Shown here piece after piece: positions 1-43,605 of a DNA stretch of 43,605 bases. A program made the position numbers and the translations under genes. The notes under the pieces were generated by a model. The model did not search any database and was not told where the DNA came from. It saw nothing but the letters and a program-made list of their open reading frames with translations. The stretch comes from a virus, in the IMG/VR virus record IMGVR_UViG_3300046466_000204, positions 1 through 43,605 of that record; one strand, written 5' to 3'. Position 1 is the stretch's first letter. Every line of letters begins with the position of its first letter.

Positions 1-359
1 GCGGCGGCGGCGGCTTCCTTTGCTTCTTGGATACGCTTGGCACGTTCAGCTATGATGCCAGCCCATGTACCATGACCAAAGCGCATATCAACCATTGTTG
101 CTACTTCTTGTAGGTGTTCAGCCGCAATTTTTGCATCAATCATTTCTTTAGCGACTGTATCAACACCAAACTGGTCGCCTAGCCCAACTCCGCCAGATTT
201 TTTATTTCGGGCTTGTTGAACTTGTTTCTCACCCGCAAACAGGTCATCTATTGAACCCGCAATGTCACGAATATCATTTGCTGTTTGAATATTTGATTTT
301 ATAAACTCCACTGATTTTTGAACCAGTGCAATGCCTGTCAGCACTTCAGCAACGACCAT
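1..359 (-). CDS. Conserved phage protein of unknown function (partial, runs off the left edge)
   Basis: A minus-strand reading frame stays open from an ATG at 359 to the window edge, giving 119 visible codons. The start is preceded by AAGG seven bases upstream. The visible protein is predicted mostly helical, opening with MVVAEVLTGIALVQKSVEF, followed by a basic/glycine linker around residues 50-60 and ending in an alanine-rich helix (EAAAA) encoded by the GCG-repeat at the edge. I recall similar openings in small proteins of marine phages, but no function is established from what I can see. It is the first gene of a minus-strand unit reading out of the window and has its own predicted promoter at 415-443. 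The C-terminus cannot be judged. Confidence 0.7.
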   Translation of the reverse strand, partial: MVVAEVLTGIALVQKSVEFIKSNIQTANDIRDIAGSIDDLFAGEKQVQQARNKKSGGVGLGDQFGVDTVAKEMIDAKIAAEHLQEVATMVDMRFGHGTWAGIIAERAKRIQEAKEAAAA

Positions 360-414
360 CAGATTACCTTTTTTGATAACCCTGATGGGTTGGTGAGTGT
401 CTTTTGACTACTGC

Positions 415-443
415 ATTATATCAGTAAACCTCTGTTATGACTA
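415..443 (-). promoter_or_regulatory. Predicted extended -10 promoter for the left-edge gene
   Basis: On the minus strand TGATATAAT (extended -10; hexamer at 415-420) lies 17 nt downstream of TAGTCA (438-443), a 4/6 match to the -35 consensus. It lies at the 3' end of the DUF1064 gene and would start transcription near 408, about 50 nt before the ATG at 359. Prediction from sequence only. Confidence 0.45.
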
Positions 444-765
444 CAGGTGGGTCATAAGTCTCAAGAATCTTTTTCTTAATTTTATAGACAGGGGTTCGCG
501 TTGCCACGCTTTTTACATCTTCTAAAACTTGCTTGCCGTGATGTGTATATTGGAAATCCCCTACATAATGCCCAATCTTTATTCCATTCACCATCAGCGG
601 GATTCTAGGTTGCAGCCGCAAGTTATCAATCTTGCCCTGCGATTCAAGCAACGCCAATATCTTATAACGCTCCGCTTCTTTTTTAGAATGGAACGTGATG
701 CCATCAACAACAGTTTTAATGGCTCCGTATTTGTTCTTGGAAATCGTTCGCCGTGACCGCACCAT
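421..765 (-). CDS. DUF1064-type phage endonuclease-like protein
   Basis: The 114-residue protein matches the DUF1064 pattern found in many phages: a basic N-terminus, the signature FHSKKEAERY near residues 25-34, then GDFQYTHHGK...EDVKS. D70 and the D83-x-K85 pair fit the PD-(D/E)XK nuclease core, the fold assigned to this family, so a small DNA endonuclease (possibly a resolvase) is the likely activity. The start overlaps the end of the helix-turn-helix gene by 50 nt, so the two are translationally linked on the same minus-strand transcript. Family membership is well supported; the exact substrate is not known. Confidence 0.8.
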   Translation of the reverse strand: MVRSRRTISKNKYGAIKTVVDGITFHSKKEAERYKILALLESQGKIDNLRLQPRIPLMVNGIKIGHYVGDFQYTHHGKQVLEDVKSVATRTPVYKIKKKILETYDPPVVITEVY

Positions 766-916
766 TTGTTGCTTCCATTATTTTGCTAATCGCCTCATGG
801 CGAGGATAGCGTTCTCCGCTTATCCATTTCAATACGCCGCCCTTGGAAAACCCAACCGCATCTGCGAAATCATCAGGCTTGATACCCTTCATTTTTAAAT
901 ATGATTTTAAAGTCAT
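716..916 (-). CDS. Small XRE/Cro-CI-like helix-turn-helix repressor
   Basis: The 66-residue protein is a lone HTH domain: LKSYLKMKGIKPDDFADAVG followed by the recognition-helix region FSKGGVLKWISGERYPRHE and a short C-terminal helix. This is the layout of Cro/CI-family regulators lacking a dimerisation or cleavage domain. It lies at a divergent control region (917-1023) facing the recombination operon, with a 13-bp palindrome (951-963) and a 7-bp inverted repeat (933-951) just upstream of its start, so autoregulation and control of the early operon are likely. The same palindrome occurs in front of the ParB gene at 43060 and the terminase gene at 37871. Regulator class is clear; targets are inference. 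Confidence 0.8.
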   Translation of the reverse strand: MTLKSYLKMKGIKPDDFADAVGFSKGGVLKWISGERYPRHEAISKIMEATNGAVTANDFQEQIRSH

Positions 917-932
917 TATTCATTCTAACAAA

Positions 933-951
933 ATAGATATTTTTTATCTAT
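933..951. promoter_or_regulatory. Inverted repeat upstream of the HTH gene
   Basis: ATAGATA (933-939) and TATCTAT (945-951) form a perfect 7-bp inverted repeat around TTTTT. It lies 17 nt from the HTH start and abuts the 13-bp palindrome. It may be a second operator half or part of an AT-rich promoter. Confidence 0.45.
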
Positions 952-963
952 CCCATTTTGGGG
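951..963. promoter_or_regulatory. 13-bp palindromic operator candidate, site A
   Basis: TCCCATTTTGGGG is one mismatch from the symmetric consensus CCCCA-TWT-TGGGG. On the minus strand it sits in the spacer between TTTACA (a -35-like hexamer) and an AT-rich -10 region, an arrangement expected of a repressor site. Copies B (43067-43079) and C (37932-37944) share the core. Confidence 0.6.
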
Positions 964-980
964 TTGTAAACAATAGCCGC

Positions 981-1030
981 GTAATGTAAGGTAATGCAAA
1001 CTAATGACAGGTAATAACAGACAATGACAG
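981..1030 (+). repeat. Five degenerate 10-bp tandem repeats
   Basis: Consecutive decamers GTAATGTAAG, GTAATGCAAA, CTAATGACAG, GTAATAACAG and ACAATGACAG share the core TAATG/TAATA. Spacing of one helical turn puts every copy on the same DNA face. The last copy contains the ATG (1024) of the exonuclease gene. Such arrays can be iterons for an initiator protein or a multi-site operator; nothing here decides between them. Confidence 0.6.
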
Positions 1031-1800
1031 ATGTATTTGCAAAACATAATATAGGGCATTTAAGCGCAAGCACCATAAATAGCTGGATACAGCAACCCGC
1101 GCTATGTCTTTTAAAGCTAGGCGGATTTAGTGACGGTGAGGCTGGCGCGTCAGCATGGCGTGGCTCTAGTGTAGACAGGGCTGTTACCAAAGCAGCGTTT
1201 AACCCAGACATGAAGGTTGATGACCTTATTAACTTGGCGCACAAAGTATTTGATGACAGCCACACCAAATCCATAAACACCCATGATGCAGAAAAAGTTG
1301 CCAAAGAACGCAAAGCCATAGTGGACTATGTGAAGCAAGGCGCACAATTCTACAGAGGGCTGGGAGAACAGCCTGAGTCAGAACAGGGCAAGGTAGTTGT
1401 GAGGATTGGCGATATACAAACGCCATTCGTGGGCTACTATGATTTACTCTACAAAGACAAGGTAAGAGATACCAAAACAGTTGGGCGGCAAGTATCACAG
1501 CTTGCACAAACAGCCAGCCGACAGGCATCAATTTATGCGCTTGGCACAGGTTGCGAACCTTGGATTGATTACGTTACCACCAAAGAAGTCAGAGCCTACA
1601 GGGTGGAAAGAGTTGACTACTGGCTTCGTCAAGTTGAGTTGGCAAGTAAATCATTGGAGCGTGTACTATCACACTCTGATGATATTGTAGAATGTTGCCA
1701 GCTTGTTTACCCAGACCTAGACCACTGGATGTGGAGCGATACCATGAAACGTATTGCCAAAGACATCTGGCAAATGGAGAACCACGATGCAATCAGATGA
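1024..1800 (+). CDS. PD-(D/E)XK exonuclease (RecB/Cas4-like), recombination
   Basis: The 258-residue protein begins LSASTINSWIQQPALCLL, the helix that opens many Cas4/RecB-like phage nucleases. The catalytic core is visible: D140 in VGYYDLLYKD, D149-T-K151 in VRDTKTV, then the QxxxY motif RQASIYA (Q167, Y171). It probably resects double-stranded ends to give single strands for the annealing protein encoded next, which overlaps it by 14 nt. Exonuclease plus ERF annealase is a standard phage recombination pair. The ATG at 1024 lies in the last copy of a 10-bp repeat array and has no strong Shine-Dalgarno, so initiation may be coupled to regulation. I see no cysteines in the pattern of an iron-sulfur cluster. 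Confidence 0.82.
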   Translation: MTDVFAKHNIGHLSASTINSWIQQPALCLLKLGGFSDGEAGASAWRGSSVDRAVTKAAFNPDMKVDDLINLAHKVFDDSHTKSINTHDAEKVAKERKAIVDYVKQGAQFYRGLGEQPESEQGKVVVRIGDIQTPFVGYYDLLYKDKVRDTKTVGRQVSQLAQTASRQASIYALGTGCEPWIDYVTTKEVRAYRVERVDYWLRQVELASKSLERVLSHSDDIVECCQLVYPDLDHWMWSDTMKRIAKDIWQMENHDAIR

Positions 1801-2500
1801 CATTTCAACATTATTGACCGCCTTATACAAAGCGCGGGATAACTTCAAACCGCTGGAAAAAAATGGAGTCAACAGCTATTACAAAACCAAAGATGGGAAG
1901 CCTCATAAATTTTCGACGCTGGATGATATTTTTTATGCTTGCACCAATTCTTTGCGAGATGAAAAGCTAGAACTATTTTACACAACAAAAGTTGTGGGTG
2001 ATTTGAATTACCTCTGCACAACTCTGTTTCATCTGGATAGCAAGCAATGGTTGCGGAGCGAAACAGTCATCGGTAACTCAAATAGCAAACCGCAAGATAT
2101 TGGCTCTGGCATCACATATATGCGGCGTTACCATATACAAGCGATGCTAAACCTTGAAGCTGATTTTGAAGATGATGGCAATGTTGCTAGTGGTAGAAAT
2201 TCTACTGAAGTATCACCGCCCCGCAAAACAGTTGCGCTGAAGGAAATTGACTTTGATTATTCTGGCGCACCCTACCGCATATTTGATAACCAAAACAGAG
2301 TACACCAGACCTTCACTGAGATAGAGACTTGGGGTGTGCGTATGAAAAATGATGCTAATAAAACTGACGCTAACATTAAAGAAGCAAATCGTGTGCGGAG
2401 TGATGTTGTAGATTCACAAGACATGACTGATAAAGCAAAGCAAAACTGGATAACACGAATTGATGCGCTGGGGATGACCAATGAAAACAAAGCAAGTTAA
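1787..2500 (+). CDS. erf: ERF-family single-strand annealing protein
   Basis: The 237-residue protein has the ERF superfamily pattern: ALYKARDNFKPLEKNGVN, then YYKTKDGKPHKFSTLDDIF, a beta region with TTLFHLDSKQ, and the diagnostic DIGSGITYMRRYHIQAMLNL at about residues 104-123, followed by acidic residues FEDDG. ERF proteins anneal complementary single strands during phage recombination or genome circularisation. The ATG at 1787 is chosen because GGAGA lies seven bases upstream and because the conserved region starts just after it; a longer frame opening at 1754 would add residues with no family match. It overlaps the nuclease gene upstream (14 nt) and the small gene downstream (20 nt). The C-terminal third is charged and variable, as usual for the family. 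Confidence 0.85.
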   Translation: MQSDDISTLLTALYKARDNFKPLEKNGVNSYYKTKDGKPHKFSTLDDIFYACTNSLRDEKLELFYTTKVVGDLNYLCTTLFHLDSKQWLRSETVIGNSNSKPQDIGSGITYMRRYHIQAMLNLEADFEDDGNVASGRNSTEVSPPRKTVALKEIDFDYSGAPYRIFDNQNRVHQTFTEIETWGVRMKNDANKTDANIKEANRVRSDVVDSQDMTDKAKQNWITRIDALGMTNENKAS

Positions 2501-2738
2501 AAAATTATGGCAAGGGAAATTTGTTTCCATACGTGACTATGAAATTAAATCCGCTATTCAACGTGGCGGCTTAAGATTGTTTCATAATGAAGATATTATG
2601 GAAATGTCTATTGATGAACTAAAAGCATTGAAGCCATCAGGCCAGATGCACCAATCCAAGTTCGGTGGTCAGTACCAATTAGTCGATATAACGTGGAAAC
2701 CACTTACACATGATCCAAGACAACAGGAGTTGATATAA
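2481..2738 (+). CDS. Small conserved protein of the recombination operon, function unknown
   Basis: An 85-residue basic protein overlapping the ERF gene by 20 nt and sharing its stop/start (2738) with the SSB-like gene. It contains KLWQGKFVSIRDYEIKSAI and an acidic helix EMSIDELKAL. I do not recognise a domain. Its tight packing between an annealing protein and an ssDNA-binding-like protein suggests a DNA-associated accessory role, which is inference. Confidence 0.65.
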   Translation: MKTKQVKKLWQGKFVSIRDYEIKSAIQRGGLRLFHNEDIMEMSIDELKALKPSGQMHQSKFGGQYQLVDITWKPLTHDPRQQELI

Positions 2739-3130
2739 TGGATAATAAATATGAAAATTCTGGCAACCTTTTCCCCGCTAACAATTCTGAAATAGTAAGG
2801 CAGGGCAAGGTTGATATAGATGGGCTTGACCATGAGCTTGTTATTGTCAAAACAATTACATCTAAAAAGAACATGACAATATATGAAATCCACAAACAGG
2901 TTGGTGTCCTATATGTTAATGATGAAAAATCTGAGGATAAGGATTGGGATATCTCTGGTCAGGTAGAAGTAAATGGAGAAAAACATATGGCATGGGGTAG
3001 GAAGCGAACTGATAAAAACGGCAATGATTACACCCGCATGAGCTTTGCCCCCGCAAAAGATTCCGTTGAAAAATACAAAGATAAAGAAGCAGAGCCATCT
3101 GAAACCCCTGATGATGATATCCCATTTTAG
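2738..3130 (+). CDS. ssDNA-binding-like protein with SSB-type acidic C-terminal tip
   Basis: The 130-residue protein starts ENSGNLFPANN and has a beta-rich middle (ISGQVEVNGEKHMAWGRKR then GNDYTRMSFAPA) resembling DUF736-type proteins, followed by an acidic linker and the terminal PDDDIPF. Bacterial SSB ends in the same acidic-Asp-Ile-Pro-Phe tip, which recruits replication and repair enzymes. The combination and the position directly after the recombination genes suggest a phage single-strand binding protein. I do not see a textbook OB-fold alignment, so the binding domain assignment is inferred; the C-terminal tip is directly visible. ATG overlaps the previous stop (ATAATG). Confidence 0.7.
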   Translation: MDNKYENSGNLFPANNSEIVRQGKVDIDGLDHELVIVKTITSKKNMTIYEIHKQVGVLYVNDEKSEDKDWDISGQVEVNGEKHMAWGRKRTDKNGNDYTRMSFAPAKDSVEKYKDKEAEPSETPDDDIPF

Positions 3131-3132
3131 TG

Positions 3133-3468
3133 ATGGCAAAGCGTCCTAGAATAAAGCCGAAAAGGTACGTTAATAAAAAGCACATGGATTGGATACATTC
3201 TTTTCCATGTTGCTTGACGGCTCAAGGTGATTGTCTTGGGGCGGTGCAAGCGCATCATTTGATGAAGCCTTGGGATGGGGTGAGAGGCATGGGGTTGAAG
3301 GCTACAGATCGCAATCTTATACCATTATGTCAACGGCATCATATTTTACTTCACAAGCGAGGAAATGAATTTGCATTTTTTGAAGAAACAATGGGATTCG
3401 CTGACTACGGCAAAGTAACCGCCAAGCGATATTGGGAACAAAGCCCTCACAATGATGACGAGGAATAA
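3133..3468 (+). CDS. HNH-type zinc-finger nuclease-like protein
   Basis: About 111 residues with a zinc-binding/HNH core: FPCCLTAQGDC, then VQAHHLMKPWDGVRGMGLK, then NLIPLCQRHHILLHKRG. The AHH, the Asn and the LCxxHH segment match the His-Asn-His arrangement seen in the Ref/NinG-like HNH proteins carried near phage recombination genes. A role in cleaving recombination intermediates is plausible. A GTG at 3130 is possible, but ATG at 3133 is the simpler start; both sit immediately after the stop of the SSB-like gene. Confidence 0.72.
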   Translation: MAKRPRIKPKRYVNKKHMDWIHSFPCCLTAQGDCLGAVQAHHLMKPWDGVRGMGLKATDRNLIPLCQRHHILLHKRGNEFAFFEETMGFADYGKVTAKRYWEQSPHNDDEE

Positions 3469-3792
3469 ATGATTACAGATGATGATGTGGAAAAGGCGAT
3501 TGACTATCTGCGTGATAGCGCAACCAATGCCGCCCAATCCAGAGCCAACAGGATTTATATGGATGAGTTCCGTAAATCACTAAAGGCTTTGATTATGAGA
3601 GAATACAACCATCTGCCAGTTGGCGCACAGGAGCGTGAGGCATATGCAGATGACAGATACCTAAAGCATCTTGAGGCCATGAAAATTGCTATAGCACAGG
3701 ATGAAAAAAACAGGTTCACACGGATAGCGGCAGAAGCAAAGATTGAAGCATGGCGCAGCTTTTCCGCTAATCACAGAGCAGTCAAAATATAG
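3469..3792 (+). CDS. Conserved helical phage protein, function unknown
   Basis: A 107-residue, predicted almost wholly alpha-helical protein starting two bases after the stop of the HNH gene. It contains AAQSRANRIYMDEFRKSLKA and later RIAAEAKIEAWRSF; I recall this pattern of SRANR...AEAKIEAWR in small proteins next to phage recombination or nuclease genes, with no assigned role. Highly charged and without membrane segments, so it is cytoplasmic. Position argues for a DNA metabolism accessory. Confidence 0.65.
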   Translation: MITDDDVEKAIDYLRDSATNAAQSRANRIYMDEFRKSLKALIMREYNHLPVGAQEREAYADDRYLKHLEAMKIAIAQDEKNRFTRIAAEAKIEAWRSFSANHRAVKI

Positions 3793-3801
3793 GAGACAGA
3801 T

Positions 3802-4023
3802 ATGATTAACTCTATTGATGATGCAAAACGACAAGGGATTCAATTCGTTACAAGAGGAGTGCTTGCACAACATCTTGGCATTGGAGAGCGTCTGTTTATG
3901 AAGATGGTTGAAAACGGTCATATGCCCAAAGGTGTTAAGATGGGTGAGAGGCGGATAGTCTATGATATTTCTGAGTTTGAATTATGCGTTGAGCGATTGA
4001 AAAATAATTATACAGTCGTATAG
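3802..4023 (+). CDS. Excisionase/MerR-like helix-turn-helix protein
   Basis: The 73-residue protein carries FVTRGVLAQHLGIGERLFMKMVENG, then MPKGVKMGERRIVYDISEFE, the layout of AlpA/Xis-type winged-helix DNA-binding proteins (HTH, wing, then a last short helix). It is preceded by AGGAGACAG and is the last gene before a strong terminator (4044-4070). Proteins of this type either help an integrase or act as activators; no integrase was seen in the window, so a transcription role is as likely. Confidence 0.68.
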   Translation: MINSIDDAKRQGIQFVTRGVLAQHLGIGERLFMKMVENGHMPKGVKMGERRIVYDISEFELCVERLKNNYTVV

Positions 4024-4043
4024 TAAGACTCCTCCCTTAACTT

Positions 4044-4070
4044 ACCCCTCATCTGAGGGGTCTTTTTCTT
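4044..4070 (+). terminator. Rho-independent terminator after the recombination operon
   Basis: ACCCCTC ATCT GAGGGGT hairpin (4044-4061) followed by CTTTTTCTT. It closes the plus-strand operon that starts at 1024. Confidence 0.85.
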
Positions 4071-4110
4071 AAAAAAAAGAAAAATAATCCCTTTTTATTT
4101 GTTTTATGTG

Positions 4111-4142
4111 TTGACTATGGTAAACACCTATGCCATTATAAT
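4111..4142 (+). promoter_or_regulatory. GTAAACA-type early promoter, copy 1
   Basis: TTGACT (4111-4116) is followed after 3 nt by GTAAACA. CATTAT lies at 17-nt spacing (4134-4139); TATAAT at 4137-4142 is an alternative -10. The preceding TTTTATGTG is shared exactly with copy 3 at 32296. It drives the small genes from 4175 onward. Confidence 0.7.
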
Positions 4143-4174
4143 CAGGTAAGGTAAACAAAACCACGGAGACTAAA

Positions 4175-4375
4175 ATGAGACATACAGCAAAAAAAATAAA
4201 AACTGGATTACAGCCTTATTGGACTGGGTACAGGGCTTGGGATTACAGAGGATATATTATTAAAACTTCCCGCAATACAGGTTGCTGGATTACTGAAACA
4301 CCAAATGGCAAAAAATTTACTAGTCTTACTAAAAAACAAGCAAAACAAGCGATTGATAATATTTTAGATAACTAA
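4175..4375 (+). CDS. Small early protein, function unknown
   Basis: A 66-residue, strongly basic protein (many Lys; SLTKKQAKQAIDNIL at the C-terminus) with aromatic residues in the middle (YWTGYRAWDYRGYIIK). It is the first gene after promoter copy 1 and has the leader ACCACGGAGA before its ATG, a leader repeated in front of at least six other genes here. No family recognised; predicted to be a small beta-rich domain with a C-terminal helix. Confidence 0.6.
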   Translation: MRHTAKKIKTGLQPYWTGYRAWDYRGYIIKTSRNTGCWITETPNGKKFTSLTKKQAKQAIDNILDN

Positions 4376-4390
4376 ACCACGGAGACCAAA

Positions 4391-4585
4391 ATGGAATATG
4401 GAGTATTTAATATTGAAACAGGGGAGTGCATTTTTACAGCCACCACAAAAAAAGATGGCAGAAAGCCAATTGCCGCAAGCACCATTTGTAAAAATTGGGC
4501 GGTGCGTAAAGGGTTGATTAAAAGGGAACGCACCAAATATTTCGTTAATTACATTATGGATAAATACGAAATTAAACCTGTTTAA
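4391..4585 (+). CDS. Small early protein, function unknown
   Basis: A 64-residue basic protein beginning MEYGVFNIETGECIFTATTKK and including IAASTICKNWAVRKGLIKRE. It follows the previous gene by 15 nt, and its start is set by the same ACCACGGAGACCAAAATG leader. The central segment could be a degenerate HTH, but this is weak. Host-takeover role is a guess from position only. Confidence 0.58.
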   Translation: MEYGVFNIETGECIFTATTKKDGRKPIAASTICKNWAVRKGLIKRERTKYFVNYIMDKYEIKPV

Positions 4586-4599
4586 CCACGGAGACCACG

Positions 4600-4926
4600 A
4601 TGACCAGAACAATGGAAATAGCAAACACAATTAAGCACCAGATTGTAGCCCAATCCCCGATGGCTCTTATGAGTTATGCGGCGCAGAAATTTGTTGCCCT
4701 TAACGAGACGGACAAGCGACACGGTGGCTTGCAGTTTAAGACAAGCGGCTACAAGCACAGGGGCTTGGTTGTGATTAGCCTGATGTTCAATGACACCTAC
4801 ACCATTGAGACAGTAAAGATACGCAAGGGTGAGGTTAAGGTGTGTGATTCATATGATTATGTTTATGCAGACCAGTTGATTGAGGTTTTAGACCACATGG
4901 TAGAGGGCGTACATTATGAGCGTTAA
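4600..4926 (+). CDS. Small early protein, function unknown
   Basis: A 108-residue soluble protein with leader ACCACGGAGACCACGATG. A helical N-terminal half (TMEIANTIKHQIVAQSPMAL) is followed by beta strands (RGLVVISLMFNDTYTIETVK) and a C-terminal helix. No known motif recognised. It overlaps the start of the metallopeptidase-like gene by 11 nt, so the two are probably translated together and may act together. Confidence 0.6.
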   Translation: MTRTMEIANTIKHQIVAQSPMALMSYAAQKFVALNETDKRHGGLQFKTSGYKHRGLVVISLMFNDTYTIETVKIRKGEVKVCDSYDYVYADQLIEVLDHMVEGVHYER

Positions 4927-5296
4927 ACGGATAGAGATGGCTCTGCATGTTATGGAATTATGTGCAACCCACAAGATAAAGGTGACATACCAGAGCCTTG
5001 AAGCCTTTGAGCCTCGTTATTGGGCAAGGCGGCATCCGCGTGAAATACAAATCCGCCCAACCAAGAACACTGGATACTATGTGTCTGCCCTGCATGAGAT
5101 TGGGCATATAGTAGGAGACCGCCAGATGCCCCGCAACAGGCTATTGACCCAAGAGTTGTATGCTTGGATATGGGCAAGAGAGAACGCCCTTGTGTGGACG
5201 GAGACAGCCGAGCGTATCATGCGCCGCGCTATGGACAGCTACAGATGGGAACAGAAACACAAAGATATATGGGATAGGAGATTTAACAATGTTTGA
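4916..5296 (+). CDS. Zincin metallopeptidase-like protein (HEIGH motif, ImmA/IrrE-like)
   Basis: The 126-residue protein has the zincin signature HEIGH at residues 60-64 in a helix (VSALHEIGHIVGD), with a downstream glutamate in LTQELYAWIWAREN (E80) placed to be the third zinc ligand. This geometry is that of ImmA/IrrE (DUF955) family peptidases, which cleave phage or element repressors to relieve repression. The protein is short, a bare catalytic domain without its own HTH. The neighbourhood includes separate HTH proteins (6139, 716), possible targets. Overlaps the upstream gene by 11 nt and the downstream one by 8 nt. Zinc site is visible; repressor cleavage is inference. Confidence 0.65.
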   Translation: MSVKRIEMALHVMELCATHKIKVTYQSLEAFEPRYWARRHPREIQIRPTKNTGYYVSALHEIGHIVGDRQMPRNRLLTQELYAWIWARENALVWTETAERIMRRAMDSYRWEQKHKDIWDRRFNNV

Positions 5297-5831
5297 AGAA
5301 GATGGAAAGAAAACCACGCCTAACGCAAGCCATGACACATTTAGAGGTCGCTTCGGTATAGGACACGCTTTTAGACATAAGCGAGATGATATGGAGATGA
5401 CAAAAGATTACTACACAAAAAACCCGCCTCAAGTGGGTGACAAGGTTGTTATTATTGCGACTGCTAGTCATAGCGAGATGTGGCTTCCCGAACATTGTGT
5501 AATTGAAGCAATCACTGATAGAGGCAGAATTGTTGTTGACCACGACTGTAAATGGAGTTCAGGGAAATCATTTTATAAATCTGGACAAAATTGCATGAAA
5601 CCCAAAGGACAAACATGGCTTATACCATCTGCCCTTTATGTTGAAGATTATATATCTGGAGATGACGCAAGAAGACATCAGACAGAACATATGAAAGGCA
5701 AGACCATTCATGATACCCAGATTAAAAGAGAAAACGATTGCATTGATACCGCCAAAATTCGGGGGCAAGCAAAATGGGATGAACTGCCAGACCAAGAGAA
5801 AACCAGAAGAATTATAAAAGCACTAAGATAG
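5289..5831 (+). CDS. Hydrophilic early protein, function unknown
   Basis: A 180-residue protein; the ATG at 5289 is chosen for the GGAG about 9 bases upstream and because a longer frame overlaps the upstream gene in antiphase composition. It has a beta-rich middle (QVGDKVVIIATASHSEMWL ... RGRIVVDHDCKW), resembling a small SH3-like barrel, and a charged C-terminal helical region (KWDELPDQEKTRRIIKALR). Several Cys and His residues are present but not in a recognised metal motif. No family assigned. Confidence 0.6.
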   Translation: MFEEDGKKTTPNASHDTFRGRFGIGHAFRHKRDDMEMTKDYYTKNPPQVGDKVVIIATASHSEMWLPEHCVIEAITDRGRIVVDHDCKWSSGKSFYKSGQNCMKPKGQTWLIPSALYVEDYISGDDARRHQTEHMKGKTIHDTQIKRENDCIDTAKIRGQAKWDELPDQEKTRRIIKALR

Positions 5832-5834
5832 TTG

Positions 5835-5862
5835 TTGACATTGGTAAACAATATGTTATCTT
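5835..5862 (+). promoter_or_regulatory. GTAAACA-type early promoter, copy 2
   Basis: TTGACA (5835-5840), GTAAACA 3 nt later (5844-5850), and TATCTT (5857-5862) at 16-nt spacing. It begins four bases after a stop codon and precedes the operon starting at 5889. Confidence 0.65.
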
Positions 5863-5888
5863 TACTTAAACCATTAGGAGAAACCACG

Positions 5889-6164
5889 ATGACCACTGAA
5901 AACAGAAATGAATATATTGACCAAGCTATTCTTGATGATTGTCACAATGACCTCATGGTAACAATGACACTCCGTAGCTGTATTCAAGATGCAATCAAAG
6001 TTACCATGAAGTTCCAAAGCGAAGGAGCGATGGCATTCAATGGTGAATTGCTTACAGACGTAATAGCCAAACTTGATGATATTCTAGCGGAGCAAATCGC
6101 ACCCATTGATCAAAAAATAGAGGAGGGGATTTCTTTCCATGAAGAACGTTCTAACGCCGCGTGA
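5889..6164 (+). CDS. Small acidic early protein, function unknown
   Basis: A 91-residue acidic, helical protein (QAILDDCHNDLMVTMTLRSC, later LLTDVIAKLDDILAEQI). The ATG at 5889 follows TAGGAGAAACCACG, a rearranged form of the common leader; upstream in-frame residues would run through promoter copy 2, so the short form is preferred. It overlaps the HTH gene at 6139 by 26 nt. It could be a partner or inhibitor of the HTH protein, but that rests only on the overlap. Confidence 0.58.
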   Translation: MTTENRNEYIDQAILDDCHNDLMVTMTLRSCIQDAIKVTMKFQSEGAMAFNGELLTDVIAKLDDILAEQIAPIDQKIEEGISFHEERSNAA

Positions 6165-6348
6165 GTTTAGAGCCATGCGAAATAAACTAGGAGTATCGCA
6201 ACACAAGATGGCAGAAATACTTGGATACAATACAAGGTCTATGATCTGCCACCTTGAGAGCGGTAACAGACAAATAACACCACGATTAACCTTGACCATG
6301 AATTTGTTAATGGAGAAGCATGATGATAAATTGGCACAACGCACCTGA
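6139..6348 (+). CDS. XRE-family helix-turn-helix regulator
   Basis: The 69-residue protein is a classical XRE domain: LTPREFRAMRNKLGVSQHKM, then AEILGYNTRSMICHLESGNR and a last helix. Gln in GVSQ and the recognition helix NTRSMICHLESG match lambda repressor-like domains. No second domain. It probably controls one of the local promoters. Its start (with GGAGG ten or so bases upstream) lies in the end of the preceding gene, and its end overlaps the next gene by 29 nt. Confidence 0.78.
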   Translation: MKNVLTPREFRAMRNKLGVSQHKMAEILGYNTRSMICHLESGNRQITPRLTLTMNLLMEKHDDKLAQRT

Positions 6349-6547
6349 GTATTCCCACAAGGGGTATATCTACAAGCCAGAGATTGAGCATGAAGATGAA
6401 GAGGGCATCCGCAAAGCGACACACCGTTTTGTAAACAGGGTTAACCCGCTTGATGTTATGATATGTGGCGAACACACACCATACCAATGGATGAAAATTG
6501 ATGAGGCCAAAGCGTTCATTGATAAGATGCTATGGGTGCGGATATGA
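6320..6547 (+). CDS. Small early protein, function unknown
   Basis: A 75-residue protein beginning MMINWHNAPEYSHKGYIYKP; the second Met (6323) has better spacing from GGAG and may be the true start. The C-terminus (YQWMKIDEAKAFIDKML) is a probable helix. No family recognised. Overlaps genes on both sides. Confidence 0.55.
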   Translation: MMINWHNAPEYSHKGYIYKPEIEHEDEEGIRKATHRFVNRVNPLDVMICGEHTPYQWMKIDEAKAFIDKMLWVRI

Positions 6548-6834
6548 AAACCTTGCAATCCTTAATGATACTTTGGTTCCTTTCATTTGTGGTTAGCTTT
6601 TTGACCGCCTGTAGTTATAACCCTGTGGTTGACTTGAGGGCTTCCAAAGACGAGGCACAAGTATATCAAAGGGACTTGATGGAGTGTCGTGAATTAGCAA
6701 AGCAAGTTGATTACTCAATATTCCCGACAAACCACAAGGCCGTTGCGAGATGTTTAGCGGGTAGAGGTCACAGCGTTCTTGATGACTTTGGCTCCAGTAA
6801 CAACGCATTTTTATTACAACAATTAGTAAAATGA
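6544..6834 (+). CDS. Small lipoprotein with type II signal peptide
   Basis: Starting at ATG 6544, the protein has 96 residues: a signal peptide MKTLQSLMILWFLSFVV, a lipobox LTAC (Cys23) and a mature part beginning CSYNPVVDLR. Serine follows the cysteine, so outer-membrane retention is expected in a Gram-negative host. The mature region is helical and includes KAVARCLAGRGHSVLDD. Early phage lipoproteins often block receptors or DNA entry of superinfecting phages (as T5 Llp does), a reasonable role here, though release or envelope stress roles are possible. A start at 6532 would add MGAD and weaken the signal peptide. Confidence 0.68.
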   Translation: MKTLQSLMILWFLSFVVSFLTACSYNPVVDLRASKDEAQVYQRDLMECRELAKQVDYSIFPTNHKAVARCLAGRGHSVLDDFGSSNNAFLLQQLVK

Positions 6835-6847
6835 TAAGGAGTTCCAG

Positions 6848-7249
6848 ATGGAAAACCGTAAATATGCAGAAATAATTCTGCCAGTGATTAACAAGCAAGC
6901 ACGTTCAGTTAACCAAATATCTGAAAAGCTAGGCAAGACCAAAGCAACAATCAGCACCTACATAACTGATTGCAGAAACCGTGGACACGACATTACAAAA
7001 TCAATGCGTGATGGCGTTGCTGTTTATAGATACATAAGCAAAAGTCAGCCGATAAAACACGCGCCACTTTTGCAATTTGAGCAACACCAAAACCCTGACC
7101 ATGTAAACAACAAGGTCAACGGCAAGACTAAATTCATTGCTAAATGCTTAACTGACAGGCTAGGCTTTAACATAACTACACAACAGGCGGTTCTTTATGG
7201 GTTACATTTGGCAGACCAGAAATTAAACCCTGATGAATTTAATGACTAA
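6848..7249 (+). CDS. Winged-helix DNA-binding protein
   Basis: The 133-residue protein opens with a helix-turn-helix pattern IILPVINKQARSVNQISEKL then GKTKATISTYITDCRNRG and a wing-like strand DGVAVYRYIS, as in small MarR/ArsR-like winged helices. The C-terminal half (FIAKCLTDRLGFNITTQQAV) is helical and unassigned. AAGGAG lies directly upstream of the start. It is followed by a strong terminator. Transcription regulation of phage or host genes is the likely role. Confidence 0.62.
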   Translation: MENRKYAEIILPVINKQARSVNQISEKLGKTKATISTYITDCRNRGHDITKSMRDGVAVYRYISKSQPIKHAPLLQFEQHQNPDHVNNKVNGKTKFIAKCLTDRLGFNITTQQAVLYGLHLADQKLNPDEFND

Positions 7250-7255
7250 ACAAAT

Positions 7256-7280
7256 CGCCCCCTTGATTGGGGGCGTTTTT
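7256..7280 (+). terminator. Rho-independent terminator
   Basis: CGCCCCC (7256-7262), loop TTGATT, GGGGGCG (7269-7275), then TTTTT. It ends the early operon after the winged-helix gene. Confidence 0.88.
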
Positions 7281-7293
7281 ATAGGAGTTAAGG

Positions 7294-7470
7294 ATGATTT
7301 TACAAATGAGGACATTGTTAAACGTAACGGCTTCAATATTCTTACTATTCATTATTGTTATACTTTTTGAATGGGCTGTTTTAAATGCTGTATTGGGTTG
7401 CAGGACTTGGGACGAGGCAAAGTGGACAAGCGAAAGCTCTTGCGTTTCACTGAAACAATTACTGCGATAG
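7294..7470 (+). CDS. Small single-pass membrane protein
   Basis: An open frame of 58 codons with ATG at 7294, preceded by AGGAG (GGAGTTAAGG). The N-terminal third is a clear transmembrane helix (LLNVTASIFLLFIIVILFEW) and the C-terminal part is polar with two cysteines. It lies between a terminator and the 2OG-oxygenase gene, nine bases before the latter, so both belong to one short unit. Function unknown; small membrane proteins in this position can be exclusion or lysis-timing factors. Confidence 0.55.
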   Translation: MILQMRTLLNVTASIFLLFIIVILFEWAVLNAVLGCRTWDEAKWTSESSCVSLKQLLR

Positions 7471-7479
7471 GAGGATTAA

Positions 7480-8055
7480 ATGAGCATGGTTATACCGCCA
7501 AACCATAGGCAGGGCGAATTAGGCGTTATCAGCCCATTGGAATTAGACAAAGTTCAGTGCAGGGATATTATAGAACTTCACAAAGACCCACAGAATGTTC
7601 ACAAAACAGCTAGGATAAACGCCGAAAATTCAAATGTTGTGGATTTAAAAACAAGAGATACGGATGTTTGGGTTATCCATGAAGATAATGATTGGATTGA
7701 TGCTTTAATCTGCACCGCTGCCTTAACAGCTAATCAAACATTTGAATTGAACATAAGCGGGTTAATGGAACGCCCTCAACTGCTACGATATAAAGCACCA
7801 TCCAACGGATATGATTGGCATATGGATATTGGGAGAGGTGATGCATCAACCAGAAAAATAAGCATATCAATATTGCTAAACGATGATTATGAGGGCGGCG
7901 AACTAGGGTTCTTCATAACAGGTGACCAATCAATTAAGCCTGACACTGGACAAGCCATAGCCTTCCCATCGTTTTTGCCTCATAGGGTTACACCTTTAAC
8001 CAAAGGCATCAGGTGGTCATTGGTCTGCTGGATTACAGGTGAGCCATTTAAATAG
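7480..8055 (+). CDS. 2OG-Fe(II) dioxygenase (prolyl-4-hydroxylase/PKHD type)
   Basis: The 191-residue protein has the double-stranded beta-helix signature of 2-oxoglutarate/Fe(II) oxygenases: HMD (H114, D116) in GYDWHMDIG, distal H168 in SFLPHRV, and R178 in IRWSLVCWITG to bind 2-oxoglutarate. The strand NDDYEGGELGFF is typical of the PKHD/P4H branch. Reaction: O2- and 2OG-dependent hydroxylation of a protein side chain or, less likely, a nucleobase. Such enzymes are frequent in marine phages with unknown substrates. GGAGG precedes the start by 5 nt. The gene ends convergently with the late operon (8-nt overlap), and no separate terminator is seen. Confidence 0.82.
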   Translation: MSMVIPPNHRQGELGVISPLELDKVQCRDIIELHKDPQNVHKTARINAENSNVVDLKTRDTDVWVIHEDNDWIDALICTAALTANQTFELNISGLMERPQLLRYKAPSNGYDWHMDIGRGDASTRKISISILLNDDYEGGELGFFITGDQSIKPDTGQAIAFPSFLPHRVTPLTKGIRWSLVCWITGEPFK

Positions 8056-8308
8056 AGTTCTGTTGCTTTACAGATAAGGGGTGTTCTTTTTCAACCATAA
8101 GCCCCGCAAGGGTGACAAGCCTATCTTTTTCACGCATACCCTTTTCTGTGACGTTTAAAGCCCCGCCAGCCTCATTAACGAACCCTTCGCTTATCAACCC
8201 ACCTAAAATGAAGTCATACGGCTCCCTGCCGCTTAAAACGGCGATAAGGCCACCAAGCCTAACATTCTGCACATTAGATAACCCTGTGCGGCTTTTCTTC
8301 CCAGCCAT
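8048..8308 (-). CDS. Small protein of the lysis region, possible winged-helix fold
   Basis: Starting at ATG 8308, which overlaps the holin stop (TAATG), the protein has 86 residues. RLGGLIAVLSGREPYDFILG followed by LISEGFVNEAGG and LNVTEKGMREKDRLV has the rhythm of a winged helix (GLI.EGFV...G.L.VTEKG). It is the last gene of the late operon. A longer frame reaching 8383 would lie inside the holin gene and is not preferred. Function unknown. Confidence 0.6.
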   Translation of the reverse strand: MAGKKSRTGLSNVQNVRLGGLIAVLSGREPYDFILGGLISEGFVNEAGGALNVTEKGMREKDRLVTLAGLMVEKEHPLSVKQQNSI

Positions 8309-8685
8309 TACTTTTTGAATCCCTTGAGGCCGCGAATACCAAATGACGCGCCTATTGAAGCGTACATAGCCCACTGGAACCATTCTGGCGTACGAGACAA
8401 AGCGGCAAAGCCATCCTCAACGTATTGCTGGGTGAACGGAATGAAGCACATGGCAATTATGACTATAAAGAGAATAGTCCAAGCTTCGTCTTTCCATGAG
8501 TTGTCTGATGATTGAGCCATAATCTTTTCCCAGCCAGCCTCATGCGTAGCCATCGTGACCATAACCTGTGATTCCGCTTCAGCCCTTGCCTTGGCTACCG
8601 CACCCTTGGCCTTGGTTTGCTCAACCTTTGATTCCATCCATGAGCCAGCTAGATTAGCTATTGGTCCTATAAGAGCTTGTATCAT
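8308..8685 (-). CDS. Holin, 3-TM gene-transfer-agent type
   Basis: The 125-residue protein matches the GTA_holin_3TM family: N-terminal MIQALIGPIANLAGSWMESK, a charged helical stretch, then WKDEAWTILFIVIIAMCFIP as the first strong membrane segment, FTQQYVEDGFAAL as the loop, and EWFQWAMYASIGASFGIRGL near the end. Holins form inner-membrane lesions that let the endolysin out at the end of infection. It lies in the lysis cluster with the lysozyme gene at 10352-10780. Homologs are common in alphaproteobacterial GTAs and phages, which helps the host guess. Confidence 0.85.
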   Translation of the reverse strand: MIQALIGPIANLAGSWMESKVEQTKAKGAVAKARAEAESQVMVTMATHEAGWEKIMAQSSDNSWKDEAWTILFIVIIAMCFIPFTQQYVEDGFAALSRTPEWFQWAMYASIGASFGIRGLKGFKK

Positions 8686-8909
8686 TCTATTATCCTCACG
8701 ATGTAATTTGAGCCATCTGCGTTCTTTGATACCTCAACTGTTTTATTCTCACATGAATATCTTACTGATGTTGTTTTCTTATAAAGGTTTCGCTCTATGG
8801 TGCGCTTGGCCTTCAAACATTTAGAAATCTTCTCATAAGCGGTATGCTCCGAAACATCTCCGCTCATATACAAAATCAATGTCATGGTTTTAATTATGAT
8901 TGGTTCCAT
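8682..8909 (-). CDS. Small conserved protein of the lysis cluster, function unknown
   Basis: Start taken at ATG 8909, giving 75 residues beginning MEPIIIKTMTLILYMSGD; an upstream TTG at 8924 is weaker. After the hydrophobic N-terminus (short for a membrane span, could be a signal segment) comes AYEKISKCLKAKRTIERNLY, a basic helix. I recall similar proteins beside holin genes in marine phages. It overlaps both neighbours. Possibly an accessory lysis or spanin-like component; not established. Confidence 0.6.
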   Translation of the reverse strand: MEPIIIKTMTLILYMSGDVSEHTAYEKISKCLKAKRTIERNLYKKTTSVRYSCENKTVEVSKNADGSNYIVRIIE

Positions 8910-9294
8910 TACGCATCTTCTCAATTTGGCTTTCTATGTTAGTAATTCTCTTTTCATAAAAATCTAATGTCAGCTTTTGTTGCTGGTCATGCGGTGCGCG
9001 GCCTTCATCAATCTGCTCTTGTAGCTTTCCAAGCTGTTCTGCTAGATGCTCAATCAACATATACTGCTCACTATCGGCTGGCAGCGACCCCATATCACCT
9101 CTAGGCCATTTGATACGAAACTCTGTGTTTTGACCTAAATCCGCTTCTATCAATACAAACTTATTTTCAATGGTATTAAGGCGTTCAATGATTCCAAAAT
9201 ATGCCCATGTTCCGATAGCCGCCCCAACAACCATCCCCATGAGGTTGCGGATAGGCATTGATAGTTCAGTGTTCTCATTTAATTTGGTTGCCAC
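8890..9294 (-). CDS. Single-pass membrane protein with coiled coil (lysis cluster)
   Basis: The 134-residue protein has an N-terminal transmembrane helix (RNLMGMVVGAAIGTWAYFGI), then a periplasmic part with EFRIKWPRGDMGSLPADSEQ and a C-terminal coiled coil (LAEQLGKLQEQIDEGR and FYEKRITNIESQIEKM). This one-TM-plus-coiled-coil design recalls inner-membrane spanins, and the gene lies in the lysis cluster. The conserved WPRG...LPADSEQ segment occurs in many marine phage proteins of unknown function. Spanin activity is inference. Confidence 0.65.
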   Translation of the reverse strand: MATKLNENTELSMPIRNLMGMVVGAAIGTWAYFGIIERLNTIENKFVLIEADLGQNTEFRIKWPRGDMGSLPADSEQYMLIEHLAEQLGKLQEQIDEGRAPHDQQQKLTLDFYEKRITNIESQIEKMRNGTNHN

Positions 9295-9296
9295 TA

Positions 9297-9506
9297 CTAA
9301 ACACCTAGAGCCTTTGACAGCCCAAACACTTCAAGCATGATAAAGGTAAAAAAGAGCAACAAGATTGAGCCAGCTATTAGCTTCCCAGAGAAATTTGTTG
9401 AACCAATCTTAATGGCAACAAATTCATTGCCTAGTATCCTTAGAACTAGCTCAAAGCTATTTTGCCCAACATTAACCTCAACAGGCTTTTTCTTTTCTTC
9501 ACTCAC
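9297..9506 (-). CDS. Small C-tail membrane protein
   Basis: Using GTG at 9506 (preceded by GGAAG, and overlapping the upstream TGA), the protein has 69 residues: a soluble N-terminal half (VEVNVGQNSFELVLRILGNE) and a C-terminal transmembrane helix (GSILLLFFTFIMLEVFGL). A GTG at 9524 would add six residues. Function unknown; lysis cluster context. Confidence 0.58.
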   Translation of the reverse strand: MSEEKKKPVEVNVGQNSFELVLRILGNEFVAIKIGSTNFSGKLIAGSILLLFFTFIMLEVFGLSKALGV

Positions 9507-9741
9507 AACTTTTCTTCCCTGCACAATCTTCTGGAAAGCAATGCGCCATCATGCGGAAATATTTATTTTGATATGTCGCTTCCCACATTTCTTCATCAAT
9601 TAAATACTCGCACTGCGCTTCTGTCATTTTTTGCTGCAAAACAATTTGATTGCCAATGTACTCCCAGACAGTACCAGTATTCCCCCACATAGTAATCACA
9701 AGAACATAAGCCACCTCAGTTGTGTGGTGGATGTTAAACAT
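9499..9741 (-). CDS. Small conserved cysteine-containing protein
   Basis: An 80-residue protein with a hydrophobic N-terminus (VAYVLVITMWG) and a conserved C-terminal part TEAQCEYLIDEEMWEATYQN then HCFPEDCAGKKSCE. The paired cysteines suggest export and disulfide formation in the periplasm. Proteins ending in this CFPEDCAGK pattern accompany lysis genes in marine phages, role unknown. It overlaps the next gene by 8 nt. Confidence 0.6.
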   Translation of the reverse strand: MFNIHHTTEVAYVLVITMWGNTGTVWEYIGNQIVLQQKMTEAQCEYLIDEEMWEATYQNKYFRMMAHCFPEDCAGKKSCE

Positions 9742-9744
9742 CCT

Positions 9745-10131
9745 TTATATAATTCCTCTTATCGTTCTGAGGTCATCTAGGTTCTTTTCTTTTTTGCCGC
9801 CATCATAAGACCACGCATAACCACGGCTGACCATTTCCTCATTGATGTTAATTACCCCGCACCAGATGTTGCCTAGCATCCGACCATACTTGCCATCTTT
9901 TTCTGTAGACACCCATAGGTTATCGCAATCAGCTATGCGGCGTTCTAAAAATTCTTTGGCTTCTAAACCAAGCTCTTTTTCTTCCAAGTCCTTGGTTCTG
10001 CTTTCTGGCGTATCAATGCCAGCTAAACGCACACGCTCTTTTTTGGTGAGGTCAAAGCCCAAATCAATAATTATGTCGATAGTATCTCCATCAACCACCT
10101 TGACCACTTCTTTGATTTTGTACTCATACAT
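9745..10131 (-). CDS. Thermonuclease-like (SNase) endonuclease
   Basis: With ATG at 10131 (GGTGA five bases upstream) the protein has 128 residues and follows staphylococcal nuclease: VKVVDGDTIDIIIDLGFDL, RVRLAGIDTPESR with R35 and E43, and KDGKYGRMLGNI with R84, which together form the catalytic triad equivalents; D16 and D40 would hold calcium. The C-terminus ends soon after YAWSYDGGKKEKNL and lacks the last helix of long SNases. No clear signal peptide, so probably cytoplasmic. Such nucleases may degrade host DNA late in infection or help nucleic acid recycling. A GTG start at 10140 is possible. Confidence 0.85.
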   Translation of the reverse strand: MYEYKIKEVVKVVDGDTIDIIIDLGFDLTKKERVRLAGIDTPESRTKDLEEKELGLEAKEFLERRIADCDNLWVSTEKDGKYGRMLGNIWCGVININEEMVSRGYAWSYDGGKKEKNLDDLRTIRGII

Positions 10132-10136
10132 AAGAT

Positions 10137-10352
10137 TCACCGCTTTTTCTTAACCCACTTTTCAAAAGTCACTCGCTTACTTTGTGGGCAAGTGTACCCA
10201 TAAGGAATGACCGTTACTGGATTATAGTAATAATGATATTTGCTTTGACTACGCTCACAAAAATACTCGCATACTGTGTGCATTTTGTAAGGATAAGTGT
10301 GACCTACTGTTGCCACCCCAAAAGCGCAAACAATCACTATGGTTTCATACAT
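10137..10352 (-). CDS. Small protein with signal-like N-terminus, function unknown
   Basis: A 71-residue protein with hydrophobic start MYETIVIVCAFGVATVGHTY, then four cysteines and many Tyr residues (YHYYYNPVTVIPYGYTCP), and a basic C-terminus (KWVKKKR). Probably exported or membrane-tethered. It starts one base into the lysozyme stop region (TAATG-like overlap). No family recognised; lies within the lysis cluster. Confidence 0.55.
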   Translation of the reverse strand: MYETIVIVCAFGVATVGHTYPYKMHTVCEYFCERSQSKYHYYYNPVTVIPYGYTCPQSKRVTFEKWVKKKR

Positions 10353-10780
10353 TAAAACTCCGCGCTATCTTCACCTGTTCTTATCATGCCAGCAACACGC
10401 TCTGACCTTGCGCCTACCTGTTTCGCATATTTGGAATCAAGCAATTCCTCTGCGGCGGCATGATAATCTCTGCGCTGTAACCCGCCAAGCATTTTGACAA
10501 AGCCATGCAATCTAGGGATACCCATATTGAAAGCCAAATCAGCTAACGCACGTTGACGCACTTCATCCAAATCCCGCCACCAAGGGAATGACTTGTCAAG
10601 CTCATTCTCAATGATTGTAATATCATTGGTCAAAAGGTAATCAATCTCATCCTCTGACAGGCCACGGTCTTTCAGGTTCCTACCCACCCCTATAGTCTCA
10701 ATTCCAAGGTGGTCTTTATATACCTTACTCTCAACGCCCTCATGGAAGCGGATTTGCGAAATAAATCTGTTCTTGTTCAT
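10352..10780 (-). CDS. Endolysin, T4-type lysozyme (GH24)
   Basis: The 142-residue protein has the GH24 catalytic layout E-x8-D-x5-T: E14 in RFHEGVESKVYKDHLG, D23 and T29 in ETIGVG. The later QRALADLAFNMG and GLQRRDYHAAAEELLDS match T4 lysozyme-like helices. It hydrolyses the MurNAc-GlcNAc bond of peptidoglycan. No signal peptide or SAR anchor, so it depends on the holin (8308-8685) for release. It overlaps the gene upstream by 4 nt. Near-complete length for the family (about 145-165). Confidence 0.92.
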   Translation of the reverse strand: MNKNRFISQIRFHEGVESKVYKDHLGIETIGVGRNLKDRGLSEDEIDYLLTNDITIIENELDKSFPWWRDLDEVRQRALADLAFNMGIPRLHGFVKMLGGLQRRDYHAAAEELLDSKYAKQVGARSERVAGMIRTGEDSAEF

Positions 10781-11010
10781 TTGTCTGCCTTCATCTCTAA
10801 ACGGTCAAAGATTTTGCCAAGCATATCCTTTATATCTTTTATGTCATCACGATAATCATCGCGCCGCACATAAGTTTCTGGCATGACTGTTGACCAGTTA
10901 TCTATTCGTTTACCCAGAACACTAATTCGTTCCCACATGGTTCTAATAAAAAACCCGACTAATAATGTAGTTATAAACCACAGTACATTTGACATTGTTA
11001 CATCTTCCAT
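10777..11010 (-). CDS. Membrane-anchored coiled-coil protein (lysis/virion accessory)
   Basis: Starting at ATG 11010 (GAGG seven bases upstream, overlapping the previous TGA), 77 residues: one transmembrane helix (VLWFITTLLVGFFIRTMW) and a charged coiled coil to the end (DDYRDDIKDIKDMLGKIFDR). The design is like the small holin/antiholin-adjacent proteins placed before endolysin genes. A start at 10992 (MSNV, with its own GGAAG) is also possible, and two starts could even give holin/antiholin-like forms. Confidence 0.6.
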   Translation of the reverse strand: MEDVTMSNVLWFITTLLVGFFIRTMWERISVLGKRIDNWSTVMPETYVRRDDYRDDIKDIKDMLGKIFDRLEMKADK

Positions 11011-11636
11011 CACAAAGCCTCGGTGCATGAAAATGTTATACCAAACTTTGAAACCTCATCTGTATCCCAGCCCAAATCTGCGCTATCCATTCTAAAAACA
11101 CCGACCGCGCTGGTGTAATTGACTGCCGCGCCATCACTTGCCACAGCTTTGATAGGTGGCTCAATATTGACTGTAGCTATCCCTGCTCCGTTTGAATTGG
11201 CGTTATCAACAATCATGTATAATTTTGCAGATGCCGCTGTGCCTATTTGGATATAATCACCCGCCTTGAACACATTGGTTAGATTGGCGTTATTGGTGTC
11301 TATGTCTATTGTGTACTCTCCAACGGCAACCGCCCCACTCAAAGTTGCGCTAGTAGTAACACCACCTTGTGGGGTTTTGGCATCTGGATCATATAACAAA
11401 AACGTGCCAGTCCTTCCATGCAGCTTCATCATGAACGCTTCCCAATTAGCTGCATCAGCCCGCAACATAGGCGGTAAAGTCAGTGCGGCTGTCCACAGAG
11501 CATAGCCATAATCATATACCTGTTGCTGACCTGTGAATGGTGATTCAGACACCGCTGTAACACGTTTTAGTGACCAACGAGCCTTTTGAAAGGCTGGGGC
11601 TGATGGAAGTGTCAATGGATAGGATGGAGCCGCCAT
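11010..11636 (-). CDS. Distal tail protein-like minor tail protein
   Basis: The 208-residue protein starts YPLTLPSAPAFQKARWSLKR and contains LPPMLRADAANWEAFMMKLH and GRTGTFLLYDPDAKTPQG. I know this pattern from conserved tail proteins encoded right after the tape measure gene in many siphophages, the place of the distal tail (Dit) protein. The C-terminus is beta-rich. It starts one base into the tape measure stop codon (ATAATG). Role as a tail-tip or adaptor protein is inferred from position. Confidence 0.62.
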   Translation of the reverse strand: MAAPSYPLTLPSAPAFQKARWSLKRVTAVSESPFTGQQQVYDYGYALWTAALTLPPMLRADAANWEAFMMKLHGRTGTFLLYDPDAKTPQGGVTTSATLSGAVAVGEYTIDIDTNNANLTNVFKAGDYIQIGTAASAKLYMIVDNANSNGAGIATVNIEPPIKAVASDGAAVNYTSAVGVFRMDSADLGWDTDEVSKFGITFSCTEAL

Positions 11637-13855
11637 TATGCAAATGCCTTACTGATTGAGTTACCCCTGCGCTTTCCGTCAATCATTGCTTGTATCGTTT
11701 CAGATTTAATCCTTGGCATCATACTCATTACCTCTGCCCTGACTGTTTGTGAAACACCTGTGTCAATGTTAATGGTTTGGTTAACCACTGGTTGCGGTGA
11801 GCCGCCCAGCATGTTCATGGTGTCGTGGTTGTTTCTAATGACCCCAGAGCTATGAGGTATGAACAACTCAGGACCACGCTCCCCAACCATCACAGGACCA
11901 CCACCAGCCCTTGCTGGTATTCTGCCACCAGAAGCAAAGCTATCAGATGCAGATGTAAACGTCATAGAGCTAGAGCCAGAGCCAACAGAACCGCCCCCAG
12001 CAAAAAAACCTCCAGTAGCGGCACTCATCAACATTTTTATTATTTGAGCCTTAATAGCATCAGCTATCATCTGTTTTATGACTTGTTTGAAAACATCACC
12101 AAGGCTTTGCAATGATAGTTTGCCGTTTACAAAAGCATCAGCAAGAGCGTTTGAAATACCATCTGCGGCTTGCGTGGCTGCATTGAATAGAGACTCAAAT
12201 TGAGGGTTAGTCATCTTAATCTGAAACTGCAAATCTTTCATGGCTTCTTTATACAGTGGCAAATCTTCTGTAGCCGCTGTACTCATGGCAAGCCTTACAT
12301 TGTCTAGCTGTTTTTGAAGTATTTCCTGTTCTGGAATAAACTCTTGAGCTATGGCTTTGCCTTCTTCAAGAGCCTCATTATGAGCGTCTCTTGCTGATGT
12401 GGCCTTTTTATTGGCTTTGACAAGTCTTTCTATTTGCATAACTTGGTCGCCAGTTAACCCAACCCCCAAGGTATTGGCTTCTTTTTCATCTTTAGGAAGT
12501 GAAATGGTGTTGCCTTGAATATTGCTTAAACCACCAGCCGATTTCAAAGCCGCTATAAATGCAGCGTCCATACCAGCCAATTCAGCGTTTGCCATTTTTG
12601 CCTCTTCTTTGAGCGAGGTAATGGTTTTGGTTAAATCTGTTTCAGCCGCAGCTTTAGAGGTTTTGCCAAGGCCAGCTATAGCGGTGTCTAAATCCTCTAT
12701 TTCATCTGTGCCAACATCAGCAATGTCAAAAAATTCTTCAAAGTGAGCATTGAGTATCTCAAAAACCCCATCTAATGCGCCAAGTTCAGACGCTAACAAT
12801 ACGGCTCCTGTTGCGGCTAAAATAAATGGGTTTTTCAGCATAGCCTTGTTTAATGCAACTTGGGCTATTCTTGCAGTGACCAATGCTTTAGACAGGGCGT
12901 ATAGAGCAGTAACCATACCAGCTATTTTAGCGGCTATATTAACCGCCAAGAAAACCGTCAAGGCTATAGTTACACTTCTAAGGTTATCAAGCAAAAACTC
13001 CAAGGCTTTACTGACAACTCTTATTGAGCCAGCTAAAATTTTTCCCAAAACATGACCAAATGTTTTAGCTTGTTTCATGTTTTCTGTTAAAAGTTTGACT
13101 AGCTCTTTGAAAGCATCCAATAAACCAGCATCAGAAACCGCCCTCTGAAAAGCAAGAAAAGCATCCCCCAACATTGAAACAAGGCCATCAGTGGTTTGTG
13201 CCAGTTCAGCGGTTGCGCCATCAAACTTGCCGCCCGAACCAAAAGCCTCTGAAAACTTAGCTATTGTTTCATCTATTGAAACTTTAGCCCCCGCTTCAAA
13301 ACCAGCTAAAGCTAAAATGCCACGCTCTCTAAACAGGTCTGCTGAATTAGCACCCGCAGAAAAAGCCCTTTGCAAGTTACCAGCCGCTTCAGCAAAGCCA
13401 AGGCCAGAAACAGCCGCAACATTGCCTGTTATTCTTAACATTTCGTTTAATTCAGAGGCGTTTTTAGAAACAGAAGCCAAAGTGCCAGATGCTTGTTGAA
13501 TTTGCTCTAATGAAAACGGAACTTCTGATGCGAATTTAGTCATTACCTTAAAGGCTTTTGCGCCTTCTTTGACATCTCCAAACAAAAATCTTAACCTGAC
13601 CCTAAGATTTTCAACCTCTGAGCCAACTCTAATAAACCCGCGAATAGCTCCAACGCCTAAAGCACCAGCCAATATTGGGGCAAGTGCTTTTGCTGTTCTT
13701 CCTATTTTTGAAAATCCAGAATCAATGTTTTTGAGGCTACGCCCCATTTTATCTGAAGACTGCTTTGTGGTTCGCTCAACTCTTTGCAAGTCTCTACGCA
13801 AGCCACCTAAATCAGCCTCAATACGAACCAGTAAGGTATCTACTGTTGTTGCCAT
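11636..13855 (-). CDS. Tail tape measure protein
   Basis: The 739-residue protein begins with a coiled coil (RIEADLGGLRRDLQRVERTT), then a tape-measure N-terminal domain with FLFGDVKEGAKAFKVMTKFA and SEVPFSLEQIQQASG. Hydrophobic helices (GALGVGAIRGFI; VNIAAKIAGMVTALYALSKA) could insert in the membrane at DNA entry. The C-terminus has the family's FASGGRIPARAGGGPVMVGE, RGPELFIPHSSG stretch. It fixes tail length: at about 1.5 Angstrom per residue a tail near 110 nm is expected. The gene follows the two chaperone frames, as usual. It starts 20 nt after the chaperone frame ends. Confidence 0.92.
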   Translation of the reverse strand: MATTVDTLLVRIEADLGGLRRDLQRVERTTKQSSDKMGRSLKNIDSGFSKIGRTAKALAPILAGALGVGAIRGFIRVGSEVENLRVRLRFLFGDVKEGAKAFKVMTKFASEVPFSLEQIQQASGTLASVSKNASELNEMLRITGNVAAVSGLGFAEAAGNLQRAFSAGANSADLFRERGILALAGFEAGAKVSIDETIAKFSEAFGSGGKFDGATAELAQTTDGLVSMLGDAFLAFQRAVSDAGLLDAFKELVKLLTENMKQAKTFGHVLGKILAGSIRVVSKALEFLLDNLRSVTIALTVFLAVNIAAKIAGMVTALYALSKALVTARIAQVALNKAMLKNPFILAATGAVLLASELGALDGVFEILNAHFEEFFDIADVGTDEIEDLDTAIAGLGKTSKAAAETDLTKTITSLKEEAKMANAELAGMDAAFIAALKSAGGLSNIQGNTISLPKDEKEANTLGVGLTGDQVMQIERLVKANKKATSARDAHNEALEEGKAIAQEFIPEQEILQKQLDNVRLAMSTAATEDLPLYKEAMKDLQFQIKMTNPQFESLFNAATQAADGISNALADAFVNGKLSLQSLGDVFKQVIKQMIADAIKAQIIKMLMSAATGGFFAGGGSVGSGSSSMTFTSASDSFASGGRIPARAGGGPVMVGERGPELFIPHSSGVIRNNHDTMNMLGGSPQPVVNQTINIDTGVSQTVRAEVMSMMPRIKSETIQAMIDGKRRGNSISKAFA

Positions 13856-13875
13856 TTGTTAGACACCTTTCTTGT

Positions 13876-14064
13876 TTAGTCTGGGTAGAGTTCCATCAAC
13901 TCCTCTAACCCATCTCTTGTTAGCGGCGGCGGCTTACCACCCGAATGAAACTCCGCAAAACCTGCTATCGCGGCATAAAACTCTGGAAAACTCATACCCC
14001 AAAAAACATCTGGTGACATTGACATTTTGCCAAGGCCTACTTCCATCCAATCATCCCAAGGCAA
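13876..14064 (-). CDS. Tail assembly chaperone, downstream frame (GTA gp10.1-like), likely made by -1 frameshift
   Basis: The frame encodes PWDDWMEVGLGKMSMSPDVF and FPEFYAAIAGFAEFHSGGKP, the compact pattern of GTA-type tail assembly chaperones (62 residues). No ATG is available: the only independent start would be TTG at 14064 (or ATT at 14076) without a clear Shine-Dalgarno. Instead the frame is open upstream into the previous gene and is reached by a -1 shift at GGGAAAC (14097-14103), which would give a 180-residue fusion: 107 residues of the upstream chaperone plus 73 from this frame. This mirrors lambda G/GT. The fusion would bind tape measure protein and recruit tube subunits. Confidence 0.75.
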   Translation of the reverse strand: MPWDDWMEVGLGKMSMSPDVFWGMSFPEFYAAIAGFAEFHSGGKPPPLTRDGLEELMELYPD

Positions 14065-14069
14065 CTCAT

Positions 14070-14417
14070 TTACAATAACGCTGCCGCCTGTTCTTCGTTT
14101 CCCTCAACTTCTCCCGCGCCTAGCGTTTGAGCAATTATTTCACCACAAACCCTAATACCATCTGCGAGGCCAGCTTCCCAAACATCTTTTTTTATGTCCG
14201 CTTCTTTGATGTCATTGCCGCCCCCTCTTACAACAGGGGTTATAATGGCAATAATCTCTTCAGTCGTTATGTCTGCTTCAGAAAGAGATTGCGCCACCTT
14301 GACAATACCTTTGCCCATTTGACGCTCTATACGCATGATAACGTCTAACGTCACCTTGCCTTTATATTTCTTCTCCCCCAGAACTATCTCTAGCTCCCCG
14401 CGCTTTGGATTTGACAT
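14070..14417 (-). CDS. Tail assembly chaperone, upstream frame (GTA gp10-like)
   Basis: The 115-residue protein starts NPKRGELEIVLGEKKYKGKV, the pattern of the GTA-gp10/TAC family, with a helical middle (LDVIMRIERQMGKGIVKVAQ) and an acidic C-terminus. AAGGAG seven bases upstream fixes the start, which lies 56 nt inside the preceding gene. Near its end the codons GAG GGA AAC create the slippery heptamer G-GGA-AAC in the zero frame, which would divert a fraction of ribosomes into the downstream chaperone frame. It acts in the cytoplasm during tail tube assembly. Confidence 0.8.
   Translation of the reverse strand: MSNPKRGELEIVLGEKKYKGKVTLDVIMRIERQMGKGIVKVAQSLSEADITTEEIIAIITPVVRGGGNDIKEADIKKDVWEAGLADGIRVCGEIIAQTLGAGEVEGNEEQAAALL
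14097..14103 (-). promoter_or_regulatory. -1 ribosomal frameshift slippery site GGGAAAC
   Basis: On the minus strand the heptamer G-GGA-AAC is in the X-XXY-YYZ phase of the upstream chaperone (codons at 14102-14100 and 14099-14097). The -1 frame after it has no stop until 13876. Lambda uses GGGAAAG in the same role. Downstream stimulatory structure was not evaluated. Confidence 0.78.
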
Positions 14418-14634
14418 CCGCTTTCTCCTTGGCTTCTACCAATAATTCCTCGCCCCTCTGGGCAATATCGTGAACACTAGCGGCGGTATATGTTTGACCA
14501 CCACATTTGAATTTCCCATCCACCTTTAATTCTGAGGCAGGGGGAATATTAAAGATGGTGGCATCTTCATCAGACATCATGTGTCCGTTAAAGGTCTTAC
14601 CACCAACTTCAATTTCTACTTGAACCCAAGTCAT
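14362..14634 (-). CDS. Small tail-region protein, function unknown
   Basis: A 90-residue protein between the major tail protein and the chaperones, starting MTWVQVEIEVGGKTFNGHMM. The first half is beta-rich with FKCGGQTYTAASVHDIAQRG; the second is a charged helix ending in KARGARDSSGGEEI. It overlaps the chaperone gene by 56 nt. No family recognised; the position suggests a tube-assembly or minor tail role. Confidence 0.58.
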   Translation of the reverse strand: MTWVQVEIEVGGKTFNGHMMSDEDATIFNIPPASELKVDGKFKCGGQTYTAASVHDIAQRGEELLVEAKEKADVKSKARGARDSSGGEEI

Positions 14635-14637
14635 TCA

Positions 14638-15054
14638 TTACACCGTAGCGAATGTAATTGCGCCAGAGCTTTCAAAGGTAAAACTGTAAGTCACTTCACC
14701 ATTGTACTCGCCGCCATATTCAAGGGTGGTCAACATAAATGCACCTGTGAACGTACCAAAGTCAGGCACAAGGAACTGATAATTAGTTAAGGCTGATATG
14801 TTGAACTTGCCTTTGAGTGTTCCCTCTGATGTGCTGTCTGTGAAAACACCACTGCCTGAAACACTGACAGAGTTCACCCCACCCTGCGCCAAGATAGTTC
14901 TTGCATTGCTTGAGTCTTTATTTGTTACGTCAACCATCTCATCATTCAAGGTTAAAGATGTTGAACGCATACCACCGATTGTTGTGAAAACCTCTGGGCT
15001 TGCTGCATCACCGATTTTCATTAAGAGGGCTGAACCCTTTTGTGGACCTGGCAT
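14638..15054 (-). CDS. Major tail tube protein (TP901-1/GTA type)
   Basis: The 138-residue protein opens PGPQKGSALLMKIGDAASPE and has TIGGMRSTSLTLNDEMVDVT followed by NKDSSNARTILAQGG, the conserved N-terminal region of the Phage_tail_2 (TP901-1/GTA major tail) family. The middle strands and C-terminal TTLEYGGEYNGEVTYSFTFE complete the tube fold. It polymerises in hexameric rings around the tape measure protein. Preceded by AGGAG. Placed directly before the chaperones, as in other siphophages. Confidence 0.9.
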   Translation of the reverse strand: MPGPQKGSALLMKIGDAASPEVFTTIGGMRSTSLTLNDEMVDVTNKDSSNARTILAQGGVNSVSVSGSGVFTDSTSEGTLKGKFNISALTNYQFLVPDFGTFTGAFMLTTLEYGGEYNGEVTYSFTFESSGAITFATV

Positions 15055-15066
15055 TTTTAGTCTCCT

Positions 15067-15477
15067 TTAGCTATCCGCCACAACCGCACGAAATCTCATG
15101 ACACCGTGCCGTGTAATCCCATCACCCTCTGTGAGCGTTGTTTGAAACTCATGTTTCAAGTTCACCCCAGAAGCACCCGAAACAGTATATGACACATCAT
15201 TCAATGCGGCATATACCTGTTCCATGATTTCTTTTATATCACGGTTTCCGCGATATTGCGACCATATATGAATAGTCAACGTATGTTCATGCAAATCCTT
15301 ATCTTTTGCTGAGATATTGGTTGCTGTTTCATCACCAATAACAACATACGGATAAGCTGTATCTGTTGGCACATCATCAAACACACCAGTAATTGCATCA
15401 CCAGCATAATCAGTAATACTGGCGGCTGTTAGCTTGCCATATACCGCTTTCTGTAATTCCCAGCTATGCAGTGCCAT
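15067..15477 (-). CDS. Tail completion protein (DUF3168)
   Basis: The 136-residue protein matches DUF3168: LQKAVYGKLTAASITDYAGD, then DTAYPYVVIGDETATNISAK, EHTLTIHIWSQYRGNRDIKE and a C-terminal RFRAVVADS. This family (gp17 of SPP1 type) caps the tail end that joins the head. Start overlaps the stop of the HK97 gp10-like gene (TAATG). Confidence 0.88.
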   Translation of the reverse strand: MALHSWELQKAVYGKLTAASITDYAGDAITGVFDDVPTDTAYPYVVIGDETATNISAKDKDLHEHTLTIHIWSQYRGNRDIKEIMEQVYAALNDVSYTVSGASGVNLKHEFQTTLTEGDGITRHGVMRFRAVVADS

Positions 15478-15902
15478 TATTTAGCCTTCACCATCTGTTT
15501 AGCCAAACGATTAATCTTTGGTTTATTTTCTTCTAACGCGGGTTGCATGAAAGGTCTAGCCGCCATTTTAGATGTGCCAAACTCCAAGAATGATGAATAA
15601 TCAGCGCGGCTCTCTACATTAGCCCCTAGCCCATTGGTGTCTATATCTAAGACAATGTTATTTACTAGAAAGCCTGTGTCTGTGGCAGGGGGCTGCCCTG
15701 CGGCTGATGCTGTATGTGTTCTGCGCGGGTTGTACTTTTCATAAGTGACCCCAGATGCCGCCCCTTGATTAATAGATTGAACGGCTGTATTTCGCACCAG
15801 ATTGCCAGCCCTGCCAACCAAAGCCCTTAAACTACCCTCATAATCCTTGATTACAGCCTGTGTGCGGGGCTTGCGTACTATTTTGGTAGTTACCCTAGCC
15901 AT
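15477..15902 (-). CDS. HK97 gp10-family head-tail component
   Basis: The 141-residue protein has the HK97_gp10/neck pattern: SLRALVGRAGNLVRNTAVQS, then the conserved HTASAAGQPPATDTGFLVNN and SRADYSSFLEFGTSKMAARP with FMQPALEENK. These residues (GxPPxxDTGxL and EFGTxxxxARPFMxPA) are diagnostic. It sits in the head-tail interface or tail terminator of siphophages. Start overlaps the preceding stop by one base. Confidence 0.9.
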   Translation of the reverse strand: MARVTTKIVRKPRTQAVIKDYEGSLRALVGRAGNLVRNTAVQSINQGAASGVTYEKYNPRRTHTASAAGQPPATDTGFLVNNIVLDIDTNGLGANVESRADYSSFLEFGTSKMAARPFMQPALEENKPKINRLAKQMVKAK

Positions 15903-16234
15903 TAGGTTGCAACGCCTTCCTCGGCTAAAATTTCAAGATACTTATCACGCTCACCTTTGTTCTCAATTCTGCGAATATTAAACGTGCGAGTATAGCTTGC
16001 CCCATCCGCTGTGTAAGAATACAGGATGCGGTGCGCTACTGTAAGATTGCGCCTAAACCTTATTGTGATTTTGTGAGTTGTGCGACCTTCATTCTGGTCA
16101 CCAAAGAACCTCTCACCGCCACCTTGAGCCTCTATTCTGCCAAATGTGGTTGCAAACGTAGAAAATGCACCAGATGAACCGCCGCCACCATCTGCACTTG
16201 AACCCTTTGCTTGCAAAGCCAGAGAATGTTGCAT
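15902..16234 (-). CDS. Head-tail joining protein
   Basis: With ATG at 16234 the protein has 110 residues beginning MQHSLALQAKG; FATTFGRIEAQGGGERFFGD, HKITIRFRRNLTVAHRILYS and TFNIRRIENKGERDKYLEIL fit the Phage_H_T_join family (HK97 gp9/SPP1 gp16-like stopper). An unusual glycine/serine stretch lies at residues 14-22. A longer frame to 16267 would overlap the gp6-like gene and adds no family residues. Confidence 0.85.
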   Translation of the reverse strand: MQHSLALQAKGSSADGGGGSSGAFSTFATTFGRIEAQGGGERFFGDQNEGRTTHKITIRFRRNLTVAHRILYSYTADGASYTRTFNIRRIENKGERDKYLEILAEEGVAT

Positions 16235-16235
16235 C

Positions 16236-16907
16236 TTACCGATAGCCAAAACCCATACCCCCACCATAAGAGCTAACGCCGTATCTCATAATAACATAAG
16301 GCTGCAATAAAGAGGTAATCATCATTGGCGGGTTTAACGCTCTGCCCTCATCATCACCTCTGTGTTCATACAAAAATGAAATATATTCCAGCATAGCAAC
16401 ACGAATTGGCTCTGGGACAGTTGCCCTTGAATCGCCATAGCCAGTTATATATTCAACCTCTATTCCATTTGCATTGCGTAAATCTGTAGGCCATGACCCG
16501 CCATCACGCAGAACAATCCGCGCTGGCTCTCTTACCAAATCGCTGTAATAATTAGATGTAGCAAGAGTTGAGGCTGTGTTATCATCTGTGTATGACTTGA
16601 TGTGGGTTACTGACTGTACTGGTGACTTTGGCAATTCTATGTAATTTATTCTTGGCGTGTCAGAATATCCTGTGTGGAAACCCTCTTTAATAGGCACATC
16701 AACATAGCCTATTCCATCCAGCGATAAGGTAAATGTAGTCGTGAGCAATGTTCTGTTGGTGTAATCTTCTACCCAGAACCTAGCCGCCTGTATGAGATTA
16801 TCAACAAGTGTGGTGTCTACACCAGAGTCCAGCCGCAAATATGAAATGGTTTCAGCGGCATCAAGCGGCTCATTAGCTGGCGCAGTAGTTATTGTTAATC
16901 CACTCAT
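16236..16907 (-). CDS. Head-tail connector, gp6-like
   Basis: The 223-residue protein has ANEPLDAAETISYLRLDSGV then DTTLVDNLIQAARFWVEDYT and later RVAMLEYISFLYEHRGDDEG, the helical pattern of HK97 gp6-like connector/adaptor proteins with the phage-specific beta insertion between (LPKSPVQSVTHIKSY). It forms the ring under the portal. It is found here after the fibre genes rather than next to the capsid gene, unlike the usual order. Confidence 0.88.
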   Translation of the reverse strand: MSGLTITTAPANEPLDAAETISYLRLDSGVDTTLVDNLIQAARFWVEDYTNRTLLTTTFTLSLDGIGYVDVPIKEGFHTGYSDTPRINYIELPKSPVQSVTHIKSYTDDNTASTLATSNYYSDLVREPARIVLRDGGSWPTDLRNANGIEVEYITGYGDSRATVPEPIRVAMLEYISFLYEHRGDDEGRALNPPMMITSLLQPYVIMRYGVSSYGGGMGFGYR

Positions 16908-16916
16908 ATCAAGCCC

Positions 16917-17150
16917 CTACTTCCAAACTTCATCAGGCAAATCAGGCCATGTAAATTCAGATGGCCTTTTACTTAACACATCACTTTGTTTTCTAATAAC
17001 AAGAATTGCTGCTCTATATGTAACAAATTCAGCAATGCAATCATCAGTTAATCCACAATTTTTAAGCTGTGTCCAATCTGTCCTTTCTAAAATGTGCTGT
17101 GCCGCTAGATGAGCGTTAGGGGCTGATTGTGTCATTTGCGTTATACTCAT
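16917..17150 (-). CDS. Tail fibre assembly chaperone, APC type (copy 4)
   Basis: The 77-residue protein carries the Phage_tail_APC pattern: ILERTDWTQLKNCGLTDDCI, then YRAAILVIRK and the ending FTWPDLPDEVWK. It starts one base after the stop of the preceding fibre gene (17152-17787). Proteins of this family help fold or attach tail fibres. It differs more from the other copies (AIL in place of ALRDI) and so may be tuned to its own fibre. Confidence 0.7.
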   Translation of the reverse strand: MSITQMTQSAPNAHLAAQHILERTDWTQLKNCGLTDDCIAEFVTYRAAILVIRKQSDVLSKRPSEFTWPDLPDEVWK

Positions 17151-17151
17151 A

Positions 17152-17787
17152 TTAACTTACCTCCATCAAAGTTATTGTACTCACAGGACAGTTGTCGTAC
17201 AAATCAGCAGCGGTACTTTCCTGAAATCTATGACTTCTGTTTACAAAAATATAAGATGTACTTGTATAAGCATAACTCCTGAAAGCAATACTATAAGTTA
17301 GCGCACTTGTGCTATTTGGGTGATCTATAAGATTTAAGGCAACAGGAAGTAATCTATAAGTATCATCTTGACCACTATATGGCATAAAATTACCTGTGGA
17401 CGGTGGCCTATTTCCTTGACGAGTACCTTCAATAACGGCTCCACTTGCATCTAATAACTTAGTGCCTAGAGGGTGTGCGCCAGAGTTTGCTGTTACATTT
17501 TTATATACGTTAATAGCATTGTCATAACCAATTGTGCAGCCCACGTGGATAGAATATTGAACCAATATTTTGTTGCTTGAGCTTGTTGGTGTAATAGTGC
17601 AATTCAATCCTGTACAAACTTGCTCATGCCCAGCGGTTGTGATTGTGGTATTAAATTGGCCTTTAAAAACTGTTTGTTTAATCTGTACGATTTTACCCGC
17701 GCCTACTGTTGTTCCAGTAAATGTTGGGTTTCCAACAATGGTTGAAGTGCCGCCTACGAAATTCGCTAATGTTCTTGCTCTACTCAT
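17152..17787 (-). CDS. Tail fibre / receptor-binding protein candidate (A)
   Basis: The 211-residue protein starts ARTLANFVGGTSTIVGNPTF, a fibre N-terminus shared with the protein at 19367-19981 (ARTIADFVSGTTTITGNPTF), so the two attach to the same partner. The rest is beta-rich and different, ending VSTITLMEVS, an ending typical of small phage fibre heads. The shared N-terminus with divergent body suggests diversification by module exchange. Its APC-type chaperone gene follows directly. Confidence 0.7.
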   Translation of the reverse strand: MSRARTLANFVGGTSTIVGNPTFTGTTVGAGKIVQIKQTVFKGQFNTTITTAGHEQVCTGLNCTITPTSSSNKILVQYSIHVGCTIGYDNAINVYKNVTANSGAHPLGTKLLDASGAVIEGTRQGNRPPSTGNFMPYSGQDDTYRLLPVALNLIDHPNSTSALTYSIAFRSYAYTSTSYIFVNRSHRFQESTAADLYDNCPVSTITLMEVS

Positions 17788-17795
17788 ATCAACCC

Positions 17796-17978
17796 CTACG
17801 GCCTTTTAGGCCAATCATTATCTAATAAATTAGGCCAATTAGAATGTTCTGTTATATCTCGCAGTGCTTGGCGATAATCAATTTGCGCCTGTGTCATGGT
17901 CAAATCAGAACTAGCCCACCAATCGCAAGCAATGAGAAGCCTGTCACGCTCATGTTTATTGTGTTCTGCAATGCTCAT
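17796..17978 (-). CDS. Tail fibre assembly chaperone, APC type (copy 3)
   Basis: A 60-residue minimal version of the module: ERDRLLIACDWWASSDLTMT, then IDYRQALRDITEHSNWP and DNDWPKRP. The YRQALRDIT...WPxxP signature is the hallmark of the family. It starts one base after the stop of the 368-residue fibre gene. Confidence 0.78.
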   Translation of the reverse strand: MSIAEHNKHERDRLLIACDWWASSDLTMTQAQIDYRQALRDITEHSNWPNLLDNDWPKRP

Positions 17979-19085
17979 TTAAGCCTCGTCTGTTTCGTAA
18001 GTGAGTTGCACCATAACTTCTGAATCGTGGTCATTTGAACCTGTTGTATATACAGTTGTTGAAGTTATTGCAGATACAGTTCCACCAGCACTTGAATAGT
18101 AAAGTGTAATATCTTTTTTATCAGGCCTCCCAAATCCAACCCAATTGTAACTTGACCAACCACCAGCAGTGTCAACATTGAAATAAACGGTGGAAGTCAT
18201 TGGAAAATAATTTGTGACATTTTTTACTTTAAATGGCAGTCCCATAAATGCTAGGCCTTGTCCAGCCGCACCACCATTGGCAAAAGCTGCGGCTGAATAA
18301 TCTAGTTTAACAAATATAGTTGCGTGAACCATATCCCCTATTCTAACGTAATCGCCCTTTTGAATAGTATAAGACGCATCAGTAAACAAATTGCTTTCAT
18401 AGGCTGTTGTAACTCCTGCTGAAGAATAAATTGGGGTAAATGTACCAGTGCGATAAAAGGCATTAGTAGTTAAGTCAGGCATCTTGAAGTTTGAGGAATT
18501 GATGCTGACAGCCCCGCCAAACGTGCCACCAGCCGCCGCGCTAACTGTGTCGCTGACAACAAACTTTTCATATTTTACTATTTCAATAACTTGCCCTGCG
18601 CTTAACGCTGAAAGACCTGATATAGTATTGGCTGTGCTAGTATTGTAATCTGTACCCGCTACAAGCGATACGCCATTCAAGCTAACATCTAACTGTGCGC
18701 CAGCGGGAAATGTTATTGCCACACCGCTATCATCATTGCCGCTTATAGAGGTCTCGCTACCAGAGGCGGTCTTGTAATATCTTGTGCGTGTTACTTCAGC
18801 GTTATTCTTGGCAAGGTTAAAAACATCATAAGCAACAACCTCAATAACATCCTCATCTGCCAATGCTGATAATGAGCTTATGGTATTAGCTGTGCTTGTT
18901 CCGTAATCAACCCCATCAACCAACAGAACGCCGTTCAAATAGACATCCACATAGTTGCCATCTGTGAACCTAAGAGATGTGCCGTTATCATCAAAGCCAG
19001 AAATAGAAGTCGCACCCGCACTTGTCTGGGTAAAATAGAACCTCTCCCTGACTCCAAACTCTGGTGATTTACCTAAATATGGCAT
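17979..19085 (-). CDS. Tail fibre protein with duplicated N-terminal domain (B)
   Basis: The 368-residue protein opens MPYLGKSPEFGVRERFYFTQ, a T7-fibre-like attachment start common in marine phages. Two tandem copies of a domain of about 80 residues follow: the first contains VDVYLNGVLLVDGVDYGTST and the second LDVSLNGVSLVAGTDYNTST, both continuing ANTISxLSAL. The C-terminal half (from about residue 190) is a different beta-rich head. The duplication probably lengthens the shaft. Its APC chaperone gene follows immediately. Confidence 0.78.
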   Translation of the reverse strand: MPYLGKSPEFGVRERFYFTQTSAGATSISGFDDNGTSLRFTDGNYVDVYLNGVLLVDGVDYGTSTANTISSLSALADEDVIEVVAYDVFNLAKNNAEVTRTRYYKTASGSETSISGNDDSGVAITFPAGAQLDVSLNGVSLVAGTDYNTSTANTISGLSALSAGQVIEIVKYEKFVVSDTVSAAAGGTFGGAVSINSSNFKMPDLTTNAFYRTGTFTPIYSSAGVTTAYESNLFTDASYTIQKGDYVRIGDMVHATIFVKLDYSAAAFANGGAAGQGLAFMGLPFKVKNVTNYFPMTSTVYFNVDTAGGWSSYNWVGFGRPDKKDITLYYSSAGGTVSAITSTTVYTTGSNDHDSEVMVQLTYETDEA

Positions 19086-19094
19086 CGTTCTTCC

Positions 19095-19370
19095 TTATGG
19101 TTTCGTAGGCCAAGTAACATCATCTAGTGATGTAGCGTTATTTGTGATGTCTCTAAGGGCTTGTCGGTATGTTGTCTGGGCAGATGTAGCATCAGCCGTG
19201 TCAGACAAAGCCAAGTAATCTGTATCAGCCAATCGTTTGTTACGTTCAGTTCTCAGAGCCGCTATATCACGGTCAGCTTGACCATCAGTCCACGCTTTTA
19301 CTTCTGCGTTACGAGCCGTAATTTCATCAGAAGCCATATCAAGCAGTTGTCCGTTTACATATTTTTTCAT
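19095..19370 (-). CDS. Tail fibre assembly chaperone, APC type (copy 2)
   Basis: From ATG 19370 the protein has 91 residues: KKYVNGQLLDMASDEITARN, an N-terminal helix, then the family module RNKRLADTDYLALSDTADAT with TTYRQALRDITNNATSLDDV and the ending TWPTKP. The start overlaps the stop of the upstream fibre gene by four bases; an ATG two codons earlier (19376) is also possible. Best match of the four copies to the family pattern. Confidence 0.82.
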   Translation of the reverse strand: MKKYVNGQLLDMASDEITARNAEVKAWTDGQADRDIAALRTERNKRLADTDYLALSDTADATSAQTTYRQALRDITNNATSLDDVTWPTKP

Positions 19371-19981
19371 GTGCATCTTACCCCAAATAAATGGATTTTA
19401 GCCTTTTCTATATTTCCAGAACTAACACCAAAACGAATCCCACGAATTGTTTGGACACTTGAACTGTTTAAACCACCGTAAAAAGGACCGCCAGAATATA
19501 CATTGCTTTGATAATGACCTTGAATAAATCCACAGATAGTTGGTGGAACACTGTCTGTTGCGACAACATAATTCCTCCCAAGAAGGTTAAGAGTGCCTCT
19601 AGCACCCTCGTGGGTATCACTTCCTATGGTTGATGCTGTAAGAGCCATCAGGTTATCATCGTCTGCGCTTGAAACTGAATTGTCAGTGGTTGTGCAAAAG
19701 CCGTATGAATTAGCCGCTGTAATTTGTGCGCCGCTAGAATCAAGAAACCTACAGAAAAATCGTACACCGTCAGTAGAAGAGTGCATGTTAAAATAAAATT
19801 GCAGACTGTCGTAATCTGTGCTGAGATTATCATAATCAATAGTTGCTGCGGGAGTGCTGTAGGTAAGAGTGCTTATCAATTCCATAGAACCAGCCCCCGC
19901 TACAGTCCCAGAAAAAGTAGGATTCCCTGTAATAGTTGTTGTGCCAGAAACGAAATCTGCAATTGTCCTTGCCTGTGTCAT
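19367..19981 (-). CDS. Tail fibre / receptor-binding protein candidate (C)
   Basis: The 204-residue protein shares its N-terminus (ARTIADFVSGTTTITGNPTF) with fibre A at 17152-17787 but has an unrelated beta-rich body (TLTYSTPAATIDYDNLSTDY, later GPFYGGLNSSSVQTIRGIRF). The C-terminal part resembles a jelly-roll-like head. It is followed by the APC chaperone copy 2 with a four-base overlap. A role in host binding is inferred from context. Confidence 0.68.
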   Translation of the reverse strand: MTQARTIADFVSGTTTITGNPTFSGTVAGAGSMELISTLTYSTPAATIDYDNLSTDYDSLQFYFNMHSSTDGVRFFCRFLDSSGAQITAANSYGFCTTTDNSVSSADDDNLMALTASTIGSDTHEGARGTLNLLGRNYVVATDSVPPTICGFIQGHYQSNVYSGGPFYGGLNSSSVQTIRGIRFGVSSGNIEKAKIHLFGVRCT

Positions 19982-20010
19982 AGCATCCTCTTATTTAGTC
20001 TGCGTTTGTA

Positions 20011-20583
20011 TTATCCAGCTATTTCCATAAAAGTGACACTAGATTCTGTTGTATAATTGTAATTAGTACCATCATACCCAGAAATATTTAGGTAAAGTTT
20101 GTCTGCGCCGCCACCGCCACCACTTAACCCTGTTATCTTATAGGTTATAGGGTCAGTTGTGTCAGTTAAACCCTCTCCAGTTTCATCTAAAAAAATATAA
20201 CTTTGTGCGTGAATCCCATATCCCATAGCATTTTCTGACACAGAGTTGAAAATTTGGCCTGTGTACCCAGTGCCTTGCGCTGTTCTGCCATTACTTGTTC
20301 CAGTGGCTCCTTTGTTAACTATAGCATAGCTTCCACTGCCAATTTTTCTGTTCATGCAAATAATTGCGTTGTAAAGAGAAGTCATTTTTAAATTAAAATT
20401 AACGAGAATTTTACTGTTACTAACTGTTCTAGTAAAAGAATGTTCAGTTCCAAATAAATCAGTGTGAGTGTTGGATAAAGTTAAGTCACCAAACGCAGTA
20501 ATTGGGTTTGTTTGAACTTTCAAAACCTTACCGCCAGCAACAGTGCCATCAGTTGAGCCATTACTTATTTTAGATAATGCCAT
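20011..20583 (-). CDS. Tail fibre / receptor-binding protein candidate (D)
   Basis: The 190-residue protein begins ALSKISNGSTDGTVAGGKVL and ends TTESSVTFMEIAG. The glycine-rich stretch KITGLSGGGGGADKLYLNIS and the final S-S-V-T-F-M-E-I pattern are common in small fibre heads of marine phages. Unlike the other fibres it has no chaperone gene of its own directly after it; the next gene downstream is fibre C. Confidence 0.66.
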   Translation of the reverse strand: MALSKISNGSTDGTVAGGKVLKVQTNPITAFGDLTLSNTHTDLFGTEHSFTRTVSNSKILVNFNLKMTSLYNAIICMNRKIGSGSYAIVNKGATGTSNGRTAQGTGYTGQIFNSVSENAMGYGIHAQSYIFLDETGEGLTDTTDPITYKITGLSGGGGGADKLYLNISGYDGTNYNYTTESSVTFMEIAG

Positions 20584-20586
20584 ATC

Positions 20587-21153
20587 TTACTCCACCACAT
20601 CAGGCCAATTATTGATTGGCGCATTGCCACTTGGCTCATCGTCTTTCATTGGCGTGTCCCATAATGCCATAAACTCCGCTAAAGAGCTACAATCATTTAT
20701 ATCTTGCTCTATTGCCGCGCAAGCTGTGCGGATTGCCGCCCTATAAGTTGAGTATTTTGAAGCAATGTTTTTTGAGCTATCTTCTGCTTTTCTAACAACC
20801 ATCCAATCTGTAGGGGCAAGCAAGCTGTTGGCTCTTTGTTTGGTTTCTTTTATGTGTTTGTTTTTCAAGCCATCTGTTACGCCCTGTGCGCCTGTCATTT
20901 CATCTATGACTGCCTTACCCTCTCCATCTACCCATAGGGTATCTGTTAGGCTTTTTTCTACCAGCTTTCCATCTGCATCACGCCCAGAATAAAACTTGTT
21001 ATCAAAAGGCGCGGCTTCATCTTCCCAAACCAGACCTCTTGAGGTCTTTGTTGGTGTGTCCCACATAGCCCAATTTTTGGGATGCTGATAGCCCTCATCA
21101 TCAGTCCATGCCCTGCCTTCCTTCAAAGTCATGCTTTTATATTTCCACGGCAT
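20587..21153 (-). CDS. Extended APC-type fibre chaperone (copy 1)
   Basis: The 188-residue protein is a two-part version: an N-terminal domain (KYKSMTLKEGRAWTDDEGYQ and NWAMWDTPTKTSRGLVWEDE) and a C-terminal APC-like module with ETKQRANSLLAPTDWMVVRK, then KYSTYRAAIRTACAAIEQDI and the ending INNWPDVVE. The first part resembles small phage proteins with aromatic repeats encoded next to fibres. It follows the 950-residue fibre, suggesting it serves that protein. Confidence 0.7.
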   Translation of the reverse strand: MPWKYKSMTLKEGRAWTDDEGYQHPKNWAMWDTPTKTSRGLVWEDEAAPFDNKFYSGRDADGKLVEKSLTDTLWVDGEGKAVIDEMTGAQGVTDGLKNKHIKETKQRANSLLAPTDWMVVRKAEDSSKNIASKYSTYRAAIRTACAAIEQDINDCSSLAEFMALWDTPMKDDEPSGNAPINNWPDVVE

Positions 21154-21165
21154 TTCTATCTCCTA

Positions 21166-24018
21166 TCATCGGGCATTACTATATTTCTGAGGTTGGTCAG
21201 CAAAAGCGATATATATGAAACTGCCGCCAGTGTCATTCCATGAAGTTGATGTTGTGCGTAACTTAAAACCATTAGATAAAAAATCTAACCTTACATTTTC
21301 ATCTTCTGCTTGCGTTATATTTGGGAAAAGAGAATGGGTTAGGCCATTATAATATGTTTCATCATCATAAGATATGACCCAGTTTCTTACTGTATTCTCT
21401 TTCAAAAGAACGAAAACTGGCCTGAAACCCAAATGGACGTATGAGCCATCTGTGCCGCCCCCACCAGTGTATTCTCCGCATTTCAGGAATCCGTCAACAT
21501 TTTTGAAACAATACCCGACATAGGTTCTTCCAGTGCCATTTACATAGTTCATGCTAGAGCTAGTGCCTCTACCCAATTTGAAACCTACTGATGTTAGCTC
21601 TTCAGGATTCCCATAAGCTAATGTACTAGATCCATTGGTAGCCGCCGCTGTTGCATTTAGCCTCAATATATTAGCGGTATCAGATGCAATAGCTGAATGT
21701 AAAAATAACCAAGGGCTGGTTACAATGGTTCTAGATTTTGTTATGACGCAATCAATTGTTCCACCAAGCCCATGCGGGATAATGGTGTTTTCAACATTGT
21801 TCCCTGTCCATGTGGCAATACTAAACCCAGCCTCAACATTTGCTGATACCGTTGCAATCAAAGTGCCATCAAAATTTGTTGAGCCATGAGTTGAGTTTGT
21901 GTTTATCTGTCCACCCATGCCAGCGTGTGCGCTACATTGATAATAAAGAGTTGGCGCACTAGCCGCGAGTATTATTGTGACTGTTGCACCCGCTGAACCC
22001 GCCGTGCCGCTTGTCGTTACTCCTGTTGTGTATTCTCCGCCAGACTTATCTGCCGCTGTGTAAAACCTGAATGGGTGGCCTGAATTACTGCTATCTGATT
22101 GGTCAAAGGTGTATGTGCCGCCTTCTTGCAAATCTAAGGTTACTGCACTGGCGGCATATGTCGTATCATCCGCACTGTTTCTAAATCTGTACTTGTTGCC
22201 GCTATCACTTACCACAACCACCTTATATGTCTTGGTTGGAGAATCACCGCCAAGTTTCCAATTCCAAGCAACCATCGTCTTTCCGCTTGTATTCAAATCT
22301 CCTTGAGAACCTAAAGTAAAGCTGTCAGACCCCACCGCTGTTATGCTATCAGCCCTAGTTGATTCCACGACATCATCGTTAGTAACAAGACGCTGACCAA
22401 AACCACGCACAGAATCATGCAAAGCGTGTGAAAAAGTATCATTTCTCGTTTTCCCCCATAAAAATGCGGTCTTAAACCCAACTCCAGTAACTTCTTGTGT
22501 TCCACTGTTGCCAGTGTACAACACCGTGTTGAAATGATTAGAACCATCAATGATAGAAGGCTCTGGGAGAGAAGCAGATGCTAAAGATAAAAACCCAGAC
22601 GGAACCGCATAATAAAAGTCGCCCACACCATTTGCATCAGATGCACCCGCAGAGCCACTTGTTTTATTGCCAGCAAATGAACTGTCTTGACCAAAGTTAA
22701 GAATTTGAAAGTTGCCACCATTGGGACCAAACCAAGGCATTAATGTTTCGCCTTGCATTGCCGCTGGAATAGCATAGCCGCCACTACCCCCAGCGGGGTC
22801 TCCACTATTTTCCCAAGTACCCCCATCTGCCCTGAAATGAAATATGTTGTTCTCAAGGTCAATGGCAAAGCTAAATAGATATGCGGTACTATTATACCGA
22901 TTTGTTGTAGTTCCTATTGCTGAATTAAGGTAATAAACTGAAGCACCTTGCTGTAATGCCATAGACCCAGCCGTGTTATAAACACTCATCCCATGAGCAA
23001 ATACGTTTGGCTTACAAATTCCAACAGCCCAATAAGAACTATCTCGCCTGTTTGAGTAGACCTCAAAGTAATACTTGCCGCCAGTCTCCATACCCATAGA
23101 TGACAAGTAATTGTAATAATTAACGCCGCTACCAGTGACCTTTAAGTTACCTTCAGTAAATGTGTTATTACTTTGACTTGATAATGGATTACCAACAGCA
23201 AAATTATTAGTTGGGCTATCTGGTACGACATCGTGGGCTGAAAAATTATTTGCTGTAAAATCATTTGTATTAGAGCTTTCGTCATCACCGATTGCGCTGG
23301 AATCATCAAAAGGTAGGTAGAAGCCGTTGTTCCCAAATGTCAAACCGCTGGAATCTTTTGCGACCCAAACACCCTCAGTCGTCTCGCCAAAGTTACTTGC
23401 ATCGTAAGCTGTACCGTCAATAAAAACTACTTCAGCTAGGTAGCCGCCTATATGTTCATCGGCATCAGTCCTACCTTCCCCAATCCTAAGAGTTTTACCA
23501 CTGACTTGAAAAGAAGGAATATGATTTAATGATGGGTTAGTATTGCTGCCAGAGGTGTTGATAGTCTGTCGAGTGCCATTAACATATATTTTTATTCTAT
23601 CAGCGGCTGTTGAGTCTGTACTATCGTAACTAACAACAAAATGATAAAAACTAGACACATCCCTATAAAACGCATTTGTATACAAAAACATATGCGCTGC
23701 GCTTGCACCGTTGTCTTGTTTAACTATAAGTTCATGGTAGTGGTCAGTACCATAACGCATAAAAGCGATTGAAAAGCCATCTGAATTTGGAGACCCAGAA
23801 TAAAAAATTGTCCTGTAGCTAGTGCTCGTATCACTAACAACATCAGACTTTTTCATCCACCACGACCATGTTGCCTTTTTGCCATCACTTGGACTACCTG
23901 CTGTTCGGGTTAAATTTGTGCTGCTTGCAATGTCAAAGCGCAAAGACTGATTAATTAGATAGTTATAAAAAGGGGGGTTGGCATTATATAGCCAAGGATT
24001 ACCAAACACTCCTGACAT
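21166..24018 (-). CDS. Large tail fibre with lectin-like and cupredoxin-like domains (E)
   Basis: The 950-residue protein is the largest fibre. Residues about 25-215 form a LamG/concanavalin-like domain (RFDIASSTNLTRT; IKIYVNGTRQTINTSG; HIGGYLAEVVFIDGTAYDAS). About 290-440 is a SPRY-like domain (GKYYFEVYSNRRDSSYWAVG). A segment with SSNSGHPFRFYTAADKSG and then PTLYYQCSAHAGMGGQINT carries the cupredoxin ligand set His, Cys, His, Met. The C-terminal 250 residues are beta-rich with a repeated AFKxGF-like pattern (TSVGFKLGRGTSSSMNYVNG; FLSNGFKLRTTS). Sugar binding on the cell surface is likely. Confidence 0.8.
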   Translation of the reverse strand: MSGVFGNPWLYNANPPFYNYLINQSLRFDIASSTNLTRTAGSPSDGKKATWSWWMKKSDVVSDTSTSYRTIFYSGSPNSDGFSIAFMRYGTDHYHELIVKQDNGASAAHMFLYTNAFYRDVSSFYHFVVSYDSTDSTAADRIKIYVNGTRQTINTSGSNTNPSLNHIPSFQVSGKTLRIGEGRTDADEHIGGYLAEVVFIDGTAYDASNFGETTEGVWVAKDSSGLTFGNNGFYLPFDDSSAIGDDESSNTNDFTANNFSAHDVVPDSPTNNFAVGNPLSSQSNNTFTEGNLKVTGSGVNYYNYLSSMGMETGGKYYFEVYSNRRDSSYWAVGICKPNVFAHGMSVYNTAGSMALQQGASVYYLNSAIGTTTNRYNSTAYLFSFAIDLENNIFHFRADGGTWENSGDPAGGSGGYAIPAAMQGETLMPWFGPNGGNFQILNFGQDSSFAGNKTSGSAGASDANGVGDFYYAVPSGFLSLASASLPEPSIIDGSNHFNTVLYTGNSGTQEVTGVGFKTAFLWGKTRNDTFSHALHDSVRGFGQRLVTNDDVVESTRADSITAVGSDSFTLGSQGDLNTSGKTMVAWNWKLGGDSPTKTYKVVVVSDSGNKYRFRNSADDTTYAASAVTLDLQEGGTYTFDQSDSSNSGHPFRFYTAADKSGGEYTTGVTTSGTAGSAGATVTIILAASAPTLYYQCSAHAGMGGQINTNSTHGSTNFDGTLIATVSANVEAGFSIATWTGNNVENTIIPHGLGGTIDCVITKSRTIVTSPWLFLHSAIASDTANILRLNATAAATNGSSTLAYGNPEELTSVGFKLGRGTSSSMNYVNGTGRTYVGYCFKNVDGFLKCGEYTGGGGTDGSYVHLGFRPVFVLLKENTVRNWVISYDDETYYNGLTHSLFPNITQAEDENVRLDFLSNGFKLRTTSTSWNDTGGSFIYIAFADQPQKYSNAR

Positions 24019-24026
24019 ATTGCCTC

Positions 24027-24689
24027 CTAACTAAATGCGAGTTGGGGCGTTCCCAAAAGTATCTTATTGCTGGCCTGAACTGCATATGGAACCAAATCAA
24101 CCGCATTAGCCACTGTAGAGAGCGTTAGAGCAGTATCAGCGGGTGTTATGTAGTCACTAGCAGGGCTGACACTTCTACTGCCTGTTCCGTCTTGTATGAA
24201 GATTATGAACCCTGTTTGACCCACCGCCTCAGTTGTTGGGTTGGCAAGACTGATACTTGCTGCCCCTAACGTAAGAATGAAATTTTGAAACGTATCAAAA
24301 TCAAGGGTTGTTGTGCTACTGATTGAGGCGGTTTGCGTATTGCCCTGCATGGCCTTACTAAATGTTGCATCACCCGCAAATGTCACCCCGCCGCCAAATG
24401 TGGTGGGGCTTGTTATGTTTGCTGGCAACGTGATGCTCTGTTGAGCCTTGCTTTGAAACACCACATAGAAATCATCTGTGGATGCAACTGTGCCTGTCAT
24501 GGTCATAGTTGTGCCTGATACTGTATAGGCTACATTCGGCTCTTGACGGACGTTTTCTACAAAAACCTCAACCTCATTGGCATTTGCCACAGCGTGGTCA
24601 AGGGTAAAACCTGTGCCGCTTTGCCCTGTGAGGTCTTGGTAAGAAACCGCGCTAAATGATTTGGCAAGAATGTTCCCCAGATATGGCAT
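24027..24689 (-). CDS. Fibre-like structural protein with T7-type N-terminus
   Basis: From ATG 24689, which overlaps the preceding stop (TAATG), 220 residues: MPYLGNILAKSFSAVSYQDL then TGFTLDHAVANANEVEVFVE, a fibre N-terminal pattern also present in fibre B (MPYLG, and a domain like its VDVYLNGV repeat). The middle has FGGGVTFAGDATFSKAMQGN and the C-terminal part TGFIIFIQDGTGSRSVSPAS, a common marine-phage fibre/tail domain. A tail fibre or baseplate linker is the likely role. Confidence 0.7.
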   Translation of the reverse strand: MPYLGNILAKSFSAVSYQDLTGQSGTGFTLDHAVANANEVEVFVENVRQEPNVAYTVSGTTMTMTGTVASTDDFYVVFQSKAQQSITLPANITSPTTFGGGVTFAGDATFSKAMQGNTQTASISSTTTLDFDTFQNFILTLGAASISLANPTTEAVGQTGFIIFIQDGTGSRSVSPASDYITPADTALTLSTVANAVDLVPYAVQASNKILLGTPQLAFS

Positions 24690-25015
24690 TAGGTTATCTC
24701 CATATACGACCAATAAGCATTTAGCGAATTAGCTGTATCACATGATAACTGTATAGCATCCCCGCTTTTCATAACAATCTTATTGCCGCCGAAATATTCT
24801 AATGATGAACCCGCTGGAACTGGAATGTCTTTCATGGTGCTTATACCGTTAAAAGAAAGCGTAACCAAAACCTGTGATGAGCCAACATTTGAGAACAACA
24901 ACCCAATGCCAACAGTTTTAGTGGTGACTGTGGTTGGGCAAGTGTAGAGGGTGAACGCAGTATTAGCTGGCAAAGTCGAGCCGTCTAATATTGCTCTATC
25001 AAAATTATTTGCCAT
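24689..25015 (-). CDS. Small beta-rich virion protein candidate
   Basis: The 108-residue protein has DGSTLPANTAFTLYTCPTTV and IPVPAGSSLEYFGGNKIVMK, ending NAYWSYMEIT; a compact beta-sandwich with strand repeats. I recall similar small proteins between fibre genes in marine phages. Likely a tip decoration or fibre adaptor. It overlaps the next gene by one base. Confidence 0.6.
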   Translation of the reverse strand: MANNFDRAILDGSTLPANTAFTLYTCPTTVTTKTVGIGLLFSNVGSSQVLVTLSFNGISTMKDIPVPAGSSLEYFGGNKIVMKSGDAIQLSCDTANSLNAYWSYMEIT

Positions 25016-25027
25016 GCGCTTACCCCT

Positions 25028-25495
25028 TTACGCTACATCGTCAATCAACGCCGCCACTATTGCAGTCACAGAAGCGTCACCAGCCGAATCAATATCAGCC
25101 GACACAGCGTGTAAGTTCCCCACAGTAGTATTTGGGCATCTAATAGTGAATGTTTGGCTTGGTCCTATAAATATACCATCAACTAGGTCATAAGCGGCTG
25201 TACCACCATCCAGACAAATAACAATGCCATCTGCGGTACTTTGGTTCTGTATCATCAAGAACTTTACTTTGTCACTGGTTGTTATAGCTGTTGGGGCTGT
25301 TGCCGCCGCAACCGCTGTGTAATCTAAAAACGAACCAGCGATTAAATCACCGCTTGTTGTGGTGATGGTTGATAGTTTGTAATACCATTTATCATTGGCA
25401 TCCGCTGGCGCAACACTGAGGTTGCCAGAGAATGTTTGGGCTATCTCATCAGGCAATGCTGTAACTGATAGCGATACTAAAGCGTCATCTGCCAT
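25028..25495 (-). CDS. Virion structural protein candidate
   Basis: The 155-residue protein (ALVSLSVTALPDEIAQTFSG; KVKFLMIQNQSTADGIVICL; GIFIGPSQTFTIRCPNTTVG) is beta-rich with few charged residues, as for tail or capsid decoration. No family recognised. It lies between J-like and fibre genes. Confidence 0.6.
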   Translation of the reverse strand: MADDALVSLSVTALPDEIAQTFSGNLSVAPADANDKWYYKLSTITTTSGDLIAGSFLDYTAVAAATAPTAITTSDKVKFLMIQNQSTADGIVICLDGGTAAYDLVDGIFIGPSQTFTIRCPNTTVGNLHAVSADIDSAGDASVTAIVAALIDDVA

Positions 25496-25505
25496 TTTTC
25501 TCTCC

Positions 25506-25790
25506 TTATCCTAGCGCAATCGCTATGGCTGTTGGGTCTTCTGCACCCGCAACGGCTGTCACAGTGTTTGTAGTCTGGTCAAATGTAAAAAGGTCAAGCC
25601 ATGCACCATTTGATGAATCCCTAATCTTCAATATATCTGTAGTTGTATCATACCACAGTTCATAAGCATAGGGCGTTGATGGCTGGTTAGCCCCAGAGTT
25701 CAATGACACTATAGCATCCAGAACATTATTTATATCCGTTCTGGTGGCGGGGAATGTTTGATTGGCTATGTTGTAATCGTGCTGTGCCAT
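25506..25790 (-). CDS. Small tail-region protein
   Basis: A 94-residue protein with QHDYNIANQTFPATRTDINN and a middle part PSTPYAYELWYDTTTDILKI. The segment YELWYDTTTxxLKIRxxxxGxW is a frequent element of tail fibre N-termini in marine phages, here as a separate small protein. It lies directly after the J-like gene and may connect fibres to it. Confidence 0.62.
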   Translation of the reverse strand: MAQHDYNIANQTFPATRTDINNVLDAIVSLNSGANQPSTPYAYELWYDTTTDILKIRDSSNGAWLDLFTFDQTTNTVTAVAGAEDPTAIAIALG

Positions 25791-25798
25791 GCTTGCTC

Positions 25799-28648
25799 CT
25801 ATGCGCTTATCTTGCCGTGACCCTGTGCTACATAATCAAATGTTCTGTCCACAATAGTTCCATTTGATTCCTTGAATGTAATAGTAAACCCTGTGGTTGT
25901 CTTGTTGGTTACTTGATAGAACTCGCCACTATTCATATTCTGTCCCATGATTGTTATACCATCAATAGAGCCAAATGCTGTAGGGAATGTTATGACCTTG
26001 CCGCTTCCTGATGTTCCGCTGGCTAGGTTGCCTTGTGATTCTGCGCGCTTTTCTAGCGATAGATTTACCTGTAAAGCAGAGACAACAGGCGTGTCATCAA
26101 TATCTATTGTGTTCATCTTCAATCTAAACTTGAAGCCCCTCGCTGAATAATCTCCAGCCACCACTCTTGAGAACGCGCTGAACGTAGCTGAACCGCTGGT
26201 AGGGTCATCATCTGTGGTTGCTATTTGCAATTCACAATCTGTTGTTCCCTGAGAGGCTGGCTTGACTACATCATATTGGCGGCGCGTTTGCGTAATATTG
26301 AAAGACACCCTAGAGGTTTGCTTGGCGGTTAAATCAACCACGCTGTCAAAGTCATAAAAACCTTCTGTTGCAACAACGCCATCCACACCGCCATCAAACA
26401 ATCCATCAGCATCATCGAACAGGCCAGAGCCGCTATCAAATAAAATAGTTGTCTCAAGAACAAGCACATCTTCATCTGATGGTTTGATTACATTAGTCTT
26501 AACCCCTGCAAATGATGGGTTTTGTGTATTGGTTGCAACCACTTTGAAATTAGCCGAAACAGGAGCTTCATCAATAATCCCTATGGTCTGGGCGGCTACG
26601 GCTGAATTGTTACCGTACTTATCAACCGCCACACAGAAATATGTACCCTCTAAGGCTGGCACTATAACGCTGTTGGCTGGCCTTGATACCTTTTGCGCTA
26701 TGGTTATGCCGCTTGAGAAGTCACCCCCGCTTGTGACCCCTTGGTGGCGTATTACATAGTGAGATAAATCTGCATCCGTCACTGGTGTCCATGTAAGAAG
26801 CGCATTAGACCCCAAATAGTCTAGGGTGAAATCAGCAACAGTAGATGGCGCAGTGCCAGCCTTTCCAGCAATCGTGTGTTCTATAGTCGTGTAGCCTGAT
26901 TTTGTTTGAAATGTGCTTATTGACCTAGCGCGAATTTCATATGTTGTATTATCTTCAACATTAACCAGTTCGTATATTCCAGCTTTTTGAGTGCCTAATG
27001 CGGTAAATGTGGCGTCTCCCTTTACCCTAGCCTCAACTTCAAATTGATTTGCATAAACGCTTGGTGAGCTTACATTTATTTGCAAGGTTGTGATTGCGCC
27101 TTGCTGGAATGTTTGAACAATGTCTGTTGCTGTTACTATTGGTGCAGGGATTACAAATGGGTCAGGAAGCGTTGAATTATCTTCTTGGAAGGTAGTTTCT
27201 TCAGCGTTCCAATCATATACCGCGCTGTTGGTTTCTCTTAACGTAACGTCAACCCCTAAATCCAGACCACCCACAACAGCAATGTTCCATTCAGCGACTT
27301 CAAAAACCTTACTGCTAAAGCCATATCTTGGTAGCGTAACATAACAAGTATCACCAATTGCTAAGTTAAATCCTTTCATAGAAAGTTGACATTGCAGAAC
27401 TACCTGTTGCCTATTTCTATAAAGAACTATCTTGGCAAGACGCTGTGCGCGAGGTGAGTTTGTTGTGTAGGGCAAATCATAATCTAAGTAACGTGTCTCG
27501 CCGTTGTCCTCAGAAACAAAGGTGCTTGATGTAATAAATGGATAATCAGTTGGAATGAAGCCATTTGATTCTGGAGAGTAAACGCCTTTAACTGAATTAT
27601 AGTTTTCCATCTGACTTTGAGTTGCCGCCAGTTGTATTGGTCCGTGAAAATCATCTTGAGTGAGAGTGATAGCTGGAGTTCTGTATTCTGCAACCAGCAA
27701 GCGAAACTTGCCGTTGGTGTAAGTTAATATGCCGCCACATGATGTGAGCATATTCTCAATAATCTTTTTTGGTGCGCTGTTTGTTTGAAATGTGCCGTCA
27801 AGCGTGTATCTCTTTTGCGTAGTGCCATCAGCTAATGTTACATTCTCATCACAAGTGTTTGCCGCCGCAATAAAAGATGTGTCATCTATTTCATCTGCGC
27901 TACAGGCCAACCCATATCTAGTGTCAGTCAAAAAGTCTCTAATGCAAAGAGCCGCATTGTTTGAATACGCTGTGCTTGAATCACGCGGGTCAAAGACCTT
28001 TTTCCCCTCAATTACGGCTGATATATTTGGCAACCCCTGCGGGAACGCTTCAGCATTATAGTTTAACCGACAATACAAATACGCAATGCCACGCAATCTA
28101 TGGTCAGTTGTCCACGCTTTTATTCTTTGCGTTAAAAGGGTGTCTGCGGTTTGGTCATCTGCGCCATTATGAATGTTAATCTCTACAAGATTAGTGCTTC
28201 CATCCATAAACCTTGCTGGGGCGGATACTTTATGCCCTGTCATGGTGACTGTATCTTCGTCAATCCTGAAGCTAACAAAACTATTTATCTCATGTGTTAC
28301 CAGAGAAATAATTAAATGCAACTCACTATCTGAATTAGTCGTTTCTACAAAAGATAGCACACCAGATACGCGAACCTTGCCGTATGCGACCCTGCGAGGC
28401 TGCGCTGGCTGCTTAATCATCTGTGTGCGGGATGAAGCCTCACTAACATAATCACCATAACCCCCCATGTTGGGCATATCTGGCTTCGGTGATAACGCTG
28501 ATAAAGCGGCACTTGCAGCGGCATAAACAGCTATGCTTGCAAGGTATCCCATGCCAGCAATAGGACCAGCAATAACGACAACAGCAATCGCAGCAACGAT
28601 AGTTGTTATATTTGTTAGTGCTTTAAAAAATGACTTAAAGAAACCCAT
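25799..28648 (-). CDS. Tail tip / host specificity protein (J-like)
   Basis: From ATG 28648 (TAATG overlap with the preceding gene) 949 residues. A hydrophobic N-terminal segment (TTIVAAIAVVVIAGPIAGMG) precedes the tail-tip domain (VSEASSRTQMIKQPAQPRRV then AYGKVRVSGVLSFVETTNSD). GLPNISAVIEGKKVFDPRDS and ALCIRDFLTDTRYGLACSAD are hallmarks of phage lambda J/GTA gp15-type tail tips. After about residue 520 follow fibronectin type III-like domains (APIVTATDIVQTFQQGAITT; FTLDYLGSNALLTWTPVTDA). It closes the tail tube and contacts the host or fibres. A start at 28663 is possible but lacks support. Confidence 0.88.
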   Translation of the reverse strand: MGFFKSFFKALTNITTIVAAIAVVVIAGPIAGMGYLASIAVYAAASAALSALSPKPDMPNMGGYGDYVSEASSRTQMIKQPAQPRRVAYGKVRVSGVLSFVETTNSDSELHLIISLVTHEINSFVSFRIDEDTVTMTGHKVSAPARFMDGSTNLVEINIHNGADDQTADTLLTQRIKAWTTDHRLRGIAYLYCRLNYNAEAFPQGLPNISAVIEGKKVFDPRDSSTAYSNNAALCIRDFLTDTRYGLACSADEIDDTSFIAAANTCDENVTLADGTTQKRYTLDGTFQTNSAPKKIIENMLTSCGGILTYTNGKFRLLVAEYRTPAITLTQDDFHGPIQLAATQSQMENYNSVKGVYSPESNGFIPTDYPFITSSTFVSEDNGETRYLDYDLPYTTNSPRAQRLAKIVLYRNRQQVVLQCQLSMKGFNLAIGDTCYVTLPRYGFSSKVFEVAEWNIAVVGGLDLGVDVTLRETNSAVYDWNAEETTFQEDNSTLPDPFVIPAPIVTATDIVQTFQQGAITTLQINVSSPSVYANQFEVEARVKGDATFTALGTQKAGIYELVNVEDNTTYEIRARSISTFQTKSGYTTIEHTIAGKAGTAPSTVADFTLDYLGSNALLTWTPVTDADLSHYVIRHQGVTSGGDFSSGITIAQKVSRPANSVIVPALEGTYFCVAVDKYGNNSAVAAQTIGIIDEAPVSANFKVVATNTQNPSFAGVKTNVIKPSDEDVLVLETTILFDSGSGLFDDADGLFDGGVDGVVATEGFYDFDSVVDLTAKQTSRVSFNITQTRRQYDVVKPASQGTTDCELQIATTDDDPTSGSATFSAFSRVVAGDYSARGFKFRLKMNTIDIDDTPVVSALQVNLSLEKRAESQGNLASGTSGSGKVITFPTAFGSIDGITIMGQNMNSGEFYQVTNKTTTGFTITFKESNGTIVDRTFDYVAQGHGKISA

Positions 28649-29208
28649 TACGGCGCACTCCACTTAATGGATTTTTCTTGAAGGCTAGATATAAAGTCTA
28701 AACCCTTATCACCCGCAAACTCTGTTTGCTGGTCAACCTGTGTATAACGCCTGACTTTTGGCCTGTTCAAATCAACCAAACGGCTTTCACAAGAGACTTG
28801 AATGTTAGCTCTCTCTCCATCATCTGATATATTCATGGTGTCCATGCGACCACTAAATAAAAGATATGGGTCAGCGACCACTGCATAGGCATCTGTGATA
28901 CTGCCTATATAGACCTTTGCGCTTCTACCTTGATAATTTTCAGTAAGGGCGGTTGCAACCAACGCTGAATCTAAGCCGTTAAAATTAACATTTAAACCAT
29001 TGGCCTGAACTGCGCCACTTTCTGTTACTGGAGATATACCCAAGATTTCACCAGTGCCTACAAAGGTTGTGCTTGCAAAAGTAATATTGCCCAGCCCTGT
29101 CCAAACTCTGACATTTGCGGCAGAAAAGGCTAAATCAACCGCAACAAACGGCCTGATATGTGATGATGTGAATACGGTGTTTAACGCATTGGTTATTCCA
29201 CGGCTCAT
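28648..29208 (-). CDS. Tail hub/assembly protein (DUF2163/GTA gp14-like vicinity)
   Basis: The 186-residue protein has SSHIRPFVAVDLAFSAANVR and VWTGLGNITFASTTFVGTGE, then ILGISPVTESGAVQANGLNV and later DPYLLFSGRMDTMNISDDGE. This pattern is familiar from conserved tail proteins encoded immediately before J-like genes, and partly recalls DUF2163-type proteins. It ends at the start of the J-like gene. A hub or adaptor to the tail tip is the likely role; family name is tentative. Confidence 0.68.
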   Translation of the reverse strand: MSRGITNALNTVFTSSHIRPFVAVDLAFSAANVRVWTGLGNITFASTTFVGTGEILGISPVTESGAVQANGLNVNFNGLDSALVATALTENYQGRSAKVYIGSITDAYAVVADPYLLFSGRMDTMNISDDGERANIQVSCESRLVDLNRPKVRRYTQVDQQTEFAGDKGLDFISSLQEKSIKWSAP

Positions 29209-29223
29209 GATGCCCCCAATACG

Positions 29224-29532
29224 CTATTTAGATTTAGCCTTTGCGCTTGGTGCAACACCGCCCACCCATGCCTCGTTGACATCTGGAGTGCCTTTGTCAT
29301 CGCCCTTTAGCGTCCCATCAGCTTTTCTAGCCCTCTCTGGGGCGGCTGTCTTAGTTTCGGTAGGTTTTACAACCTTAGTCTCTTGAGCAAGCCCACTGTC
29401 AATAAAAGCTGCGTTTCTGGCCTGTTCCCATTCTGTGTCACTAGAAAGTTCTTCACCTTCTTTATATGTGCGGGTCATTGAGCCACGTTCATTTGAAACG
29501 CCGATGCCATCTTGAATCATTATTATAGCCAT
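29224..29532 (-). CDS. Small hydrophilic protein in the head-tail region
   Basis: ATG 29532 is chosen because GGAGGG lies about five bases upstream; 102 residues. The N-terminus AIIMIQDGIGVSNERGSMTR is a small beta element, the rest is Lys/Ala/Thr-rich and probably disordered (KVVKPTETKTAAPERARKAD). It may be a head-completion or scaffold-like protein. Function unknown. Confidence 0.6.
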   Translation of the reverse strand: MAIIMIQDGIGVSNERGSMTRTYKEGEELSSDTEWEQARNAAFIDSGLAQETKVVKPTETKTAAPERARKADGTLKGDDKGTPDVNEAWVGGVAPSAKAKSK

Positions 29533-29549
29533 AAAGCCCTCCATGAAGT

Positions 29550-29587
29550 GGGGAGCAAGGTCAGTTTATACCTAAACCTTGCCCCCC
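29550..29587. other. Strong hairpin between virion genes
   Basis: GGGG-A-GCAAGGT (29550-29561) pairs with ACCTTGC-C-CCCC (29576-29587), with one A/C mismatch. On the plus strand the stem is followed by TATTTTATTT, resembling a terminator against plus-strand transcription; on the minus strand it would be a processing or attenuation hairpin after the capsid genes. Confidence 0.55.
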
Positions 29588-29595
29588 TATTTTAT

Positions 29596-30087
29596 TTAGA
29601 CGTTATGGTCAGCTTTTGCGTTATCGCCAGTGTGACGAGCATTTGCCAAAATAAACTGAGCCGAAATAGGCGTTCCATTGGAATGCGTACCTGACTTGCT
29701 TATCTTTGCGCGTACAAACTTCTTGCCGCCGATATAACCAATGCGGTCAACCAAGCCAACTGTGTCTGGGTTTCCACCAGAGCCAGCCGTACCTGTGCCA
29801 TCAAGAATCAACCAAACGCCATTGGCGGCAATTGTGCCTCCAGTGACTTCAGCTTGTGTACACTCTGAATAGGTACTAGCAGAGCCAGAACCATCATCAT
29901 CAGCGTGTTCAATGTGAATCTTGAAAAACAGGTTTGCCGCAAGGGTATCGCCCTCTGCGCCAACTTGAACAATCAACGTAGCTGATTCATAGCCTGTTGT
30001 GTCAACGTCAGTTCCATTAGCATCAGCAGTTTTAACTGCATTGATAATGGTTGTGACTTGTTTTAGGGAGTGTGTTAGGTCTGCCAT
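29596..30087 (-). CDS. Capsid-associated / head decoration protein candidate
   Basis: The 163-residue protein follows the capsid gene by 9 nt, with TIINAVKTADANGTDVDTTG, then ESATLIVQVGAEGDTLAANL and FKIHIEHADDDGSG, and RAKISKSGTHSNGTPISAQF. Proteins of this pattern are frequent next to capsid genes in marine and rhodobacter phages. A decoration or head-completion protein is likely. GAGGG lies before the start. Confidence 0.66.
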   Translation of the reverse strand: MADLTHSLKQVTTIINAVKTADANGTDVDTTGYESATLIVQVGAEGDTLAANLFFKIHIEHADDDGSGSASTYSECTQAEVTGGTIAANGVWLILDGTGTAGSGGNPDTVGLVDRIGYIGGKKFVRAKISKSGTHSNGTPISAQFILANARHTGDNAKADHNV

Positions 30088-30096
30088 GTTGCCCTC

Positions 30097-31314
30097 CTAT
30101 GCGCTTGTCTTTTGAATGCGGATAGCTTCAGGCAAGACAACTTGTCCGCCAACCCTTGACCGACAATAGTACCTAACGCTTCCAGTTGATGCCTGTGTGA
30201 ATGGGTCACGCAGGATTGAAAGGTTAACTCTATCGACAATCATGTAGCCGCGTGAAAAATCACCGAATGCAACTGATAGAGAATTTGCAGCTACATCTGG
30301 CATATCAGGCATTTCAACGTATGGATGCCCAAGGATTGAGTTTGGAACTCCCGCCGTTAACATCATGCCAGCTTGGAACACATACTGACCAGCCGTGTCT
30401 TTTAAGGCGCGAATTTTTGCCAGTGTAGAACGGTTGAAGATGAAGTTTGCATTAGAAGCATAAGGCGACTTGATTGCATGAACGAGGTCAATCAAACCAT
30501 CAGCAAGCAACGCTGTGCCGTTTCCTGATACAGTTTGACCAATGCTGGAGTTAGTAATCACACCCTCTGGCTGACCGACTGCACTTCCAGAGACAAAGGC
30601 TGCGCCTTCGTTCTTTGCAAGCTGTTGTGCAAACTCTTGCTGCATTTCTGCCTCAAGATTGAACACTGAGTCCTCTAGCATCTGATTTGAAATATCAACT
30701 AGAGCATACTGCTCATGTGTTGGGATTTCTTCCAACTGTGTTGTGTAACCAGTTGTCTCAGACTTTGTGCCAGTTTCAGCCACCCATGCTGCACTGAATG
30801 TTGCAGTACGGCTTGGCATTTGAATTGACTTTTGGCTAGTTGCCCGAACCCTTGCGATAGTACGCATTGGTGAGATTTCTGTGAGAGTTTTGATTAACTC
30901 ATTCACATACTCTGGTGGTGCTAAGAAACCCGCCCCTGTGTCATTATTGACAGTCAAAGCCTTAACTTCTTCAGGCTCCATATTGGCATCGCCTTTACGC
31001 AAGAACTTGTCGAAAGCCTGAACAGCCATATCAACTTGTTTTGCCTCAAGACCAGTTTCAGGCCGCTTCAACATTGCTTCCATGTTGTCTAGCTTATCAC
31101 CAAACTGCTTTTGCTCTTGTTCAGCCAAAGTCAGCTTCTGGTTTATGTCCTCAAAGCGGTCTAGGTCAGCTTCAATATTTTTCAGCTTTTCTTCAACCAG
31201 CGGGTCGGACGAACCCTTCTTTTCGATTTCCGCCAAACGAGCGTCATTGGTAGCTTTGAACTCTTCAAAAGCTGTTGCCATGCCCTCTACTGCGGTTTTG
31301 ACATCATCAGTCAT
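30097..31314 (-). CDS. Major capsid protein (HK97 fold)
   Basis: The 405-residue protein has an N-terminal coiled-coil scaffold-like delta region of about 110 residues (EKLKNIEADLDRFEDINQKL; AEQEQKQFGDKLDNMEAML), then the HK97 fold beginning near GAGFLAPPEYVNELIKTLTE, ISPMRTIARVRATSQKSIQM and continuing to VRYYCRSRVGGQVVLPEAIR. The delta region is expected to be removed by the protease encoded just upstream. Coats the head in an icosahedral lattice. No separate scaffold gene is seen, consistent with HK97-like assembly. Confidence 0.94.
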   Translation of the reverse strand: MTDDVKTAVEGMATAFEEFKATNDARLAEIEKKGSSDPLVEEKLKNIEADLDRFEDINQKLTLAEQEQKQFGDKLDNMEAMLKRPETGLEAKQVDMAVQAFDKFLRKGDANMEPEEVKALTVNNDTGAGFLAPPEYVNELIKTLTEISPMRTIARVRATSQKSIQMPSRTATFSAAWVAETGTKSETTGYTTQLEEIPTHEQYALVDISNQMLEDSVFNLEAEMQQEFAQQLAKNEGAAFVSGSAVGQPEGVITNSSIGQTVSGNGTALLADGLIDLVHAIKSPYASNANFIFNRSTLAKIRALKDTAGQYVFQAGMMLTAGVPNSILGHPYVEMPDMPDVAANSLSVAFGDFSRGYMIVDRVNLSILRDPFTQASTGSVRYYCRSRVGGQVVLPEAIRIQKTSA

Positions 31315-31326
31315 GTCATAGCCCCT

Positions 31327-32199
31327 TTACGATTTTAGGATGTTGGTTAAATTGGCAATGGAACTCATTACCTCTTTTTGCTCAATGCCAACCTCACGCT
31401 GGTCTAAAGCCTTTGAAACGGCTGATGCCGCCACTTTTGATTCTGAACGAGACAACCCCCCTGCATCCCGCAAGAAAGCCTCCCAATCCCGAATCGACCT
31501 ATCCTCTGCCTTGACTGCACTGATGCGTGCCTTCGGGTTCATTGGAAAGGTAACTGCACTGATTTCCATAAGGTCAACTTCTTTGAGCATACGCTTCTTG
31601 CCACGCTCATCATAGCTGTAACCCTTGGCATCAACCCTGTAACCCACTGACAAGCCGTCTATCGCGCCCATTTTCATAAGCTCATAGACTTCCCGCCCCT
31701 TTTGGGTCTGCATGGCAAGCTGGCCTTTGACGTACAAGCCGTTGCCATCTTCTTTAACTTGTGTGTAAACGCCGATTGGCTCTTTGGTGTCATGCTGGAA
31801 AAGCATTTTGATTTTCCGCGCACCCTTGGTTCTTAATGATTTTTGGAACGCCCCATTGACTACAACGTCATTTCCCAAATCTTTGTTACCGAATACAGAT
31901 GCGTAACCCTCAAACATACCTTTGTTTTTGTCATCGTCATCATCATCGTAAGCCTTTAACTCTAAGTCGGCCTCGCAATCAATGTACCCAGTTTCAACAA
32001 ACTTGACCTCATCACATTCTTCAAATGCTAGGGCTTCATCCATCACAGTCTCCTCTTTCCCGCCATCGCGGTAACTGCTCAGACAGACTGCAACCCGCTG
32101 GTCACGCTGTGAGTATTCGGCAAGCATGGTGGTATCACCTGTGCATCTTGCCATAAAATCAGATTCGCTTTCACCAGAGCTAGGCTTTGGTATCGGCAT
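31327..32199 (-). CDS. Prohead protease (HK97 type) with N-terminal Cys-containing extension
   Basis: From ATG 32199 (AGGAG six bases upstream) the protein has 290 residues. Residues 1-90 are an extension beginning MPIPKPSSGESESDFMARCT and EYSQRDQRVAVCLSSY, a small module also found in other phage head proteins. The protease follows: FEGYASVFGNKDLGNDVVVN, MLFQHDTKEPIGVY with the catalytic His of the S78 family, and GLSVGYRVDAKGY containing the catalytic Ser, then EISAVTFPMNPKARI. It matures the prohead by cutting the delta region. An ATG at 32205 lacks Shine-Dalgarno spacing. Confidence 0.9.
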   Translation of the reverse strand: MPIPKPSSGESESDFMARCTGDTTMLAEYSQRDQRVAVCLSSYRDGGKEETVMDEALAFEECDEVKFVETGYIDCEADLELKAYDDDDDDKNKGMFEGYASVFGNKDLGNDVVVNGAFQKSLRTKGARKIKMLFQHDTKEPIGVYTQVKEDGNGLYVKGQLAMQTQKGREVYELMKMGAIDGLSVGYRVDAKGYSYDERGKKRMLKEVDLMEISAVTFPMNPKARISAVKAEDRSIRDWEAFLRDAGGLSRSESKVAASAVSKALDQREVGIEQKEVMSSIANLTNILKS

Positions 32200-32295
32200 A
32201 AGCATCTCCTAATGGGTACATCATACACTCTTGTTGAACAATAGACAACATCTACAATTATTTTCACTTTTTTTCAATTATTATCATTTTATGTG

Positions 32296-32324
32296 TTGAC
32301 ACCAGTAAACAATGCCCCTATATT
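32296..32324 (+). promoter_or_regulatory. GTAAACA-type promoter, copy 3 (inside the late region)
   Basis: TTGACA (32296-32301), GTAAACA 3 nt later, TATATT (32319-32324) at 17 nt spacing. Upstream TTTTATGTG is identical to copy 1 at 4102-4116, and T-rich UP-like DNA precedes it. It starts the plus-strand cassette lying inside the minus-strand late operon. Confidence 0.75.
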
Positions 32325-32347
32325 AAGAGGGTAAACAGGGGTTGGTT

Positions 32348-32449
32348 ATGACAACACGGTACGGATTTAGCCGCAGATGCAAACCCAAAGCCCAAACTGC
32401 CAAAGCCCTGTTTACACCAAACACAAACCACGGAGAAGAAAATGATTAG
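32348..32449 (+). CDS. Possible leader peptide of the plus-strand cassette
   Basis: A 33-residue frame from ATG 32348 begins MTTRYGFSRRCKPKAQTAKA, basic and cysteine-containing. It overlaps the next gene start by eight bases. No ribosome binding site is evident except GGGGTTGG upstream. It may be a real peptide or only transcribed leader; low confidence. Confidence 0.3.
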   Translation: MTTRYGFSRRCKPKAQTAKALFTPNTNHGEEND

Positions 32450-32651
32450 CATGAAACGCCACAAAGAAATTATGATTAACAGCCAAGAGTCTTTAGAGCG
32501 AGTGTTGCGGGTTTACCCAACATGGATACAACAAGAGATTGATAACCCACACCCTGCTGGCACTTCCACAAAGGTAATTAAAAACCTACAGAAAAGATTG
32601 GATGCCGCAAGAGAGATTATGGCAATTAGAGTATTAAGCGGGAACGCATAA
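32442..32651 (+). CDS. Small early-type protein in the late region, function unknown
   Basis: A 69-residue helical, basic protein (HKEIMINSQESLERVLRVYP; KVIKNLQKRLDAAREIMAI). The leader ACCACGGAGAAGAAAATG is of the same stereotyped kind as in the left early region. The gene shows no family resemblance. It is transcribed opposite to the surrounding capsid and portal genes. Confidence 0.6.
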   Translation: MISMKRHKEIMINSQESLERVLRVYPTWIQQEIDNPHPAGTSTKVIKNLQKRLDAAREIMAIRVLSGNA

Positions 32652-32655
32652 CAAA

Positions 32656-32671
32656 GGGGGCGAAAGCCCCC
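32656..32671 (+). other. GC hairpin with GAAA tetraloop
   Basis: GGGGGC-GAAA-GCCCCC, a 6-bp stem capped with a GNRA-type loop, is located between two genes and followed directly by the ACCACGGAGA leader of the next gene, without a T-run. It could protect mRNA ends or reduce read-through rather than terminate. Confidence 0.5.
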
Positions 32672-32692
32672 GCCAACCACGGAGATTAAAAA

Positions 32693-32932
32693 ATGGATTT
32701 AATACAGGTAGCAGATAATTTTCCAGCTTGGGATGTGAAATGGGCAGATAAGGAAATTGTAGGTCTAGTTACAAATTTTGCGGGTGAGGGTTTTGCTTGC
32801 ACAATACAAGCAGATTTTACAAATGATGTTGAACGCACAATATATGAGCCGCGTGTTACTTCACTGGACGATATGAAAGGGATAGTAAACCTTTTTATAA
32901 TAAATTTAATTGATGCCCATGTAGCATCGTAA
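32693..32932 (+). CDS. Small protein of the plus-strand cassette, function unknown
   Basis: A 79-residue acidic protein (VADNFPAWDVKWADKEIVGL; EGFACTIQADFTNDVERTIY), leader ACCACGGAGATTAAAAAATG. Predicted mixed alpha/beta, soluble. No family recognised. It might act as an early regulator or anti-host factor; no evidence beyond the shared leader. Confidence 0.6.
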   Translation: MDLIQVADNFPAWDVKWADKEIVGLVTNFAGEGFACTIQADFTNDVERTIYEPRVTSLDDMKGIVNLFIINLIDAHVAS

Positions 32933-32950
32933 ACCACGGAGAACAAAATA

Positions 32951-33151
32951 ATGACCACACACTTCATAGGGGTAACTGATAAACAGACCCTGCAAGCCAC
33001 ACTGGTTTGGGGAGTTCCTGATTTCACGCACCGTTGGCATGATTGGAGAAGTCACGGTGATATTGATTGGGTCAATGATACTGTGGTGTTCGGAGACAAA
33101 GGGTCAGAGACACCCTGCAAATATTCTGACCAAGACCACGCGAGGCATTAA
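32951..33151 (+). CDS. Small protein of the plus-strand cassette, function unknown
   Basis: A 66-residue protein (HFIGVTDKQTLQATLVWGVP; HRWHDWRSHGDIDWVNDTVV) rich in Trp and His, leader ACCACGGAGAACAAAATAATG. The stop overlaps the stop of the head morphogenesis gene by two bases, so cassette and late operon converge there. Trp/His-rich surface could be for binding; unknown. Confidence 0.58.
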   Translation: MTTHFIGVTDKQTLQATLVWGVPDFTHRWHDWRSHGDIDWVNDTVVFGDKGSETPCKYSDQDHARH

Positions 33152-33912
33152 TCTTCTATTTCATCTTCTGGCGTGAAATACACCGTCACACAACGGCAGT
33201 TGATGACATTGGAGGCTCCACCCTTGGGGTCGCCTGTGTATGACATTGGCATCCCCCTGACGATGAAATCCTCATCCAGTGGAACCTCTTTGCCATTCAT
33301 GGCTTGATGCCACGGTCTTGACCTTTCATCAGCTACCGCGACCCACCTTTTCATTTGATTAGGTATTTTAAGGCTTTCATTGATTGCGTGATTGGCATAG
33401 CTGGCGGCGGTGTGAGTTTCTGTTCTTGCTATAGTGGCTGACCTAAACTTGCTAAATGACCCACGCATTGACTTAAAGATGTTGGTTGCAATAACTGATA
33501 CACCCAAGCCCTCTAATTCACCCGCCTTGATAATTCGCTGTATTTGAGCAAGGGTTGTGCCGCTTATCTGCGTGACCCTTGTTGCACCATACAAATTTAT
33601 AAACTCGCGGATAATGAGTTCAAACTGGCTATCCTGTTTTTGATACCTTAGTATCCGCAAACCAAACTCATCTATGACTGCCCTGTATTGAGCATCCAAG
33701 ATAGCTTTGAGGTTAGTTGAGAAATCCCGCTGAGTATTGATGAGCCTACCCGCATCCCTGTAATCTTGCTGGGCTTTTTGTCCTGTCTCAGCAAACAGGG
33801 TTTGAAGTTGCAGACGCAGCTTACGCTCAAACCCAATACGCAATCGGTTTTGCTCTATATATTCCCTGCGTATAGATATGCGATTGCGTGGTGCTTTGTG
33901 TGCTAATTTCAT
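33148..33912 (-). CDS. Head morphogenesis protein (Mu gpF / SPP1 gp7 family)
   Basis: The 254-residue protein has a basic helical N-terminal half and the C-terminal family core: KFRSATIARTETHTAASYAN, then KIPNQMKRWVAVADERSRPW, HQAMNGKEVPLDEDFIV and GGASNVINCRCVTVYF. ART-like head proteins of this family bind the portal and are ejected with DNA. It overlaps the portal gene by four nt, as commonly seen. Confidence 0.9.
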   Translation of the reverse strand: MKLAHKAPRNRISIRREYIEQNRLRIGFERKLRLQLQTLFAETGQKAQQDYRDAGRLINTQRDFSTNLKAILDAQYRAVIDEFGLRILRYQKQDSQFELIIREFINLYGATRVTQISGTTLAQIQRIIKAGELEGLGVSVIATNIFKSMRGSFSKFRSATIARTETHTAASYANHAINESLKIPNQMKRWVAVADERSRPWHQAMNGKEVPLDEDFIVRGMPMSYTGDPKGGASNVINCRCVTVYFTPEDEIED

Positions 33913-36101
33913 TTCTTGCTACTGAGAGGGTGGTCTCTTGGCAGTAAATCTAAATCAAACTTGCCGCTTTTGAATCTGCCTGTTCTGACAGCCGCCAAGA
34001 ACACATTGACCCTAGCATATGCCCATTGGTCTGGACCACGAACATTTGGCCTTACGGATTGCGGGTTTGTTCTATATGCTCCTACACCCCTACGGAACAC
34101 GGCCTCAAGCATCCGCTGAGTAACTCGTTTGCCCTTCTTATCGCCATGCTTGTCATTATGCTCTTTTACCTTTTCAGCTAGACCCTTTTTAACAGCCTCA
34201 CTTACTTTGGCTTTTTGGTCTAGGCTGTCATGGCCTGTTGGAGTTTCCATGAGCATATAGCCAATGGCCTCATCTTTGCCTTCACGCTCTTTATCTAACG
34301 ACGCTGCTTTGCGTCTTGCCCATGTTTGACCAGCATCACCACCCCACAATAGCCACGCAATTTTCCCTGCACTTGGATACCCTTCTTCACCTTGACGGAA
34401 GCCTTCGGCTCTTTTGTCAACCTCGTGTCGACTAAAGAATGAGTGCATCCGCCTTACTGTGCGGGGGGATAGTCTTTCTTTGGATACAAGTTGGACTGCT
34501 CTTGCGACACCAACTTCTGTTCCGCCTCTGTTAAATTCTTTCCGCATGGCAAGGCCGCGTTCAGCCTCTTTCGCCATTGCGTCAGTAGGCGTTGTGTCAA
34601 CATCGCTCTCTGCCTTTGCATCATCATCAAGAACCTCACTGGTTAGACGGTCATAATCATCATGGGATTCACAAGGCATAAAGACTGTGCCATTGGCTGT
34701 TTCATGCGAATGTGTGCCTATGCAACCTATTTGCTCTGCCCTATCTTCAGCCTCACCTTCAGTTGTAAATACATCTTTTTCAACTTCCTGTTTAGCTTCT
34801 TCATCCATTCCATAAGCATCTTTACCATCTTGTTCGGCCTCCTGTCCTTCGGCTGGTGCGGTTTCTGTGGTTCCAAGTGGAAAGAGATTAGCCGCGATAT
34901 AGACATCATCACCTCCTGTAATTGGCTCAAGCCCTAAACGCTCTCTAGCTTCATTACGAGAGATGATACCCTCACGGACTGCTTGTGTGACGTTTTCATA
35001 AACCCTTCTGCGGCGTTCTACCATTGCTGGCACTGCTTCAAAATCATATTCAATATAGATTTCATCACCATAAATCGGTGCAAGCCATTCATTTAAATCA
35101 GATTGCACTCGCCTTGCTAACGGCATTATCGTTTCTTCGTAAAGAGCCAGCCTAGCTTCTTGGACATTTGCATACGTCTGTGAGTCAGGAATACCAATAA
35201 GTTGAGACGGAACCCCAAAACACAAAGCGATATCCTTCGCCGCCATGTTTCGCTGTTGGAGAAAATCCATGTCTTTAGGGCTAAGACCCATTTCACGCCA
35301 ATCAAAATCACCCTCCAATAAGAGTGGACGACCCGCATTAGCTGGACCCTTAAACTTAACATCTAAATCATCCTGTAACTGTTGGCGTTGCCCATCGCTT
35401 AATTGCATAGCAACACCTCTGTCGCTAGTTGGTTTGAACACTATAGCACCACTGGGTCTTGCGCCGTTGTTGAGCAAGCTGATGTTGTGTTTGTTGATAG
35501 CATTGTGATTATCAATATCTACTGCCGCCGCCATAAGCGGAGATAACCCATAGTAATCATCTAATGGGTTGTACAGCTTCATATGCTTTACTTCAGCTTC
35601 ACCTGTAAGCGGGTTGGCATCATATGTTTTTACAACCTTGCCGTTGATTATATAATCATACCCCGCTGGCGTTGTGGTTTTGCTAGGCTTAACTCTTATG
35701 CGGTCTGGCCTTAAAAGATAAAGCTCACGAACCTCCCCCGCCACTTCAGAGCGGATAGCGTAGTTGTTCCCAGATAACAGCAAGTATGAATATACGGCTT
35801 GGAAATACTCAACCCCTGCTTGCATAGGATTAGGGCGGTTCAAAAGAGTTAGTATAGGATGCTGGTCTAGCTCCATATCACCTTGATATGCCTTGAATGG
35901 AATACAAGCCGCACCGTTTGCAATCTCATTTACGCAACGATAAACAATAGCGTTCTGCCTATAGCCCTCATCTGCATAGGCTTCATAGTTGTCCCGCCTA
36001 TAATGAGTGGTGTTTGTCGTGTTTAAGTAGACCTGTGGTGCTTCTTTTGTTTCTGTTGCTTTGGTCTGTAGGAAACTAAAAAAATCTCTGATGCCAGCCA
36101 T
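33909..36101 (-). CDS. Portal protein with three extra C-terminal modules
   Basis: From ATG 36101 (TAATG with terminase stop) 730 residues. Residues about 1-410 are the HK97-type portal: DEGYRQNAIVYRCVNEIANG, GNNYAIRSEVAGEVRELYLL, SLLNNGARPSGAIVFKPTSD and ERRRRVYENVTQAVREGIIS. After an acidic linker come three modules: GCIGTHSHETANGTVFMPCE (about 458-477), a domain ERGLAMRKEFNRGGTEVGVA with SPRTVRRMHSFFSRHEVDK and IAWLLWGGDAGQTWARR (about 510-597), and RMLEAVFRRGVGAYRTNPQS with DQWAYARVNVFLAAVRTGRF (about 663-710). Such added modules are unusual on a portal; normal family size is about 400-500. Confidence 0.88.
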   Translation of the reverse strand: MAGIRDFFSFLQTKATETKEAPQVYLNTTNTTHYRRDNYEAYADEGYRQNAIVYRCVNEIANGAACIPFKAYQGDMELDQHPILTLLNRPNPMQAGVEYFQAVYSYLLLSGNNYAIRSEVAGEVRELYLLRPDRIRVKPSKTTTPAGYDYIINGKVVKTYDANPLTGEAEVKHMKLYNPLDDYYGLSPLMAAAVDIDNHNAINKHNISLLNNGARPSGAIVFKPTSDRGVAMQLSDGQRQQLQDDLDVKFKGPANAGRPLLLEGDFDWREMGLSPKDMDFLQQRNMAAKDIALCFGVPSQLIGIPDSQTYANVQEARLALYEETIMPLARRVQSDLNEWLAPIYGDEIYIEYDFEAVPAMVERRRRVYENVTQAVREGIISRNEARERLGLEPITGGDDVYIAANLFPLGTTETAPAEGQEAEQDGKDAYGMDEEAKQEVEKDVFTTEGEAEDRAEQIGCIGTHSHETANGTVFMPCESHDDYDRLTSEVLDDDAKAESDVDTTPTDAMAKEAERGLAMRKEFNRGGTEVGVARAVQLVSKERLSPRTVRRMHSFFSRHEVDKRAEGFRQGEEGYPSAGKIAWLLWGGDAGQTWARRKAASLDKEREGKDEAIGYMLMETPTGHDSLDQKAKVSEAVKKGLAEKVKEHNDKHGDKKGKRVTQRMLEAVFRRGVGAYRTNPQSVRPNVRGPDQWAYARVNVFLAAVRTGRFKSGKFDLDLLPRDHPLSSKK

Positions 36102-37399
36102 TATGTGATTCTCCAAGTAGCCGTCCCACTGGATTGGCTCAGTTCTGTCAACGCCCAGACTAGAGCATCAAGTCTATCAGGTGATTTCCTACTGCCTACA
36201 GTAAATGAACAAAGCTGTTCTTCTAGCTCTGAAAACATACCGACATGAGAAACCTTCTTTTGTTCATACAAAGCAGCGATAGGTTCTGCCCTTACCAGTT
36301 TACCCCTAGAAGCATTTACTGGCGTATATGATACTTCATTATCTATTGTTCTTATCAGACGTTCCACCAAATCGCCACCATTATTCACTTCCGCCACAAT
36401 TCGGTCAGCCTGATACTTATAATACATATCAACCGCTAATCGACCCCAGCCATCAGGTGTCATCTTACCAGAAACATCGTCTAAGACATAGTACCTTCCA
36501 TTATCCGCCTGACCTACTATAACAATTCCTGTTTCATCTGACCCTTCATTATTTGTCACGGCTGGGTCTATTGCGACAATAATTCTGTTTAATTGTGGCA
36601 CTTCATCCTTTGAAACTCTTGTTTCATCTATCATCCCATAATTCCATAAAGCACCTTCAGTATCATCAAGGATTTCAGCATAAAGTTCTTGACGGCCTAG
36701 CCTTGTGTCACCGTATTTTTCTTTTAATTGCTCAAGGGCTGAAGGAGCCAAGTTATCTGCGTTGTCAAACGTACTTCCCCTAGTAATGAGAATTTTATCA
36801 CGTTTCAGTAATCTTTTGATTAAAGGGGTTGGCTTGGGTGTTGTTGTTATTACACATCTAGGATTATCCCCTAACCTCAAACCAAACATCAACTGGTCAA
36901 AGGTCTCTGGGTAAAACCATGCCGCCAACTCATCGCACCACGCTCTATGAAACTGTGGACCACGCAAACGATCTGGCTCTGTAGCACTAAACCCCATTAT
37001 CTTTGATCCGTTATATAATCTTATTTCTTGATTGGCGGCATTGTAGCCCTGCCCCCTGCCTTCTAATAAAAGCTCTTTTGGGATGTTTGGCAAAATACCA
37101 GATATTCCACCAAACGCGACTCTGCGTAAATCGCCAAATGTGGGCGTGACTACCGCCACTTGTACTTGCGGATTATTCAATGCAAATAACACCGCATCCA
37201 TTGCGCCTGTTCTAGTTTTACCCCACCCGCGTCCAGCCAATATTAGCCAAATATTCCAATCTCCCTCTAATGGCAGTTGCTCATATCTAGCCTGATCACT
37301 CCAATCACTGAATAGTGTGCTTGCCAAGTGATGCCTTTTCGTTGGCAAGTCCTTCCAAGTGTCTGATGAGGTTTCTGTATGAATCTGGCTCTCCAACAT
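36101..37399 (-). CDS. Terminase large subunit
   Basis: The 432-residue protein shows the packaging ATPase: Walker A WLILAGRGWGKTRTGAMDA with GRGWGKT at 56-62, Walker B HRAWCDELAAW (D156-E157), the coupling motif VITTTPKPTPLI, and the nuclease entry IIVAIDPAVTNNEGSDETGI (D278). The C-terminal RLDALVWALTEL is typical for the third nuclease aspartate. It cuts concatemers and drives DNA into the head. Start overlaps the small subunit by 95 nt. Confidence 0.94.
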   Translation of the reverse strand: MLESQIHTETSSDTWKDLPTKRHHLASTLFSDWSDQARYEQLPLEGDWNIWLILAGRGWGKTRTGAMDAVLFALNNPQVQVAVVTPTFGDLRRVAFGGISGILPNIPKELLLEGRGQGYNAANQEIRLYNGSKIMGFSATEPDRLRGPQFHRAWCDELAAWFYPETFDQLMFGLRLGDNPRCVITTTPKPTPLIKRLLKRDKILITRGSTFDNADNLAPSALEQLKEKYGDTRLGRQELYAEILDDTEGALWNYGMIDETRVSKDEVPQLNRIIVAIDPAVTNNEGSDETGIVIVGQADNGRYYVLDDVSGKMTPDGWGRLAVDMYYKYQADRIVAEVNNGGDLVERLIRTIDNEVSYTPVNASRGKLVRAEPIAALYEQKKVSHVGMFSELEEQLCSFTVGSRKSPDRLDALVWALTELSQSSGTATWRIT

Positions 37400-37871
37400 C
37401 CGCTGATACCTTTGATATTTCTTGCGCCTCGCCTAAAGCTAACTTACCTATCTTTTGTGCGTTAGCCGCCACCTGTGACAACTCTCTTAATTCACTAGCG
37501 GTAATTCCGCCATATTGAGGGTTCTCCCTTTCATCTTCAATAGACTTGGCAATTTTTCTGCCCACCCTTTGCAGCAAGGCTTGCGCGATATTTAGTGAGT
37601 TTTTATCTAGCGTCTTGGCGTTCTCAGATAAATCACGCAAACGATTTGCTTCAATCTCTTTATCCACCTGTGTCTGAAAATTATTTTTTAATTTCTGCCA
37701 ATCTTCTTTTTGTGGATTTGAATATCTATAAATCGTTGCCCTACTTACATCGTGCCGCTTGGCTAACGCCTCAACAGATGAGTAAACCCTAACCCCATTA
37801 TCATCTATAAAGCCTTCAATAAACTCTGACTTGATTATTTTTTTTAATGCTTCTGTGAATTTTTTTGACAT
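37305..37871 (-). CDS. Terminase small subunit
   Basis: The 188-residue protein has an N-terminal HTH (VYSSVEALAKRHDVSRATIY RYS around residues 30-50, split here) and a long coiled coil (ANRLRDLSENAKTLDKNSLN) with a C-terminal segment overlapping the large subunit. Position directly upstream of the large subunit supports the assignment. It recognises the packaging start. It is the first gene of the late operon, and lies next to operator site C. Confidence 0.82.
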   Translation of the reverse strand: MSKKFTEALKKIIKSEFIEGFIDDNGVRVYSSVEALAKRHDVSRATIYRYSNPQKEDWQKLKNNFQTQVDKEIEANRLRDLSENAKTLDKNSLNIAQALLQRVGRKIAKSIEDERENPQYGGITASELRELSQVAANAQKIGKLALGEAQEISKVSADVGEPDSYRNLIRHLEGLANEKASLGKHTIQ

Positions 37872-37931
37872 TGACCGTTATCAAATTTTCTCATTTGTGT
37901 TTCAAAAAAAAGCATCGTAAATTAATGCTTC

Positions 37932-37944
37932 CCCCATATTGGGG
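37932..37944. promoter_or_regulatory. 13-bp palindromic operator candidate, site C
   Basis: CCCCATATTGGGG is a perfect CCCCA-TAT-TGGGG palindrome 60 nt upstream of the terminase start and 44 nt from the zinc-ribbon gene start, between the divergent units. On the minus strand TTGCCC overlaps its edge at 17 nt from TAATTT. Confidence 0.62.
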
Positions 37945-37988
37945 CAAATTAACTGTATCAGAGATAACCCCTAGTTGAAAGTGATAAG

Positions 37989-38357
37989 ATGTTTCCTTGC
38001 CCAAACTGCAAAACCGTTAATACAACATCTAATGTTTTTTTTGAAGAGGCCACATCAAAATGCTATCGACTTAGGAAATGCAACATTTGCAAGATTCAAT
38101 TTGAAACGATTGAATCAATAAACAAGATAATTAAAGATGCAATTCCCCCTGCGGGTAAGAAATTTTTATTTCCCAAACCACCAAAAACAATGGCAAGCCT
38201 AGTGAAAAAAATGAATATCGGGGATTATATGACTGCCAATAATGAGGACGGAAGGGCGATGTTTAGACAAGCAATGGCAAAGCAATATGGCTCTTCCTCA
38301 TCCAGAACTAGGCTAATAAAAAACACGAAAAAATTTAATTGCATGAGAATAAAATAA
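37989..38357 (+). CDS. NrdR-like zinc-ribbon protein
   Basis: The 122-residue protein starts MFPCPNCKTVNTTSNVFFEE and continues KCYRLRKCNICKIQFETIE. CPxC and CxxC in this spacing with the RxRKCxxCxxxFxTxE ending match the N-terminal zinc ribbon of the NrdR repressor, but the ATP-cone domain is missing; the C-terminal half is basic and helical (GRAMFRQAMAKQYGSSSSRT). A DNA-binding regulator is expected. It is divergent from the late operon with operator site C in between and could control it. Confidence 0.7.
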   Translation: MFPCPNCKTVNTTSNVFFEEATSKCYRLRKCNICKIQFETIESINKIIKDAIPPAGKKFLFPKPPKTMASLVKKMNIGDYMTANNEDGRAMFRQAMAKQYGSSSSRTRLIKNTKKFNCMRIK

Positions 38358-38417
38358 AAAAAATTACAAGTAACTGTTTTTGTTGAAAACTTTTTTCACT
38401 TTTCTTTGTTATTGCTG

Positions 38418-38449
38418 TTGACAGTAGTAAACAGATATGTGATTATAAT
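38418..38449 (+). promoter_or_regulatory. GTAAACA-type promoter, copy 4
   Basis: TTGACA (38418-38423), GTAAACA 3 nt later (38427-38433), GATTAT (38441-38446) at 17 nt or TATAAT at 38444-38449. A long T-rich tract lies upstream. It drives the amidoligase operon. Confidence 0.75.
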
Positions 38450-38493
38450 TGTGTCGAGAGGGCATTGCCCTAGTTTTTACCACGGAGATCAAA

Positions 38494-39357
38494 ATGACCA
38501 TGAATACAAATCGCACTTACGGAGTTGAGTTTGAGGGTTATGGCATTCCTATGGATACCCTTGTTAGCAAGTTACGTCATGCAGGTATCAATGCTAGATT
38601 AGCTTCTTACTCAGGCTCGGACTACAGCGTTTGGCAAGTAAAGCCAGATGGCTCAATTAGTGGGCGTTATGGGTTTGAGGTTGTGTCACCAGTTTTACAA
38701 GGCGCAGATGGATTAGAGCAAGTCAAAAAAGTATTGAGCGTTGTTCGTGATAATGGCGGTGACGCAAATGAGTCATGCGGCTTCCATATCCATTGGGGTG
38801 TTCGTGATTGGCGTATCAAGAATTTCCGCAACTTTTACAAGCGTTGGGCAAAATTTGAGAAAGGCACAGATTTGCTTCAGCCACTTAGCAGACGCGGTGA
38901 TAACGCTTACTATACAAAATCAGTTTACTCAAACGTGGTCATGGGTCATGCCTCTGGCGATATCGCTCGGACTGTGCAAACCATGTTCACCAAGATAGAT
39001 GGGTGTCGTACAGTGACCCAACTTCGCAATCTGATACAAGGCGGTGGTCGCTATAACAAGCTCAACCTTGCCAAGTATCACAGAACAGGAACTGTAGAGA
39101 TACGTCACCATAGCGGTTCATTCAGTGAGCAGAAGGTGATTGCTTGGATAGAGTTGACAGGATCAATGATATCTGATGCCGACAATGGCAAGGCCATCAA
39201 GGGTTGGAACGGTTCCGTGGATGCCAAGAAGGTTCTCGACACCCTTCTTGGTGCGGCAGTGCGAGTTGGTGGAATGTCATCTGCCACTCGCACTTTCTAC
39301 AAAGCTCGCGCTAAAGAATTACAGCGCAAGATAGATGAACGATCACGGAGGGCATAA
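38494..39357 (+). CDS. Amidoligase_2-family (glutamine-synthetase-like) ligase
   Basis: From ATG 38494 (leader ACCACGGAGATCAAA) 287 residues; an upstream frame to 38449 is promoter. The family pattern is clear: RTYGVEFEGYG with E12 and E14, WQVKPDGSI, GFEVVSPVLQG with E62, ESCGFHIHWG with H98 and H100, and YHRTGTVEIRHHSGS with E202 and R204. These are the metal- and ATP-binding residues of the GS/carboxylate-amine ligase fold. Such enzymes are predicted to join amino groups to carboxylates on peptides, metabolites or proteins; no phage substrate is known. The neighbouring GGCT gene two positions downstream strengthens a gamma-glutamyl/amide modification cycle. Confidence 0.85.
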   Translation: MTMNTNRTYGVEFEGYGIPMDTLVSKLRHAGINARLASYSGSDYSVWQVKPDGSISGRYGFEVVSPVLQGADGLEQVKKVLSVVRDNGGDANESCGFHIHWGVRDWRIKNFRNFYKRWAKFEKGTDLLQPLSRRGDNAYYTKSVYSNVVMGHASGDIARTVQTMFTKIDGCRTVTQLRNLIQGGGRYNKLNLAKYHRTGTVEIRHHSGSFSEQKVIAWIELTGSMISDADNGKAIKGWNGSVDAKKVLDTLLGAAVRVGGMSSATRTFYKARAKELQRKIDERSRRA

Positions 39358-39358
39358 G

Positions 39359-39595
39359 ATGTATGTGTTCCAAACATATGATGGGAAATTGTTTAGCGCA
39401 AAGGACGAAAGAAGCCTTGTTGAACAATTACGAAATGACACAATTATTGGCACTAATGATATATACGAATTTATGAATCTCGTTACAAAGTGGACAATGA
39501 TTTACAACGACAGCAAATTAGACCCTGACACACCAGAAACATTTATAGCGTCTATGCTTGATGAAGGTATGTTGACAAAATGGAGTAAGAACTAA
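39359..39595 (+). CDS. Small acidic protein between amidoligase and GGCT
   Basis: The 78-residue protein from ATG 39359 (GGAGG eight bases upstream) reads YVFQTYDGKLFSAKDERSLV then QLRNDTIIGTNDIYEFMNLV and ends TKWSKN. No family recognised. It overlaps the GGCT gene by one base and follows the amidoligase stop by one, so all three are co-translated. As a partner or substrate of the two enzymes it would fit; this is inference from the operon. Confidence 0.62.
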   Translation: MYVFQTYDGKLFSAKDERSLVEQLRNDTIIGTNDIYEFMNLVTKWTMIYNDSKLDPDTPETFIASMLDEGMLTKWSKN

Positions 39596-40056
39596 TGATA
39601 ACCAAACAACCTTTTTATGTGGCCTATGGGAGCAACCTCAATAAAACTCAAATGTCCATGCGTTGCCCTGATGCCAAACCGATAGTGAGTATGTTACTAC
39701 CAGATTACAGACTTGTGTTCCGTGGCGTTGCTGACATCATCCCTGCAAAGGGATGGAAAGTTCCTGTAGTGTTATGGGAAATAACTGAGTCTTGTGAAAA
39801 GGCTTTAGATAGATATGAGGGATTTCCCAATCTCTATCGGAAAGAATATTTTGATAACACAAAGACAGGTGATGTTTACATGGCCTATGTGATGAACGCA
39901 CATGGACTTGCTATGCCGCCAATGGGATACTTAAATGCTATACGCCAAGGGTATGATGATTTTGGGTTAGATGAAACATACATCGATGCAGCTTTAGCCT
40001 TTACAAAAGATTATGATTCAAATGATGGTCACATACCTAAACGCTGGAAAACTTAA
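39595..40056 (+). CDS. Gamma-glutamylcyclotransferase-like protein (GGCT/AIG2)
   Basis: The 153-residue protein carries the GGCT substrate-binding loop YVAYGSNLN (YGSN at 11-14) and the catalytic glutamate E75 in LDRYEGFPNLYRKEYF. The fold releases 5-oxoproline from gamma-glutamyl amines or gamma-glutamyl amino acids. Next to an amidoligase it could reverse, trim or edit isopeptide-like bonds. It starts with ATG overlapping the stop of the small protein (TAATGA) and converges with the ParB-like gene with a four-base overlap. Confidence 0.87.
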   Translation: MITKQPFYVAYGSNLNKTQMSMRCPDAKPIVSMLLPDYRLVFRGVADIIPAKGWKVPVVLWEITESCEKALDRYEGFPNLYRKEYFDNTKTGDVYMAYVMNAHGLAMPPMGYLNAIRQGYDDFGLDETYIDAALAFTKDYDSNDGHIPKRWKT

Positions 40057-40595
40057 CCGCCTTCCATTCTAGTAAAATCTGGAACCCACCCATCTTCAAA
40101 TTCATCATCGGGGTCGCCTTTAGTATCGGGTGATCCCGCATTGTCATAAAGCCTTTCAATCTCGTCCTGTTCCATACCAAGGTGTCTTGCTATCCATTCA
40201 TCATCAACGCCCTGTTCATCTTTAAGGCTTCGAACTATCTCCGCCATTGACATTACAAAGTGATTGCCCCTTGCCCTGTTGTGCGTGATAGTAGCTGACA
40301 CCTGTTCCGCCATTCCCATATCATCAGGCAACATAACGACAGGAACCATACCGCCAGTTCTCTCAGCAATTCTATCATCGCCAGATACCAACCACCTATG
40401 ATAGCCGTCCACAATTTCATTATTTGATCTGACAACAACAGGCTGTGTCCACCCGCAAGTCAAGATAGATTGAACTAAAAGCTCAAGCTCTACTGGTGCG
40501 ACTTTGTTTGGATTGTATGAGTTTGCGTGTAGCGTATCTCTATTGACCCATTGCACACTACTTATGGGTTGCGCTTCTGAACCTTGCTTCATCAT
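40053..40595 (-). CDS. ParB-like (IbrB-type) protein
   Basis: The 180-residue protein has the ParB/Srx core: VQWVNRDTLHANSYNPNKVA, QSILTCGWTQPVVVRSNNEI, VDGYHRWLVS and a conserved THNRARGNH, then an HTH-like DDEWIARHLGMEQDEIERL. The THNRARG signature with a PP-loop partner encoded upstream is the IbrA-IbrB arrangement. The start overlaps the end of the PP-loop gene by 38 nt. ParB-fold proteins bind CTP or act as NTPases or nucleases; the activity here is unknown. The C-terminus is acidic. Confidence 0.83.
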   Translation of the reverse strand: MMKQGSEAQPISSVQWVNRDTLHANSYNPNKVAPVELELLVQSILTCGWTQPVVVRSNNEIVDGYHRWLVSGDDRIAERTGGMVPVVMLPDDMGMAEQVSATITHNRARGNHFVMSMAEIVRSLKDEQGVDDEWIARHLGMEQDEIERLYDNAGSPDTKGDPDDEFEDGWVPDFTRMEGG

Positions 40596-41766
40596 ATTTC
40601 CTTTTTTGTTTTATGGCCTCATCTGTGCCGCCCTGTATTGTAGGCTGTTTTCTTCCCTTGAAGTCTCCTCTTACCGCAATCTTAAGAAGAAAATCCCATG
40701 ACACCCCTGTTCGCGGATGAGCAATTTTATCCAATAATGGTTCTTTTGTTTTTCCATAATGATTTTGAATAAATCCTTTTATGCGTTCAGCGACTTGCGT
40801 TTTATACGGCTCTGGATGTTTATCCACCCAGAACTTTATAAATTCATGCCATGACATATTATCTGGCTTGGCTGGTGTTTTGCCATATGAATATAAAACC
40901 GTGGTTGAATATCTAGCCGCCGTTGCCGCGCCAGCCACCCTTGTTTGCATCCTGTCCCAAATATCAGGCCAAAGCTCTCTAAATTGATGCAGACCTCGCA
41001 TTGGCTCTTCCCCATATGGCGGCGCACACCTTTGAGCATTTGGCTTAATGCCGCCCTTGTCCATGCGATCATAAGCGTGGTTATAATCCCAGCCAAACTT
41101 TCTAGGGGCTGTCCAGATATCCTTTGTGTTCCAATCGTAGACAGGATAAACCTTATAAATGTTTCCCTGTGATGTTCCCTCATCATATTTGATAATGTGC
41201 TTATCTTCTCTTTTGCGGCTATTTAAAATAGCCCTTGTTCGTGTAAGGCTTTCATCTGCCCTAATCCCCATAATGATACCCACGTTTCCATCTTTCTCAG
41301 GTGAAAACAAATATCCGTTTATCTCTGGTATCGTTAGACGTTTTTTTGGGTCTGTTGGATAACCTTCAACATGGGCAATGCCCTCTGGCGGCATGGGGCG
41401 AACCCATTTTTCTTTATCTTCTGGACCCCACGGAAACCACCACGGCTCTTTTACTGAACAAGCATTTCTGTGTCTGACAGGCAAACACCACCAGTGCATA
41501 TCTACTTCTGGGATTTGGGCGACCCTTCGGACATATTCTTCTGTGTCATATGGAATGGCCTCTTCATCAAAATGATGCACTGGCACTTTTTTGATGCCAC
41601 GCTCCTTGGCAACCCCCAATGTAAGCATCAGACAGGCCGTTGAGTCTTTACCGCCACTAAACATAACCGCGACAGTATCAAACCTATCATAAGCCCTGTG
41701 AATACGTTCTATTGCGAGTTCATATACATTTTTATCAATGATTTTCTTTTTACCGAGACGGCTCAT
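40558..41766 (-). CDS. PP-loop ATP pyrophosphatase, IbrA/PAPS-reductase-like (DUF3440)
   Basis: The 402-residue protein has the PP-loop VAVMFSGGKDSTACL with SGGKDS at 37-42, then PVHHFDEEAIPYDTEEYVRR and PVRHRNACS, a middle domain MGIRADESLTRTRAI, VYDWNTKDIWTAPRKFGWDY and the IbrA-type RCAPPYGEEPMRGLHQFREL. PP-loop enzymes activate substrates by adenylation, often before sulfur or amine transfer. IbrA proteins are PAPS-reductase-like but their reaction is unknown. The gene is central in a four-gene minus-strand cassette, with a ParB-like gene on either side and a bicupin. No IscS-like or DndB/D/E partners are visible. Confidence 0.87.
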   Translation of the reverse strand: MSRLGKKKIIDKNVYELAIERIHRAYDRFDTVAVMFSGGKDSTACLMLTLGVAKERGIKKVPVHHFDEEAIPYDTEEYVRRVAQIPEVDMHWWCLPVRHRNACSVKEPWWFPWGPEDKEKWVRPMPPEGIAHVEGYPTDPKKRLTIPEINGYLFSPEKDGNVGIIMGIRADESLTRTRAILNSRKREDKHIIKYDEGTSQGNIYKVYPVYDWNTKDIWTAPRKFGWDYNHAYDRMDKGGIKPNAQRCAPPYGEEPMRGLHQFRELWPDIWDRMQTRVAGAATAARYSTTVLYSYGKTPAKPDNMSWHEFIKFWVDKHPEPYKTQVAERIKGFIQNHYGKTKEPLLDKIAHPRTGVSWDFLLKIAVRGDFKGRKQPTIQGGTDEAIKQKRKYDEARFRSATHK

Positions 41767-41768
41767 TT

Positions 41769-42452
41769 TTACTTTCCATGATCAATGTAAGTTCGGTTTA
41801 TCATTGAATGGTTTTCATCAGTTGGACCTGTATCACTGTCTGGATGGAACGCAACAATATCCATGTGACTATCGCTGGTTCTAAATGAATGAAGCTCCTG
41901 TTCAGTGAGCATAAAAATACACCCTTTTTTCAAAGGCTTGACCCAGCCATCACTGTAATTACTTTTTTCTTGGAAAGCCTCTCCCTCACCGCTAATTACA
42001 ACGCCCATCCTTACTGAAGGGTGAGTGTGTTGAGTTTGATAAATGCCAGTTGGGAAATGCAGATAGTTAAGAACTGGATCACCTTGCCTTGGCATTGAAA
42101 CTAAAACACTATCAGAGCAACCATCAATATATGACAATCGACCATTTGATTCCGTTTGACCCATTACTGGCATACATCGATATCCTAGCTTCGTTACAGT
42201 CCAGAGTTTGAAATCAGATGAATTTGAAATGTCATAGGCTCCGTGAAATGCAAAATAATTTCCTTCTTGAACCCACCAGCCCTGACCATTAGCGGTAACT
42301 TTTGCTGAGCCTGTTAGCACATACCCAAACGTGGTGGCATGAGCTATGCCCTGTTCTTTAGCATCTTTATCAAAATACATCGCGTAAGTTGGATACATGG
42401 TATCAAGTGCGCGAATTCCCTCTGTGTGTTTTGGCTCATAGATTATTTCCAT
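41769..42452 (-). CDS. Bicupin protein of the PP-loop cassette
   Basis: The 227-residue protein has two cupin-like halves. N-terminal: AHATTFGYVLTGSAKVTANG with GWWVQEGNYFAFHGAY. C-terminal: YQTQHTHPSVRMGVVISGEG, then KKGCIFMLTEQELHSFRTSD with HTHP and a distal His as metal ligands. The first half lacks a clear His set and may be structural. Cupins can be dioxygenases, isomerases or sensors. It lies two bases before the PP-loop gene and directly after the larger ParB gene. Confidence 0.75.
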   Translation of the reverse strand: MEIIYEPKHTEGIRALDTMYPTYAMYFDKDAKEQGIAHATTFGYVLTGSAKVTANGQGWWVQEGNYFAFHGAYDISNSSDFKLWTVTKLGYRCMPVMGQTESNGRLSYIDGCSDSVLVSMPRQGDPVLNYLHFPTGIYQTQHTHPSVRMGVVISGEGEAFQEKSNYSDGWVKPLKKGCIFMLTEQELHSFRTSDSHMDIVAFHPDSDTGPTDENHSMINRTYIDHGK

Positions 42453-43060
42453 TATACGAATTCCTTTGTTATTTTAATTAATGCTTGCGTCACGTTATCT
42501 AATTTTTCTTGATTTTGAATATTGCGTAAAGCACTCAAAACCAAATCTCTATCTTGCGGTGACATGACAAAGCTCATAGTTACATAATCACCTACTGAAC
42601 CAATTATATCAGAATCAACTGAATCTGAGCTTTCCTTGTCAATCATATCATTAAGGAACTCAATATCGCCAGCAGATTGAGTGATTTCTGTTGTTTCCCA
42701 TAAATGCTTAAACGCTTCTAAATCGCCGCCATCAATAAGAGCCATTTCAGCCTCTAACAAACCATCATCCCATGTTGTCAATTCATTCAATTTATTATCT
42801 AAAATGCGAAACGCTTTTATTTGATCGGTAGTTAAATTATCTGAAATTTTGATTGGTACGGTTTTCATCCCCAGCTTTTTTGCCGCAAGGAATCTTGTAT
42901 GACCAGCAATTATTACATAATCACCATCAACCACTATGGGCTGTTGCCAGCCGAAACTTTTAATACTGTTTGAAACTGAGTTGACCGCTGACTCAGATAT
43001 CACTCTTGGGTTGCCTGTGTATGGCTTTACATCTGTAACTGGTACTTCTTTGATTTCCAT
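42452..43060 (-). CDS. ParB-like nuclease-domain protein
   Basis: The 202-residue protein opens VPVTDVKPYTGNPRVISESA, IKSFGWQQPIVVDGDYVIIA with GHTRFLAAKKLGMKTVPIKI, then LTTDQIKAFRILDNKLNELT, the signature of ParB/Srx-domain proteins of phages and DNA-modification loci. The C-terminal part (GDYVTMSFVMSPQDRDLVLS) is a small helical domain. There is no fused methyltransferase, though such fusions are common in this family. It is the first gene of the cassette and lies just downstream of an extended -10 promoter and operator site B. Confidence 0.83.
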   Translation of the reverse strand: MEIKEVPVTDVKPYTGNPRVISESAVNSVSNSIKSFGWQQPIVVDGDYVIIAGHTRFLAAKKLGMKTVPIKISDNLTTDQIKAFRILDNKLNELTTWDDGLLEAEMALIDGGDLEAFKHLWETTEITQSAGDIEFLNDMIDKESSDSVDSDIIGSVGDYVTMSFVMSPQDRDLVLSALRNIQNQEKLDNVTQALIKITKEFV

Positions 43061-43066
43061 GAATCA

Positions 43067-43094
43067 CCCCATTTTGGGATAGACTATATCAAAA
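43067..43094 (-). promoter_or_regulatory. 13-bp palindrome (site B) and extended -10 promoter of the ParB/PP-loop cassette
   Basis: CCCCATTTTGGGA (43067-43079) lies a few bases downstream of TGATATAGT (extended -10 on the minus strand, about 43084-43092), so it overlaps the predicted transcription start, a repressing position. The palindrome is the same as sites A and C to within one base per half. Confidence 0.6.
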
Positions 43095-43113
43095 CTTTAT
43101 AAGATGCAAATAC

Positions 43114-43141
43114 GAAAGGGGGGCGACCAAACCCCCCTTTC
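43114..43141. terminator. Ten-base-pair hairpin after the helicase gene
   Basis: GAAAGGGGGG (43114-43123) and CCCCCCTTTC (43132-43141) form a perfect stem around eight bases. No long T-run follows on either strand (GTATTTG on the minus strand), so termination is likely but may be weak. The plus strand continues with AACCACG, a leader remnant. Confidence 0.6.
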
Positions 43142-43199
43142 TAACCACGAAAACCAAATGCCTTGGGAGCATATTTGGCAGTCGTAAACATCATATCAC

Positions 43200-43605
43200 C
43201 TAATCATTGTCTGTCCAGTAGTTTTGCATAGTCTGATGGTCGGTTTCCTCATAAACGTGCTTGGCTAAATTATATTTGAAAAAACACTCCCCAATATTTC
43301 CATATAATCCCTGCTCCCTAATCTTGCGGGTTATCACTCTGGTTTCATCAGTCTCAAAATCCCTGTGAATAACAAGCCCTACATCCGCCATATTATTCCA
43401 ATGGGCTGACCCGCTGACATCATACAGGCTAGGCGGTGGTATTATGCCCTCTTGTGTTCTCTGCATCTTTGCTGGGTGAGCAACCATCCACATCGCAACC
43501 TCATGCGTCCGACAAAACTGCTTGCATCTGCTTATCAAGTCTCGGATATGCTCATCTTCTCTTTTGTTGCCATCCCTAGTTGCGTCTATCTCATTGTAAG
43601 GGTCA
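43200..43605 (-). CDS. Replicative DNA helicase (DnaB/Twinkle-like), C-terminal part
   Basis: The frame is open to the window edge. Reading in from the edge gives DPYNEIDATRDGNKREDEHI, the Walker B region of RecA-like phage helicases, then RCKQFCRTHEVAMWMVAHPA and SLYDVSGSAHWNNMADVGLV, where the sensor histidine/asparagine and arginine-finger segments lie, and the end EQGLYGNIGECFFKYNLAK. The protein unwinds DNA at the fork, moving with primase. Only about 135 C-terminal residues are in the window. A TTG inside is not a true start. Confidence 0.88.
   Translation of the reverse strand, partial: DPYNEIDATRDGNKREDEHIRDLISRCKQFCRTHEVAMWMVAHPAKMQRTQEGIIPPPSLYDVSGSAHWNNMADVGLVIHRDFETDETRVITRKIREQGLYGNIGECFFKYNLAKHVYEETDHQTMQNYWTDND

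Follow-up and report, generated by a model that had tools for sequence, protein, structure and literature searches.

The IbrA and IbrB proteins, encoded by adjacent genes in E. coli (as YbdN and YbdM) and in phages and prophages, are the closest described relatives of the locus analysed here; we found no open-access paper that assigns a chemistry to IbrA-type proteins. Genes of the IbrA type gave matches in 215 phage-collection records and occur in many bacterial genomes too, and E. coli ybdN and ybdM stand in a table of up-regulated genes alongside cys genes (PMC9068703). A PP-loop enzyme with ParB-superfamily partners, as found here, is also seen in DNA phosphorothioation, as DndC and DndB (PMC10853773). 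The window, by which we mean the whole 43,605-nucleotide stretch that was analysed, comes from a tailed-phage contig of an uncultivated virus in IMG/VR, and in it the genes for ParB1, a bicupin, IbrA and IbrB are packed tightly (Table 1). The phage IbrA and IbrB are homologous to the known proteins over most of their length, form the same adjacent pair and share SGGKDS, DGFHR and HNRARG with them; the cassette differs in that its IbrA belongs to a separate clade with residues of its own (C94-x4-HRN-x-C103-S and H336), in the added ParB1 and bicupin genes, and in its place before the terminase.

Table 1. Cassette genes and neighbouring features in the window
Feature	Coordinates	Strand	Remarks
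ParB1	42452-43060	minus	202 aa; first gene of the cassette
bicupin	41769-42452	minus	227 aa
IbrA-like PP-loop ATPase (DUF3440/PAPS_reduct)	40558-41766	minus	402 aa
IbrB-like ParB/Srx-fold protein	40053-40595	minus	180 aa
hairpin AAAGGGGGG-N8-CCCCCCTTT	43115-43140	minus	between helicase gene and cassette
promoter-like site TTTGCA-16-TATAGT, TG in front	43083-43110	minus	23 bases before ParB1 start; weak

The first-pass annotation had listed four minus-strand neighbours, and all four reading frames were recovered at the positions it gave; its family calls (two ParB-like proteins, a bicupin and a PP-loop DUF3440 protein) are borne out by Pfam and PHROG matches together with a two-barrel model of the bicupin. 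It had also put every overlap or gap at two bases or fewer, which is correct for ParB1 and the bicupin (overlapping by 1 base) and for the bicupin and IbrA (2 bases between them) but not for IbrA and IbrB, which overlap by 38 bases. The hairpin in front of the cassette could serve as a terminator; its pairing is preserved in a related locus (L007) by a compensatory A/T change. Scans for promoters and terminators gave matches no better than chance level, and Rfam and tRNA scans were both empty.

The PP-loop protein is a member of the IbrA/DUF3440 family: it matches DUF3440 (3e-12, 47.2 bits, cut-off 25), PAPS_reduct (1.5e-9, 38.6 bits, cut-off 22.5) and a PAPS-reductase PHROG (3e-88), it carries DEEA, GIRADES..R and YP(I/V)YDW..DIW motifs, and its SGGKDS loop is invariant across 57 sequences. 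The nearest solved fold is that of FAD synthase (VIA Z 17.2, rmsd 3.3-3.9, 172-184 residues), CysD gives VIA Z 15.4, and the APS/PAPS reductases reach VIA Z 13-15, with small gaps to the best matches. The PAPS domain of FAD synthase and the CysD ATP sulfurylase, the closest of these folds, both transfer AMP; IbrA differs from them in carrying the additional DUF3440 region at its C terminus and in lacking any FMN or sulfate context. PAPS/APS reductase (CysH) has a C-terminal catalytic ECGxH motif; IbrA lacks the ECG and scores 20 bits with TIGR00434 (cut-off 165), and it was not assigned to CysH. Nor is it a DndC, since it scores 24.5 bits with TIGR03183 against a cut-off of 290 and its weak, partial PADLOC match is confined to residues 158-223 (~60 residues). 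No DndA-, DndD- or DndE-like genes are present among the cassette genes, the window stopping shortly past the cassette.

ParB1 matches ParB_N of Pfam (1.1e-11) and the PHROG ParB family phrog_620 (2.3e-43), and carries NPR, GHTR and LDNK motifs; a segment at its C terminus is also conserved. It is similar to generic phage ParB proteins, and phages without any modification role often have ParB-fold proteins. IbrB matches a PHROG ParB family (2e-60), falls slightly below the Pfam cut-off for ParB_N (2e-5, 25.2 bits against 26.3) and contains YNPN, DG(F/Y)HR and (T/R)HNRARGxH, including the THNRARG reported at the outset. It is placed in the IbrB family by adjoining IbrA in every complete locus of the clade (30/30) and by HNRARG, which is kept in all 55 aligned IbrB sequences; identity to the IbrB proteins of cultured phages is 35-41%. 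Neither protein reaches the score of a partition ParB (TIGR00180 45.0 and 25.8 bits, cut-off 58.45), and no Pfam match to a helix-turn-helix domain was found in either. The catalytic Cys of sulfiredoxin sits in a GCHR loop; IbrB has DG(F/Y)HR instead, without the Cys, and is not a sulfiredoxin.

The bicupin falls below the Pfam cut-off for Cupin_2 (1e-5, 25.5 bits against 27.2), and its structure model has two barrels with a mean pLDDT of 92.9. H142, H144 and H188 of the C-terminal barrel, conserved in 38/38 sequences, form a probable metal site; the barrel also keeps C112, R148, H203 and H215. Bicupins of the ureidoglycine aminohydrolase type (YlbA, EF2996, DR1152) and BacB match over the entire two-barrel fold (VIA Z 18-20, rmsd 3.0-3.5; 18.6-20 for the ureidoglycine aminohydrolase type), but at only 10-16% identity and with a different conserved core from that of the phage protein (YIDGC, QTxHTHPSxR, HPDSDxG); cupins are versatile, and these nearest bicupins by fold do not fix its reaction. 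Ectoine synthase was rejected for the window's bicupin (PF06339, 14.6 bits against a cut-off of 27). Cupins resemble AraC ligand-binding domains too. Searches of INPHARED with four bicupin proteins gave no match and searches of PHROGs a weak partial one to phrog_2260 (E 0.005). When bacterial genomes were searched for a cellular origin of the bicupin, one homologue turned up, in Paraburkholderia caribensis; it has no IbrA within 15 kb and, judging by eye, adjoins a predicted methyltransferase gene followed by ORFs of desaturase-like and AzlC-like type. None of 298 further genomes from the Paraburkholderia family, nor of 397 others from its phylum, had a homologue.

The neighbourhood of IbrA separates the two forms. 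The deep clade to which the phage IbrA belongs splits from classical IbrA with SH-aLRT 98, and its 30 complete loci all have ParB1 and IbrB and in 22 cases the bicupin, so that the first-pass proposal withstands the check it had named, a lack of conservation of the cupin and second ParB around IbrA; in the complete classical IbrAB loci the corresponding counts are 0/67 for ParB1, 67/67 for IbrB and 0/67 for the bicupin. A classical two-gene assignment was rejected on this split and on the presence of both extra genes in the window. Counted from the bicupin side, IbrA is present in 31/42 complete loci. By gene content, ParB1, IbrA and IbrB are a fixed core, to which a cupin is usually added. 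Within the window's own lineage gene order is collinear throughout the region, as would be expected if the set were kept together merely through shared gene order among related viruses; that explanation is extremely improbable, as the set survives in dozens more viral contigs, some with other flanking genes, alongside five terminase groups and with its genes rearranged, and it is present in two bacterial contigs. A probable prophage of Paraburkholderia adhaesiva (contig NZ_JAJEJQ010000002.1) carries the cassette.

Three kinds of cupin associate with IbrAB, and by gene content and phylogeny cupins were recruited to it more than once. In Mycobacterium phage Gaia and Pseudoalteromonas phage XCL1123 the cupin is likewise tied to IbrAB, as a fusion with IbrB or beside it; this cupin is single and EctC-like, the IbrA with it belongs to a subclade of classical IbrA (support 100), ParB1 gave no match, and the recruitment is a separate one. 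The third type, again a single cupin, is found in six loci (L038, L040, L041, L043, L044 and L048). Some bicupin-less loci carry instead an SSF sodium/solute symporter, a TctC-type binding protein or an aldehyde dehydrogenase (Aldedh), and an extra PAPS_reduct enzyme is another gene of this slot. Arthrobacter phage Salgado has the same three-gene order (ParB-IbrA-ParB) adjoining the terminase, but without a cupin, with a very divergent IbrA on a long branch and an upstream ParB of 19% identity. The bicupin itself lies near a different PP-loop-like protein (SGGIDS) in 17/22 loci lacking IbrA and ParB1; INPHARED gave no match to the SGGIDS protein, and the bicupin and SGGIDS families gave no match or one weak match in cultured-phage and phage-family libraries.

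The cassette was not found described in the open-access literature and PADLOC returned no convincing defence family; the proposal of an undescribed four-gene system holds against the libraries and literature searched, and a modification or counter-defence role, as first suggested, may apply. The module itself is well supported, and we infer its chemistry and target as follows. The bicupin, a probable metal enzyme, would make or trim a small carboxylate- or phosphate-type metabolite, for which SSF/TctC uptake or an aldehyde dehydrogenase may furnish a similar substrate in bicupin-less loci. IbrA would adenylylate the substrate using ATP, like the FAD synthase/CysD branch of the PP-loop superfamily, and hand on the activated group, possibly via the Cys94/Cys103 pair. 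The two ParB/Srx-fold proteins would bind NTP and recruit the enzyme to nucleic acid, working as switches or in phosphate handling, and the outcome would be phage DNA modified at a late stage, ahead of packaging, probably as protection from host nucleases. The scheme is moderately supported as far as the ParB-fold proteins, although adenylyl transfer is read from fold similarity alone, with small Z gaps to the reductases; the modification of DNA is suggested by the ParB folds and gene position only.

The catalytic loops of IbrA and the bicupin histidines are invariant, and full conservation of the loops argues for chemistry, a chemical modification being the most likely prediction for the cassette. 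Chemistry that depends on a small molecule is favoured over simple DNA sulfuration because the cupin is replaceable by transporters or aldehyde dehydrogenase and the nearest IbrA folds are AMP-transferring; sulfuration is lowered further by the lack of a DndC-level score and by slot genes whose metabolic nature points elsewhere. Our leading reading, which we hold tentatively and with less than even confidence, is an extended phage form of IbrA-IbrB in which ParB-fold NTPases link AMP-forming PP-loop chemistry on a cupin-dependent small molecule to nucleic acid, phage DNA prior to packaging being the most likely target. It is doubtful that this goes as far as hypermodification, with the cupin-processed metabolite adenylylated and set on DNA or other phage nucleic acid under the two NTPases and a parallel bicupin-SGGIDS version in larger phages. 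Classical IbrAB is maintained with neither a cupin nor ParB1, which means that the core could have another function.

The slot genes, the ORFs beside the P. caribensis homologue and the listing of ybdN and ybdM with cys genes would also fit an auxiliary metabolic module, possibly for sulfur or organic acids, in which a host or environmental metabolite is scavenged and activated for phage growth and the target is not nucleic acid. This is a somewhat doubtful reading, given two invariant ParB/Srx-fold core proteins with no obvious metabolic role, the maintained place beside the terminase, and an IbrA without the ECGxH of the reductases. The large terminase gene lies within 4 kb downstream of the cassette in 32/41 loci, the five terminase groups being counted from these cassette loci, and within 4 kb of classical IbrAB in none of 16 viral loci, a contrast also seen in an independent Pfam comparison; the adjacency could stem from operon position and not from function. 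The same location directly before the terminase, the annotation of phage IbrA/IbrB as co-activators of prophage gene expression and the AraC-like character of cupins could indicate a regulator that switches on late genes, its PP-loop and cupin sensing ATP and ligand. It is an unlikely one, however, as searches of the four proteins, at the thresholds applied, turned up neither a helix-turn-helix nor any other DNA-binding domain, the catalytic loops are fully conserved and classical phage IbrAB lies away from the terminase. That the cassette instead acts on a signal or substrate of host defence (a nucleotide or phosphorothioate mark), changing or eliminating it and leaving phage DNA unmarked, is quite improbable: its phage location, a PP-loop and ParB combination reminiscent of DndC/DndB through weak DndC matches, and the prophage enrichment of ParB-fold fusions, for which anti-defence has been suggested (PMC12704722), stand against a DndC likeness of ~60 residues and no match to a known anti-defence family.

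The extended cassette adds assayable partners to the IbrA-IbrB pair, namely a metal cupin, a second ParB and transporter or dehydrogenase substitutes, and with them IbrA, a 'regulator of unknown function', becomes part of a testable enzyme pathway.

Genes for the large terminase, the portal, the tape measure and the tail are present in the window, a 43,605-base IMG/VR virus record. Within the cassette, ParB1 and the bicupin overlap by 1 base and a 2-base gap separates the bicupin from IbrA, in line with the first-pass annotation, which had put every junction at no more than two bases; this does not hold for IbrA and IbrB, which overlap by 38 bases. The hairpin toward the helicase gene shows a compensatory A/T change of its stem in the related locus L007, and so the cassette is probably transcribed separately from that gene. 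Converging on the cassette are an Amidoligase_2 gene (38449-39357, plus strand) and a gamma-glutamyl cyclotransferase-like gene (39595-40056, plus strand); genes of the two clusters to which these belong also lie beside the TctC-containing cassette of L053, which has a terminase of another group. The window also carries a 2OG-Fe(II) oxygenase-like gene (7480-8055, plus strand; phrog_61, 4.5e-31), and a 2OG-FeII_Oxy_5 protein, whose cluster occurs also in L037 and L039, is encoded directly upstream of ParB1 in L035.

Positions of cassette genes and associated features in the window and in related viral or bacterial loci (L-numbers)
Feature	Position	Strand	Remark
ParB1	window 43060-42452	-	ORF
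Bicupin	window 42452-41769	-	ORF
IbrA	window 41766-40558	-	ORF
IbrB	window 40595-40053	-	ORF
Hairpin	window 43140-43115		between cassette and helicase gene upstream
Sodium/solute symporter	L037 3099-4535; L039 3090-4535; L195 6040-7422		inside or beside cassette
TctC periplasmic binding protein	L051 2756-3598		inside or beside cassette
Aldehyde dehydrogenase	L043 3102-4508		inside or beside cassette
SGGIDS PP-loop-like family (~360 aa)	L243 3422-4501; L257 5119-6207 (-); L264 2357-3580; others		adjoins bicupin, larger uncultivated phages
Radical-SAM gene, QueE-like in look, and PTPS (QueD-type) gene	L246 2450-3340; L243 6990-7511		close to bicupin, same contig group

The order ParB1-cupin-IbrA-IbrB is kept in close relatives, to 60% IbrA identity; since the entire neighbourhood is collinear there, this is weak evidence taken alone. 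Eighty viral loci were fetched with an alignment of 14 IbrA proteins (one from the window, three from IMG/VR relatives and ten from cultured phages) and 80 bacterial loci with an IbrB alignment, and labelling of their genes by HMM yields two classes. The window's class comprises 56 loci, and in the 30 with sufficient flank ParB1 and IbrB are always present and the bicupin is found in 22; ParB1 and the bicupin are each found in 0 of the 67 classical loci with sufficient flank, all of these being counts of related loci among the best 80 matches per search and not of independent events. A tree of 96 IbrA proteins, built by a quick method and with one long branch (L030), splits the two classes with an SH-aLRT of 98. 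With the bicupin as query (best 80 matches, again related loci and not independent events), 31 of the 42 complete loci contain IbrA, and 30 each contain ParB1 and IbrB. Gene order is variable, the cupin coming after IbrB in L062, L066, L071, L075 and L077 and first in L111. The cassette is a real, conserved and apparently undescribed extension of IbrAB; no description of the four genes together was found in the open-access literature searched.

A large terminase gene lies within 4 kb in 32 of the 41 extended loci (those of the window's type) that have 3 kb downstream, at a median of 1.0 kb, and in 0 of 16 classical viral loci. The terminases fall into five HMM groups; mutual detection occurs within the pairs 4/11 and 4/26. 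Since these HMMs were built from extended loci, Pfam was used as an independent comparison: the 63 downstream ORFs of extended loci include 15 members of Terminase_6N, 14 of GpA_ATPase, 8 of Terminase_3 and 3 of TerL_ATPase, and the 27 ORFs of classical loci include no terminase and are dominated by helicases.

For the model of IbrA (pLDDT 88) the closest folds are FAD synthase (Z 17.2) and CysD (15.4), with APS/PAPS reductases (13-15) next. Invariant within the clade are SGGKDS, D67-E68-E69, R169, E172, R176, D211, D216 and R246, and further clade features are C94 (54/57), C103 (53/57), H99-R100-N101 and H336 (57/57); no cysteine is invariant across the 14-sequence set that takes in classical IbrA. 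The bicupin model (pLDDT 93) matches bicupins of the ureidoglycine aminohydrolase type (Z 18-20) as well as BacB (18.8), and its invariant H142, H144 and H188 form the pattern of a metal-binding barrel. IbrB and ParB1 have a ParB/Srx domain in common (hhalign probability 98), with the two boxes, GxxR and xxN(R/K), aligned.

Other cupins also accompany IbrAB. An ectoine-synthase-like cupin is fused to IbrB in Mycobacterium phage Gaia; in Pseudoalteromonas phage XCL1123 it has its own gene, located between those of IbrA and IbrB. The IbrA proteins of these phages form a single group within the classical class (support 100). There is good evidence that a cupin belongs to the IbrAB pathway, since the bicupin and the EctC-like cupin, at least, occupy separate IbrA clades. 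In classical IbrAB phages the ectoine-synthase-like cupin, either joined to IbrB or next to it, lies at L028 6308-7207 and L027 6332-6724, and these make up one clade of the IbrA tree. A third, single-domain cupin is found in extended loci without the bicupin (L038, L040, L041, L043, L044 and L048). Where the bicupin is missing, its place between ParB1 and IbrA is taken by a sodium:solute symporter in L037 and L039 (SSF 4e-19), by a TctC binding protein in L051-L053 (2e-38) and, adjoining the single cupin, by an aldehyde dehydrogenase in L043 (5e-104). A small PP-loop gene of PAPS_reduct type lies near the cassette in nine loci, and an INPHARED contig of a human-gut phage has consecutive genes for a symporter, a small PP-loop enzyme, ParB1, IbrA and IbrB. 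These slot and neighbouring genes suggest that the substrate is a small molecule.

The bicupin was also found in 22 loci that have neither IbrA nor ParB1; many of these loci belong to larger contigs. In 17 of the 22 there is a gene, usually no more than two genes from the cupin, for a protein whose loop reads SGGIDS or GGGIDS. This protein had no match in Pfam, PHROG or INPHARED, and its profile aligns with IbrA across the PP-loop (probability 90); PP-loop-type enzymes therefore accompany the bicupin in two unrelated settings. Some IbrA-free loci also have a QueE-like-looking radical-SAM, PTPS (QueD-type) or dCMP-deaminase gene, and the proximity of the first two to the bicupin in the L246/L243 contig group is a hint of deazaguanine chemistry there. 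In Paraburkholderia caribensis (L191 14860-18813) a cellular homologue of the bicupin has methyltransferase-like, desaturase-like and AzlC-like ORFs after it, as read by eye, and this region looks like a small-molecule operon.

Rival readings of the cassette, besides the pathway inferred below, are a metabolic module, a regulator, as in the annotation of IbrA and IbrB as 'co-activators of prophage gene expression', or a means of counter-defence, which the first-pass annotation had raised. A reappraisal of Dnd describes DndC as a PP-loop protein and DndB as a member of the ParB superfamily (PMC10853773). In a survey of the ParB-CTPase fold from 2025 (PMC12704722), binders of ATP, GTP and CTP and many phage fusions are reported, and the terms IbrA, PAPS and cupin are absent. 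In the pathway that we infer, the best supported part is that a metabolite handled by the cupin would become the substrate of the ATP-dependent PP-loop enzyme; less supported is that the ParB-fold proteins would link this chemistry to nucleic acid, and least of all that the product would be modified phage DNA.
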